From NCBI RefSeq assembly GCF_947495625.1, contig NZ_CANLZW010000035.1, positions 1-50,099 of the forward strand: 50,099 nt of DNA, in the 5' to 3' direction. Origin of the DNA: an uncultured Cocleimonas sp. (GTDB taxonomy: Bacteria > Pseudomonadota > Gammaproteobacteria > Thiotrichales > Thiotrichaceae). A model generated the notes under the pieces. That model was not told the DNA's origin. It was given only the letters and a program-made list of their open reading frames with translations, and searched no databases. This document shows, piece after piece, positions 1 to 50,099 of this stretch (position 1 is the first letter of the stretch; each line of letters begins with the position of its first letter). The position numbers and the translations under genes were made by a program.

Positions 1-372
1 GTTAATTGAATGATTTACATCTCCAATTATGGCACTTTGATGCCGCATTAAAGAGGAGGAGACCATCTCATCACCTTATAGGCACTTTTAATTTAAACAA
101 AATTAATCATGGAAGCTTATAAATCTGGCATAATAAAAACGACTTATTTGATTAATATATTCATCCAACAATAATCTAACAAGAAACAGGTGCTGAATTT
201 CTGGTTGTTTAAACAAAAGTTCTGATAAATCGTAGTTTAATAATAGTTATTAGATGCTTAGAAGGGATTTGGTAAACATGTAAAATGAGTTATCGGGAAT
301 CCCAATAATATTATTAAGAGGGACAGAGTCCTTATTAATAGACTGCTATGTGTCACAAGGATAATCATATTT
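1..372. other. Intergenic, with a degenerate copy of the dispersed repeat
   Basis: No coding region is evident. At 71-90 lies a degenerate copy of the dispersed repeat, minus orientation, that lacks the C-run. The next 80 bases (to about 165) resemble the sequence following the repeats at 2531-2560 and 4399-4425; the shared string AAATCTGGCATAAT is at about 122-135 and 2593-2606. The rest is AT-rich leader for the acyltransferase gene. Confidence 0.5.
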
Positions 373-2127
373 TTGAATTTAGTAGATACTAAAACCTACA
401 GGACAGATATTGATGGCCTAAGAGCAATTGCTGTTTTTGCTGTAATAGCTTTTCATTTCGGTATTCTTCCTAATGGATACTTGGGTGTTGATGTTTTCTT
501 TGTGATAAGTGGATATTTAATAACTGGAATAATTGTTAGAGAGCTGAATAATAAGCGGTTTTCAGTTTGCAATTTCTATATTCGACGTATGAGACGAATA
601 CTTCCTTTAACGCTATTTTTGACTCTTGTTTCTTTATTAATTGGCATAGCTGTCATGTTGCCAGACGACCTTGAAAATTTGGCTCAATCAGTCATAGCCA
701 CAAACCTATTTGGAAATAATATACTACAAGCCATAACTACAAAAAATTACTGGGATGTTGTCAATGAATACAAACCATTAATGCACACTTGGAGCCTAGG
801 TGTAGAAGAGCAATATTATTTAATATACCCATTGCTATTATTAATGATTGGGAAAAACCAAGGAAAATGGTTACTTCCAACGTTATCGATACTTGCGATA
901 ACATCGCTTGTATTGTACTTCTTACCATTCAAAAATCATGAGAAATTTTATTATCTTCCTTTTCGATTCTTTGAATTAGCTTTAGGTGGTATTGCAGCAA
1001 TATATTTTAAAGAAAAGGTTGTTGTTCATAAGTATGCTGCAATTTATGTGGGTGCTTTGATTATGATCTTGTGCATAGACCCAATATTCCTGCCGAGTCA
1101 AAGCGCGCTTCTTATTACAATAATACTAACTTTAGGGATAATCATAACGGCCAATGATAAAAATAAGATAGCCTCTTTTTTGTTGCAAAACAAACTATCT
1201 ATAGCATTTGGATTAATAAGTTTTAGCTTATACATGTGGCATCAAATTGTTTTGTCATATGAAAAGTACTTTGTGTTGCCAAAGCCAGAACCAATTCATC
1301 AGACCTTAATGCTTTTTCTTATAATTATTCTTTCTGCGTTAAGCTACTATGCAATTGAACGACCATTTCGAAACAAAAATAAGGTTAGTACGGGTGCGCT
1401 TTTATCAGTTTTAGGTTTGTTATTTACTGTTAGCACAATACCTTCCCTTTACATTTATTGGAAGGGAGGTGTTATAAGAGATGTGCCAGAGCTAGGTATA
1501 AGTAGATCGAACGCTATTCGGGGTATTCATGCAAAATACAACGCTCGTATTTATGATTATGACAGACCATTCAGCAGCAACTCAAATAAAATAAAAGTTC
1601 TTGTGTTAGGGAATAGCTTTGGCAGAGATTGGGCTAATGTTTTGCTTGAATCAAAATATAAGTATTTAATAGAACTATCATATATTTTTAAGCCGCGTAA
1701 GCACCCTGAACTTCAATCCAGATCTGTTCAGGCAGATATTATTTTCTACTCCACTAATAATCAAAAAAAAGTAGCAAAATTCCGCCTAAGCAGGCTAAAA
1801 ACTTTCATGGTTGGTCCTAAAAACTTTGGATTAAATAATGGGTATTTTTATAATTACTCAGGTCCTAATAAATTTAGGCAAAGAACCTTGATGGAAGAGG
1901 GCTACTTGGAAAAAAATGAAAAACTAAAACTTGAGTGGGGAAGTAAATATATTGATTATATCGCAGAAATAATTGATGGAAATAACACCGTTCCTGTTTT
2001 CACTCCAGAAAATATGTTCATTAGCCAGGATTGTCGGCATTTTACAAAAGCGGGCGCAACATATTTTGCTCATCTATTTGAAGATAAGTTAGCATTGTTG
2101 TTTAATGACGTTAAAAATAACGAATAA
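373..2127 (+). CDS. Membrane O-acyltransferase with SGNH domain (OafA/YrhL type)
   Basis: Predicted inner-membrane acyltransferase that transfers acyl (commonly acetyl) groups to sugars of a cell-surface polysaccharide such as O-antigen. Residues 1-360 form the acyltransferase-3 multi-helix domain: the start motif DIDGLRAIAV, the conserved histidine in AFHFG (H28), GVDVFFVISGYLI, and SLGVEEQYYLIYP. From about residue 390 a periplasmic SGNH-hydrolase-like domain follows, with block I GNSFGRD and a C-terminal D-x-x-H pair in DCRHFTKAG. At 584 residues it is somewhat shorter than usual two-domain members because the SGNH part is compact. The start is TTG, preceded by AAGG at 357-360 at a rather long spacing of 12, so the start is uncertain by a few codons. 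No sugar gene cluster adjoins it; the target cannot be named. Confidence 0.85.
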   Translation: MNLVDTKTYRTDIDGLRAIAVFAVIAFHFGILPNGYLGVDVFFVISGYLITGIIVRELNNKRFSVCNFYIRRMRRILPLTLFLTLVSLLIGIAVMLPDDLENLAQSVIATNLFGNNILQAITTKNYWDVVNEYKPLMHTWSLGVEEQYYLIYPLLLLMIGKNQGKWLLPTLSILAITSLVLYFLPFKNHEKFYYLPFRFFELALGGIAAIYFKEKVVVHKYAAIYVGALIMILCIDPIFLPSQSALLITIILTLGIIITANDKNKIASFLLQNKLSIAFGLISFSLYMWHQIVLSYEKYFVLPKPEPIHQTLMLFLIIILSALSYYAIERPFRNKNKVSTGALLSVLGLLFTVSTIPSLYIYWKGGVIRDVPELGISRSNAIRGIHAKYNARIYDYDRPFSSNSNKIKVLVLGNSFGRDWANVLLESKYKYLIELSYIFKPRKHPELQSRSVQADIIFYSTNNQKKVAKFRLSRLKTFMVGPKNFGLNNGYFYNYSGPNKFRQRTLMEEGYLEKNEKLKLEWGSKYIDYIAEIIDGNNTVPVFTPENMFISQDCRHFTKAGATYFAHLFEDKLALLFNDVKNNE

Positions 2128-2280
2128 GGCATATAGCAATCACATGCCAACGGATAGAAAAAAGCGCCACTCATTCTACTTTTTTTGACGATCATGTGAG
2201 GCGTTAAATATTAAAAATACCACCTAAATACACGCTAAAGTCTAGAATCGTCTTGCAGACGAACTAGTCTTAAACTCATG

Positions 2281-2560
2281 GTAAGTAGGGGGTATCATTT
2301 ACTCTATTAAGCAAGCTCAGTAGCCAATAAATCAAAAATCATTCTGATTCTTCTACTTGTATTGAGCTCTCGATGGGCTGTTAGCCAGATGGGAAATTCT
2401 ATCGGTTTGAGTGTTGGCAGAGCCTGTACCAACGCTGGTTCTATTTTGACTAATCCTTCTGGCATTATACCTAATCCTGATTTTACCAGTCCCCAGAAGT
2501 CATTTCTAGTTCTTGGTGAACCTATAAAAGCCCCCCCCCACACACTTACAGGCATTTTTT
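2281..2560. repeat. Inverted pair of dispersed repeats enclosing a LysR fragment
   Basis: The left end (2281-2299) carries AAGTAGGGGGTATCA in plus orientation. The right end (2531-2560) is a minus-orientation copy with a nine-C run and then TTTTTT. Together they look like terminal inverted repeats of a short element whose interior is the remnant of a regulatory gene. Similar end pairs occur at 2835-2975, 4162-4425 and 10091-10343. Confidence 0.5.
2307..2525 (-). pseudogene. LysR-family regulator, C-terminal remnant
   Basis: About 70 codons encode the end of a LysR-type effector domain: the stretch from RTRNDFWGLVKSGLGI through EFPIWLTAHRELNTSRRIR to the final DLLATELA matches the family's usual C-terminus, where a WL-x-HRELRTS-RIR motif precedes the last helix. 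The DNA-binding domain and most of the effector domain are absent. Homology stops at about 2525, exactly where a dispersed repeat copy begins (2531), so the gene was cut at the repeat. The open frame continues upstream through the repeat, but those residues are repeat-derived. It is not expected to be functional. Confidence 0.75.
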
Positions 2561-2651
2561 CTTCTAATAAAAACAAATCACGAAAGCCGCCAAATCTGGC
2601 ATAATTAAAACGGCCTATTATGTAAATCTATTAAACAAACCAGAATCAAAC

Positions 2652-2795
2652 AAACGCGGTAACCCGCATACGTAGGTTAGATAAGCTTGCGCCATCTAAC
2701 GCATGATGACTGGCACATAATCAATTCCTCTGCCATTGGTAGTAAATTCTCGAAACCCAGATGACGCTATCGCTTATCTAGGCTACATTCCAGGC
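2652..2795 (+). repeat. 144-bp REP-like element, copy 1
   Basis: Nearly the same 144 bases recur at 3265-3408 with roughly a dozen differences, same orientation. Both ends hold inverted versions of a GTAG-x2-TAGATAAGC motif: left GTAGGTTAGATAAGC, right GCTTATCTAGGCTAC. Each arm can also fold alone, for example GTTAGAT with ATCTAAC. This resembles paired REP/BIME elements. No transposase is encoded nearby. Confidence 0.7.
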
Positions 2796-2834
2796 AATAC
2801 ACATCCATGACTAAGATGAATAGTCGAAGTGGAT

Positions 2835-2975
2835 AAAAAGTGCCCAAAAGTAGGGGGGTGACTTAAGTCATTGTAATAACATCTATCCCAGTTTGATCAT
2901 TCTACATCGACGATTCCTTTCGGAATCTACGATGGACTTTTCAGTCTCTTGGTGAGCCTTGAAAAGCCACTTTTT
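2835..2975 (+). repeat. Short element with dispersed-repeat end and internal hairpin
   Basis: It begins with a canonical copy (2835-2862: A-run, TGCCC, AAAAGTAGGGGGGTGAC) and ends with GAAAAGCCACTTTTT (2962-2975), which matches the right end of the element at 4162-4425 with about 18 bases deleted. Bases 2863-2940 are homologous to 4190-4259. They include a hairpin at 2905-2934 (CATCG-ac-GATTCC, loop TTTC, GGAATC-ta-CGATG) whose stems are identical in the other copy while the loop differs. Confidence 0.6.
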
Positions 2976-3013
2976 CCGGTAGGTAAATTTAACATTTTTC
3001 CTTAAACGAACTT

Positions 3014-3031
3014 TGGTACGTTACTATGCCA
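3014..3031 (+). promoter_or_regulatory. Dyad just upstream of the GDCCVxC gene
   Basis: The sequence near 3010-3034 contains CTTTGG and CCAAAG separated by about 11 bases, immediately followed by TAAGGAG, the ribosome binding site of the gene at 3048. It could be an operator or a leader hairpin next to the Shine-Dalgarno. The spacing and AAGTAAGG flank recall MerR-family operators, but no matching -35 or regulator gene is visible. Confidence 0.3.
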
Positions 3032-3047
3032 AAGTAAGGAGTAATTA

Positions 3048-3266
3048 ATGGTTAAAGAGATACTTTTAAAATCTACTATTACGTGCCCAGTCTGTGAGCA
3101 TAGAGAAACGGAAACTATGCCAACGGATGCATGCCAATGGTATTACGAGTGCACAGAATGTAAAACCCTGCTTAAGCCGTTAAAGGGTGACTGCTGTGTT
3201 TTTTGTTCTTATGGGACTGTTGCCTGCCCACCAATACAGGAAGGGACAAACTGCTGTTCAACATAA
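3048..3266 (+). CDS. GDCCVxC-type Cys-rich small protein
   Basis: This 72-residue protein carries the diagnostic GDCCVFCSYG motif (residues 47-56) followed by CPPIQ, which defines the family named GDCCVxC domain (seleno)protein. In some relatives a Cys is selenocysteine; here all are Cys. A zinc-ribbon-like pair of knuckles precedes it (C13-x2-C16 and C35-x2-C38), and the protein ends in NCCST. Ten cysteines in 72 residues suggest metal or thiol chemistry. The molecular function is not established. The start is ATG with TAAGGAG upstream. The stop codon overlaps the left edge of the second 144-bp repeat (3265-3408), and the first copy lies about 250 bases upstream, so direct repeats bracket the gene. 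Confidence 0.8.
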   Translation: MVKEILLKSTITCPVCEHRETETMPTDACQWYYECTECKTLLKPLKGDCCVFCSYGTVACPPIQEGTNCCST

Positions 3267-3408
3267 ACGCAGTAACTCACATACTTAGGTTAGATAAGCT
3301 TGCGCCATCTAACGCATGATGACAGGCACATAATCAAGTCCTCTACCACTGGTGGCAAATTCTCGAAACCCAGATGACGCTATCGCTTATCTAGGCTACA
3401 TTCTAGGC
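3265..3408 (+). repeat. 144-bp REP-like element, copy 2
   Basis: Direct repeat of 2652-2795 at about 92% identity by hand alignment. It starts at the stop codon of the GDCCVxC gene and ends about 30 bases before the DUF3147 gene. It has the same internal inverted motifs, GTTAGATAAGC and GCTTATCTAGGC. Confidence 0.7.
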
Positions 3409-3438
3409 CATTCATAGAATGAAAAAAGGAGGTGTTAA

Positions 3439-3789
3439 TTGATCTATTACATAACTAAAATAGTAATAACAACCGTTCTGATTGTAGCTATCTCCGAGAT
3501 TGCTAAGCGAAGTTCTTTTGCTGGTGCGCTATTGGCATCTATACCACTGGTTTCGGTGTTAGCGATGTTGTGGCTATACGTAGACACTAAAGATGTTGAG
3601 AAGGTAAGCGCTCTATCAACGAGTGTCTTTTGGCTTGTATTACCTTCTCTTACTTTGTTTATCGCATTGCCACTTCTATTAAAACAAGGTTTGAATTTTT
3701 ACGTGAGCATTAGCATCGCTATTGCAATTACTGTCGGCGCATATTGGCTTATGCTGACAGTTTTAAATTACTTCGGGGTTGAGTTATAG
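3439..3789 (+). CDS. DUF3147 family small membrane protein
   Basis: A 116-residue, very hydrophobic protein with about four membrane segments (near residues 5-22, 28-47, 61-80 and 88-110). The conserved block STSVFWLVLPSLTLFIALP matches DUF3147, a family of small inner-membrane proteins of unknown role. The start is TTG at 3439; a near-perfect AAGGAGG at 3426-3432 with six bases of spacing fixes it. It lies directly downstream of a 144-bp repeat and the GDCCVxC gene. A shared role with that gene is plausible but not shown. Confidence 0.8.
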   Translation: MIYYITKIVITTVLIVAISEIAKRSSFAGALLASIPLVSVLAMLWLYVDTKDVEKVSALSTSVFWLVLPSLTLFIALPLLLKQGLNFYVSISIAIAITVGAYWLMLTVLNYFGVEL

Positions 3790-3880
3790 ATGCGGGATAA
3801 TAAATCACGGGTCAGGTGTTTTTGATTACATTTTTTATTAACAGATTTGAAGATATTTTTTAGGATGGATAACCCAAATT

Positions 3881-4138
3881 ATGACAGCCAAGGTTGAAAT
3901 ATACGGTACCAGTTTTTGCAGACACTGCGTGGATGCCAAGGAGTTTCTTAAAGCGAAGGGTGTTGACTATGAGGAGTACCTGCTAGATCTGATGCCACTC
4001 GACAAAGATGCGATGATCGAGCGCTGCGGGCAGAAGTCTGTGCCGCAAATATTCATCAATGATCAGCACATTGGTAACTTCACTGATCTAAAAGCATTGG
4101 ATAGCAGTGGTAAGCTGGATGAGTTACTCGCTAGCTAA
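3881..4138 (+). CDS. grxC: Glutaredoxin (GrxC type)
   Basis: An 85-residue dithiol glutaredoxin, the usual length of bacterial Grx3. It reduces protein disulfides or glutathione mixed disulfides in the cytoplasm. The thioredoxin fold shows the active site C13-R-H-C16, the cis-proline motif SVPQIFIN, and the glutathione-binding GNFTDL near residue 66. The active-site dipeptide is Arg-His instead of the usual Pro-Tyr, which should change redox properties; family membership is still clear. Base composition is less AT-biased than in its neighbours. The ribosome binding site is poor (AGGATGG far upstream of the ATG). Confidence 0.85.
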   Translation: MTAKVEIYGTSFCRHCVDAKEFLKAKGVDYEEYLLDLMPLDKDAMIERCGQKSVPQIFINDQHIGNFTDLKALDSSGKLDELLAS

Positions 4139-4161
4139 TAACTATTTTAAGCGTTACTTTC

Positions 4162-4425
4162 AAAAAACGCCCAAAAGTAGGGGGGTGACTTAGCAATCGT
4201 AATAACATCTATTCCAGCTTGAACATCGACGATTCCTTGTGGAATCTACGATGGACTTTAGTGAGCTTATCGTTTTGTTTTTTAAACGAATAACTCAGCC
4301 GAGTTTACGAGACAACAGCTTTGCTGACCCGATAGGGTGAGGCTTTAGCCGAATAATTATTTGACTTGTCATTCTTGGCTTTTGGTAAGCCTAATAAAGC
4401 CACCTCCCCACTTTAGGGCATTTTT
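4162..4425 (+). repeat. 264-bp non-autonomous element with dispersed-repeat ends
   Basis: The left end 4162-4189 is a canonical plus-orientation copy; the right end 4399-4425 (GCCACCTCCCCACTTTAGGG then CATTTTT) is its inverted counterpart. So both A/T runs face outward. The interior holds the hairpin 4224-4253 shared with 2905-2934, then a private stretch absent from the shorter element. It lies between grxC and the gene at 4476, where no coding sequence is seen. The layout matches a MITE, although target duplications are not obvious. Confidence 0.6.
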
Positions 4426-4475
4426 CTCATCGGTGTTTAAATCAGGAAACCGCTAAAATAGGAATAATTTAAATA

Positions 4476-5486
4476 ATGAATATGGAAACTTTACAGATAC
4501 TCTTTCCCTTCTGGGGAGTTCCAGCCTTATTTCTATTAAGTGGCTTGATTATTATTTTGGTCACAAAAAAACTTTGGATTAAGCGAGGTCTGATTTATTT
4601 CTTTATAGCTTATGCTCTTTCCTTTTTTCTTGGTTTTAGTGGTATAGGAACTGATAGAAGCTCAACAGCATCATTAGGTTATTTAACATTACCTGTAATT
4701 TCACTTATTCCTGCAATTCTTGCTTGTGGCTTAGGTATTAGTCATTATTTTTATAATCTGAAAAAGAAGAATAATGAGACGGGGAAAGTGGCTCTTCTGT
4801 TAATGATAATTTTTGGTATTTTGGTTTTGATACCTTATTACTACCAGACACAATACTGGTTTAAAGAAATAAAGCAGAACAAGGAATTTGCCGAAAACTC
4901 AAAAAAACAAACACTAGCTCTTGAAGATAATACCTTGAAATTAAAGGTAGAGCTGAAAGAAAACCCAGGCAAGGAATTAGGTATTCTTGAGAGCCTTGCA
5001 AATACAACAGATAGAACACAGTTGATTCCTATTGCAAAAAGCAAATATGCATCAATAGAGTTGTTAGATGAATTAAGTAAATCAAATGATTTGGGTGTGG
5101 TTTTAACGGTAGTTAGAAACCAGAATACATCTGCTGAAACACTCGAGAGAGTTTTTACAAGCCACTCGTATCCGGATTACTTTTTTAACGATTTGGCATC
5201 TAATCCGAATACTCCGATAGTTATATTGGAGGATATTTATAAGCAGAAACATAAAAACAGTGGTATTGCTCAAAACCTTGTAAAAAATCCTGTCACACCT
5301 AAAATAATTCTTGAAAAACTTAGTAGCGAAACAGAAGTAAGAGTGTTTCATGCCTTTGTGAAACGCTTAGATTCTAGGTGTGATTTTCTGGATGAGATGA
5401 AAGAAAGAATTAATCCAAAGCAAAAAACGTATGGTGTTTATAAATTTGCAATGTCCGACTATAAAAGAAAATGTATTAAGAAATAA
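4476..5486 (+). CDS. Membrane protein with LRV-like helical repeats
   Basis: 336 residues, no confident family. The N-terminal 135 residues contain four hydrophobic helices (about 10-29, 36-56, 66-92 and 106-122). A charged, coiled-coil-like linker follows (135-165). The rest is a series of short helical repeats of the type L-A-x-NPNTP-x-x-ILE-x-L (for example SNPNTPIVILEDI and KNPVTPKIILEKL), which resemble leucine-rich-repeat-variant or HEAT-like arrays. These solvent-facing repeats would probably bind a protein partner on one side of the membrane. The final residues are basic (KRKCIKK). It begins directly after the right-hand module of the 264-bp element, and a dispersed repeat copy follows its stop. 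Confidence 0.7.
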   Translation: MNMETLQILFPFWGVPALFLLSGLIIILVTKKLWIKRGLIYFFIAYALSFFLGFSGIGTDRSSTASLGYLTLPVISLIPAILACGLGISHYFYNLKKKNNETGKVALLLMIIFGILVLIPYYYQTQYWFKEIKQNKEFAENSKKQTLALEDNTLKLKVELKENPGKELGILESLANTTDRTQLIPIAKSKYASIELLDELSKSNDLGVVLTVVRNQNTSAETLERVFTSHSYPDYFFNDLASNPNTPIVILEDIYKQKHKNSGIAQNLVKNPVTPKIILEKLSSETEVRVFHAFVKRLDSRCDFLDEMKERINPKQKTYGVYKFAMSDYKRKCIKK

Positions 5487-5518
5487 CTAACTAATTAACA
5501 TAGAGTCAGTGATTATTT

Positions 5519-5548
5519 AAAAAAACCACCTAAAAGTAGGGGGGTGAC
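5519..5548 (+). repeat. Dispersed repeat copy between convergent genes
   Basis: A full-length plus-orientation copy (A-run, CCACC, TAAAAGTAGGGGGGTGAC) fills the gap between the membrane protein gene (ends 5486) and aapP (ends 5556). It has no good stem, so it is not a typical intrinsic terminator. Confidence 0.8.
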
Positions 5549-5555
5549 TATAAAT

Positions 5556-6347
5556 TTAATTCGAAAGAATCTGCTCCAGGAATTTTTGGGTTCTATCCAT
5601 TTCTGGATTGTTAAAAAATTCGTATGGGGCTTTTTCTTCGATTATTTCGCCGACATCCATAAAGATCACTCGGTCGGCGACAGATTGTGCGAATCCCATT
5701 TCGTGGGTGACACAAATCATGGTTATACCGCTTTCTGCCAGTTCGACCATGACATCTAACACTTCTTTGATCATCTCTGGATCGAGGGCGGAGGTTGGTT
5801 CATCGAAGAGTAGAATTTTTGGACTCATACACAGTGCGCGGGCAATCGCGACACGCTGTTGTTGCCCACCTGAGAGTTGTCCCGGGTATTTATCTGCCTG
5901 ATCCCCGATTCCGACACGGTGTAGATGTTTTAAGGCTATTTTTTCTGCTTCTATTTGCGGCAGTTTATTCGCCCAAACTGGCGCTAAGCAGAGGTTTTCA
6001 AGAATCGTCATGTGAGGAAACAGATTGAACTGCTGAAAAACCATACCCACTTCACGACAGACATTATCGATTTGTTTTTCGCTACCTGCCAGTTCTTGCT
6101 GATCAATGAAAATTTGACCTTCTTGTATTTCTTCCAGGTGATTGATGCAGCGAATCAGAGTGGATTTTCCGGAGCCCGAAGGACCGCAAATAACGATGCG
6201 TTCCCCTTTATGAACTTTCAGGTTGATGTCTTTAAGTGCATGAAAATCGCCATACCATTTATTCACATTTTTGAATTCGATGGTTATCTCATTGTTGTTT
6301 ATGGCGTCGTTGTCTATGGTATCGCTGTCTCGTGTATTTTCTGTCAT
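5556..6347 (-). CDS. aapP: General L-amino acid ABC transporter, ATPase
   Basis: Cytoplasmic ATP-binding subunit of a polar amino-acid importer. 263 residues with Walker [10 protein letters not shown] (55-63), Q-loop QQFNLFPH, signature LSGGQQQR, Walker B ILLFDEP and H-loop VTHE, all intact. The first 19 residues are an acidic, Asn-rich extension not typical of the family. It is the last gene of aapJ-aapQ-aapM-aapP: its start lies 13 bases after the aapM stop. The assignment to the general L-amino acid (Aap) family rests on the whole operon, with two dissimilar long permeases, more than on this subunit, since ATPases of this class look alike. Confidence 0.93.
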
Positions 6348-6360
6348 TTCAGGCTCTTAA

Positions 6361-7458
6361 TTATTTTTGTAAAACAGGGTCAGATTTTTCTAAATGAGCG
6401 CCATAACGGCTTAGGGAATAGCAGATTGAAAAATAAACCACGGCGCCAAATACATAGGCTTCGGTTTCAAAACCTAGCCATTCAGAATCCAGAGAGGCTG
6501 ATTTAATCATACCCAAGAAATCCAGTAGCCCCACAATGATAACCAGTGACGTGTTTTTAAACATGGAGATACAACGCCCTATCAGCGGCGGTAACACGTG
6601 ACGCAGCGCTTGTGGCAATACAATCAAATAAAGTGTTTTAGGGTAGCTAATTCCCAATGAAGATGCGGCTTCAAATTGCCCTTTAGGCAGTGCTTGCAGT
6701 CCACCACGGACGACTTCTGCGACATAAGCGGCAGAGAAGAAAATCATTCCGGTTTGAATGCGCAACATATTATCGATAATGAAACCGGGCGGTAAAAACA
6801 ATGGCATCATCACTGATGACATAAACAATATCGTAATAAGAGGCACACCACGGACCGTTTCGATGAAGCCGATGCACAGTGATTTAGTAATGGGTGATCC
6901 TGAAAAGCGCCCTAAGGCTAATACGATGCCCAATGGAATTGAGACGATAATACCGACGAGTGCCAGCAATACGCTCAGCATCAATCCGCCCCACGATGAC
7001 TGATCGACTTCGTTTAAGCCAAAGCCACCACCAATAATCCAGTAACCAAAAACAGGTAGCAGCAACCACGCTACTATCAAGACTTTTCCTTTCAAGTGAT
7101 TGGTAATGGTCGTGATGATCAAAATAGCCAATACCAATGCACCAACAATTCCACGCCAACTTTCTGCTGCGGGGTAAACGCCAACCATTAACACACGAAA
7201 TTTGGCCGCGATAAATGACCAGCAAGCGCCATCGGGACTGGTTTTGCAGTTTGCAGCATCACCCACCCAGGTGGCTTTTATAAACGCCCATTGGATAACT
7301 TGCGGAACGGTTAATGCTATTATCGCGATCAGGCTCAACGCTAATGCAGAGTTAAACCAGCCGTTAAAGACATGGTGTTTAAGCCAGTGCAGAAAACCTT
7401 TTGCTTGGGCAGGTGCCTCACGATCGGGCTTGGGAACAAAAATAGTTGGATTAGTCAT
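6361..7458 (-). CDS. aapM: General L-amino acid ABC transporter, permease AapM
   Basis: 365-residue inner-membrane permease of the His/Glu/Gln type. The N-terminal third has a cytoplasmic start, one helix (about 35-55) and a periplasmic loop with a Cys pair. The transport core follows, with the EAA loop QFEAASSLGISYPKTLYLIVLPQALRHVLPP contacting AapP near residues 262-292. The long N-terminal extension is characteristic of AapM. The start is ATG, five bases after the aapQ stop, indicating tight translational coupling. Confidence 0.93.
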   Translation of the reverse strand: MTNPTIFVPKPDREAPAQAKGFLHWLKHHVFNGWFNSALALSLIAIIALTVPQVIQWAFIKATWVGDAANCKTSPDGACWSFIAAKFRVLMVGVYPAAESWRGIVGALVLAILIITTITNHLKGKVLIVAWLLLPVFGYWIIGGGFGLNEVDQSSWGGLMLSVLLALVGIIVSIPLGIVLALGRFSGSPITKSLCIGFIETVRGVPLITILFMSSVMMPLFLPPGFIIDNMLRIQTGMIFFSAAYVAEVVRGGLQALPKGQFEAASSLGISYPKTLYLIVLPQALRHVLPPLIGRCISMFKNTSLVIIVGLLDFLGMIKSASLDSEWLGFETEAYVFGAVVYFSICYSLSRYGAHLEKSDPVLQK

Positions 7459-7463
7459 CTGTC

Positions 7464-8636
7464 TTACCTTTCAACTATTTGAACGCGGCTGTTTAGCCAG
7501 TTCATGAGAGCGGAGATGATGAGATTGATGGTCATATAAACGGCCATCCACATTGCAATGATTTCTATCGCTTGGCCATTTTGACCAATAATCGTGCCGC
7601 CTATTGAGACCATATCGGGATAACCAATAGCCACCGCCAGCGAACTGTTTTTCACCAAGCTCGTATAATCATTAGTGGTTGCCGGAATAGTCACACGCAG
7701 AGCCTGAGGTAATAATACTTTACGAATAATCACGCTTTTAGGTACGCGTAATGCCCTCGCTGCCTCGATTTGACCTGCAGGAACGGACTGCAATCCACTG
7801 CGTACGTTTTCTCCAATATAGGCAGCGGTATAAAGTATTAAGCCTAAGAGTAAGGCGGAAAATTCAGGTTTTAAGACAATGCCGCCAACAAAATTGAAAC
7901 CTTTCAATTCGGCGTATTCCAAACTCATCGGTTTACCCAGGATGAAAAATACCAATAACGGCAATACTATAATCACTAACAGTGAAATCAGCGTTTTCGG
8001 TAACGCCCGACCGGTGCGAATCTGTAATTTTTTCGCCCACTTTGTGAAAAAGTAAGCAATAGCAATGGCTGCAAAAAATGCCGCCACCACAAGCCCAAAG
8101 CCATCATGCGCAATCGGATCTGGAAGGTACAAGCCTCGCCGGCTTAGAAAGACACCTTCAATCGGGTTGAAGGGTGTTTTTGCGCGTGGCAAAGTGCCAA
8201 GAGCCACTGTATAAATAAATAGCAGAGTGAGTAATAGCGGAATATTTCGTAAGGTTTCAACAAAAAATGCGGATACCTTGGAGATTACCCAGTTTTTAGA
8301 AGTACGACCGACACCTACGATTACGCCTAAAATGGTCGCAAATATAATCGCAATAAATGATACAAATAAGGTATTTAAAATACCGACTAAAAAAGCAGTG
8401 CCGTAGCTTTTGGCAGGGCTGTATTCGATGAGGCTATCACTGATTGGCAGACCAGCTTCGCTATTTAAAAACTTAAAACCAGAATCAATTCCGCGTGCCG
8501 TCAAATTCTCCTGGGTTGTTAATAACAGGAAATACGAACCATAAAAAATCAGTCCAAGCACAAACATTTGACCGACTAGGCCGCTGACACTGATATTGTT
8601 AAAGCTTTGTTTAATCTGACTGACGAGGGTTTTCAA
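7464..8636 (-). CDS. aapQ: General L-amino acid ABC transporter, permease AapQ
   Basis: 390-residue inner-membrane permease, partner of AapM. An N-terminal helix near 25-42 precedes a periplasmic segment. The core has the EAA motif AGQIEAARALRVPKSV, then ALRVTIPA. The length matches the Aap/Bzt family, whose permeases are much longer than HisQ/HisM. The start is a TTG at 8636 with AGGTAG a few bases upstream; the next in-frame ATG (residue 24) would remove the first helix boundary, so TTG is preferred. It is separated from aapJ by 173 bases that hold a strong hairpin. Confidence 0.92.
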   Translation of the reverse strand: MKTLVSQIKQSFNNISVSGLVGQMFVLGLIFYGSYFLLLTTQENLTARGIDSGFKFLNSEAGLPISDSLIEYSPAKSYGTAFLVGILNTLFVSFIAIIFATILGVIVGVGRTSKNWVISKVSAFFVETLRNIPLLLTLLFIYTVALGTLPRAKTPFNPIEGVFLSRRGLYLPDPIAHDGFGLVVAAFFAAIAIAYFFTKWAKKLQIRTGRALPKTLISLLVIIVLPLLVFFILGKPMSLEYAELKGFNFVGGIVLKPEFSALLLGLILYTAAYIGENVRSGLQSVPAGQIEAARALRVPKSVIIRKVLLPQALRVTIPATTNDYTSLVKNSSLAVAIGYPDMVSIGGTIIGQNGQAIEIIAMWMAVYMTINLIISALMNWLNSRVQIVER

Positions 8637-8746
8637 GCAAACTACCTAAGTGTGGGAAATGAAGGATGTTCTGATTCACTTTAATTATTTTTAAATTATC
8701 TAGACGCACCTATAACTTCCACAAGTTTATCTTAATAAACAATGAT

Positions 8747-8803
8747 CCATTCAAAACCATCTGCGTAGGTACTTAGAGTAGTTACGCAGATGGTTTTGAA
8801 TGG
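8747..8803 (-). promoter_or_regulatory. 21-bp perfect hairpin between aapJ and aapQ
   Basis: Arms 8747-8767 and 8783-8803 are exact reverse complements with a 15-base loop. On the minus strand the hairpin follows the aapJ stop by six bases and no U-run comes after it. It probably protects the aapJ transcript 3' end, or partly stops transcription, so the binding protein is made in excess. Confidence 0.75.
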
Positions 8804-8809
8804 GAATAT

Positions 8810-9832
8810 TTATCTTAAAGGTGAAGCGTAAAGAATTCCGCCTTTACTCCAGAGCTGATTAACGCCGCGCTCAAGACCTAAGGTTTTGGTTAAGTTGCGC
8901 TCATATATTTCGCCGTAATTACCCACACTTGTGATTGCGCGAAGTAGCCAGTCGTTATCCAGACCAATAAAAGTACCTAGGTCTCCTGTTTTACCTAGCA
9001 TACGTTGCACTGTAGGGTCTGTAGATTTGGCTTTCATCTCTGCTGCATTCGCCGCCGTAACACCTTTTTCTTCAGCGTTAATTAAGCCGAAAATAACCCA
9101 GGTGATAATATCTTTCCATTGATTATCTCCATGACGAACTAATGGTGATAGTGGTTCTTTTGAGATGATTTCTGGAAGAATGAGATGATTTTCAGGGTCT
9201 TTTAACGTCGTTCTTAAAGAGGCTAATTGGCTTGTATCGGTTGTAAATACATCACAGCGACCTGAAGCGTAAGCATTGAGGGCTTCTTTTTTACCGTCAA
9301 AAACAACGGCTTCTAATTTCAAATTATTGGCTCTTGAGTAATCGGCAATGTTTAGTTCGGTAGTTGTACCTGTGGTTACACAAACACTTGCTCCACTCAT
9401 TTCTTTGGCACTTTTGATGCCGTCTTCTTTACGTACCATAAAACCTTGACCATCATAGTAAACAACCGCAGTAAAATCGGCCCCTTCTTTGGTGTCTCGT
9501 TTCATCGTCCAGGTAGTTGTACGCGAGGTTAAATCAACCTGTCCGCTGGTTACGGCTATTATTTTCTGCTTTGATGCTAATGGTACAAACTTTATCTTAG
9601 TCGGATCACCAAGCACTGCCGCGGCAACAGCACGACACATATCGACATCTAAACCAACCCACTTACCGGAAGAATCAGGATTAGAAAAGCCCGGAACACC
9701 TTCACTAACACCACAGCTTAAAACACCTTTCTTTTTTACATCTTCCAATGTACTTGCACTGGCGGTAGTCGTGATCATTGCTAACCCTAAAATGAGGGCT
9801 GAAACTTTTGTAAACTGAAATAGTTCTTTCAT
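8810..9832 (-). CDS. aapJ: General L-amino acid ABC transporter, binding protein
   Basis: 340-residue periplasmic receptor of the general L-amino acid importer. Residues 1-27 are a Sec signal peptide with cleavage likely after TASA. The mature part has the typical family-3 start DVKKKGVLSCGVSEGVPGFS, the GLDVDMCRAVAAAVLGD segment and the ligand-binding SRTTTWTMKRD block. The length and these blocks fit AapJ/BztA. The RBS AAGGAAAA precedes the ATG. First gene of the operon; promoter presumed in 9833-10000. Confidence 0.93.
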   Translation of the reverse strand: MKELFQFTKVSALILGLAMITTTASASTLEDVKKKGVLSCGVSEGVPGFSNPDSSGKWVGLDVDMCRAVAAAVLGDPTKIKFVPLASKQKIIAVTSGQVDLTSRTTTWTMKRDTKEGADFTAVVYYDGQGFMVRKEDGIKSAKEMSGASVCVTTGTTTELNIADYSRANNLKLEAVVFDGKKEALNAYASGRCDVFTTDTSQLASLRTTLKDPENHLILPEIISKEPLSPLVRHGDNQWKDIITWVIFGLINAEEKGVTAANAAEMKAKSTDPTVQRMLGKTGDLGTFIGLDNDWLLRAITSVGNYGEIYERNLTKTLGLERGVNQLWSKGGILYASPLR

Positions 9833-10368
9833 CTGATTTTCCTTTGTTTTTGCAAAAATTGCTTTCAGACCTAAGTAGCATTTAGCTAAATAGTGGTCTA
9901 AGACACTAATATACTAGTAAATAAATTTGATAAAGCAAATGAAGTACGATTAATAGTTAAAATACGCAAAACTAAATCAATGTTTACACTTGCGGCTCTC
10001 TACGACTGTTTGACTATTAGATAAGTGCTGGATAAAAATGCCTAGCTCTGCATAAATTCCAATGTCGTTTTTATAAAACAAAAACGAGTTGTTATTTAAG
10101 TAGGGGAGTGACGTTGTTTTCCAGATGCTGGCGTGGCCCATTCTGAAGATGTATTTATCGTTTATTTACTAAAAATAAAGAAAGCAAAAACTAATGCACA
10201 AATCCTATGCAATGGCATGCAAGAACCATGTAAACGAAGAAGCTTTTAAAATCCTTAGAAAAGTATTGGGCGAGTGATTGGAAATAACACGTTTGGGGGC
10301 TTAAGACTATAAAATCCACCCCCCTACTTATAAGGACTTTTTTGTTGTTATGTCATTTGAGTGGTCAT
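9833..10368. other. Intergenic with an inverted pair of dispersed repeats
   Basis: Upstream of aapJ and downstream of ppiC. The part 9833-10090 is AT-rich and should hold the aapJ promoter; I could not pick a convincing -35/-10 pair. The part 10091-10343 is a repeat-bounded element, described separately. No supported coding region. Confidence 0.5.
10091..10343. repeat. 253-bp segment with dispersed-repeat ends
   Basis: The left copy (10091-10112) is plus orientation with AAGTAGGGGAGTGAC; the right copy (10316-10343) is minus orientation, CCACCCCCCTACTTATAAGG then a T-run. The interior is unrelated to the other paired elements and has only short open frames. Its right end is about 25 bases from the ppiC stop. 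Confidence 0.5.
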
Positions 10369-10647
10369 TTAACTGCGATATATCGTTTCGATTAGGTGAT
10401 AGCCAAACTTGGTTTTAACAGGGCCGTGTACTTTAAGGACAGGCTTTTTGAATACCACATTATCAAATGCTTTCACCATTTTTCCGGGACTGAATTCTCC
10501 TAGGTCTCCGCCTTTTTTCGCAGAGTTACAAATTGAATGTTTCTTCGCCAGCATTCCAAAATCTTTACCACTGGCGAGTTGCTTTTTAAGCGACTCAGCT
10601 TCTTCTTTGGTCTTCACTAAAATATGTCTTGCGCATGCCTTTGCCAT
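10369..10647 (-). CDS. ppiC: Peptidyl-prolyl cis-trans isomerase, parvulin
   Basis: A 92-residue single-domain parvulin, one residue shorter than E. coli PpiC. It catalyses prolyl isomerisation in the cytoplasm; there is no signal peptide. Visible family motifs are [34 protein letters not shown], the [15 protein letters not shown] block and the C-terminal TKFGYHLIE containing the active-site His-Leu/Ile. It stands alone, divergent from the thiol dioxygenase gene. Confidence 0.93.
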
Positions 10648-10744
10648 GGTGGAACTCGTTGCTGTTTGATAGAAACTGAGTTTACTTTAAATCAGGCATT
10701 ATTTGGTAAATCTTAAAGCGTGTTAATCATGGCTTATGCTTATA

Positions 10745-10909
10745 TATGGGATCTTTACACGAAAGATATGACGGATAAAAATGACTTAAATCTCCCAGAT
10801 TTCTCCTAAAAATACGGTCAATAGCCATGCTATTCACCTTATTTTTATGAAAAACCTGAAAAATTACGCCCATTTTTCTATCGCCATGATCTCGTGTAAA
10901 GATCTCATA
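10745..10909. repeat. 165-bp near-complete palindrome (MITE-like)
   Basis: The whole segment is an imperfect palindrome centred on 10826-10828. The outer ends TATGGGATCTTTACACGA (10745-10762) and TCGTGTAAAGATCTCATA (10892-10909) match at 17 of 18 positions. The central arms (AATAGC-cat-GCTATT, extending to AAAAATA and its complement) match at about 16 of 18. Overall the 81-base halves agree at roughly 70% with no gaps. This is the form of a folded-back MITE or large REP, placed between divergent ppiC and the thiol dioxygenase gene. Confidence 0.65.
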
Positions 10910-10942
10910 AAAAAACTACAAATAGAGAAGTATACTTTTAAC

Positions 10943-10948
10943 TATAAT
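10943..10948 (+). promoter_or_regulatory. Candidate -10 box for thiol dioxygenase operon
   Basis: A perfect TATAAT lies 35 bases before the ATG at 10983. The corresponding -35 position (about 10920) has no good match. It sits just outside the 165-bp palindrome, so that element borders the promoter. Confidence 0.35.
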
Positions 10949-10982
10949 ATGATAAGCAGATTACACCAGAGAGGAGTCACCA

Positions 10983-11552
10983 ATGAACAGTCAAAGCATT
11001 GCACCTAAGCTACAAACCTTTGTAGACGGGGTTTCAGATTTACTGGATCAGAATCAAGTCGAGGCTGAATTTCATCCTGAGGTTGGTGAGTTACTGAAGG
11101 AATTGGTGAAAGAAGATGATTGGCTAGACCCTAAATATGCAGTGCCTCATCCTGAGTATTATCAGCAGTTTTTACTTCATGTTGATCCGCAAGAACGATT
11201 TTCTGTGGTGAGTTTTGTCTGGGGACCCGGTCAGCAAACACCGGTGCATAATCATACGGTTTGGGGTGTGATTGGCATGCTTCGTGGGAAAGAGCGTGAG
11301 CAACACTATGAAGCAGGGAGTGATAATTCACTAATAGCGAAAGGTGATGAAGTGACTTTGTCTCCCGGTGATATTGGTTTTGTTTCGCCAACGATTGGCG
11401 ATGTGCATCGTGTGAGCAATGTCTATGACGATCAGGTATCTATCAGCATACATATTTATGGTGGTGATATTGGCAAAATCGAAAGGCATGTTTTCCCTAC
11501 TGATGGCAGTCCGAAAAACGATTTTATTTCTGGTTACACGACACCGGCTTAA
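10983..11552 (+). CDS. Thiol dioxygenase (3-mercaptopropionate/cysteine type)
   Basis: 189-residue cupin iron enzyme that oxidises a small thiol to its sulfinate with O2. Metal ligands H89 and H91 are in TPVHNHTVWG and H142 in DVHRVSN; the Ser-His-Tyr triad is S155, H157, Y159 in SISIHIYGG. The substrate-carboxylate Arg of mammalian cysteine dioxygenase is replaced by the YQQFLL segment, where a Gln is typical of 3-mercaptopropionate dioxygenases, so a 3-mercaptopropionate or broader thiol substrate is more likely than strict cysteine. A strong RBS (GAGAGGAG) precedes the ATG. The multi-rhodanese gene follows after 12 bases, almost surely one operon for organic-sulfur oxidation. Confidence 0.88.
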   Translation: MNSQSIAPKLQTFVDGVSDLLDQNQVEAEFHPEVGELLKELVKEDDWLDPKYAVPHPEYYQQFLLHVDPQERFSVVSFVWGPGQQTPVHNHTVWGVIGMLRGKEREQHYEAGSDNSLIAKGDEVTLSPGDIGFVSPTIGDVHRVSNVYDDQVSISIHIYGGDIGKIERHVFPTDGSPKNDFISGYTTPA

Positions 11553-11564
11553 GCAGATAAAAAG

Positions 11565-13154
11565 ATGAATTACAAAGATTACGATTACGTCAGACAGTGT
11601 TTATTAAATCGAGAAGAAATCTGCTTGCTGGATGTTAGAGAAGAAGCCCCGCATGCCGAAGGCCATCCCTTATTCGCGGCAAATTTCCCTTTTTCTTCGA
11701 TCGAATTGAATGCGTATACCAAACTGCCGCGATTTGACGTACCCATCGTGACTATTGATTCTGGAGAAGGGCTTGCAGAAGCATCGGCAACACGATTTAT
11801 AGAGCTGGGTTATACCAATGTGTCCGTTTTTGAAGGCGGGATTGAAGCCTGGTCAACTGCAGGTGGTGAGTTATTTATCGATGTAAATGTACCCAGTAAA
11901 TCCTTCGGAGAATTGTTGGAAGCTACTTGCGATACGCCATCAATGCCCGCGGAAGATGTGAAAAAGATGATGGATAACAATGCGGATATGGTTGTTGTCG
12001 ATGTACGCCGTTTTGATGAATATAACACTATGTGTATCCCCAGTGGCATTAGCGTTCCCGGAGCAGAATTAGTGTTGCGGGTACCTGATATCGCAACGAA
12101 TCCAGAAACCACCGTCATCGTCAATTGTGCGGGCCGCACCAGAAGTCTGGTAGGTGCTCAATCACTGGTAAATTCAGGATTACCAAACCCTGTTTATGCC
12201 TTACGTAATGGCACGATTGGTTGGACCTTGGCAAAGCAAGAGTTGGTAACAGGGCAATCCCGAACCTACAGTCAAACAGGTGATGAAACCCGGCAAATCG
12301 CCAGTGAAAGAGCAAGAGGTGTGGCGGATAGAGCGGGTGTTAGACGCGCGACGAAAGACGATCTGAAAAGTTGGTCTGAGCAAGTAGATCGCACCACCTA
12401 TTTCTTCGATGTACGCAGTTTTGATGAGTACGAAAAGGGTCATCTATCTGGTTTCAATCCCATCCCCGGTGGACAATTAGTGCAAGAGCTAGAAATGTAT
12501 GCACCAGTTAGAGGTGCGAGAATTGTGCTAGCCGATGACGATGGTGCGCGTGCCAATATGTCCGCATCGTGGTTGGTACAAATGGCGTGGGATGTGTATG
12601 TGCTGGATGGTTTGCAAGCAGCAGACTTCTCGGTAACAGGAAAATGGCAAACTCGCCTGCCAGAAAAACCTCAAGCTGAAACACTATCAGCTGAAACATT
12701 AAACAGTTGGATTCAGGATAACAGCGATGTCACTATTCTGGATTTCGCCAAATATGTTACTTATGTAAAAGGGCATATTCCTGGCGCTAACTATTTAATT
12801 CGATCGCAGTTAGAACAACAGAGCGTCGCGTTACCAAGCACATCAAAATTAGTCCTTACCAGTGATGATGGTGAATTAGCTGCCTATGCTGTGGCGAATA
12901 TTCAAGGTCTAACTAGTGCCGATGTTTTTGTATTGTCTGGCGGTACGCAAGCCTGGGCAAAAGCAGGGTATGATTTGGAAGAAGGCGAAACACATTTGCT
13001 TTCAACACCAATAGATCGTTATAAAAGGCCTTATGAAGGAACCGCAATCACCGATGATGTGATGCAGGCTTATTTGGATTGGGAATACGGTTTAGTGGAT
13101 CAATTAGCTAAAGATGGTACGCATCATTTTAAACCACTAAAGGTATCTGCTTAG
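11565..13154 (+). CDS. Four-domain rhodanese-like sulfurtransferase
   Basis: 529 residues, four tandem rhodanese-like domains of about 110 to 130 residues, no signal peptide. Domain 1 (about 5-100) has loop DSGEGLA, domain 3 (about 265-360) ADDDGARA and domain 4 (about 380-475) TSDDGELA, none with a catalytic Cys. Only domain 2 (about 125-235) keeps the active loop, C188 in NCAGRTRS. So one domain is catalytic and three may be structural or regulatory. Typical domain starts LLDVREE, VVDVRRFDEY and FFDVRSFDEY are visible. Likely role: moving sulfane sulfur from a thiol catabolic intermediate, judging from the dioxygenase immediately upstream. The substrate is unknown. Confidence 0.88.
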   Translation: MNYKDYDYVRQCLLNREEICLLDVREEAPHAEGHPLFAANFPFSSIELNAYTKLPRFDVPIVTIDSGEGLAEASATRFIELGYTNVSVFEGGIEAWSTAGGELFIDVNVPSKSFGELLEATCDTPSMPAEDVKKMMDNNADMVVVDVRRFDEYNTMCIPSGISVPGAELVLRVPDIATNPETTVIVNCAGRTRSLVGAQSLVNSGLPNPVYALRNGTIGWTLAKQELVTGQSRTYSQTGDETRQIASERARGVADRAGVRRATKDDLKSWSEQVDRTTYFFDVRSFDEYEKGHLSGFNPIPGGQLVQELEMYAPVRGARIVLADDDGARANMSASWLVQMAWDVYVLDGLQAADFSVTGKWQTRLPEKPQAETLSAETLNSWIQDNSDVTILDFAKYVTYVKGHIPGANYLIRSQLEQQSVALPSTSKLVLTSDDGELAAYAVANIQGLTSADVFVLSGGTQAWAKAGYDLEEGETHLLSTPIDRYKRPYEGTAITDDVMQAYLDWEYGLVDQLAKDGTHHFKPLKVSA

Positions 13155-13699
13155 GGTTTCCTCTCTGATTGATCGATTTAAGCTATTGATAAGCATGGTT
13201 TTAAGGTTATTGTTTACAGGCATAGTGTTTAAGGTCACCCCCCACCTTTTGGGCACTTTTTTAGAAATTGATTAGCTTAGAGAATAAGAATGATTTCTGT
13301 GTGGTAATCATAAACTATTCATATTCTGTAATGCTTTAATCTAATACTAAATTTACTGATTTATTTTATAAATATTGCTCTAAATATGAAATTTCCAGAC
13401 GGATTATTTTTGTGAATTCTCGGCTTGGAGCACATCAGAAAAAATAAAGTTGTCATTAACTCTAATTATTTTTATAAATATCAAATAGATAAGTATAACC
13501 TGCTTCTGAGTCTCTTGTTTTAAACTCCAAAATTCCTACTTTTTAACTATTTGTTTTTCTGTTGAGATAGAAAAACTAACCTTATCGGTTAGTATTTTTA
13601 ACGCATTTAGATGTATTAGTGTTTTATTCAAATCTGTACTATCGTTGACATAAGTTACACATTTTAAATGTTTTTTTGATAAGGAAAGGTGTTGTTGGG
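13155..13699. other. Intergenic region upstream of zwf
   Basis: AT-rich, without a supported gene; the short minus-strand frame at 13536-13721 has no recognisable features. It contains a dispersed repeat copy at 13234-13262. A TTGACA at 13645-13650 could be a -35 box for zwf, but no good -10 lies at the right distance. Confidence 0.5.
13234..13262 (-). repeat. Dispersed repeat copy after the rhodanese gene
   Basis: Near-consensus minus-orientation copy (GTCACCCCCCACCTTTTGGG, then CAC and a T-run), 80 bases after the rhodanese stop. No mate was found within the gap. Confidence 0.8.
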
Positions 13700-15178
13700 A
13701 TGGCTTTAAAAGAGTTACCACTTGTTGATATTGTTATCTTTGGTGGACATGGAGATCTCGCATTACGTAAGATAATGCCAGCGCTGTATTATTTGTTTTG
13801 GCAGAATCATTTAGATCCTAGAAGCCGAATTTTCTCAACGGTACGCTCTGATGAAACTGAAGAGGAGCATCGTCAGTTAGTGCTCGATAAATTCCGTGAA
13901 TTTCACCCAGATAATATTTATTCTGATGAGACCTGGTCGGTATTCGCGTCACAGCTTTTCGTAACAAAAATGGATATTAGTGATGCAGCTAATTATCAAC
14001 CCTTAGCTAACGCATTAAATGAATTTCCTGATCGAGAAAGAATCAATTATTTATCTACACCCTCTTCTTTATTTGGAGATATTTGTACTGCTCTGAATGC
14101 TAACGGTTTGATAACGTCAAAAAGTCGTGTGGTATTAGAGAAACCTATTGGACATAACCTGAATTCTTTCAAAGAAATTGATGACACAGTCTCTGCTGTT
14201 TTTCTTGAAAGCAGCATTTTTCGTATCGATCATTATCTGGGTAAAGATACGGTTCAAAATCTTCTGGCCTTACGTTTTTCAAATACTTTATTTTTGCCAT
14301 TATGGAATAACAAAAGTATCGATCACGTACAAATCACTGTCGCGGAAACTGTCGGTGTAGAAGGTCGCTGGGGCTATTACGATAAATATGGCGCGATGCG
14401 CGATATGGTGCAAAACCATCTTATGCAGTTACTTTGTCTTATTGCGATGGAACCTCCGAGAAGCCTTGAAAGTGATAGTGATAGTGTCCGTAATGAAAAA
14501 GTAAAAGTACTAAAGTCTTTACGTAAACTGAGCAGTCGTGAAGTCGCAGAAAAAACCGTCAGAGGTCAATATAAGGAAGGTGTTAGCTGTAATAAGTCTG
14601 TGCCTGGCTATTTGGAAGATGACGATAAAGTACGTGAAAGTGATACCGAAACCTTTGTTGCCGTTAAAGCCGAGATAGAAAACTGGACATGGAATGGCGT
14701 GCCATTCTACTTGCGTACAGGTAAACGTATGTCAGGTCGTTTTTCTGAAATTGTGATTCAGTTTAAAGACGTTCCACATTCTATTTTCCCTAATGATGGT
14801 AAAGCACTCGAGCCAAATAAACTGATTATTCATATACAGCCAGAAGAAAGTATCCGCTTGTTGTTAATGAATAAAGTGCCTGGTTTAAGTCAGGGTATGC
14901 GACTTAGACCGGTAGAACTTGAGCTTAATGTGGTTCCTGATGATCCTCGTTCACCAACTGCTTATGAGCGTTTATTACTGGATGTGATCAAGAATGATGC
15001 AACCTTGTTTATGCGTCGTGATGAAGTGGAGGCGGCATGGGAGTGGGCAGACAATATTTTAGATACCTGGCATGAAGAGAATATTACTGTGAAAAAATAT
15101 TCTGCAGGCACCGATGGCCCAAGTTCGGCCGTTGCATTAATCGAGCGTGATGGCAGAAGCTGGCACGAAGATTCCTAA
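13700..15178 (+). CDS. zwf: Glucose-6-phosphate 1-dehydrogenase
   Basis: Oxidises glucose 6-phosphate to 6-phosphogluconolactone with NAD(P)+, the entry to the Entner-Doudoroff and pentose-phosphate routes. From the ATG at 13700 it has 492 residues, the usual length. The coenzyme loop FGGHGDLALRK (14-24) and the active-site RIDHYLGK (175-182, K182) are intact. An upstream in-frame TTG at 13676 would add eight residues; AAGGAAAGG at 13681-13689 is correctly spaced for the ATG, so that start is preferred. It heads zwf-edd-eda-pgl-pgi, all co-directional. Confidence 0.96.
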   Translation: MALKELPLVDIVIFGGHGDLALRKIMPALYYLFWQNHLDPRSRIFSTVRSDETEEEHRQLVLDKFREFHPDNIYSDETWSVFASQLFVTKMDISDAANYQPLANALNEFPDRERINYLSTPSSLFGDICTALNANGLITSKSRVVLEKPIGHNLNSFKEIDDTVSAVFLESSIFRIDHYLGKDTVQNLLALRFSNTLFLPLWNNKSIDHVQITVAETVGVEGRWGYYDKYGAMRDMVQNHLMQLLCLIAMEPPRSLESDSDSVRNEKVKVLKSLRKLSSREVAEKTVRGQYKEGVSCNKSVPGYLEDDDKVRESDTETFVAVKAEIENWTWNGVPFYLRTGKRMSGRFSEIVIQFKDVPHSIFPNDGKALEPNKLIIHIQPEESIRLLLMNKVPGLSQGMRLRPVELELNVVPDDPRSPTAYERLLLDVIKNDATLFMRRDEVEAAWEWADNILDTWHEENITVKKYSAGTDGPSSAVALIERDGRSWHEDS

Positions 15179-15252
15179 TAATTTTACATTTAGTGTAATT
15201 AACAAATAGCAAATAACTAGTTTCTTATATATCTACTAATCAGGTATACAAA

Positions 15253-17094
15253 ATGAATACCCTTATCCAGAAAGTTACGAATAATATTATTGAACGCAGT
15301 AAGCCCTATCGAGAGGTTTATTTGGGACGCATCGCAGATGCAGACTCAAGAGGTGTTCATAGATCTGCATTAGGCTGTAGTAATCTGGCACATGGTTTTG
15401 CTGCCTGTTCAGCGGGTGATAAAGCATTGCTTTCTGAGGATGTAGTGCCAAATATTGCGATTGTGTCAGCGTATAACGATATGCTTTCAGCGCATCAGCC
15501 TTTTGAAGCATTTCCCAAGATTATTAAACAAGCATTACATGAAGCGGGTGCAACAGGGCAGTTTGCTGGCGGTGTTCCTGCGATGTGTGATGGTGTGACG
15601 CAATCACAACCGGGCATGGAACTCAGTTTATTTAGTCGTGATGTTATCGCACAGGCAACAGCCATTGCGCTGTCGCATAATATGTTCGATGGCGCATTAT
15701 ATTTAGGCGTGTGTGACAAAATTGTTCCTGGTCTAATGATTGGTGCTTTGACTTTTGGTCATTTGCCTGCGGTATTCGTTCCCGGTGGTCCAATGCCTTC
15801 AGGAATCAGTAATGAGGTTAAAGTAAAAGTTCGTCAAGACTTTGCTCAGGGTAAAGTGGACGAGAAAACATTATTACTCTCTGAATCTGGCTCATACCAT
15901 AGCCCCGGAACCTGTACTTTTTATGGTACTGCGAACAGTAATCAAATGTTGATGGAAATCATGGGACTGCATCTTCCCGGGTCATCATTTGTTGAGACTA
16001 ATACGCCTTTACGTACTGAACTGACTAAAGCTGCATCTACACAAGTATTATCCCTCATTGATACCGAATCAGGTTCAATGGGCATTGGTAAAATGCTGGA
16101 TGAGAAGAGTTTTGTGAATGCTGTTATTGGATTGCTGGCAACAGGTGGTTCGAGTAATCATACTTTGCATTTGATCGCTATGGCTCGTGCTGCGGGCATT
16201 GTGATTAACTGGCAGGATTTCCATGATCTTGCACAAGTCATTCCACTTCTTACCAAGCTTTATCCTAATGGCAGCGCAGACGTAAACCACTTCCACAGAG
16301 CGGGTGGCATGCCAGTAGTAATGAATGAATTACTAGAGAATGGCTTATTACATAATGAAGTGAAAACCATTATGGGTGAAGGGCTGAGTGCTTATACAAC
16401 CATGCCAAAATTAAAAGGCAAGGCGGGCACAGAAGAACTTAAGTGGAAAAAGAAAACGCTTAAAGACGAAAACAAAAACATCGTCAGCACAGTCGCAGAG
16501 CCCTTTAGCCATCACGGTGGATTAAGTATTCTACAGGGTAATATCGGTCGTAGTGTTATCAAAACCTCGGCATTAAAACCCGAGCACATGCTGATTGAAG
16601 CGCCGGCAGAGGTATTTGACTCGCAAGAGGCGTTACAAGACGCTTACCAAAATGGTGAGTTGAATAAAGACTTTGTTGCCGTTGTACGATACCAGGGCCC
16701 AAAGTCTAACGGTATGCCAGAATTGCATGGATTACTTCCTGCACTCGGTTCGTTACAGGATGAAGGATTTAAGATCGCGATTATTACTGATGGACGTATG
16801 TCAGGTGCATCGGGCAAGGTAGCATCTGCAATTCACATGACACCAGAAGCAAGCGAAGGTGGAGTGATTGCAGAAATAGAGCAAGGCGACATGATTCGAC
16901 TCGATGTTGAGAATTCCAGTGTGGAATTACTGGTTGATCCAACCGAATTAGCCAAAAGAAAAATAGTCGATCCGGATTTAAGTGGAAATCGCTTTGCCAT
17001 GGGGCGTGAATTGTTTGCCACATTGCGTGGTAACGTATCAGGTGCGGAAGAGGGTGCGTCTATCTTCAACTTGCCCGGCGAAGAGAGCGCTTAA
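15253..17094 (+). CDS. edd: Phosphogluconate dehydratase
   Basis: Converts 6-phosphogluconate to 2-keto-3-deoxy-6-phosphogluconate (KDPG), the first unique Entner-Doudoroff step. 613 residues, as expected for this IlvD/Edd iron-sulfur family. Cluster-ligand regions GVPAMCDGVTQ, LGVCDKIVPGLMIG and SPGTCTFYGTANSNQ each hold a conserved Cys. Other signatures are GGSSNHTLHL and the C-terminal DGRMSGASGKV. The leader is 74 bases after zwf, so it probably shares the transcript. Confidence 0.96.
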   Translation: MNTLIQKVTNNIIERSKPYREVYLGRIADADSRGVHRSALGCSNLAHGFAACSAGDKALLSEDVVPNIAIVSAYNDMLSAHQPFEAFPKIIKQALHEAGATGQFAGGVPAMCDGVTQSQPGMELSLFSRDVIAQATAIALSHNMFDGALYLGVCDKIVPGLMIGALTFGHLPAVFVPGGPMPSGISNEVKVKVRQDFAQGKVDEKTLLLSESGSYHSPGTCTFYGTANSNQMLMEIMGLHLPGSSFVETNTPLRTELTKAASTQVLSLIDTESGSMGIGKMLDEKSFVNAVIGLLATGGSSNHTLHLIAMARAAGIVINWQDFHDLAQVIPLLTKLYPNGSADVNHFHRAGGMPVVMNELLENGLLHNEVKTIMGEGLSAYTTMPKLKGKAGTEELKWKKKTLKDENKNIVSTVAEPFSHHGGLSILQGNIGRSVIKTSALKPEHMLIEAPAEVFDSQEALQDAYQNGELNKDFVAVVRYQGPKSNGMPELHGLLPALGSLQDEGFKIAIITDGRMSGASGKVASAIHMTPEASEGGVIAEIEQGDMIRLDVENSSVELLVDPTELAKRKIVDPDLSGNRFAMGRELFATLRGNVSGAEEGASIFNLPGEESA

Positions 17095-17206
17095 AAACGT
17101 AAATAGAATTTATGCAGAGCTAGGCACTTTTTAATCATATCCTCTAATCCTTTTACCTGTAGTTTAAAAATAGGTAAAAAATTAATATAGCGTAAGGTCA
17201 CACATT

Positions 17207-17848
17207 ATGAATAATTCAACCTTAACACCACAGGAGATAATGGCTGTTTCTCCCGTTATTCCAGTTATTGAAATTGCTGATGTATCACAAGCAATTGATC
17301 TGGCTAACGCGCTTATCGCTGGTGGTATCAATGTATTGGAAATTACGCTTCGAACTGAAGCTGCATTAGCTTCGATTGAACTGTTAGCCAAAGAAGTACC
17401 CACAGCAGTCATCGGTGCAGGTACTGTATTAAACCCAGAAGACCTGGCAAAAGTGCGTGATGCAGGCGCTACCTTTGCAATAAGCCCGGGTTGTACTAAT
17501 GCACTATTACAAAGCGCCACTGATATGAACTTTCCGCTGATTCCAGGCGTTTCAACGGGTTCAGAAGTGATGAATGGTTTAGATCTGGGATATACACATT
17601 TCAAACTATTTCCTGCGACCAGTGTCGGTGGTATTTCGCTGTTAAAATCTTTTTCTGGGCCTTTTCAGCAAGCAAAATTTTGCCCAACAGGCGGCATAAA
17701 TGAAGGCAACTACCTCGATTTTCTGGCGCTGAAAAATGTTCTTTGTGTTGGCGGTAGCTGGGTGGCTCCAAGTGATTTAACCCGCTCAGGCGATTTTGAA
17801 AAAATTACTGAATTATCTGCTTCAGCCCTCGCAAAAGTAAGTGGCTAA
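17207..17848 (+). CDS. eda: KDPG aldolase
   Basis: Class I aldolase that cleaves KDPG to pyruvate and glyceraldehyde 3-phosphate. 213 residues. The Schiff-base lysine is K133 in HFKLFPA, the same number as in E. coli Eda; the catalytic Glu and Arg lie in EITLRT, and GAGTVLNPEDL and SPGCTNALL are the other family blocks. It is preceded by AAGGT and lies 112 bases downstream of edd. Confidence 0.96.
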   Translation: MNNSTLTPQEIMAVSPVIPVIEIADVSQAIDLANALIAGGINVLEITLRTEAALASIELLAKEVPTAVIGAGTVLNPEDLAKVRDAGATFAISPGCTNALLQSATDMNFPLIPGVSTGSEVMNGLDLGYTHFKLFPATSVGGISLLKSFSGPFQQAKFCPTGGINEGNYLDFLALKNVLCVGGSWVAPSDLTRSGDFEKITELSASALAKVSG

Positions 17849-17852
17849 TCTT

Positions 17853-18545
17853 ATGAAAAACACCTTACCTAAAGAAGAATGGTTAGTAGAGTCAGATGCT
17901 TCTGCCGTTGCTAAAAAGTCCTATCTAATAATTCTTAGAGCAGCTAAAGAAGCGATTGAAGAAAATGGTGTATTTCGTATCGTGTTAGCGGGTGGAACAA
18001 CCCCAGAGCGTATCTATAGAATGCTGGCAGCTGCTGAATGTGATTGGCAGAAGTGGGAAATTTTTCTAGGTGATGAACGCTGTTTGCCAGAATCATCACC
18101 AGAAAGAAACAGTCAGATTGCGATGAAAGCCTGGTTGAATGATATTGAGATACCCGCAGAAAATGTCCACTTTATTCCATCTGAACTGGGTGCAGATCTA
18201 GCTGCCAAAAACTATGCGGAAACGATTAAAAGCAAAATGCCTTTTGATTTAGTATTGCTAGGTATGGGTGAAGATGGTCACACGGCTAGTCTCTTTCCTG
18301 GTCATATGCATAACGAGGAAGAGCTAGTTCATGGCGTGCATAATGCACCCAAGCCTCCTTCAGATAGGGTGAGTTTAAGTACAGCAACCTTGAGTAATTC
18401 AGAGCAGGTATTAATTATCATTACGGGTGCTGGAAAAAAGGCGAGTGTGAAAGCATGGAACGAGGGTGAACCCCTTCCCATCGCTAAAATTTCAGCGATA
18501 AACATGCTAACGGTTATTTTAGATAGCGATGCTTCGCCAGCATAA
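17853..18545 (+). CDS. pgl: 6-phosphogluconolactonase (DevB type)
   Basis: Hydrolyses 6-phosphogluconolactone from Zwf to 6-phosphogluconate. 230 residues from the ATG at 17853. The signatures are AGGTTPERIYRML near the N-terminus, LGDERCLPESSPERNS and the catalytic-region GMGEDGHTASLFPG. An alternative GTG at 17841 would overlap the end of eda by eight bases and add four residues; neither start has a strong RBS, and translation is probably coupled to eda. Confidence 0.93.
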   Translation: MKNTLPKEEWLVESDASAVAKKSYLIILRAAKEAIEENGVFRIVLAGGTTPERIYRMLAAAECDWQKWEIFLGDERCLPESSPERNSQIAMKAWLNDIEIPAENVHFIPSELGADLAAKNYAETIKSKMPFDLVLLGMGEDGHTASLFPGHMHNEEELVHGVHNAPKPPSDRVSLSTATLSNSEQVLIIITGAGKKASVKAWNEGEPLPIAKISAINMLTVILDSDASPA

Positions 18546-18675
18546 AGAGGCTTGTTAATAGATGTCTGCTTAGACATCAATTAAATTTCGGACATCATCG
18601 ACACTTTTGTTAATCACAGTCATATAAAAGCCAAACAAAAAAGTCATATAAAATCCTTTTAAAGAAATAGTATCA

Positions 18676-20349
18676 ATGCCTTCAAAAAAGAATCAAAAAC
18701 CTTCGCTAACAGAACTTCCAGCATTTAAAGCGTTAGAAGATCATTATAATCTGATAAACCAGCTTAACATGCGTCATTTATTTACGACGGATCCCAAGCG
18801 TGGTGAAAAGTACTCAATCAAGCATAAGAGTTTGCTATTAGATTACTCTAAGAATCGTATTGTTGATGAGACTATTCCATTACTTTGTGATCTTGCAAGA
18901 GATGTCAATTTAGAGAGTTGGCGCGACCGCATGTTTTCTGGTGAAAAGATCAATAACACTGAAGACAGAGCCGTTTTACACACAGCATTGCGCAATGAAA
19001 CCAATCAACCTATTTACGTTGATGGCGAAGATGTGATGCCTAAAATAAATGCCACCATGGATAAAATGGAGGAGTTTGCAGGAAAGGTAAGAACAGGACA
19101 ATGGAAAGGCTTCAGTGATAAAGCGATAACCGATATCGTCAATATTGGTATTGGGGGCTCTGACTTAGGTCCGAAAATGGTTTATAACGCATTAAAGCCG
19201 TACCACCATAAAGGTCTAACGGTGCATTTTGTGTCTAATGTAGACGGCGCTCATATCGACGATATTCTCGAAGATATAAACCCGGAAACAACGCTCTTTA
19301 TTATCTCATCAAAAACCTTTACTACTCAGGAAACCATCACCAATGCACATATAGCCCGAAAGTGGTTATTGAAAAGTAAAGCGGAAGAAAAGCATGTTAG
19401 TAAACACTTTGTAACCGTTTCTACAAATCTGGAAGCAGCGATAAAATTTGGTATTGATGCTGAAAATATGTTCGAGTTCTGGGGCTGGGTGGGTGGTCGT
19501 TATTCGCTTTGGTCGGCTATCGGTCTTTCAATTGTTCTTTCTGTAGGGATGACTAACTTTAAGAAAATGCTGAGTGGAGCGCACTCGATGGATGAGCATT
19601 TTAAAGAAGCGCCTTTAGAAGAAAATATGCCAGTCATAATGGGCTTATTGGGGGTTTGGTATAACAACTTTTTCGGTGCCGAATCACACGGTATTTTCCC
19701 CTATGATCATTATTTAAGGGATTTAACTTTTTATCTTGAACAGGCTGATATGGAAAGCAATGGTAAATCAGTCGATAGAAAAGGTAACAAGGTAGATTAC
19801 GCAACGGGGCCAATTATCTGGGGAACATCGGGTATTAATGGCCAGCACGCGTTTTATCAGGCGATTCATCAAGGGACGCAAATGATCCCATCTGATTTTA
19901 TCGTTTCGATATTGACGCACAGCACTCATCAAGATCAACACGATATCATGATGGCAAATGCCCTTGCGCAAACGGAAGCCTTAATGAAGGGAAGAACGCT
20001 AGATGAAACCTACGCTGATTTTGTTGAAAGTAAGGTTAACTTAGAAAATGCCGAAGATCGTATTCATCATATGGTTTTTGAAGGCAATAACCCGACCAAT
20101 ACCTTATTGCTAACCAAACTGACACCACGTTCGCTTGGTATGCTGTTAGCGCTTTATGAGCATAAAATATTCGTGCAGGGCATTATCTGGAACTTAAACT
20201 CGTTTGATCAATGGGGCGTTGAATTAGGTAAAAAATTGACCAAAAATATATTGGCTGATTTTGGGCAACCTGAAACTATAACGACTCACGATAGCTCAAC
20301 TAACTCTTTAATCAACTACTACAAAAGTGTTGTTTACGGTCAGGAGTAA
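18676..20349 (+). CDS. pgi: Glucose-6-phosphate isomerase
   Basis: Interconverts fructose 6-phosphate and glucose 6-phosphate. 557 residues with [20 protein letters not shown], the first signature [16 protein letters not shown] and the second signature [18 protein letters not shown]. Its position at the end of the Entner-Doudoroff cluster suits funnelling fructose made from sorbitol or sucrose into Zwf. After the stop, a small ACTC/GAGT stem with a T-run (about 20350-20368) is a weak terminator candidate before convergent xylB. Confidence 0.96.
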
Positions 20350-20388
20350 ACACTCCTTGTGAGTTTTTATCTGCTTACTTTTGTCTGC

Positions 20389-21843
20389 TTATTTAGTAAC
20401 GCTTTTTATCGCAGGGTATAGCTTTTTGTAAGTATTGTAGGCCTCATCGTATTGATCGATATATTCCTTATCAGGCTCAAAGCTTTGTTCAATCGCAGGG
20501 CTTGTTAAAACGCTTGAGATGGCTTGATCAGATGTGGCTAAAATTGCTAATCTGGCGGCACCAAAAGCCCCGCCAAAATCACCTTTGGCTGGAATATCTA
20601 TCGGTAAATTAAGGGCTGTTGCCAAAACCTTTAACCAGTAGTGAGATTTAGAACCGCCACCTACGGCAGTCAGTGAACGTAATTGAGTACCAGAAGCTTC
20701 CAGAGCCGCCATATTGTCTCGTATTGCAAAAACAACTCCTTCTAATACTGATTGAGTGAGTGTTTTTCGATCACTATTGCGACTCATACCAATAAATGCA
20801 CCACGAATAGATGAATCGTTATAGGGTGTTCTTTCACCCGCTAGATAAGGTAAGAAATAGACACCTGAAGGCGCTTTTAACTCATTACCTAGTTCTTTGC
20901 TAAGATCGTTGGCGGGTACTCCTGTTATCTCGCTATACCAATTTAAAGAGTCTGCTGCTGATAAGATCACGCCCATCTGATGCCAGGTATCTGGAATGGC
21001 ATGACAAAAAGCATGTACTGCGCTTTTAGGATTAGGTGAGTAAGATGAATTCGCCGCGAAAAGTACGCCAGACGTACCGAGTGAGACGAATGACTGTCCC
21101 TCTTTAATAATGCCCATGCCGCAAGCGGAAGTTGCATTATCTCCCGCACCACCTGCCACTAACGGTGGGTTAGACACCCCCCACCTTTTAGCCAGTTTTT
21201 CTCTTAATTGACCACTAACTTCTGAACCTTCGACCAGCCTAGGCATTTGATTCTGATTCAATTCACACGCATCTAAAAGCGTTGATGACCATTGACGCTT
21301 TTCGACATTCAGCCATGAAGTGCCAGAAGCATCAGACATATCACTCACATATTCTCCTGTTAGCCATAAACGCACATAATCTTTGGGCAGTAATACTTTG
21401 TGTATTCGGGAGAAGATTTCAGGTTCGTTATTTCTTACCCAGGAAACCTTTGGGGCCGTGAAACCAGGGAAAACAATATTGCCAGAAATCTTTTGGAAGT
21501 CTGGATTTGAGTCCATCTGTTCAGCTTCGAAGTTGCTACGTGTGTCATTCCAGAGCATGCAAGGGCGTAGTATTTTATCATGCTTGTCTAGTAACGTTGC
21601 GCCGTGCATCTGGCCTGAAAGTCCAATACCTAAAACCGCAGACATTTGTTTGGCATGGGATTGTTTGATGCTATCTAATGTTGCTTTAGTCGCCTCAATC
21701 CAGTCTTCGGGATTTTGTTCTGACCATCCAGTATGTGGACGAGATATTTTGATAGAGTGATGTGCCGTCGCAATGATATTTTGGCTTTCATCTATGAGCA
21801 GTGATTTCACTCCTGATGTGCCAATATCAATACCTATATACAT
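20389..21843 (-). CDS. xylB: Xylulokinase
   Basis: FGGY-family kinase that phosphorylates D-xylulose to D-xylulose 5-phosphate. 484 residues. The phosphate loop IGIDIGTSGVKSLLID is at the N-terminus, GLSGQMHGATLLD near residue 85, the catalytic-Asp region AGGAGDNATSACG near 235, and GGGSKSHYWLKVLA near 395. Last gene of the frcB-frcC-frcA-araC-xylB operon. Bases 21173-21200, coding for about AKRWGVSN, match the dispersed repeat closely and use the otherwise uncommon AGG and GGG codons. The first 150 bases of the gene are nearly identical to the truncated copy at 36617-36920. Confidence 0.94.
   Translation of the reverse strand: MYIGIDIGTSGVKSLLIDESQNIIATAHHSIKISRPHTGWSEQNPEDWIEATKATLDSIKQSHAKQMSAVLGIGLSGQMHGATLLDKHDKILRPCMLWNDTRSNFEAEQMDSNPDFQKISGNIVFPGFTAPKVSWVRNNEPEIFSRIHKVLLPKDYVRLWLTGEYVSDMSDASGTSWLNVEKRQWSSTLLDACELNQNQMPRLVEGSEVSGQLREKLAKRWGVSNPPLVAGGAGDNATSACGMGIIKEGQSFVSLGTSGVLFAANSSYSPNPKSAVHAFCHAIPDTWHQMGVILSAADSLNWYSEITGVPANDLSKELGNELKAPSGVYFLPYLAGERTPYNDSSIRGAFIGMSRNSDRKTLTQSVLEGVVFAIRDNMAALEASGTQLRSLTAVGGGSKSHYWLKVLATALNLPIDIPAKGDFGGAFGAARLAILATSDQAISSVLTSPAIEQSFEPDKEYIDQYDEAYNTYKKLYPAIKSVTK
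21173..21200 (-). repeat. Dispersed repeat copy inside xylB
   Basis: GACACCCCCCACCTTTTAGC followed by CAGTTTTT agrees with the repeat at about 25 of 28 positions. It is translated in frame as part of xylulokinase without lengthening the protein relative to the family. Confidence 0.6.
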
Positions 21844-21909
21844 AATTGATGTTTACTCAGTGAAGGTGACTAGTAAGCATGAGTAAAGTGTCATTAGCAT
21901 GTTATGAAA

Positions 21910-22827
21910 TTACTGACTAAATCTAATTTTGCTTTGTTTTCTGTAGTCGCTTGGTGTCATGTTTTTTATTTCAATAAAGCGGCGATTAAAATTAGCCACA
22001 TTGTTGTATCCAACGTGATAGCAAATGGTACTGACGTATTGATCGGTTTCCATCAATAACTGGCAGGCTTTGTTTATTCGCAGTCTATTGACGAAATCAG
22101 TAAAGGTATTGCCAGAGGCTTTTCTGAAATAACGAGAAAATTGACTGCTATCCATCCCCGTTTTCTTTGCTATTTCTGCCATCGTAAACTGTGTAGAATA
22201 ATTCTCCGTAATATAATCGACAACTTTACTGATGCGATTCATCGAGGCAAAATTATCTAAACCCTGTAACTGATTGTTAGAAAGTAACTGATAATCTTTA
22301 TGTTCTGATAAGGCAGAAAATAGTTCTAAAAACGCATTGAAACGGGGAAGACCAGTTGACGTTTTAATCAGTTTAATTTTCTCTTCTGCAAAGTCACTTA
22401 TACCAAAAAACTCTATGCCATTTTTAGAACGATCTAGAAGGGGTAAAACCTGGCGTAATTCTGGCAGGTATTCACAACATCTACGAAATGGATCATCCAA
22501 AAACTGTAATCCAAGATCTCTACGTTTAACACCTTCCGGAGGAACATCTGTAGAAATCCAGTTGTGAGCTAGGCGTGGACCAGTTAGAACCAGATTGCCG
22601 GGTTTAAAGATGCCAATATAGTCTCCGACAAACATTTTGCCACTGGTTTCTAAAATTAAATGTAATTCATATTCTTCATGCTGGTGCCAACGAATTAGAG
22701 GGTTGGGTGCGCCATGTTCCACGCATCGCAGAAAACCATAAGAGCCTTCTGGTTCATAACCTAACGTTGAATTGCGTTGAAATGCTTGTTCAAGGATAGG
22801 TGTGTATTTAACGCTGTTGTTTTTCAT
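21910..22827 (-). CDS. AraC-family regulator of the frc/xylB operon
   Basis: 305 residues. The N-terminal half is a cupin-like effector domain (IRWHQHEEYELHLI, then GDYIGIFKPGNLVLTGP). The C-terminal 100 residues carry two helix-turn-helix motifs: MAEIAKKTGMDSSQFSRYF and a second one around VSTICYHVGYNNVANFNRRF. It sits between frcA (48 bases) and xylB (66 bases), so it likely responds to the imported sugar or a phosphorylated product. A paralog lies at 36987-37904; their DNA-binding halves are almost identical while sensor halves differ. Activation of both loci through one binding site is an inference. Confidence 0.9.
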   Translation of the reverse strand: MKNNSVKYTPILEQAFQRNSTLGYEPEGSYGFLRCVEHGAPNPLIRWHQHEEYELHLILETSGKMFVGDYIGIFKPGNLVLTGPRLAHNWISTDVPPEGVKRRDLGLQFLDDPFRRCCEYLPELRQVLPLLDRSKNGIEFFGISDFAEEKIKLIKTSTGLPRFNAFLELFSALSEHKDYQLLSNNQLQGLDNFASMNRISKVVDYITENYSTQFTMAEIAKKTGMDSSQFSRYFRKASGNTFTDFVNRLRINKACQLLMETDQYVSTICYHVGYNNVANFNRRFIEIKNMTPSDYRKQSKIRFSQ

Positions 22828-22875
22828 GAAATTGGAAAAATATTTATTTTAAGTTAATCTGATACTTCAGTTTAA

Positions 22876-23664
22876 TTATGTAGTTTCAGAAGCATCATGC
22901 GGAACTTTTGCACCGGTCATAAAGGCTACGGCATCTGACATAGAATAATCTTTTGGATCAATTACGCATAATCGTTTGCCGAGTCTGTGAATATGTATTC
23001 GATCCGCGACTTCAAAAACATGTGGCATATTATGTGAAATCAAAACGATTGGGATGCCGCGGGAACGCACATCACTGATTAATTCTAATACTTTACGTGA
23101 TTCCTTTACACCCAGTGCGGCTGTCGGTTCATCAAGAATAATTACCTTTGAACCGAATGCCGCAGCGCGTGCCACAGCAACCCCCTGACGTTGACCACCT
23201 GACAATGTTTCAACCGTCTGATTTATATTCTGGATTGTCAATAATCCCAGTTCTGACAATTTGTCACGAGCGATTTGTTCCATTTTAGGGCGATCAAGCA
23301 TACGTAAGTATTTTCCGAGAAAGCCTTCTTTACGTATCTCACGGCCCATAAACATATTATCCGCGATTGATAGAGCAGGGGAGAGCGCAAGATTCTGGTA
23401 TACCGTTTCTATACCGGCTTCACGAGCGTCAATGGGTGAGGTGAAATGCACTGGCTTACCTTCAAGCATAACTTCGCCTTCATCAGGAATTGTAGCTCCG
23501 GACACAGCTTTAATCATACTGGATTTTCCTGCACCATTATCTCCGATAACAGCTAGGATTTCTCCTGGGTATAAATCGAAATCAGCATGATCTAGGGCGG
23601 TGACTCGACCATAGCGTTTTACCAGACCGCGACCCGTTAATATAGGTTCTACGTTGTTGTTCAT
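22876..23664 (-). CDS. frcA: Sugar ABC transporter ATPase, FrcA-like
   Basis: 262-residue single-domain ATPase of the ribose/fructose CUT2 class. Walker A GDNGAGKSS (41-49), signature LSGGQRQGVAVARAAAF, Walker B VIILDEPTAALG, H-loop LISHNM. A single ATPase domain, where most CUT2 systems have a fused double one, and the GQRQGVAVARA signature point to the FrcA type, known from Sinorhizobium for fructose, mannose and ribose. Its start overlaps the frcC stop by four bases (ATGA), with GGAGGG upstream. Confidence 0.88.
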   Translation of the reverse strand: MNNNVEPILTGRGLVKRYGRVTALDHADFDLYPGEILAVIGDNGAGKSSMIKAVSGATIPDEGEVMLEGKPVHFTSPIDAREAGIETVYQNLALSPALSIADNMFMGREIRKEGFLGKYLRMLDRPKMEQIARDKLSELGLLTIQNINQTVETLSGGQRQGVAVARAAAFGSKVIILDEPTAALGVKESRKVLELISDVRSRGIPIVLISHNMPHVFEVADRIHIHRLGKRLCVIDPKDYSMSDAVAFMTGAKVPHDASETT

Positions 23665-24722
23665 GCTGACACCCTCCTAATCCATTGATCTATCGCAACG
23701 GCAGATATGATTAAAATCCCAATTAACATGTAAGTCCATTGTGGATCAGTGCCGATGAGCCTTAACCCTAATGAGAAGACGCCTACTATGAGAGCGCCGA
23801 ACAACATCCCCATTATCGAACCACGGCCACCAAATAGAGATATACCACCGATTACTACTGCAGTGATTGATTCTATATTCGCAAATTGACCAGCTGTGGG
23901 CGAAACTGAGCCGATTCTCCCAATAAGTACCCAACCCGCTAAAGCGCAAATTAAACCAGCTATTACGTACACTGAAATCAAAGTCTTTTTTACTTGTACC
24001 CCTGAAAGTTCTGCTGCTTCAGAATCATCACCGATAGCATAAACATGGCGACCCCAGGCGGTATGATTGAGAATGTAATTTAAGACCACAACTAGAATTA
24101 CCATGGCAATAACGCCATAAGTAAAAACTGCACCGCCAATCTTCAGCTTTTCGCCAAAAAAGTGCAAAGACGCTGCTTTTTCTGCAATATCCTGACTCCG
24201 TATAGTTTCATTAGCTGAGTAAAGAAAATTCGTTGCTAGTACAATTTGCCACATGCCTAAGGTGACAATAAATGGTGGGAGCTTAATTACCGCGACCAAA
24301 AATCCGTTGATAAATCCACAAATAGCTCCAACACCTAAGCCGCATAGAATTGCGAGTTCAGCGGGCATACCATAGCGAAAGGTAAACTGTCCCATGACTA
24401 CCGACGTGAGAACCATGATAGCTCCAACGGACAAATCAATGCCTGCAGTAATAATAACTAGTGTCTGAGCTGCTCCAACAAAACCAACTATGGCGACTTG
24501 TTGCAAAATTAGCGTAAGTGAAAAAGGTGAGAAGAACTTATCGCCTAGTATTAAACCAAAAATAAGTAGCGACATTAATAAAACAATTAAAGGCACTAGA
24601 GCTGGATTAGCATGAAGTAGACTTTGTATTTTATCTAGTAGTGTTTTTTTCTGTGAAAAAGAAGCAATGTCAGTCGCACTGTCACTGAGGACTGATTCAA
24701 AATCTTGTTTTGATTTGGGCAT
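23661..24722 (-). CDS. frcC: Sugar ABC transporter permease, FrcC-like
   Basis: 353-residue CUT2 permease in the inner membrane with about eight to ten helices. Family marks are AGIDLSVGAIMVL, GFINGFLVAVIKLPPFIVTLGM and the C-terminal VIGGISLFGGRGSIMG. An N-terminal cytoplasmic extension of about 35 residues precedes the first helix. It is translationally coupled to frcA through a four-base overlap and separated from frcB by 108 bases holding a hairpin. Confidence 0.9.
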   Translation of the reverse strand: MPKSKQDFESVLSDSATDIASFSQKKTLLDKIQSLLHANPALVPLIVLLMSLLIFGLILGDKFFSPFSLTLILQQVAIVGFVGAAQTLVIITAGIDLSVGAIMVLTSVVMGQFTFRYGMPAELAILCGLGVGAICGFINGFLVAVIKLPPFIVTLGMWQIVLATNFLYSANETIRSQDIAEKAASLHFFGEKLKIGGAVFTYGVIAMVILVVVLNYILNHTAWGRHVYAIGDDSEAAELSGVQVKKTLISVYVIAGLICALAGWVLIGRIGSVSPTAGQFANIESITAVVIGGISLFGGRGSIMGMLFGALIVGVFSLGLRLIGTDPQWTYMLIGILIISAVAIDQWIRRVSA

Positions 24723-24773
24723 GGTTACACCTTAAATAGATGAATAGTGTTCTTATTTAAAAAACTAATTTTT

Positions 24774-24810
24774 AAAACCTCATCGACTGAGAAGCAGACG
24801 ATGAGGTTTT
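24774..24810 (-). promoter_or_regulatory. Hairpin between frcB and frcC
   Basis: Arms AAAACCTCATCG (24774-24785) and CGATGAGGTTTT (24799-24810) are exact complements with a 13-base loop. It comes about 20 bases after the frcB stop on the minus strand. It may protect or partly terminate the frcB message. Confidence 0.65.
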
Positions 24811-24830
24811 GGTCTTATTTTAGCTCTGGT

Positions 24831-25856
24831 TTAACCCCAACAGCGTTCTGTACCTTCTTTAACGGTGATTGACTCAACACCCGGAGCTGGTTTATCCGTC
24901 ACAAGAGAGACGCCAGTATCAAAAAAGTCTTTGCCTTCAGTATTTTTAGGCTTAGTTTTGTCTTTGGCCCAAGCAGCGATAGCTTCGATACCTTTAGATG
25001 CCATTAATAAGGGATATTGTTGCGAAGTAGCACCAATAACACCGTCTTTGATATTAGCAATGCCAGGACAACCACCGTCAACAGAAACGATTAGCACATC
25101 ATCTTGACGATCAAAAGCTTTTAACGCTTCGTATGCTCCAGCAGCTGCTGGCTCATTGATCGTATAAACAACATTGATCATTGGATCTTTAGCAAGCAGA
25201 TTTTCCATTGCTTTACGTCCGCCTTCCTCATTACCAGCGGTCACATCATTACCAACAATGCGTTTATCAGACTCGTCACCCCATTTTTTTGGATCACCTA
25301 GATCAATTCCAAATCCTTGTAAAAATCCTTGGTCACGTAACACACCCACTGAAGGTTGGCTCACAGCTAAATCGAGCATAGCAATTTTTGCGTCTTTGGC
25401 TTTATCACCAAGAGTAGCCGCCGCCCATTTTCCGATTAATTCACCTGCAAGGAAGTTGTCCGTTGCAAATGTAGCGTCAGCTGCATCAATAGGCTCAAGT
25501 GGTGTATCGAGTGCGATTACTATGAGACCTGCATCACGCGCTTGTTTTACCGCAGGTACAATACCTGTAGTGTCGGAAGGTGTTAGCAGAATACCTTTCG
25601 CTCCATCTGCTATACAGGTTTCAATTGCTGCTACCTGACTTTCAGAATCGCCGTCAACTTTTCCTGCGTAAGATTTGAGTGTCATACCCAATTCCTTTGC
25701 TTTGGCTTCTGCACCTTCTTTCATCTTTACGAAGAAAGGATTGGTGTCAGTTTTGGTAATAAGACAAGCTGAAATGCCTTCAGCATTAACTGCAGTCATT
25801 GCTGTGGTTCCAAGAACCAGTGTTGCTAGTGCGCTTGTGATAGTTGTTTTTTTCAT
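24831..25856 (-). CDS. frcB: Sugar ABC transporter binding protein, FrcB-like
   Basis: 341-residue periplasmic sugar receptor of the ribose-binding (CUT2) class, the same length as Sinorhizobium FrcB. Signal peptide 1-25, cleavage likely after VNA. The mature protein has [40 protein letters not shown] and the C-terminal CWG. The true ligand may be fructose, ribose or, considering xylulokinase in the same operon, a pentose or pentitol. RBS AAGGAGAG precedes the ATG. Confidence 0.9.
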
Positions 25857-25890
25857 GTGTTACTCTCCTTGTTAAATAAAAAAATATTAA

Positions 25891-25908
25891 TAAGTGGGGG
25901 GCATTTTT
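25891..25908 (+). repeat. Possible truncated dispersed repeat upstream of frcB
   Basis: TAAGTGGGGGGCATTTTT retains the A-G-T-then-G-run core and a T-run but lacks the rest. It may be a decayed copy or chance. Confidence 0.3.
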
Positions 25909-25942
25909 CATGCTTTCTTAAATTTTCAATCTAGCTCTTTTA

Positions 25943-26314
25943 CTAAAGCCCGTAGTATTGGACACGTGTTACGGTTTCTTCTTTAAGCTGTTTGAATTCT
26001 TCCATAATCACCACTATTCGCTCTTTTGTAGATATTTTTTTATCTACAATACTATTTAATTCGGCAGTTGCAGCCAGCAGTGAAGGTGAAACCTCTTTGA
26101 TATTTTCAATGGTACTGCTTCCACTGTCAGATACGAAAGTATTCTCTGATCGTCCAAAATGATACTTTTTGCTGGCAGGTAGTAGTGAGCCTTTAGTTCG
26201 TTTGTATTTGATTCGTAAGATATCGATGTCATTGGTAGTTTGCAGTGAATATCGCTCGATTTCCTGCAAACTTGTCACACCCATCATTGTTAAAGTAGGA
26301 TATTTATCAGACAT
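25943..26314 (-). CDS. UPF0325/DUF3461 (YaeH-like) protein
   Basis: 123 residues, matching the YaeH/UPF0325 family of unknown role, found mainly in gammaproteobacteria. Recognisable blocks are the start LTMMGVTSLQEIERYSLQ, DILRIKYKRTKGSLLPASKKYHFGR and IKEVSPSLLAATAELNSI. Cytoplasmic, no signal peptide. It precedes frcB in the same direction but about 85 bases away; no functional link is implied. Confidence 0.85.
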   Translation of the reverse strand: MSDKYPTLTMMGVTSLQEIERYSLQTTNDIDILRIKYKRTKGSLLPASKKYHFGRSENTFVSDSGSSTIENIKEVSPSLLAATAELNSIVDKKISTKERIVVIMEEFKQLKEETVTRVQYYGL

Positions 26315-26452
26315 TCGTATTTACTCCATTTTGTTGTATTAATTTCTATATAAAAATTTTTTCTATAGGCTTACTAAACTATTAATTAGTAGGCACTAAA
26401 AAAATATATTCCTCACATTCATAGGACTACATTCTCATATTTTTAAATTCAA

Positions 26453-27451
26453 TTAATCAATTCGCTTATCGTCACGGAATTTATGGATAAACTGTTCGCG
26501 CGGTGTAAGGTAAACAGTTTGACCAGAGGCCACAATTACCGAGCCTTCCGAACGTACAGTCAGCGTCCCCATATTCTCAACATCAACATATGAAATTGTA
26601 TCGGATCCCAAATTTTCTGAGTAACGCATTATTCCTTGCCAGCTACCTTTAGTTTCATCTAAATCAACATGTTCCGGACGGATGCCAAATACATCACAAT
26701 CATTTTGCTTAGCGAAGTCACCTTCAACAAGATTCATTTTTGGAGATCCTATAAACCCAGCTACAAAGGGTGAGGTAGGCGTGTTATATAGGTCCATAGG
26801 CGTTCCTACTTGCTCAATCATGCCCGCTCGTAAAACTACGATTTGATCTGCCATTGTCATTGCTTCGACCTGATCATGAGTGACGTATACCATGGTGGCA
26901 CCGATTTTCTTGTGTAATTCTGCGATTTCAACTCTCATCTGACCGCGTAATAATGCATCGAGATTAGATAAAGGCTCATCAAATAAGAAAACCTTTGGGT
27001 CACGTACAATGGCTCGACCAATCGCTACGCGTTGGCGTTGTCCGCCTGATAAATCTTTAGGGCGACGATCTAAAAGTTGATCGAGTTCTAATATTTTTGC
27101 CGCTTCTAATACGACTTTCTTTTTTTCCGCCTTGGGTGTTTTTTTCAAGGTCATACCAAAGCCAATATTTTCTTCGACAGTCATGTGAGGATATAAAGCA
27201 TAAGACTGGAATACCATGGCTATGCCACGTTCAGCAGGTTCTTTATGTGTGACATCATCGCCACCAATAGTTATCTGTCCTGATGTAACTGTTTCCAAAC
27301 CTGCAATCATTCGTAGCAAAGTTGACTTGCAGCATCCAGATGGACCAACCAAAACCGTAAAAGAACCGGAAGGGATTTTCAGATTCATATTGGGAACAAC
27401 AGTCAACTTGCCATAGCTTTTTACGACATTTTTAAATTCTACAATACTCAT
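26453..27451 (-). CDS. Alpha-glucoside/sucrose ABC transporter ATPase (MalK/UgpC type) with altered Walker A
   Basis: 332-residue ATPase of the CUT1 class, with ATPase domain (1-235) and a shortened C-terminal OB-fold domain. Signature [14 protein letters not shown], Walker B VFLFDEP and H-loop VTHD are normal. The Walker A reads GPSGCCKST (36-44) instead of GPSGCGKST: the invariant Gly before Lys42 is Cys41 (TGC for GGC at 27329-27331). This should harm ATP binding unless it is a sequence error or another ATPase substitutes. The ATG at 27451 has AAGGA upstream and is preferred to the TTG one codon earlier. It ends the binding protein-permease-permease-ATPase operon. Confidence 0.9.
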
Positions 27452-27462
27452 CAAAAATTCCT

Positions 27463-28326
27463 TTAACCTTTAACACCGGTTGATGCAATAGATGCAATAA
27501 ATGTCCTTTGCATTGAAAGATAAAAAACCAATACAGGTAACGTTATAATAGATAGATATGCCATGATTTCGCCCCAGGCAATATTCAGCTGGAAAAAATA
27601 TTGAAGACCAACCATTACTGGACGATAACTTTCAGACTGGGTTGTCATTAATGGCCAAAGATATTGGTTATACATAACTAAAAACTTGAGGATGGCCGCA
27701 GTGGCGAAGCAGGGGCCTGCTAGTGGCACAATGACTCTGGAGTAGACTTGAAACCAGGTGGCACCATCGACTCTGGCAGCTTCAACAAGATCACGCGGTA
27801 AATCTTTGAAATATTGGATAAACAAGAAGATTGTTAATCCATCGGCGATCCATGGGATAATCTGTACATGATAGCTATCCAGCCAACCAATTTGAAAGCC
27901 ATCCACACCGATCCATGGGAGTTTGTTAACTAACATTAATAATGGAATAGCAATCGTTTCAAAAGGAACGATTAAAGTGGCTAAAATCACTGATAATAAA
28001 ACTGCTTTTCCTTTAAATTCTAGAAATACAAATGAGAATGCGGCCATAGAGCACAAGAATAAAGAGGAAATTACTGTTATGGCAGTAACAACTATCGAAT
28101 TAAAGACAAAACGACCAATAGGAACTCGTTCCCAAGCACTGCTATAGTTATTTAATGAAGTCTCGCCGACTGGCAAGAAAGCGCGGAAAGAGGAGCTGTC
28201 TTGTAAAAGCTGTAAGTCGGGTTTTAAAGATGACACAACCATAAAAACGACAGGAAATATAAATAGTAAAGCTACCCACGTTAATAAAAGATACTTCAAA
28301 AGTGTAGAACGAGTATTTATATTCAT
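27463..28326 (-). CDS. Alpha-glucoside/sucrose ABC permease (MalG type)
   Basis: 287-residue CUT1 inner-membrane permease with six predicted helices. The EAA loop is [20 protein letters not shown] followed by the conserved G and P. Its start overlaps the upstream permease stop by four bases (ATGA), and eight bases separate it from the ATPase gene, so the operon is tightly coupled. Substrate inferred from the divergent amylosucrase and GH32-like genes. Confidence 0.92.
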
Positions 28327-29402
28327 GTGCGGTCCCTCGTAAGAAAGCGTTGTATTAAAGAAATACTGAGCACGATTAGGAAAAGCACAACCGCTATGGC
28401 AGAGCCTCCTGCAATATCTTGCTTTTCATAACCACGTTGGACGGATTGAAATACCAAGGTTTGAGTACTATCTACTGGTCCTCCTCGTGTCATCACATCA
28501 ACCTGAGCAAACAACGCAAAGGCTTGCATTGTGATTACAACCATTATCAAAACTGCTGTATTCTTTAGTCCAGGCCAAGTTACATATCTGAAAGTTTGCC
28601 ATCGGGTTGCACCTTCTAGAGCCGCCGCTTCATAAAGAGATCCGGAAATTGTCTGTAACCCGGATAGCCAGATAATCATATGAAAACCGACACCCTGCCA
28701 AATCGACATAACCATGATAGAACCTAAGGCTGTACTGGAATTACCCAGCCAATCCACCGGTTCAAACAGACCAAAACTGAAAAAACTCAACATGGCATTT
28801 AACAAACCATTTTCACCGTCATATATAAATCGCCATAGAATAGATACCACGACAATTGATATAACTACTGGCATGAAATAGATAGTTCGGAAAATATTAA
28901 TACCGGGCAACTTCTGGTTAATCATCAACGCGAGGAGTAATGCAAATGCGCCTTGCAACGGAGCCACTATCAGTACAAATAGGATTGTATTGACCAAAGC
29001 TTTCATAAAAAGCTTATCCCTTGCTAATACTACCCATTTCCTATCGTTACTTAAGGGAAAAGAGAACCACTCGCGCATCCCTTTTAGATGTTCATAATCG
29101 GGGTTATTACGAGTAAATTTTCTCATGCGGGGATATTGAATATCACCATTAGGCTTGATAACTGTTTTACCTTCTGCATCTTTCTCAGGTTCGACGGTTA
29201 AAGTGCCCACACCAATAAGACTACTGAAGTTACTCCAACCAACAAACTCAGTTGGATTAGGGGAGATCAAACGTTGATTGGTAAAAGAAAACCAAAAAGC
29301 GAGTAAAAAGGGAACAATTAAAAAAAGAAATATTAGACCAGAAGCAGGTAAAGCCATTAACCAGCCGACTTTGTTTTGGTTTTTGGGTTTGCTATTGGCC
29401 AT
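28323..29402 (-). CDS. Alpha-glucoside/sucrose ABC permease (MalF type)
   Basis: 359-residue CUT1 permease. The first helix (about 13-33) is followed by an unusually long, charged periplasmic loop (about 45-130), like the P2 loop of MalF, then five more helices. The EAA motif is LYEAAALEGATRWQTFRYV. The first permease of the operon, about 160 bases after the binding-protein gene. Confidence 0.9.
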   Translation of the reverse strand: MANSKPKNQNKVGWLMALPASGLIFLFLIVPFLLAFWFSFTNQRLISPNPTEFVGWSNFSSLIGVGTLTVEPEKDAEGKTVIKPNGDIQYPRMRKFTRNNPDYEHLKGMREWFSFPLSNDRKWVVLARDKLFMKALVNTILFVLIVAPLQGAFALLLALMINQKLPGINIFRTIYFMPVVISIVVVSILWRFIYDGENGLLNAMLSFFSFGLFEPVDWLGNSSTALGSIMVMSIWQGVGFHMIIWLSGLQTISGSLYEAAALEGATRWQTFRYVTWPGLKNTAVLIMVVITMQAFALFAQVDVMTRGGPVDSTQTLVFQSVQRGYEKQDIAGGSAIAVVLFLIVLSISLIQRFLTRDRT

Positions 29403-29464
29403 TAGAAAATCTCATTTGCGGGGTTTGTTTTGAAAAAATACCACCTTAAAACATCCTTCCAATC

Positions 29465-29505
29465 TTTCTAAACCTATCCAAAATAAATTTGGATAGGTTT
29501 AGAAA
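29465..29505 (-). promoter_or_regulatory. 18-bp perfect hairpin between binding protein and permease
   Basis: Arms 29465-29482 (TTTCTAAACCTATCCAAA) and 29488-29505 are exact complements with a five-base loop. It lies downstream of the binding-protein stop (29560) on the minus strand. No U-run follows. A message-stabilising role is likely. Confidence 0.75.
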
Positions 29506-29559
29506 CTGCTATTAAACAGATAAACAACGAAGGAAATAAAAGGCTTTCAATCTTATGTA

Positions 29560-30813
29560 TTACTTGTAGTTATTATTCTTTTTCAAGTCAGTATTAATTG
29601 CATCAGCTGCAGCATCCAAGGTGTCAGCGACATCAGCACCATTAGCTATATCCGCAAGTGCTTTTTCAAACTCTAGAGTTACAACATTATAAGCAGGAGT
29701 TGAAACTCGCTTGGTAGCTTGTTTTTTACTGAGGTCAAAGAAAACATTTAACGGACCGCCTTCTTTGTAATTAGTTGTCATACTTGTAGCAGTCTTAGTT
29801 GCTGGAATTAAACCTGTTGCGTCAGAGAAAGCTGCAAGGTATTTATCCTGCATTGCAAAACGGATAAAGTCATTGCCACCTTTTTGATTTTTACTGCTTC
29901 CAGATACACCAAACTGCCAAGAAGAAGCACCAATTTTAGGGCCATTGCCCATATCTGGAGCGGGTAAGAATAACAAATCATCACCAAATTTCTCTAATGC
30001 ACCTAATGCTGCCCAATTGCCATTCCACTGGAGGGCATATTTTCCATCAACAAAACCAGTTTCACGATCAGCCCCATCCTGAGAAGTTCCTGGAACGAGT
30101 TTATTAGTGAACAATGACTGCCACCACTTGCCAAATGCTATTGCCTCATCACTATTTAAAACATCTTCTGCAGACGACTTACTTGGATCCATTAAATCCC
30201 CGCCCATACTCTGAAGTAACGGACCAAAAGCATATGAATACCACTCGCCTTTCCATGCAAGACCTAAATCTAGTGGATACTCAAAACTCTTGTCTGCTGC
30301 CAAAGTGGCGATCGCTTTATTAAACTCATCAAATGACCATGGCTTGTCAAGAGTAGGGATACGTATGCTGTGCTTCTCAAGTACAGATTTACGTGCAAAC
30401 ATTGCGATCGCAGCATCCCATAAGCCTATAGAGTATATTTTGCCATCATAGCGACCAATAGCACCTTCAAGTAAACTCTTGACTTCAGCATCAGTAATTT
30501 CCAATGGTGCAAGATATTTTGACCAAGCCCAGTTTGGCATTAGCGGGCCATCAACATCAATAATATCAGGTAATTTTCCGGCTAAGGCTGCTGCAACAAC
30601 AGACTCATTGTAGGATTCTTGTGGGAACTCAGCTAGATTAACTTTCCAGTCCGATTGTGAGGCATTAAAATCTGTGATGATGCCTGTCAGTACCGTCTTT
30701 TCTTTTTCATTACCTGCACCGTGATACCACAGGCTTAGATCTGTCTGAGCCATTGCTAAACCACTGCTCAGTGTTACTGCTCCAGCAATTATTATGTTCA
30801 AAGCTAGCTTCAT
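29560..30813 (-). CDS. Alpha-glucoside/sucrose ABC binding protein
   Basis: 417-residue periplasmic family-1 solute-binding protein. Signal peptide 1-22 with cleavage after AMA. Mature landmarks are DLSLWYHGAGNEKEK, GKLPDIIDVDGPLMPNW, and WNGNWAALGALEKFG. The sugar is not visible from sequence; sucrose or a similar alpha-glucoside is inferred from amylosucrase encoded across the divergent promoter region. A LacI-type operator is centred about 50 bases upstream of the ATG, so the same regulator should control it. Confidence 0.88.
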   Translation of the reverse strand: MKLALNIIIAGAVTLSSGLAMAQTDLSLWYHGAGNEKEKTVLTGIITDFNASQSDWKVNLAEFPQESYNESVVAAALAGKLPDIIDVDGPLMPNWAWSKYLAPLEITDAEVKSLLEGAIGRYDGKIYSIGLWDAAIAMFARKSVLEKHSIRIPTLDKPWSFDEFNKAIATLAADKSFEYPLDLGLAWKGEWYSYAFGPLLQSMGGDLMDPSKSSAEDVLNSDEAIAFGKWWQSLFTNKLVPGTSQDGADRETGFVDGKYALQWNGNWAALGALEKFGDDLLFLPAPDMGNGPKIGASSWQFGVSGSSKNQKGGNDFIRFAMQDKYLAAFSDATGLIPATKTATSMTTNYKEGGPLNVFFDLSKKQATKRVSTPAYNVVTLEFEKALADIANGADVADTLDAAADAINTDLKKNNNYK

Positions 30814-30854
30814 TATTCATTCTCCTCCGTTATATATATAGATAACCTGTCTAA

Positions 30855-30870
30855 ATGACAAGGTTGTCAT
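30855..30870 (-). promoter_or_regulatory. LacI-type operator for the sugar ABC operon
   Basis: ATGACAAGGTTGTCAT, a perfect seven-base dyad around a central GG, identical to 31001-31016. On the minus strand it lies between a TTGACA (complement of 30904-30909) with a downstream TATAGG at 20-bp spacing and the gene start at 30813, so bound repressor would block early elongation. Confidence 0.75.
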
Positions 30871-30967
30871 TTTTTCACCTATACTGCATAACATCATAGG
30901 AACTGTCAATAAAAAAATAACCCTATAATCATATAGGCGTAGGTAATTATTAAATATTATGAAAGTG

Positions 30968-30996
30968 TTGATTCAAATGGATATTCAATATATTCT
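30968..30996 (+). promoter_or_regulatory. Promoter of the LacI-type gene
   Basis: TTGATT (30968-30973) and TATTCT (30991-30996) with a 17-base spacer form a good sigma-70 promoter. The start of transcription falls at the operator 31001-31016, which predicts autoregulation. Confidence 0.55.
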
Positions 30997-31000
30997 AATA

Positions 31001-31016
31001 ATGACAAGGTTGTCAT
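31001..31016 (+). promoter_or_regulatory. LacI-type operator, autoregulatory copy
   Basis: Second exact copy of ATGACAAGGTTGTCAT, overlapping the expected transcription start and ending three bases before the GGAGG ribosome binding site. Confidence 0.75.
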
Positions 31017-31028
31017 ATGGAGGGTTTT

Positions 31029-32108
31029 TTGGCTGATATTCATGATGTTGCGAAACTTGCAGGAGTTTCTATCAAAACTGTTTCACGTGTTATTAATCAC
31101 GAGCAAGGTGTCCGTGAAATCACGCGTGCAAGAGTGCAAAAAGCAATTGATAAACTTCAATATACGCCTCACATTGGAGCACGCCTAATGCGCTCTAGCA
31201 AGTCTAACTTAATAGGACTGATATCCAGTACCATATCAACTGTGAGTCGTGATCCGGTAAAATCAGGATTATCTTCAATACACATAGTTAGTGGAATACA
31301 ACAATACTGTCGTAAAGCAAACAAAACATTGTTAATTATTGATACCGAGCCAGATGAAGAAGACATCAAGAGTTCAATTGATATATTCAGATCACATCAA
31401 GTAGAAGGCATTTTTCATATATTGAATTATCATCATCAAGTTTCACCACTTCAATACTCTGACACACCTTTTTGGATAGTTAATGGGTACTCAAATTCTC
31501 AAACAGCTGCAGTAGTGCCTGATGACTATCATGGGCAAAAATTAGCGGTTGAATATTTGCTCCAACAAGGCCATACCAGAATCGGCTATATCGGTTTATC
31601 AACCAGTATAGAGGCGGGCAAGCTACGCTTAAAAGGGTTTCAAGAAACCATCCAACAATATGATTTGCCATACGATTTAATGCTTACAGAATTAGGGATT
31701 AAAAACGCCAGCGATAATAGTTTTTCACTACTGCATGAAGCATTAGACAAGCTATTGAAACACGCATCACCACCTACAGCTATCTGTTTTGGTAATGATG
31801 AAATGGCTTTACAAGCTATTCCAATATTAGAAAAACGGGGACTAAATATTCCGGATGATATTTCGATTATGGGTTATGACAATGACTTCGCAACCGCTGC
31901 GGCTGCTCGACCCAAGCTAACGACTGTTTCGTTACCCTATCAGCGCATGGGGCAGATTGCTGCGGAAAACCTGTTACGACAACTACAAGATCCCGATGCA
32001 GAATCAAAGTTTGAAGACTACCCAATTAAAGTTAAAGGCGAAGTAGTAGTTAGGGAGTCTGTTAGAGCATTAAGCTCAATAAAAATCGCTTCCAAAAAAA
32101 TTATATAG
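31029..32108 (+). CDS. LacI-family transcription regulator
   Basis: 359 residues from the TTG at 31029. The N-terminal helix-turn-helix is DIHDVAKLAGVSIKTVSRVIN and the hinge helix HIGARLMRSSKS; the ligand domain follows with GHTRIGYIGLS, FGNDEMAL and MGYDNDFATAA. An ATG at 31017 is in frame but would turn GGAGG (31019-31023) into coding; as the RBS it is spaced five bases from the TTG, and the family's usual start is M-x-DIHDVA, so TTG is preferred. It heads the plus-strand operon with the GH32-like and amylosucrase genes and probably represses both divergent operons via the two identical operators. Confidence 0.9.
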   Translation: MADIHDVAKLAGVSIKTVSRVINHEQGVREITRARVQKAIDKLQYTPHIGARLMRSSKSNLIGLISSTISTVSRDPVKSGLSSIHIVSGIQQYCRKANKTLLIIDTEPDEEDIKSSIDIFRSHQVEGIFHILNYHHQVSPLQYSDTPFWIVNGYSNSQTAAVVPDDYHGQKLAVEYLLQQGHTRIGYIGLSTSIEAGKLRLKGFQETIQQYDLPYDLMLTELGIKNASDNSFSLLHEALDKLLKHASPPTAICFGNDEMALQAIPILEKRGLNIPDDISIMGYDNDFATAAAARPKLTTVSLPYQRMGQIAAENLLRQLQDPDAESKFEDYPIKVKGEVVVRESVRALSSIKIASKKII

Positions 32109-32120
32109 AGTTAAATCAAT

Positions 32121-33095
32121 ATGTTAGCACTGGATGACAAATGGGTATGGGATTACTGGTTAGTTCGAAATCCTGATGATAATTTGTGGCATGTTTTTTT
32201 TCTGCAAGCGGACAAATCAATAATTGATCCTGAGTTACGTCATTGGAATGTCAGTTTTGGGCATGCAACTTCAACAGATTTGATTCAATGGGATTATTTG
32301 GGTACCTGTTTTCAACCCGCCAATAGCCCATCGTGGGATGATAAAACAACATGGACAGGCTCTGTAGTCCAAAATGAAGATGGGTTATGGCATTTATTTT
32401 ACACTGGCTCTAGTGAAGAGGAAAATGGCCTGATACAGCGTATAGGTCATGCTACCAGTAGTGACTTACATCATTGGGTACGTGTAGACAATGGTTTTTG
32501 CCTAGATCTTGATGCTCGTTGGTATGATTCGGAATATAGACCAGATTATTGGCATGATCGTGCAATGCGCGATCCTTGGGTAATGCGTGATCCTGAGGGT
32601 TCAGGTTGGATGATGTTTTTTACCGCTCGGGTGCCAGGTATTGAGGAAGCCAATAATGCTGGCGCAATTGGTTTAGCACGATCAAATGATCTGTATAAAT
32701 GGACACTGTCACCACCAGTTTTTCAAGGAGGTTTTGGTCAGTTAGAAGTGCCTCAGGTCATCCAGATAAGCGGTAAATGGTATTGTTTATTTTGTAACTC
32801 TGGTGATCATTGGTCGAAGGCATATGAGGCCAATATGCCTGGAGGAAAGGTATCCGGAACACACTATTTGATGGCCGATAATATTAATGGCCCCTGGACT
32901 ATTGCCCCTGGTAAATTTTTGGATGGTGGGCTACCTTGTCGCCGTTATGTAGGTAAATTGCTTGAGACGGATGCTGGCTTAAGATATATGAGTTTTTGGC
33001 ACGATACTGCCGAAGGTGAATTTATCGGTACTTTAAGTGATCCAGTTGAGGTGAAGCTTACAAACGGTTTATTAGAGCTGATCGAAAATAACTGA
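32121..33095 (+). CDS. GH32-like five-bladed propeller glycosidase
   Basis: 324 residues, no signal peptide, one catalytic propeller with no C-terminal sandwich. Clan-J-like marks: WDYW near the start with candidate nucleophile D11, TWTGSVVQNEDGLWHLFYTG, RDPWVM with transition-state Asp D151, and LEVPQV with candidate acid/base E209. This fits a cytoplasmic fructosidase/sucrose hydrolase of the GH32 or a GH43-related type. The WDYW segment deviates from the GH32 WMNDPNG signature, so exact activity is uncertain. It lies 12 bases after the regulator gene and before amylosucrase. Confidence 0.75.
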   Translation: MLALDDKWVWDYWLVRNPDDNLWHVFFLQADKSIIDPELRHWNVSFGHATSTDLIQWDYLGTCFQPANSPSWDDKTTWTGSVVQNEDGLWHLFYTGSSEEENGLIQRIGHATSSDLHHWVRVDNGFCLDLDARWYDSEYRPDYWHDRAMRDPWVMRDPEGSGWMMFFTARVPGIEEANNAGAIGLARSNDLYKWTLSPPVFQGGFGQLEVPQVIQISGKWYCLFCNSGDHWSKAYEANMPGGKVSGTHYLMADNINGPWTIAPGKFLDGGLPCRRYVGKLLETDAGLRYMSFWHDTAEGEFIGTLSDPVEVKLTNGLLELIENN

Positions 33096-33207
33096 AATTG
33101 ACAATAATACGTTTCTAAATGGAATAGTATAAAACCTAGCTTTCAATTCTTCTTTAATAAAAGAGCTCTAAACAAATCCCTGCTACTTAACGATTGAAAT
33201 TTAAACT

Positions 33208-35160
33208 ATGTATGAACAAAAATCCCATGCCCTACTGAATAAAATTTTAATAGAGTTAAAGCAAGACTTTAATGATACAGAGTCGCAACCATTTTTAACC
33301 CGATTGGGAGCAAATTTTTATTCAGTCTATCAACTCTTCATTTCTTTTTACGGTCATCGTCCCGATTTTGAAAAGCAACTGAAGCAGCTAGTATCGGTTA
33401 TGGCGCAGAATCACTATGAACGGAGTAAATCATTAAGAAAAAGTGATTTAAAACGTGAACAAGATCCTGATTGGTTTTTAAGTCAACAATGGGTTGGAAT
33501 GGCGCTTTACACTGATGGATTTGCTGAGGATCTAAAGGGCTTAAATAAGCGTGTTGATTACTTCGAGGAACTTGGGGTTAATTTAGTTCACTTGATGCCA
33601 ATGATGAAGTGCCCTGAAGATGCCAGTGATGGTGGTTATGCTGTCAGTGATTTTTGTGAAATTGACAAACGTTTTGGCACCATAAAAGACTTACAGGCAG
33701 TAGCAAAAAAATTACATAAAAATGGGTCATTACTAACGATGGACGTGGTATTAAATCACACTTCGGATGAACATGAATGGGCTCGGAAAGCACAGCAAGG
33801 AGAAGAAAAATACCAAGATTATTATTATGTTTATAACGATCGTGACATTCCAGATCAATTTGAAGAAAGCCTACTAGAAATTTTTCCTGAAAACGCACCT
33901 GGCAATTTCACATGGGATGAATCTATGGGAAAGTGGGTCATGACGGTTTTTAATAACTATCAATGGGACTTAAACTACACGAATCCCGCAGTATTTATTG
34001 AAATGGTCAATGTGATTCTATTCTGGGCTAATAAAGGTGCAGATATCTTGCGCCTAGACGCGGTCGCATTCTTGTGGAAAAAAATTGGTAGTGTTAGTCA
34101 GAATTTGGAAGAAGCTCACCAGATTTTGCAATTATTAAAGGACTGTTGTCAGATTACAGCTCCGGGTGTTTTGTTCATTGCAGAAGCGATTGTTGCTCCT
34201 AATGAAATCATTCGTTATTTCGGTGGTGATAGCGTAGCGGAAAAGGAGTGCGATATCGCCTACAATGCGACTTTCATGGCACTTCTGTGGGATGCTGTGG
34301 CTACCAAAAATACTCGTTTATTAAATCAGAGTCTTAAAAGTTTACCTGCTAAACCCGATCAAACAACCTGGCTTAATTATGTGCGCTGTCATGACGACAT
34401 TGGTTTAGGTTACGATGATAAAGATATCACTGCAGTAGGTTATGAACCTAAGGCTCACCGTGAATTTTTGATAGATTACTATATGGGCAAGTTCGTTGGC
34501 TCCACGGCTCGTGGCTTACCGTTCGGATATAACGAAAAGACCGGCGATACCCGTATTTCTGGTTCTTTAGCTTCTCTAATTGGTTTAGAAGCCGCTTTGC
34601 TAGCTGAAGATAAGGAAGCCATCGATAATGCTATAAAGAAAACCCTATTATTGTATGCCATGATTTTATCGTATGGCGGTATCCCTCTACTTTACTATGG
34701 TGATGAGTTAGGTACTATAAATGACAGCAGTTATCTTCAAGATCCAGTAAAAGCTGAAGACAACCGTTGGGTTCATAGGCCCAGTATAGACTGGGAAAAT
34801 GCTGAGCAACGTTATGTTAGCGGAACTGTTGAAAACCGCTTGTTTAATGCAATTAAAAAAATGATTTCTGTGCGTAAAGCCACTCAAGCTTTCGCGGATT
34901 TTAATAACCGAGATGTGCTTAATGTCTCAAATCCAAATTTATTTCTATTTACACGGTATGAGTATCAAACACCTGAGGTAAGTATATTGGTGGTTGCGAA
35001 TTTTGACGATAGTCCACATCACCTTTACTACGAAGAGATTAACAATCAAATCTATTTTGACTTTGCAAATAACAAGGATTTAATTACCCAAGAAAAACCA
35101 GAAATGCATGAAACTTATATGGTCATTCCCGCCAATGGTTTTTACTGGTTAGAGCAATGA
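33208..35160 (+). CDS. Amylosucrase (GH13)
   Basis: 650 residues, close to Neisseria polysaccharea amylosucrase. It transfers the glucosyl unit of sucrose onto an alpha-1,4-glucan, releasing fructose. N-terminal helical domain 1-95, then the (beta/alpha)8 barrel. Catalytic residues are the nucleophile D284 in LRLDAVAF, acid/base E326 in FIAEAIV, and D396 in CHDDIG; VVLNHT and GGYAVSDF are further GH13_4 marks. No signal peptide, so it acts in the cytoplasm on imported sucrose. Some sucrose hydrolases share this fold, so hydrolysis instead of polymer synthesis remains possible. The RBS is weak. Confidence 0.9.
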   Translation: MYEQKSHALLNKILIELKQDFNDTESQPFLTRLGANFYSVYQLFISFYGHRPDFEKQLKQLVSVMAQNHYERSKSLRKSDLKREQDPDWFLSQQWVGMALYTDGFAEDLKGLNKRVDYFEELGVNLVHLMPMMKCPEDASDGGYAVSDFCEIDKRFGTIKDLQAVAKKLHKNGSLLTMDVVLNHTSDEHEWARKAQQGEEKYQDYYYVYNDRDIPDQFEESLLEIFPENAPGNFTWDESMGKWVMTVFNNYQWDLNYTNPAVFIEMVNVILFWANKGADILRLDAVAFLWKKIGSVSQNLEEAHQILQLLKDCCQITAPGVLFIAEAIVAPNEIIRYFGGDSVAEKECDIAYNATFMALLWDAVATKNTRLLNQSLKSLPAKPDQTTWLNYVRCHDDIGLGYDDKDITAVGYEPKAHREFLIDYYMGKFVGSTARGLPFGYNEKTGDTRISGSLASLIGLEAALLAEDKEAIDNAIKKTLLLYAMILSYGGIPLLYYGDELGTINDSSYLQDPVKAEDNRWVHRPSIDWENAEQRYVSGTVENRLFNAIKKMISVRKATQAFADFNNRDVLNVSNPNLFLFTRYEYQTPEVSILVVANFDDSPHHLYYEEINNQIYFDFANNKDLITQEKPEMHETYMVIPANGFYWLEQ

Positions 35161-35468
35161 GTCAATTCATAATATTAAAATTAACTTAATAAATTTCAGA
35201 CGTTCGACTTTTCGGACGTGGTAATGTTCAATCGTATTTTTTGCTTTATGAATATCAGAAATAGATAAAAAACAGTCAAAAAGTAGGGAGGTGTCATTTT
35301 AATCATATTGTTGTATAAATATTGATTAAATCAGGACATTTACCACGTCAGATCTATTCAAGTCACTCCATAATTATTGATTAAATTCAGTGTAAGTTTC
35401 TTGCATAATCTAACGAGAAACCTAGACTTTTTTGAATAATTTCGAAATATAATAATTGAGAACTTGAA
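35161..35468. other. Intergenic with a dispersed repeat
   Basis: AT-rich gap between amylosucrase and D-lyxose isomerase genes. It contains the repeat copy at 35267-35295. A ten-base inverted pair, GACGTGGTAA (about 35216) and TTACCACGTC (about 35340), flanks that copy at a distance of about 110 bases. No coding sequence is supported. Confidence 0.45.
35267..35295 (+). repeat. Dispersed repeat copy upstream of lyxose isomerase
   Basis: Plus-orientation copy (A-run, CAGTCAAAAAGTAGGGAGG, TGTC). The next copy, opposite orientation, is at 38031-38058, on the far side of the decayed pentose locus. Confidence 0.7.
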
Positions 35469-36155
35469 ATGAAACGCTCTATAGTCAATCAAATAATGTC
35501 TGAGGCTGACAAATATATCCAATCTTTTGGCTTCAAATTACCTCCTTTTGCTTATTGGTCGCCTCTACAAATGAAACAGCAAAAAGCTGAGATACAAGGA
35601 ATTATCGAAGCTGGTCTTGGTTGGGATATTACTGATTATGGTCAGGGAGACTTTGAGAATCTAGGGCTATTTCTGTTTACATTACGTAATGGCAAGCAAC
35701 AAGATTTAAAGAATGGCGGTGGCATGTGCTATGCCGAAAAGATAATGATCTCTCGTGAGAATCAAATATCGCCTATGCATCATCATTTACTCAAAGCAGA
35801 AGATATTATTAATCGCGGTGGAGCAACTCTAATTCTAAAACTTTATGAATCTGATAAATCAGGGAATATTGATCAAAAATCAGATGTTCGAGTATCCACC
35901 GATGGTGTTTTAAGAACATTAGGAGCAGGGGATATACTCGAACTTGAACCGGGTGAAAGTGTTACTTTAATGCCTGGTATGTGGCACTCATTTACCTCTA
36001 AAGGTGGAGATGTCCTTATTGGTGAGGTTTCTACAGTCAATGACGATACTACCGATAATTATTTTAAAGACCCTATTGGGCGTTTCGCTGATATTGAAGA
36101 AGACGAAGAACCCTTGCATTTATTGGTGTCTGATTATCAGAAATGGTTAAACTAG
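35469..36155 (+). CDS. D-lyxose isomerase
   Basis: 228-residue cupin isomerase interconverting D-lyxose and D-xylulose (some act on D-mannose/fructose). The length matches E. coli O157 D-lyxose isomerase. The metal site is visible as HHH and the following Glu in SPMHHHLLKAEDIINRGG and the distal His in MPGMWHSF; GGGMCYAEKIMIS is also conserved. The product D-xylulose would be used by xylulokinase. It is the only intact enzyme gene of a locus where the neighbouring kinase genes are decayed. It faces the pseudogenes convergently. Confidence 0.88.
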   Translation: MKRSIVNQIMSEADKYIQSFGFKLPPFAYWSPLQMKQQKAEIQGIIEAGLGWDITDYGQGDFENLGLFLFTLRNGKQQDLKNGGGMCYAEKIMISRENQISPMHHHLLKAEDIINRGGATLILKLYESDKSGNIDQKSDVRVSTDGVLRTLGAGDILELEPGESVTLMPGMWHSFTSKGGDVLIGEVSTVNDDTTDNYFKDPIGRFADIEEDEEPLHLLVSDYQKWLN

Positions 36156-36159
36156 CCTG

Positions 36160-36613
36160 TTAAAATCGAAATAGATTTACCTTTTTAATGATCACTCTAT
36201 AAGTGACTAAATCTGCTTCCACTGAATGCTCAACAATAAATTCCGCATTGTGAATATCATTAGACAAAGCTAGTTGCTTTGCACCCTCCAAGTCATAACC
36301 ATAATCTAGCCAGCGGTCGATTAATGTTGTTTTGACTGTGTCAATATCAGGTTTGAGGAATATCTTTAAGTCGTAAATCTTATTTAGTTTTGACCAAGAT
36401 TCTAATTTCAACAGTAGGTAATTTCTCTCAACAATCAGGATACGACGATCTGCAGGAATCGTTTTGGCGTCTGGAATAGTTTCGTCGCTTTGCTGATTGA
36501 GCGAAGGGATGTTGATTAATTTATTCGCACAGCTTTAAGATTTGATCAGCTTCACAAAGCCTTGGCTGTCAAAGGTACTTTCTGCAACTTTTCGGTGTAG
36601 CAGCTGAAGTTTT
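36160..36613 (-). pseudogene. FrcK-like sugar kinase, broken C-terminal part
   Basis: The minus-strand frame reads ESTFDSQGFVKLIKS, stop, then SCANKLINIPSLN, TIPADRRILIVERNYLLL, the DLKIFLKPDIDTVKTTLI segment and WLDYGYDLEGAKQLALSNDI. These are the successive landmarks of the P-loop kinase family of FrcK and YggC-type proteins (for comparison, VIVEGNYLLL and RWLDHGL in homologs). A TAA at 36535-36537 interrupts the frame, and the N-terminal P-loop half is missing. At about 36613-36617 it abuts a truncated xylulokinase, so a deletion fused the two relics. In Sinorhizobium frcK adjoins frcBCA, which suggests this locus derives from a second frc/xylB copy. Confidence 0.75.
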
Positions 36614-36616
36614 CAA

Positions 36617-36920
36617 GGGTGTCATTTCAGAGCATGCATGGGCGCACAATCTCATCGTCTTTGTCTAGTAGTGTTGCTCCGTGCATTTGACCTGATAGCC
36701 CGATGCCTATAACTGCAGACATTTGTCTGGCATGGGATTGTTTGATGCTATCTAACGTTGCTTTAGTAGCCTCAATCCAGTCTTCGGGATTTTGTTCTGA
36801 CCATCCAGTATGTGGACGAGATATTTTGATAGAGTGATGTGCCGTCGCAATGATATTTTGGCTTTCATCTATGAGCAGTGATTTCACTCCCGATGTGCCA
36901 ATATCAATACCTATATACAT
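36617..36920 (-). pseudogene. Truncated xylulokinase copy (xylB')
   Basis: Encodes the first 97 residues of xylulokinase, from MYIGIDIGTSGVKSL to RPCML, then a TGA (36627-36629) replaces the TGG that codes for Trp in the intact gene. Three further codons (NDT) match before homology ends at the kinase relic. The first 150 bases are over 99% identical to intact xylB; the remainder is clearly more diverged. No function expected, although the start region and RBS are preserved. Confidence 0.88.
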
Positions 36921-36986
36921 AATTGATGTTTACTCAGTGAAGGTGACTAGTAAGCATGAGTAAAGTGTCATTAGCATGTTATGAAA

Positions 36987-37904
36987 TTACTGACTAAATC
37001 TGATTTTGCTTTGTTTTCTGTAGTCGCTTGGTGTCATGTTTTTTATTTCAATAAAGCGGCGATTAAAATTAGCCACATTGTTGTATCCAACGTGATAGCA
37101 AATGGTACTGACGTATTGATCGGTTTCCATCAATAACTGGCAGGCTTTGTTTATTCGCAGTCTATTGACGAAACCAGTAAAGGTATTGCCAGAGGCTTTT
37201 CTGAAATAGCGAGAAAATTGACTACTATCCATTCCAGTTTCTTTGGCAATATCTGCCATAGAAAACTGGCTTGAGTAATTTTGCGTGATGTAATCTACAA
37301 CATCACTGATACGCTTCATAGATGCGTCATTATCAAAGCTTTGAATCTGAGTGTTAGACAGTAATTGATAATCTGTAGTCTCAGATAAAGTTAAGATTAA
37401 CTCCAGAAATGCATTGAAGCGTCTTATTCCTGTTGAGTTTTTGATTTGACTTAACTGCTGTTCGGCATAGTCACTGATACCAAAAAACTCAATACCATTT
37501 TTGGCTCTGTCTAAAAGAGGGATTGCCTGTTTTAGTTCCGGTAGGTACTCACAAGATTTACGAAACGGTTCGCCTAAAAACTGTAAAACAAAATCTCTTC
37601 TGGCAACGCCTTCTTCCGGGATATCTGTTGAAATCCAGTTATGAGGTAAGCGCGGTCCAGTAAGCACTAAATTGCCTGGTTTGAAGGAGCCAATATAGTC
37701 TCCAACAAACATTTTCCCACTGGTATCGGTAATTAAATGCAATTCATATTCTTCATGATGATGCCATCGAATCAGGTCATTAGGCGCGCCATGTTCCAGA
37801 CATCGAAGGTAGCCATAGGAACCTGTTGGTTCATAACCTTGCGTCGCATTTCGCTGAAAGTCCTGTTCAAGTGTTGGTGTATATTTAGAAGAATTATTTC
37901 TCAT
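36987..37904 (-). CDS. AraC-family regulator, second copy
   Basis: 305 residues from the ATG at 37904, aligned with the paralog at 21910-22827 over the full length. The N-terminal cupin domain (IRWHHHEEYELHLI, GDYIGSFKPGNLVLTGP) is diverged, while from TGMDSSQFSRYF to the C-terminus the two proteins differ at one residue. It should therefore bind the same DNA sites with possibly different effector response. The upstream TTG at 37916 is rejected because the paralog starts at the equivalent of 37904 and GGA is well spaced. It is intact although the xylB downstream is truncated. Confidence 0.9.
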   Translation of the reverse strand: MRNNSSKYTPTLEQDFQRNATQGYEPTGSYGYLRCLEHGAPNDLIRWHHHEEYELHLITDTSGKMFVGDYIGSFKPGNLVLTGPRLPHNWISTDIPEEGVARRDFVLQFLGEPFRKSCEYLPELKQAIPLLDRAKNGIEFFGISDYAEQQLSQIKNSTGIRRFNAFLELILTLSETTDYQLLSNTQIQSFDNDASMKRISDVVDYITQNYSSQFSMADIAKETGMDSSQFSRYFRKASGNTFTGFVNRLRINKACQLLMETDQYVSTICYHVGYNNVANFNRRFIEIKNMTPSDYRKQSKIRFSQ

Positions 37905-38030
37905 TTTCAATTCCAAAGTTAAGTTCTTAAGTCGTTGGTATTAATTTACATCCCCAGTTAAGTACAAAAACCTGATAAAAATATTTACAATAAAAATCTA
38001 TTAAACATTATTTAGATTATAGCATTTTTA

Positions 38031-38058
38031 GTCACCCCCCACCTTTTAGGGGGTTTCT
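38031..38058 (-). repeat. Dispersed repeat copy between dalD and araC
   Basis: Minus-orientation copy GTCACCCCCCACCTTTTAGG, then GGGTTTCT with a shortened T-run, in the gap 37905-38154 downstream of dalD and upstream of the second araC. Confidence 0.75.
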
Positions 38059-38154
38059 ATATAAATGTTATAGACTGCTATTTGTCTAAACTCTTGTTTA
38101 TAAATGCTTTATAAACAAATTACAAATAACAGCTAAATAGGTATTAATAAGCTC

Positions 38155-39549
38155 TTAAGATTTTTCAATAAAAGCGTTTACCCGGGCGTAGGCTTTTATT
38201 AATGCTTCTAATAAAGTGGGATTTCCAGCCAGGTCTCCAAACAAAAGTTTGTCATCAGCAAAAGCTTGAACAATGTCATCCGAAGAAACGATTCTTTGTG
38301 CGTTTTCTGCGCTCATCATGGCATCTTCATATTCAAAGTTGATTTCACCTTTCTGTTCTCTCACTAAAAATGCGAGAAATAGGGCAGGTAAAACCGCCAC
38401 ACTGTCGATAGATCGACCTGCTTTTATGGCATCCTGTATGGTGGGCAATATGAAACTTGGAATCTTGGAATAAGCATCCATCACCACTCGTTGATTGGTA
38501 TCTAGAATATTAGGATTACTAAACCTTTCAAGAACAGTGTCTCGATACTTTTCCAAATCTATAGGGCTTGGAGATTCAGCGCTGGTTAGACAAGGAATAA
38601 CATCATTAGTCACATAATCAAAGGCTAGTTGACGAACTTCTGGGTCGTTTGTTCCCTGATGAATGTATTGATATCCACGCAATGTTCCTGCCCAGGCAAT
38701 GCAAGAGTGAGTCGCATTCAAAACCCTGATTTTTGCTTCTTCATAAGGTTCTACATCTTCAACCATCTCAACATCGACAAGCTCCCATGATGGGCGGCCC
38801 GCAATGAAATCATCTTCGATAACCCACTGGGTGAAACTCTCTCCCATTAATGCTGCTTCATCCTTTCTGTCAGTAGCTGCAAAAACACGTTCGATAATAT
38901 CTGGCGTTGGTCTAGGTGTGATGCGATCAACCATTGAATTTGGAGAACTGGTATGAGTTTTAACCCATTCCAATAAGTCTGTATCGCCAATGCGTTCTAT
39001 ATACTCAAGCAGTGCATTTTTGAATTTTTCTCCATTACTACGAACATTGTCACAATTAAGTAAGGTGACAGGCTCACCATGGCTAGCCATTCGCGCACGT
39101 AATAATTGCGTCATGGTTCCATAAATTGTGCATGGCGCGTTTCCCGCTAAATCGCTCTGTAAATCCTTATAGCTATCATCCAGTTTAAAATCACCGTCCA
39201 GATAATATCCGGCTTCCGTTACGGTAAAAGAGATGATTTTAGTATTTTCATTTGCGGCAATTTCTGTGATGCCTTTCATATCTTTTTCCCAATCCACAAT
39301 ATGTTTAATGGATTGAATCAATTGATATTTATGTTCACCAGCAGGGCTAACCGTTTCCAGCATGTACTCGTTATTTTGAGATTTTAAAATTTCAACAACT
39401 GCCTGCATGTCCGATCTTATATTACCTGCAGCAATCTCCCATTGTGTCTCACCGATATCATGTAAGTTTTGCATATACATGGCTTGATGCGCACGATGAA
39501 ATGAGCCTAAGCCCAAATGTAATTGAATTAAAGTGTCAGAATTTTTCAT
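38155..39549 (-). CDS. dalD: D-arabinitol 4-dehydrogenase
   Basis: 464-residue NAD-dependent long-chain polyol dehydrogenase of the mannitol dehydrogenase family, oxidising D-arabinitol to D-xylulose. N-terminal Rossmann motif LGLGSFHRAHQAMYM, VTEAGYYLDGDF, LLNCDNVRSNGEKF, the catalytic region PNSMVDRITPRPTPD and KIRVLNATHSCIAWAG. Many stretches resemble Klebsiella DalD (455 residues), which is why arabinitol is preferred over mannitol. It is the last gene of the polyol transporter operon, 13 bases after the ATPase gene. Confidence 0.87.
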   Translation of the reverse strand: MKNSDTLIQLHLGLGSFHRAHQAMYMQNLHDIGETQWEIAAGNIRSDMQAVVEILKSQNNEYMLETVSPAGEHKYQLIQSIKHIVDWEKDMKGITEIAANENTKIISFTVTEAGYYLDGDFKLDDSYKDLQSDLAGNAPCTIYGTMTQLLRARMASHGEPVTLLNCDNVRSNGEKFKNALLEYIERIGDTDLLEWVKTHTSSPNSMVDRITPRPTPDIIERVFAATDRKDEAALMGESFTQWVIEDDFIAGRPSWELVDVEMVEDVEPYEEAKIRVLNATHSCIAWAGTLRGYQYIHQGTNDPEVRQLAFDYVTNDVIPCLTSAESPSPIDLEKYRDTVLERFSNPNILDTNQRVVMDAYSKIPSFILPTIQDAIKAGRSIDSVAVLPALFLAFLVREQKGEINFEYEDAMMSAENAQRIVSSDDIVQAFADDKLLFGDLAGNPTLLEALIKAYARVNAFIEKS

Positions 39550-39562
39550 ATTTAATTTAGCC

Positions 39563-40579
39563 TTATGCTAGGTGTAAAACTTTTCCATCATTATCAAAGT
39601 AATGAACAATGTCATCGGACCAATTAACACCTACTGTGTCACCTAGCTTTAATGTAGTTCTTTGATATGAGCGAATGATGAGCGGATCAGGACTTTGATC
39701 ACCAAGATTAAGGTGGATTAATGTTTCGTTACCTAATGATTCAACCAATACAACTTTACCTGTTAAACGTGAATCATCTGAAATACTTAAATGCTCTGGA
39801 CGTATACCAGCAAATGAACTGCCGGCTGGAACATTTTGCAGTAATGCTGCTGGAACAATATTCATCTGAGGCATACCGATAAACTGCGCTACAAAACGGT
39901 TTGCTGGTTTGTCGTATAGCTCAAGTGGCGTTCCTACTTGTTCGATTATTCCATCGCGCAAAACGACCACTCGATCAGCCAATGTCATTGCTTCAACCTG
40001 GTCATGCGTTACGTAAATAGTAGTCGCACCTAAATCACGATGTAATTGCGCAATCTCAACACGTGTCTGTCCACGAAGGGCAGCATCGAGGTTAGATAAT
40101 GGCTCATCGAATAAGAAGATTTTTGGGTGACGAACAATGGCGCGACCAATGGCTACACGCTGACGTTGTCCACCAGACAAAGCTCCAGGTTTACGCTTCA
40201 AGTATTGGGTTAAATCAAGCTTATCTGCAGCTTCCTTCACGAGTTTATCGATTTTACCCTGGTCTACTTTTGCCAATCTCAATGCAAACGACATGTTGTC
40301 TTCCACTGTCATATGCGGATATAAAGCATATGACTGAAACACCATGGCTAAGTCACGCTTTGATGATGGCGTTTCTGTGATGTCTACTCCATCCAGAATC
40401 AATTTACCTTTATTGATAACTTCCAAACCAGCAATCATGCGAAGTAGCGTTGATTTACCACAACCAGACGGACCAACAAATACGATGAATTCACCAGGCT
40501 CGATATTTAAATCAATGCCTTTAATCGCATGATGGTCACCGTAATACTTTTCTACTTTTTGAAGTTCTAAAAATGACAT
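39563..40579 (-). CDS. smoK: Polyol ABC transporter ATPase
   Basis: 338-residue CUT1 ATPase for sorbitol/mannitol-type transporters. All motifs are intact: Walker A GPSGCGKST (36-44), signature [14 protein letters not shown], Walker B IFLFDEP, H-loop VTHD, and a C-terminal regulatory OB domain from about 240 (GIRPEHLSI). Since the paralogous ATPase at 26453-27451 has a damaged Walker A, this subunit might serve both transporters, as CUT1 ATPases are often interchangeable. Confidence 0.9.
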   Translation of the reverse strand: MSFLELQKVEKYYGDHHAIKGIDLNIEPGEFIVFVGPSGCGKSTLLRMIAGLEVINKGKLILDGVDITETPSSKRDLAMVFQSYALYPHMTVEDNMSFALRLAKVDQGKIDKLVKEAADKLDLTQYLKRKPGALSGGQRQRVAIGRAIVRHPKIFLFDEPLSNLDAALRGQTRVEIAQLHRDLGATTIYVTHDQVEAMTLADRVVVLRDGIIEQVGTPLELYDKPANRFVAQFIGMPQMNIVPAALLQNVPAGSSFAGIRPEHLSISDDSRLTGKVVLVESLGNETLIHLNLGDQSPDPLIIRSYQRTTLKLGDTVGVNWSDDIVHYFDNDGKVLHLA

Positions 40580-40634
40580 TTTCTATTACCTTAAATTTTT
40601 AATAACAGCGATATTTCGCAAACGTATTTATTGA

Positions 40635-41468
40635 TTATTTAACAGCACCAAAGGTGAGTCCCTGAACTAACTGCTTCTGGCTAAACCAACCGAATACAAT
40701 GATTGGACCAATCGCCATTAATGAAGCGGCTGAAAGTTTTGCCCAGAACAAGCCTTCAGGACTTGAATAAGAGGCAACTAAAACCGCTAGCGTGCCTGCA
40801 TTGGCGGAAGTTAGATTCAACGCCCAAAAGGCTTCATTCCATGAAAGAACCAAACAGAGTAAACCGGTTGAGGCCATGCCGCCCATTGCCAGTGGCAATA
40901 GAACGTGACGGAATTCTTCCCATAAACTTGCGCCATCCATTCTTGAAGCTTCAAGTATTTCATGTGGTATATCTTTGAAATTTGAATACAGCATCCAAAC
41001 CATTATCGGTAAATTGGACATGGTAAAAACAATGATCAGAGCAATTTGGCTATCCAGTAAACCCACCCATTGGAAAAGTAAATAAACCGGAAGCAATGCA
41101 CCAACCGCAGGCATGAACTTAGTTGAAAGCATCCACACCATAATGTTTTTGGTTTGTATCGTTGGTGAAAATGCAAAACTATAAGCTGATGGAACTGCAA
41201 TGATTAATCCTAGAATTGTTGATACAACACTGGTGATTAATGAATTCATGGCAAATCGCATATAGTCGCTTCGCTCTTGTACTTCAGTAAAGTTTTCCAA
41301 AGTTGGTTCGAAGACCCATAACGAAGGTACAGCAATTGCTTGTAACTCTGTTTTAAAGGCAGTCACCATTAAAAAAAGTAGTGGGAAAAACACAATAAAT
41401 GCAACAAGCCATGAGGCAACTGTTCTTGTGACAAATAATGCGTTCCAATCGTATTTAGAGATTTTCAT
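40635..41468 (-). CDS. smoG: Polyol ABC transporter permease (SmoG/MtlG)
   Basis: 277-residue CUT1 permease with six helices and the EAA loop EILEASRMDGASLWEEFRHV. The WMLSTKFMPAVGALLPVYLL segment is typical of mannitol/sorbitol permeases. It starts 12 bases after the smoF stop. Confidence 0.9.
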   Translation of the reverse strand: MKISKYDWNALFVTRTVASWLVAFIVFFPLLFLMVTAFKTELQAIAVPSLWVFEPTLENFTEVQERSDYMRFAMNSLITSVVSTILGLIIAVPSAYSFAFSPTIQTKNIMVWMLSTKFMPAVGALLPVYLLFQWVGLLDSQIALIIVFTMSNLPIMVWMLYSNFKDIPHEILEASRMDGASLWEEFRHVLLPLAMGGMASTGLLCLVLSWNEAFWALNLTSANAGTLAVLVASYSSPEGLFWAKLSAASLMAIGPIIVFGWFSQKQLVQGLTFGAVK

Positions 41469-41480
41469 AGTAGTTATCCA

Positions 41481-42359
41481 TTAATTATCAAGATTTTTTC
41501 CGATCATACGGATCAGAATGATTGCAACGACATTGGCCAAGATAATGGCGAAAATTGCACCGGCAGAGGCCGCACCCACATCAAAGTTCATTAGTGCTTC
41601 CTGAAAAATCAAGAATGCTAAGTTGGTACTTTCCGTTCCGGGTCCACCCGAAGTGGTGGTAAATATTTCGGCGAATACACTCAACAAGAAAATAACTTCG
41701 ATCATGATCACGACCGCAATAGAGCGTGCCATGTGGGGTAAGTATAAAAATCTCAGCTGTTGGAAATAGGTCGCTCCATCCATGCGTGAGGCTTCTAACT
41801 GCTCCCTATCCATAGATTGTAAAGCGGTAATGAAAATTAGGCAGGCAAATGGCATCCATTGCCAGCTAAGCATGATGATAATGGAACCCAGTGGTATCTC
41901 TGTTAACCAGTCAATTGGCTCTAGTCCAAAGAAGCCTGATATCTGTGCGAATACACCATAGATGGGATTCATCATCATGTGCTTCCAAAGTAATGCATTT
42001 ACTGTAGGCATTACAAAGAAAGGCGAAATTAATAAAATTCTGACAAACGATTGCCCGGGAAAAGGGCTGTTGATCAGAAGTGCTATTGCAAGTCCGAAAC
42101 CAACAGTAATTATTACAACGCTACCTAATAAAATAAGCGTGTTAAATACTGAATCCATAAACGCTGGATTGGTAATAAAGAAATCATAATTTTCCCAGCC
42201 AGCGAAGCCCGAAATTTCTGGGGACATTAGATTGTAGCGAATTAATGAGAAATAGATCGTCATCCCTAAAGGAACTAGCATCCAGATTAATAAGGTCACT
42301 ACAGCAGGACTCATTAATAGACGAGGTAAAAATCTACTTTCGGTTGCGTTTGAAGACAT
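41481..42359 (-). CDS. smoF: Polyol ABC transporter permease (SmoF/MtlF)
   Basis: 292-residue CUT1 permease with six helices and the EAA loop EQLEASRMDGATYFQQLRFL. LLKHMMMNP-like LLWKHMMMNPIYG and WQWMPFACLIFITALQSM are characteristic of the polyol group. It is separated from smoE by 204 bases with two hairpins. Confidence 0.9.
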   Translation of the reverse strand: MSSNATESRFLPRLLMSPAVVTLLIWMLVPLGMTIYFSLIRYNLMSPEISGFAGWENYDFFITNPAFMDSVFNTLILLGSVVIITVGFGLAIALLINSPFPGQSFVRILLISPFFVMPTVNALLWKHMMMNPIYGVFAQISGFFGLEPIDWLTEIPLGSIIIMLSWQWMPFACLIFITALQSMDREQLEASRMDGATYFQQLRFLYLPHMARSIAVVIMIEVIFLLSVFAEIFTTTSGGPGTESTNLAFLIFQEALMNFDVGAASAGAIFAIILANVVAIILIRMIGKNLDN

Positions 42360-42395
42360 AGTAATAATTCCGTTTACAGAATTGGGGGTTTAAAA

Positions 42396-42425
42396 AGTAC
42401 TGGCACATCGATATGCACCAGTACT
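42396..42425 (-). promoter_or_regulatory. Hairpin with T-run between smoE and smoF
   Basis: AGTACTGG (42396-42403) and CCAGTACT (42418-42425) pair around a 14-base loop. On the minus strand the stem runs directly into TTTTT, like an intrinsic terminator. It probably ends part of the transcripts after smoE. Confidence 0.55.
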
Positions 42426-42488
42426 GCTTTTTTACATAAAACTAGAGTCTAGCGAGTAAATCTATATAGATTTCTAACTAGGTTTCTA

Positions 42489-42532
42489 ACTGAGTTCTGT
42501 TGAGTTGAATAACTCTGATTGCAGAACCCAGT
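42489..42532 (-). promoter_or_regulatory. Branched hairpin after smoE
   Basis: ACTGAGTTCTG (42489-42499) pairs with CAGAACCCAGT (42522-42532) with one mismatch and encloses a smaller stem GAGTT/AACTC (42502-42515). It begins about 30 bases after the smoE stop on the minus strand and likely stabilises the message. Confidence 0.55.
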
Positions 42533-42563
42533 GTAGAAACATTAAGTACAATGAGTTATTAGC

Positions 42564-43877
42564 TTAGTAATATTTAGCTTTTTTCATTGTACGATCTGCA
42601 GCAGTTTGAGACTTGGCAAGTGCTTCTTTAACGGTTATTTTACCCGCTAGCGCTGAACTCATTTGCTGACCAACAGCGACACCAATTGATTGGAACTCAG
42701 GGATTGCAGCAAACTGAACACCAACATATGGAGACTGATTGAATGTACTGTCTTCTGGGTTAGCGCTCAGGATAGCCGCTAATTCAGCAGTAGCAAATTT
42801 AGCTGCTTCAAGGAACTTAGGGTTCTCATAAGTAGAAGCGCGAGTTCCTGTAGGTACATTATTCCAACCAACGTTTTCACCAATGTAGTTCACGTAGTCT
42901 TTAGAGGTTGCCCACTCAAGAAACTTCATTGCTTCAGCAGTTTTCTTAGAAGAAGCAGGAACAGCTAGAGACCAAGCCCATAACCAGTTCTTTCCTTTCG
43001 CAGTCTTCTTAGAAGGTGCTTGAGCAAATTCAATAACGTCTGCAACTTTAGATTGCTTAGGGTCAGATACGAAAGATGCAGCGATAGTCGCATCAATCCA
43101 CATACCACATTTGCCTTCGTTGATTAGCGCAAGAATCTCGTTGAAGCTATTGTTAGCAGATCCTGGAGGGCCGTATTTAGTGAGTAAATCAACGTAGAAG
43201 CTAACTGCTGCTTCCCACTCAGGTGAATCTAACTGTGGCTTCCAGTCCATTCCGAACCACTGTGCGCCAAAGCTATTTGCTAGAGTTGTGATAAACGCCA
43301 TGTTATCACCCCATCCTGGCTTGCCACGTAAACAAATACCGTAAACACCTTCGTCTGGGTTGTGAATACCTTTGACGATTTGTTCAACATCATCCCAGGT
43401 AGGGCTGCTTGGCATATTTAATCCTGCTTTCTTAACAAGATCACCACGATACATAATCATTGAACTCTCACCGTAGAAAGGCGCAGCATATAGCTTACCT
43501 TCTGCAGAAAGACCTTTTCTCACTGCTGGGAAAATATCATCAACAGCGTAATCATCGCTGAACTTCAGCTCAGTTAACCAACCTTTCTTACCCCAGATTG
43601 GTGCTTCGTACATACCGATAGTCATGATATCAAATTGACCACCTTTGGTAGCGATATCAGTTGTAACACGTGAACGAAGTACACCTTCTTCTAAAGTGAC
43701 CCACTTCAATTTAATATCAGGGTTTGCTTTTTCGAATGCATCTGTATGCTTCTGCATTTCAACCATATGACCGTTATTTACAGTAGCAATTACTAGCTCA
43801 GTTTCGGCATGTGCAATTGTTGCAGCGGTCATTAATAAAGTGCCAGCGAATGCGGCTACTATTTTCTTCAGTTCCAT
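42564..43877 (-). CDS. smoE: Polyol ABC transporter binding protein
   Basis: 437-residue periplasmic receptor of the sorbitol/mannitol CUT1 systems. Signal peptide 1-24 with cleavage after AHA. Mature landmarks: ATVNNGHMVEMQKHTDAFEK, FDIMTIGMYEAPIWGKKGWL, YGESSMIMYRGDLVKKAGL and the C-terminal ADRTMKKAKYY. The extended similarity to SmoE/MtlE-type proteins and the neighbouring dalD and sorbitol dehydrogenase make polyols the likely ligands. RBS GGAGAGAG precedes the ATG. Confidence 0.9.
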   Translation of the reverse strand: MELKKIVAAFAGTLLMTAATIAHAETELVIATVNNGHMVEMQKHTDAFEKANPDIKLKWVTLEEGVLRSRVTTDIATKGGQFDIMTIGMYEAPIWGKKGWLTELKFSDDYAVDDIFPAVRKGLSAEGKLYAAPFYGESSMIMYRGDLVKKAGLNMPSSPTWDDVEQIVKGIHNPDEGVYGICLRGKPGWGDNMAFITTLANSFGAQWFGMDWKPQLDSPEWEAAVSFYVDLLTKYGPPGSANNSFNEILALINEGKCGMWIDATIAASFVSDPKQSKVADVIEFAQAPSKKTAKGKNWLWAWSLAVPASSKKTAEAMKFLEWATSKDYVNYIGENVGWNNVPTGTRASTYENPKFLEAAKFATAELAAILSANPEDSTFNQSPYVGVQFAAIPEFQSIGVAVGQQMSSALAGKITVKEALAKSQTAADRTMKKAKYY

Positions 43878-44282
43878 TCTTACTCTCTCCTTTGGATTGT
43901 ATTATTACTATAGACAAGATTTAACGAATTTTGACTAAACTCTGTAATTAGCCTTACCTAAGTGCAGTAAGATTAGCAGTAACATTTAATTTGGATTGAT
44001 ACTGAAAAACATAGTTGTAATACTTTTTTGACTGATATTGCCGTAACTAATACAAAAGTATGCAGAAAAAGCTTAACTTTTATGAACTTACGTTGAAAAC
44101 TCAATAGATACTATAAATTGAAAAGAATATGGGGTAGCTAAATTTACTATAAGTTTTTATAAGGTGTCGCCTTGGAATAGACGGTGTGGCGACATTAGGA
44201 ACGATCTTAATCGCACTGGTTTTTGTTGTTGTTACTAGCTTAAACATGGGTAACTGCATTAGAGTATATGAGTTAATTATAG

Positions 44283-44312
44283 GTCACCCCCCTACTTTTA
44301 ATGGGTTTTTTT
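44283..44312 (-). repeat. Dispersed repeat copy
   Basis: Minus-orientation copy GTCACCCCCCTACTTTTAAT, then GGG and a seven-T run. It lies between the ndh hairpin and the smoE promoter region. Confidence 0.8.
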
Positions 44313-44343
44313 AAGTCCAGTATCAGGGAATGGCTGTAATTAA

Positions 44344-44380
44344 GCCCTATGCATGAAAGTATTACTTTCGTGCATAGGGC
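44344..44380 (-). terminator. Hairpin downstream of ndh
   Basis: GCCCTATGCATGAAAG (44344-44359) and CTTTCGTGCATAGGGC (44365-44380) form a 16-bp stem with one G-U pair and a five-base loop, 26 bases after the ndh stop on the minus strand. No T-run follows, so it is a 3'-end hairpin or factor-dependent terminator. Confidence 0.5.
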
Positions 44381-44406
44381 ATACAGTGCTTAAAGTAAAA
44401 TGATGT

Positions 44407-45744
44407 TTAATGGAGCTTCAAACGTGGCTTTAAACCACGGTTGGTAATCCAGTTGGCGATCGTCATTAAAATTTCACGGGTGTAGCCGTGCAAAGCGATT
44501 AAATGCATTCTATAAAGTGATTTATAAACCATTCTTGCTACAAAGCCTTCCACACTCATGCTTCCTGACCAACGACCCATGAGGTTCCCCATTAAATTAC
44601 CGACCGTGCTGTAATGCCCTAGATTTACTAATGAGCCGTAATCAACATAACGATACTCGGGTAGATTCGTTTTTCCGGCTAATCGATATTTCAAGGTTTT
44701 CACAAGTAGTGAGGCTTGTTGATGCGCAGCCTGCGCTCTTGGTGGAACAAAACCTTCTTCTCCTATCAAGGGGCAACTGGCGCAATCTCCGAAAGCAAAA
44801 ATATTTTCATCGTTAGTGGTTTGTAAGGTGGTTTTCACCAATAACTGATTAATCGCATTCGTTTCCAGACCATCAATCGTAGTAAGAAAATTAGGTGCTT
44901 TAATACCTGCTGCCCAGACCATGGTTTCAGCGGGAATAAATTTCCCCGAGTGCGTAATTAAGCCTTCTTTTTTGGCTTCAACCACGCGTTCATCAGTCAT
45001 CACTTCGATGTTTAGTTTTCGAAGTTCTTCTAGTGCGGCATCTGATAATCGTTTTGGTAAAGCGGGTAAAATACTGGGTGAAGCTTCGATAATGGTTATT
45101 TTAATATCCCGGCTTGCTTCGAGTTTATCAAAACCAAAAGCAATTAATTTCTTGGTGGCACCGTGTAATTCTGCCGCTAACTCTATACCGGTAGCGCCGG
45201 CGCCGACGATAGCAACATGCAATTGGCCCGGTCTTAATTCCTGAGTGCGGTTTTGTGCTCTGAGCATTTTTCGCATCAGGTAGCTTTGGAAGTTATTGGC
45301 CTCTTCCAAGGTATCAAGGAATTTACAATACTCAACCACACCTTTGGTATTGAAGTGTTTGGTCAAACTGCCGACTGCCAAAATTAACGTATCGTACTTT
45401 AGTGATCGGCGTGGAATGGTTTCTTCCTCGTCATCATCCAGCGTAGGGGCAATCGAAATTTCTTTTGCTTGTGGATCGACATGGTCCACATAGCCCAGTT
45501 GAAAGTTATAGTGATGACGATGCGCGTGATCAATGTATTCCATGGCTTCGATCGATGAATTCAGCGTTCCGGCAGCAATCTCATGGAGTAATGGTTTCCA
45601 GATGTGTGTCAATTTTGCATCGACCAAAGTGACCTTAGCCTGATTATGCTTACCGACGGAATCACCTAATTTTTTTGCCAGCTCAGCACCACCGGCACCT
45701 CCGCCTACGATGACAATATGATGCGGACTATTTTTTGTATTCAT
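44407..45744 (-). CDS. ndh: Type II NADH dehydrogenase
   Basis: 445-residue, FAD-containing, non-proton-pumping NADH:quinone oxidoreductase on the cytoplasmic face of the membrane. The FAD-binding motif IVGGGAGGAELAKKLG is at about 12-26, the NADH-binding motif IVGAGATGIELAAELHG near 180, and ENIFAFGDCA near 320; a C-terminal basic/hydrophobic region (YRMHLIALHGYTREIL) probably anchors it. It sits within polyol genes on the same strand, between sorbitol dehydrogenase and the smo operon, and could reoxidise their NADH. Confidence 0.93.
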   Translation of the reverse strand: MNTKNSPHHIVIVGGGAGGAELAKKLGDSVGKHNQAKVTLVDAKLTHIWKPLLHEIAAGTLNSSIEAMEYIDHAHRHHYNFQLGYVDHVDPQAKEISIAPTLDDDEEETIPRRSLKYDTLILAVGSLTKHFNTKGVVEYCKFLDTLEEANNFQSYLMRKMLRAQNRTQELRPGQLHVAIVGAGATGIELAAELHGATKKLIAFGFDKLEASRDIKITIIEASPSILPALPKRLSDAALEELRKLNIEVMTDERVVEAKKEGLITHSGKFIPAETMVWAAGIKAPNFLTTIDGLETNAINQLLVKTTLQTTNDENIFAFGDCASCPLIGEEGFVPPRAQAAHQQASLLVKTLKYRLAGKTNLPEYRYVDYGSLVNLGHYSTVGNLMGNLMGRWSGSMSVEGFVARMVYKSLYRMHLIALHGYTREILMTIANWITNRGLKPRLKLH

Positions 45745-45839
45745 GTTTGATTATTCAATATTTTTAGAGGGAAATATGGTGAGGAGTATATCAATACTAA
45801 CTGCCTGGCACTCAATATATGCCAGGTACTTAATATGAA

Positions 45840-45867
45840 GACACCCCCGTACTTTGAGCGTTTTTTT
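45840..45867 (-). repeat. Dispersed repeat copy between ndh and smoS
   Basis: Minus-orientation variant GACACCCCCGTACTTTGAGC, then a T-run, in the 210-base gap between the sorbitol dehydrogenase gene and ndh. Confidence 0.7.
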
Positions 45868-45954
45868 AAGGATGAACTGTAAAAGTAATAGATTCAGAAA
45901 TTAAGCAGTATCATTAAATTCATGCAAAAGGAAAACCACGATAAGGAATACACG

Positions 45955-46734
45955 CTAGCTCATCCACTGTCCACCATCGACATTGTATGTTTGCGCGACA
46001 ATATAATCTGCGTCACTGCTGGCTAGGAAAACAGCCATTCCTGTCAAATCTTCAGCAACGCCCATTCTTCCATAAGGCACGCTCTTGCCAACCTGTTGTT
46101 TCTTTTCGCCAGGCTTAAGGTTTTCATGTTTGGCAAAAAAAGAATCAACCATATCCCAATGCTCACCATCCACCACGCCGGGTGAAATAGCATTGACATT
46201 GATGCCGTGTTTTATCAAATCAAGTCCTGTCGATTGGGTCAGACTGATAATAGCTGCTTTGGTCGAACAATAAATGGCAACCAAAGGCTCACCGCGACGA
46301 CCTGCCTGACTCGCCATATTTATGATTTTACCTCCTGCGCCGCGTTTAATCATGTGCTTTGCAACAGCTTGTAACATGAAGAGTGTGCCTGATACATTGA
46401 CCGCATAGAGTTTCTCGTAGTCATTGCGCTCAATTTCTATCGTAGGCGCAGCGCTGAAAAGTGCCGCATTGTTAATCAAAATATCGATCTTGCCTAACTG
46501 CTGAATAGATTCGGCAACACAAGCGTCAATACTTTCTTGCTGGGTTACATCAAGACCAATAGCAATGCTATTTTCACCGAGCTCTTTAGCTGTTGCCTGC
46601 GCCTGTTCGATATTGATGTCGGCTATTACTACCTTGGCACCTTCATCAATGTAACGTTTAGCAAAGCTACGCCCGATGCCTCTTGCAGACCCTGTAATTA
46701 AGGCGACGCGACCCTCTAGGCGTTTAGCGCTCAT
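45955..46734 (-). CDS. smoS: Sorbitol dehydrogenase (SDR, SmoS/PolS type)
   Basis: 259-residue short-chain dehydrogenase oxidising D-sorbitol to D-fructose with NAD+ (the family also takes galactitol). Cofactor motif TGSARGIG near 14-21, NNAALFSAAP, the catalytic Ser in INMASQAGRRGEP and Tyr-Lys in IYCSTKAA, and a C-terminal DYIVAQTYNVDGGQWMS that closely follows Rhodobacter sorbitol dehydrogenase. Fructokinase is encoded 66 bases upstream on the same strand, giving sorbitol to fructose 6-phosphate in two adjacent genes. Confidence 0.92.
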   Translation of the reverse strand: MSAKRLEGRVALITGSARGIGRSFAKRYIDEGAKVVIADINIEQAQATAKELGENSIAIGLDVTQQESIDACVAESIQQLGKIDILINNAALFSAAPTIEIERNDYEKLYAVNVSGTLFMLQAVAKHMIKRGAGGKIINMASQAGRRGEPLVAIYCSTKAAIISLTQSTGLDLIKHGINVNAISPGVVDGEHWDMVDSFFAKHENLKPGEKKQQVGKSVPYGRMGVAEDLTGMAVFLASSDADYIVAQTYNVDGGQWMS

Positions 46735-46800
46735 TCAATTTTCCCTTTTTGGTGTTAGAAATGAAATTAATGAGATCTTAGTGACAAAATTTAACTGTCA

Positions 46801-47748
46801 CTAGATGAAATTCAATACTTCGGTCTTTGTCGGCAAATCAGCACCTTGTCGAGAGCAGGTGATTGCTGCCGCAGCAGCTGAGAAGTTACCAATCTCTTTT
46901 AGTTTGTTTTCGTCGAGCTGTTCGGACCAATCATTACCATATTGCGCAAATAAGCCACCGACTGAATCCAGTAATGCCGCTTGATAAGTATCACCTGCAC
47001 CAACAGTATCTATAACTTTTATTTTAGGCGTTTCAAGATTCGTGTGGGCTTGGGCACTCCATAGCGAGCTTCCTTCTCCACCTCTGGTTAGTACGATTAG
47101 TTTCAGTCCAGTCGCTAACCATTTCTGGATGATTTCTTCTGGCGCAGTGTCTGGATACATCAATTCTAAATCTTCATCGCTGACTTTCACGATATCCGCA
47201 AGGCTAACTAATTCATCAACCCTGTTTTGCCAGACTTTCATATCAGGTTCGACGATCGCTCTGATATTAGGATCGAGAGAAATTAAGCACTTGCCTGAAT
47301 ATTTCTTAACCAGAGACAGTAAAGAATCTGCGGTAGGTTGAGAAACAATACTATAAGAACCAAGGTGTATCGCGATGGGGTCATCTATATCAAAATTAAT
47401 ATCATCAGATGTTATCGAACGGTCAGCAGTACCTTCCCCATAGAAGGAGTAGGTCGGCACGCCATTTTTATCTTTTTCGACAAAGGCAACGGTTGTCGGC
47501 AACGACTTTTTTACAATCAATTCTTGCGAAACATTCTCTTCTTCAAGAACAGTACTCAAACGTTTACCAAACATATCGTTAGATATTCCGGTGAATAAAG
47601 CGGCAGATTGTCCGAGCCTTGCCAGTCCAATCGCAACATTGAAAGGTGATCCACCCACACATGCCTGCATTGGAAAACTTTCAGCTGGGGGGCGCTGATT
47701 ATCTTCTACAAAAATATCAATAAGTGCTTCACCACAAATTACAAACAT
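46801..47748 (-). CDS. Fructokinase (PfkB family)
   Basis: 315-residue ribokinase-fold kinase phosphorylating fructose to fructose 6-phosphate. N-terminal FVICGEALIDIF, the substrate segment CVGGSPFNVAIGLARLG, and the C-terminal signature DTVGAGDTYQAALLDSV with catalytic Asp. The order with sorbitol dehydrogenase supports fructose as substrate. RBS GAGGT precedes the ATG at 47748. The promoter must lie in 47749-48000. Confidence 0.9.
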   Translation of the reverse strand: MFVICGEALIDIFVEDNQRPPAESFPMQACVGGSPFNVAIGLARLGQSAALFTGISNDMFGKRLSTVLEEENVSQELIVKKSLPTTVAFVEKDKNGVPTYSFYGEGTADRSITSDDINFDIDDPIAIHLGSYSIVSQPTADSLLSLVKKYSGKCLISLDPNIRAIVEPDMKVWQNRVDELVSLADIVKVSDEDLELMYPDTAPEEIIQKWLATGLKLIVLTRGGEGSSLWSAQAHTNLETPKIKVIDTVGAGDTYQAALLDSVGGLFAQYGNDWSEQLDENKLKEIGNFSAAAAAITCSRQGADLPTKTEVLNFI

Positions 47749-48318
47749 AACTACCTCTAGCTTTAAAAATACATAAGTTAAGTTCAGATTATCATCATTT
47801 TTTGAATTGCGTGAATACTCTAATGACAGATAAATATAGGGGAAATATGAATATATTTTTTAGGGAACTAATTTGGATTGTTGCAACTACGTATAAACCG
47901 AATCAGTAAAAAGTTTGATAATTTCTTTTAAAAACATATGGTTAGTTAAGTATTTTGCCACTTTGCAGAAAACGTAACTTATTCAAATTGCTACTATTTT
48001 CATCTATTCGCTAAAAATTTAGATAAGACACTGATACGGATTATTACAAGAATATGACAAATCGGGTAAAGCATTGTGCAACTGAGTATCACTTATGACA
48101 AAACTTAATGTTTAGAATTGCTTTATCTATTTGTAGGTACTTCAAAGAAATTAAATTTTGACGTAATTAAACTTTTTTAATCTGTAAATAAACGGATGTA
48201 AGAAGAAAAATATACCCTTTATTTACCCTCTTTTCTTTGAAGTCTTTACCAAACAGAACTCTTACTTTCCAAATTCGGGGTAAGTTAAATTTAATATGAA
48301 AATTAACAAGGAAGAGAC
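47749..48318. other. Divergent intergenic region of fructokinase and porin
   Basis: AT-rich, no gene supported; the minus-strand frame 48167-48379 overlaps the porin start and has no family. TTGACG at about 48157 may be a -35 for the porin, with a long leader to 48318. No dispersed repeat copy was found here. Confidence 0.45.
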
Positions 48319-49326
48319 ATGAAAAACAAATTAAGCATAGCGATAGCTTTTGGCCTGAGCACAATGTGTATAGCAACATCTGGATACTCAGCAGGACATG
48401 AAAAGATGGGTAAAAGCTTCAGTATTGGTGGTGATGTCGAGCTAGACATTATTGCATCTGAAGATGAAAACGATAGCAACTTTGATCACGGCGGCAGAAT
48501 TAAACTGAACGCTGTTGGCATGGTAACGAATGATAACGGTTACTTCGGTAAAGGTGTTGCACAACCACTAGTTCTATTTAACCCTGGCGATACGAATATT
48601 CTTATCGAGCAAGAAACGACTACTTATCCTGGTAATGACGCAATAGAAGTTGATGATCTTTATTTCCAGTTTGGTAAAACTAATACATGGGATGTTCAAA
48701 TCGGTCGTTTTGAGGCAATCAACTTAGTACCGTTAGGAAAAGATACCTTAGTTGCAAACGTTGGTGGCGTACAGGTATACGAGGCTAATATCGCTCGCGG
48801 TAGAAAAGATGATGTTTTACACACAGCATTCCACGTTGGTAATTCAGACAAGTTCCTATTTGAATTAGGTGTAATGGCTAACAAAAGTGGTGATGATGAG
48901 TTTACAGCGATCCGTCCTGCGATGACTTACAACTTCGGAAACATAAAGCTTCATGCTGGTTTAGAAAGTATCAGCGACAATGATTCAGACTTTGATGGAT
49001 TTGGTATTGGTGCTGGCTTTAAATTAGGCGGTGGCGATTTAAATGTTAGTTATGCTCATGGTGAGCATGAGAATGATGATGAGGTAGATACATTTGCAGT
49101 GAACTATACCATAGGTGGATTTGGTGCTGGTTATCTTCATTCTGAAGCTGATGGAGCTGGTTCTGACGATCCGTCTGTGGACACATTATACGCAGCTTAC
49201 ACTATGCCTTTGCTTAACTTGAAAGATGCAAGCGTAACTTTCGCGGTAAATACTTCTAAAGCAGATAATGTTGGTGACAACGATACATTAAACGCTGCAA
49301 AGCTTCGTTTTAACTACACATTCTAA
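48319..49326 (+). CDS. Outer-membrane porin
   Basis: 335-residue Gram-negative general porin. Signal peptide 1-25 with cleavage after GYSA. The mature protein is rich in alternating beta-strands and acidic residues, has YLTLY-type strand patterns (DDLYFQFGKTNTWDVQIGRF) and ends in LRFNYTF with the C-terminal Phe needed for outer-membrane assembly. RBS AAGGAAGAG precedes the ATG. Adjacent to sugar genes, it may admit polyols or sugars, but nothing in the sequence proves selectivity. A strong terminator follows. Confidence 0.9.
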   Translation: MKNKLSIAIAFGLSTMCIATSGYSAGHEKMGKSFSIGGDVELDIIASEDENDSNFDHGGRIKLNAVGMVTNDNGYFGKGVAQPLVLFNPGDTNILIEQETTTYPGNDAIEVDDLYFQFGKTNTWDVQIGRFEAINLVPLGKDTLVANVGGVQVYEANIARGRKDDVLHTAFHVGNSDKFLFELGVMANKSGDDEFTAIRPAMTYNFGNIKLHAGLESISDNDSDFDGFGIGAGFKLGGGDLNVSYAHGEHENDDEVDTFAVNYTIGGFGAGYLHSEADGAGSDDPSVDTLYAAYTMPLLNLKDASVTFAVNTSKADNVGDNDTLNAAKLRFNYTF

Positions 49327-49428
49327 TTGTAGTTAGTTACAAAATTTATAGCTGCGTTAAGTAAACCCTACCCCGAGTTTATTAGTGGCATAAGTTACAG
49401 TCTTTTTCATCGAATACTGGGGCATGAA

Positions 49429-49475
49429 TTCTCTTCTCTCAATGGGGCCATTGGGAGAAGAGAACACGCTTTTTT
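49429..49475 (+). terminator. Intrinsic terminator of the porin gene
   Basis: Arms 49429-49445 and 49448-49464 (TTCTCTTCTCTCAATGG and complement) pair over 17 bases with one G-U pair; a T-run follows at 49470-49475, five bases beyond the stem. Confidence 0.8.
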
Positions 49476-49537
49476 CTGAGATTTTCTTTTTCAGTTATCT
49501 GTTCTTTTCTTTTCTTAAGAATATAGCCAATCGCTAT

Positions 49538-49759
49538 TTATCGAGCTCTTCCACTCCTAGCACTTAATTTGGAAGATACCAGGCTACCTTGATTGCTACT
49601 TGTTGATCTTACTTCCGGACTTCTAAAGCTTTCTGAATTACTAGGACCATAATTTACAGTTGTCGGGCTAGAGTAATTAACCTTATCAGCTGTATAAGAG
49701 CCCGTCGAACAAGCGCTTAGGATGAAAGGTGCAGCTACAATTAATATAAGTTTATTCAT
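49538..49759 (-). CDS. Small predicted lipoprotein
   Basis: 73 residues. A lipoprotein signal peptide MNKLILIVAAPFILSAC has the lipobox LSAC with C17 as the lipidated residue. The mature part is low-complexity, Ser/Asn/Thr-rich and ends in a basic ARSGRAR. No family is recognised. Residue S18 after the Cys does not signal inner-membrane retention, so outer-membrane location is likely. Confidence 0.65.
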   Translation of the reverse strand: MNKLILIVAAPFILSACSTGSYTADKVNYSSPTTVNYGPSNSESFRSPEVRSTSSNQGSLVSSKLSARSGRAR

Positions 49760-50099
49760 TTTTGTTACCTCAATTTTTTAGATAAATAAGTATTTGTTTG
49801 TCATCAGTTAAAACGCTTAATAAATAAAATTAGACGCACGCTGTGAAAAAAGCAGGAGATGTAATAAAAATGGGGAGTGAGAATCAAGCTCACTTATATC
49901 TATGACTGTGAGCTTTAATAAGCTAAAAAAAGTTAAAAAAGAGCGAGACGTTTACTATTAATGATTAGTTTTATTTAAAAAGAGAAACTGAGGAAGAAGC
50001 TAATAAAAAGTGCCTTAAAGTAGGGGGGTGACCTCACTACTGTCCCACAGTTTACCATTAGAAAGCGAACTTCATCTGAGGCTCGCTTTTCTTATGTCT
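49760..50099. other. Intergenic at the window end
   Basis: Contains a hairpin AAGCTCAC/GTGAGCTT (49886-49915), a canonical dispersed repeat copy (50005-50032), and a stem AAAGCGA/TCGCTTT (50062-50089) followed by T residues that could be a terminator. No gene seen. Confidence 0.5.
50005..50032 (+). repeat. Dispersed repeat copy at the window end
   Basis: Canonical plus-orientation copy: A-run, TGCC, TTAAAGTAGGGGGGTGAC. Confidence 0.85.

Follow-up and report, generated by a model that had tools for sequence, protein, structure and literature searches.

How did a xylulokinase gene of an uncultured Cocleimonas sp. come to carry, in frame, 28 bases that recur between genes elsewhere in its genome? 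The gene, xylB, lies in a stretch of 50,099 nucleotides that is here called the window. The initial annotation proposed that a dispersed repeat had been domesticated within an essential region of the enzyme. Our analysis leads to another reading. The xylB stretch is a single, in-place copy of a genus-specific DNA motif that occurs genome-wide, and with about even confidence we take this motif to be a DNA uptake sequence. XylB itself is not special in this respect, being one among many motif-bearing genes that include queA and ybeY.

The motif copy in xylB

The xylB product is a full-length xylulokinase, scoring 588.8 bits against a TIGR01312 cut-off of 380.25, and the motif copy within it (Table 1) codes EKLAKRWGVS, with both terminal codons partial, and adjoins the AGGAGDNA region. 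The closest sampled copy, at C3:32222 of the same genome (G000), agrees at 26 of 28 positions and the closest in the window at 24 of 28, so that an earlier estimate of about 25 was fair. The protein, as was also claimed, is not lengthened by the repeat. Most relatives compared align to the site without a gap, and so do two xylulokinases of solved structure, 5vm1 and 2itm; in 2itm a one-residue gap falls just downstream, in AGGAGD. The codons AGG and GGG had been called unusual for the gene, which is partly right, AGG making up 2 of 17 arginine codons and GGG 2 of 39 glycine codons.

Table 1. Coordinates in the window of xylB, its motif copy and the further copies of the motif.
Feature	Position	Strand	Basis or remark
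xylB, xylulokinase, 484 aa, intact	20389..21843	-	ORF list; TIGR01312 E 7e-177
28-base motif copy, in frame within xylB, from Glu215 (partial) to Ser224 (partial), AAAAACTGGCTAAAAGGTGGGGGGTGTC	21173..21200	-	26/28 to best sampled copy; ortholog alignments
17-base core in xylB, AAAAGGTGGGGGGTGTC	21173..21189	-	14 exact places in genome, counting xylB
Upstream half of xylB motif, A-tract + CTGGCT, scored 12-mer	21190..21201	-	PSSM score 13.2; 0/12,260 random coding 12-mers as high
Intergenic motif copy	2835..2862	+	Window scan
Intergenic motif copy	4162..4189	+	Window scan
Intergenic motif copy	5521..5548	+	Window scan
Intergenic motif copy, weaker	10317..10343	-	Window scan
Intergenic motif copy, closest in the window to the xylB copy (24/28)	13234..13261	-	
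Intergenic motif copy	35268..35295	+	Window scan
Intergenic motif copy	38031..38058	-	Window scan
Intergenic motif copy, without counterpart in the orthologous G003 interval	44283..44310	-	
Intergenic motif copy, same place in G003	45840..45867	-	
Intergenic motif copy	50005..50032	+	Window scan

The nucleotide-level comparison with orthologs that had been proposed as a check covered 105 xylB relatives, 92 of them ungapped at the site. The 82 of these that are at least 45% identical form the counted set, 13 being left out as gapped or unaligned at the site and 10 as below 45% identity. None of the 82 comes within three mismatches of the motif core, and none has AGG at the motif arginine, where the relatives have CGN. 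The three best relatives, of Thiothrix type, stand at four mismatches, and two of them are the same contig in duplicate; the motif is also absent from the xylB of G017, the nearest ortholog by protein (74%). Among the sequences examined the bases thus occur only where the repeat family exists, and no repeat-free genome among them carries the same bases. The residues encoded at the site are ordinary for the family, with tryptophan in 75 and glycine in 77 of the 82 relatives, and the position of the motif valine is occupied by Met in 51, Ile in 13, Leu in 10, Val in 6 and Phe in 2.

In the nearest repeat-bearing relative, G003, the locus is syntenic and 88 bp stand in place of xylB, between pgi and araC-type genes. 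Elsewhere in the window a truncated second copy of the 5' part of xylB, which spans residues 1-107 and contains a stop, adjoins a second araC-type regulator, with 36606-36905 and 36987-37916 corresponding to 21529-21828 and 21910-22827. The arrangement is a duplicated araC-xylB module of which one half has decayed. In G003 a remnant persists at the second xylB place, and the first has no xylB.

Abundance, anatomy and placement of the motif

The degenerate 17-base core has 1054 near-copies at up to two mismatches in the 4.6-Mb genome, compared with 4 for a reversed control, and about ten copies besides that in xylB lie in the window. In 189 intergenic copies the motif starts with five A's and two variable bases, continues with YGCCY and AAAGTAGGGGGGTGWC, and ends in a tail rich in T and A, the consensus being roughly AAAAA-N2-YGCCY-N-AAAGTAGGGGGGTGWC-TTT. 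Convergent gaps between genes hold the motif in 41 of 70 cases, tandem gaps in 105 of 322 and divergent gaps in 23 of 85. Orientation is independent of gene direction, with 58 copies in tandem gaps running with the genes and 53 against them. Spacing is more even than random (CV 0.83; gaps below 500 bp 2.6% against 11.7% expected, copies within 100 bp being merged). Copies mostly stand singly and are not palindromic. Inverted pairs less than 100 bp apart number 10 among 232 copies in G000 and 8 among 112 in G003, and the 10 pairs of the G000 sample lie back to back, 39-57 bp from start to start, with A/T tracts inside. A sample of G010 has 8 of 16 copies in close inverted pairs, for example at G010:C58:19495-19561, against 10 of 164 in G000 with the same pattern, and among the G010 pairs listed the copies are often 53-54 bp apart. 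Viral contigs gave 0 exact matches to the full motif.

Positions of the motif are mostly kept between two species. Across eight syntenic stretches compared between G000 and G003, both flanks served to place 18 copies of G000 that have no more than one mismatch, four of them genic, and 17 of the 18 have a counterpart in the same G003 interval, a share that is likely an upper estimate since well-aligned stretches were used. The exception is the window copy at 44283; among the 17 kept G003 copies, one has an extra G and another two mismatches. Nine more G000 copies with at most one mismatch, that in xylB among them, are unplaced in G003. A looser tally, which includes weak hits and one poly-C run three times, gives 20 positions in both genomes, 5 in the own genome only and 8 unmatched in G003.

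The window holds other repeated sequence as well. A 40-nt inverted pair, 88% complementary, lies at 10034-10073 and 17092-17131, and a similar stretch (GCATAAATTCTATTTACGTTTT) adjoins a motif copy near G000 C1 43983, possibly as a further dispersed element that in places lies next to motif copies. The region before 4476 contains a 150-nt direct repeat, 91% identical (2652-2801 and 3265-3414), with further repeated stretches nearby at 2870-2940 and 4196-4259, and at 8747-8803 there is a hairpin whose arms, each of 27 nt and 93% complementary, enclose a loop of 3 nt.

Of all genomes searched, only those of a single Thiotrichaceae genus have the motif family in abundance. At up to one mismatch the core occurs 721 times in G000, 694 in G004, 661 in G011, 362 in G008, 277 in G003 and 265 in G007, all of one genus, and 0-3 times in each of the rest of 63 family genomes. 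A sample of 369 genomes of the class, with G000 as sole member of the genus, gave 631 hits in G000 and one each in five others. When NN is allowed in the core, G010 is rich too (148 hits, variant AAAGAGGGGGGGTGGC), and counts reach at most 16 in genus members other than the seven motif-rich ones and at most 5 outside the genus. The species sampled write the core in dialects: GTAGGGGGGTGAC in G000, this word with A/G ahead of its final C in G003, GTGTAC in G007, GTGTC in G004 and G011, and AAAGAGGGGGGGTGGC in G010. Dialect words head the list of over-represented 10-mers in six samples, and a sample of G001 has no comparable word.

Copies in other genes

The survey of copies within genes covered 822 kb of the genome, made up of the window, the whole of C5, the greater part of C1 and of C2, and a portion of C3. 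Here 26 of 238 hits at up to three mismatches (11%) fall inside predicted ORFs, 18 sense and 8 antisense; gene calls were greedy longest ORFs, which makes these counts approximate, and about 6 in-gene hits would be expected by chance at this threshold. One of the 26, in an ORF that we take from its family to be Mg-chelatase-like, looks like plain protein conservation. Eight genes were chosen from the 26 for being recognisable and studied in detail. The motif site is ungapped against relatives in five: xylB, queA, nnrD, an enoyl-CoA hydratase gene and an isochorismatase-like gene. In queA, the clearest case, it is ungapped in all 30 loci, the own included, and the codons AAA GTA GGG GGG TGT have a near match in G003 (AAA GTG GGG GGG TGC) and differ in the remaining 28. 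The other three genes encode YbeY, PolB and SurE. The YbeY and PolB copies sit in variable loops that exceed those of the H. influenzae and E. coli proteins by up to 9 and 10 residues, and may therefore have been inserted there; the SurE copy is at the C-terminus. Between G000 and G003, the YbeY motif codons are kept except one and the preceding codons have diverged.

In five of the eight genes, those in which it can be judged, the motif thus arose by base substitution, without insertion or deletion. Insertion of a mobile repeat is ruled out for xylB and the four others by these ungapped alignments. For xylB, the ortholog comparison shows that the suggestion of replaced coding bases is right in kind, whether the cause was conversion or mutation coupled with selection or drive; to single out xylB or its active site was wrong.

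Some resemblance of xylB to the motif comes free, since the protein dictates TGG GG in the core and AKRWG is near the family norm, and the Thiothrix-type genes come to four mismatches. That a conserved AKRWG and codon choice should spell the repeat by accident is nonetheless very improbable. With the peptide AKRWGVSN fixed and codons drawn at genome usage (20,000 draws), the degenerate core is matched exactly with P 0.00055 and at up to one mismatch with P 0.012. The upstream half with its A-tract, which is not forced by the core, outscores all 12,260 random coding 12-mers. Across 616 predicted genes of at least 150 aa (668 kb), compared with 200 protein-preserving codon permutations, sense copies at up to one mismatch number 8 against a shuffled mean of 0.03 (maximum 1), and at up to two mismatches 14 against 0.47 (maximum 3). 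The antisense figures are 2 against 0.02 and 3 against 0.17 (maximum 3), which gives 17 copies on both strands at up to two mismatches where about 0.6 are expected. The excess is weaker at up to three mismatches, with 19 sense copies against 4.4 and 7 antisense against 1.7 (antisense maximum 7). Chance and codon constraint are ruled out by the protein-preserving shuffles together with the upstream-half score, and for the motif family as a whole chance is refuted.

Strand orientation

Orientation of the motif follows GC skew (Spearman 0.75 in 20-kb bins) more closely than gene strand (0.29). Where skew reaches 0.03 or more, the G-rich strand is favoured, with 88 copies following it and 21 opposed in G000 and 30 to 6 in G003; G004, G007, G008, G010 and G011 lean the same way, not significantly and in small samples. 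The lean appears to go beyond what intergenic composition predicts in C2, C3 and C5 but not in C1, and polarity in G000 C1 is weak although skew there is mostly negative. Along G003 C1, among the copies listed, minus and plus copies number 38 and 5 at 0-0.5 Mb, 34 and 24 at 0.5-1.0 Mb, and 17 and 34 beyond 1.0 Mb, where the one stretch sampled has positive skew and the ten earlier ones negative. The word GGGNAGGG, which we take to be the KOPS word of E. coli, is polar in C2 (0:7) and C5 (6:1) and sparse elsewhere (C1 3:1, C3 1:0, window 0:2). Strand polarity, which in a motif of the KOPS/AIMS kind would run from origin to terminus, is seen in G000 C2, C3 and C5 and is weak in G000 C1 and in mid G003 C1.

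A candidate DNA uptake sequence

Of the readings weighed, we rank first, with a probability of about one half, that the motif is a DNA uptake sequence. We liken it to such sequences because of its in-place origin, its dialects, its core with AT-tracts, its intergenic preference and the presence of some inverted pairs. Known uptake sequences prefer non-coding DNA with about 10% in inverted repeats (PMC1939737), have a core with AT-tracts (PMC7811141) and occur in dialects (PMC3630211); PMC2346458 and PMC12616744 were also drawn on for these marks. The motif shares with them a copy number far above chance and an origin in place, reading frames included. Inverted pairs are a minority of copies in G000 and G003, and in the G010 sample, at one half, they are not. 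Under such a mechanism, cells would preferentially take up DNA that bears the motif, recombination of the incoming DNA would favour motif-matching alleles, and copies would accumulate at sites that tolerate them, for the most part in intergenic gaps and occasionally in codons. The copy in xylB would be an example, with an arginine codon AGG where relatives have CGN and a valine where they mostly have Met, Ile or Leu.

Several observations argue against this reading. The share of hits within ORFs is below the 65% of uptake-sequence copies in genes given for H. influenzae and the 35% for N. gonorrhoeae in PMC1939737. According to PMC1939737 and PMC2346458, known uptake sequences show no orientation bias, whereas the motif leans to the G-rich strand. 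In the YbeY and PolB loops insertion is conceivable. The competence protein family ComEC (PF03772) is not diagnostic, being matched in 11 of 12 genomes of the genus, motif-poor ones included, and also in E. coli; it has no match in G004, which is motif-rich and 89% complete.

Second in rank, and unlikely in our estimate, is a polar chromosome-organising motif whose strand would be read by a replication- or segregation-linked protein, as FtsK reads KOPS. The correlation with GC skew and the lean in G000 and G003 favour it, as does the shift of orientation along G003 C1 to where skew turns positive. The lean is not significant in the five other motif-rich genomes, however, and is weak in G000 C1. 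The motif has dialects within one genus and motif-poor sister species, and it is far longer than the 8 bp given for KOPS and AIMS in PMC2680272 and PMC5993296. Moreover, the KOPS word is itself polar here in C2 and C5, and mutation bias can drift a G-rich motif to the G-rich strand. A binding site for a nucleoid or repair protein that is not strand-read is distinctly less probable; the layout of A-tract and core, the even spacing and the kept positions would suit one, but the change of dialect and the restriction to a genus seem to us unusual for such sites.

A mobile or REP-like repeat, with a GTAG head and a RAYT transposase, that was inserted and captured in xylB has a small probability. 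The motif has the tetranucleotide GTAG, the head of REP elements, and this, the inverted pairs and the intergenic preference, together with matches to the Y1 transposase family in two motif-rich genomes (four in G000, two in G010), are in its favour. Five of the seven motif-rich genomes (G003, G004, G007, G008 and G011, some of them incomplete) have no such match, though, the copies in five of the eight genes examined are ungapped, positions are mostly kept between species, and most copies are single and not palindromic. The distribution of PF01797 thus disfavours a REP/RAYT origin, even with the matches in G000 and G010. Slightly less probable still is a role as a transcription terminator or RNA element. 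Convergent gaps are enriched and inverted pairs could form hairpins; against this, copies lie within open genes, the window has no Rfam match at gathering scores, and a role at the transcript level is disfavoured because orientation does not follow genes. With REP-like and transcript roles disfavoured, a signal at the level of DNA remains. Domestication of the repeat for the benefit of XylB, as originally put forward, is very improbable. The place beside AGGAGDNA speaks for it, but the residues at the site are typical of xylulokinases, copies occur in many unrelated genes, and no observation points to a service of the motif to XylB.

This Thiotrichaceae genus may represent a third independent lineage of uptake sequences, a reading to which we give somewhat less than an even chance, with dialects, a 28-bp bipartite motif and, unlike those known, a strand polarity that would tie the tags to replication direction. 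In the literature examined, uptake of DNA by sequence tags is on record from just two families, the Pasteurellaceae and the Neisseriaceae. In the literature searched, with most subscription journals outside its range, no title or abstract opening dealt with the motif or with uptake sequences in Thiotrichaceae. An independent origin with dialects would open comparative tests of how tags arise, by molecular drive or by selection for self-recognition. Copies within genes such as xylB and queA would reveal the extent to which codons and residues yield to the process, and thanks to the strand lean the old question whether uptake tags are linked to replication could again be put to the test.

Comparison with known systems

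The motif resembles the USS of Pasteurellaceae in its hundreds to more than 1000 copies, its G-containing core with AT-tracts, its intergenic preference, its occasional inverted pairs and its copies inside codons. It differs from them in sequence and bacterial family, in its lean to the G-rich strand and in its smaller genic share. With the DUS of Neisseriaceae it shares species dialects round a common core, over-represented 10-mers and some genic copies, and it is unlike them in family and sequence, in its greater length and in being bipartite. Its strand orientation follows a replication-linked skew as that of the polar octamers KOPS and AIMS does; whereas those have 8 bp, the motif has about 28, is abundant in one genus only and has dialects. 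REP elements with their RAYT transposases are intergenic, of high copy number, marked by the tetranucleotide GTAG and found in inverted pairs, all of which the motif recalls. It is set apart from them by the absence of a Y1 transposase match in most motif-rich genomes, by copies that mostly stand singly and by copies within genes that lie in place without insertion in the majority of those examined.
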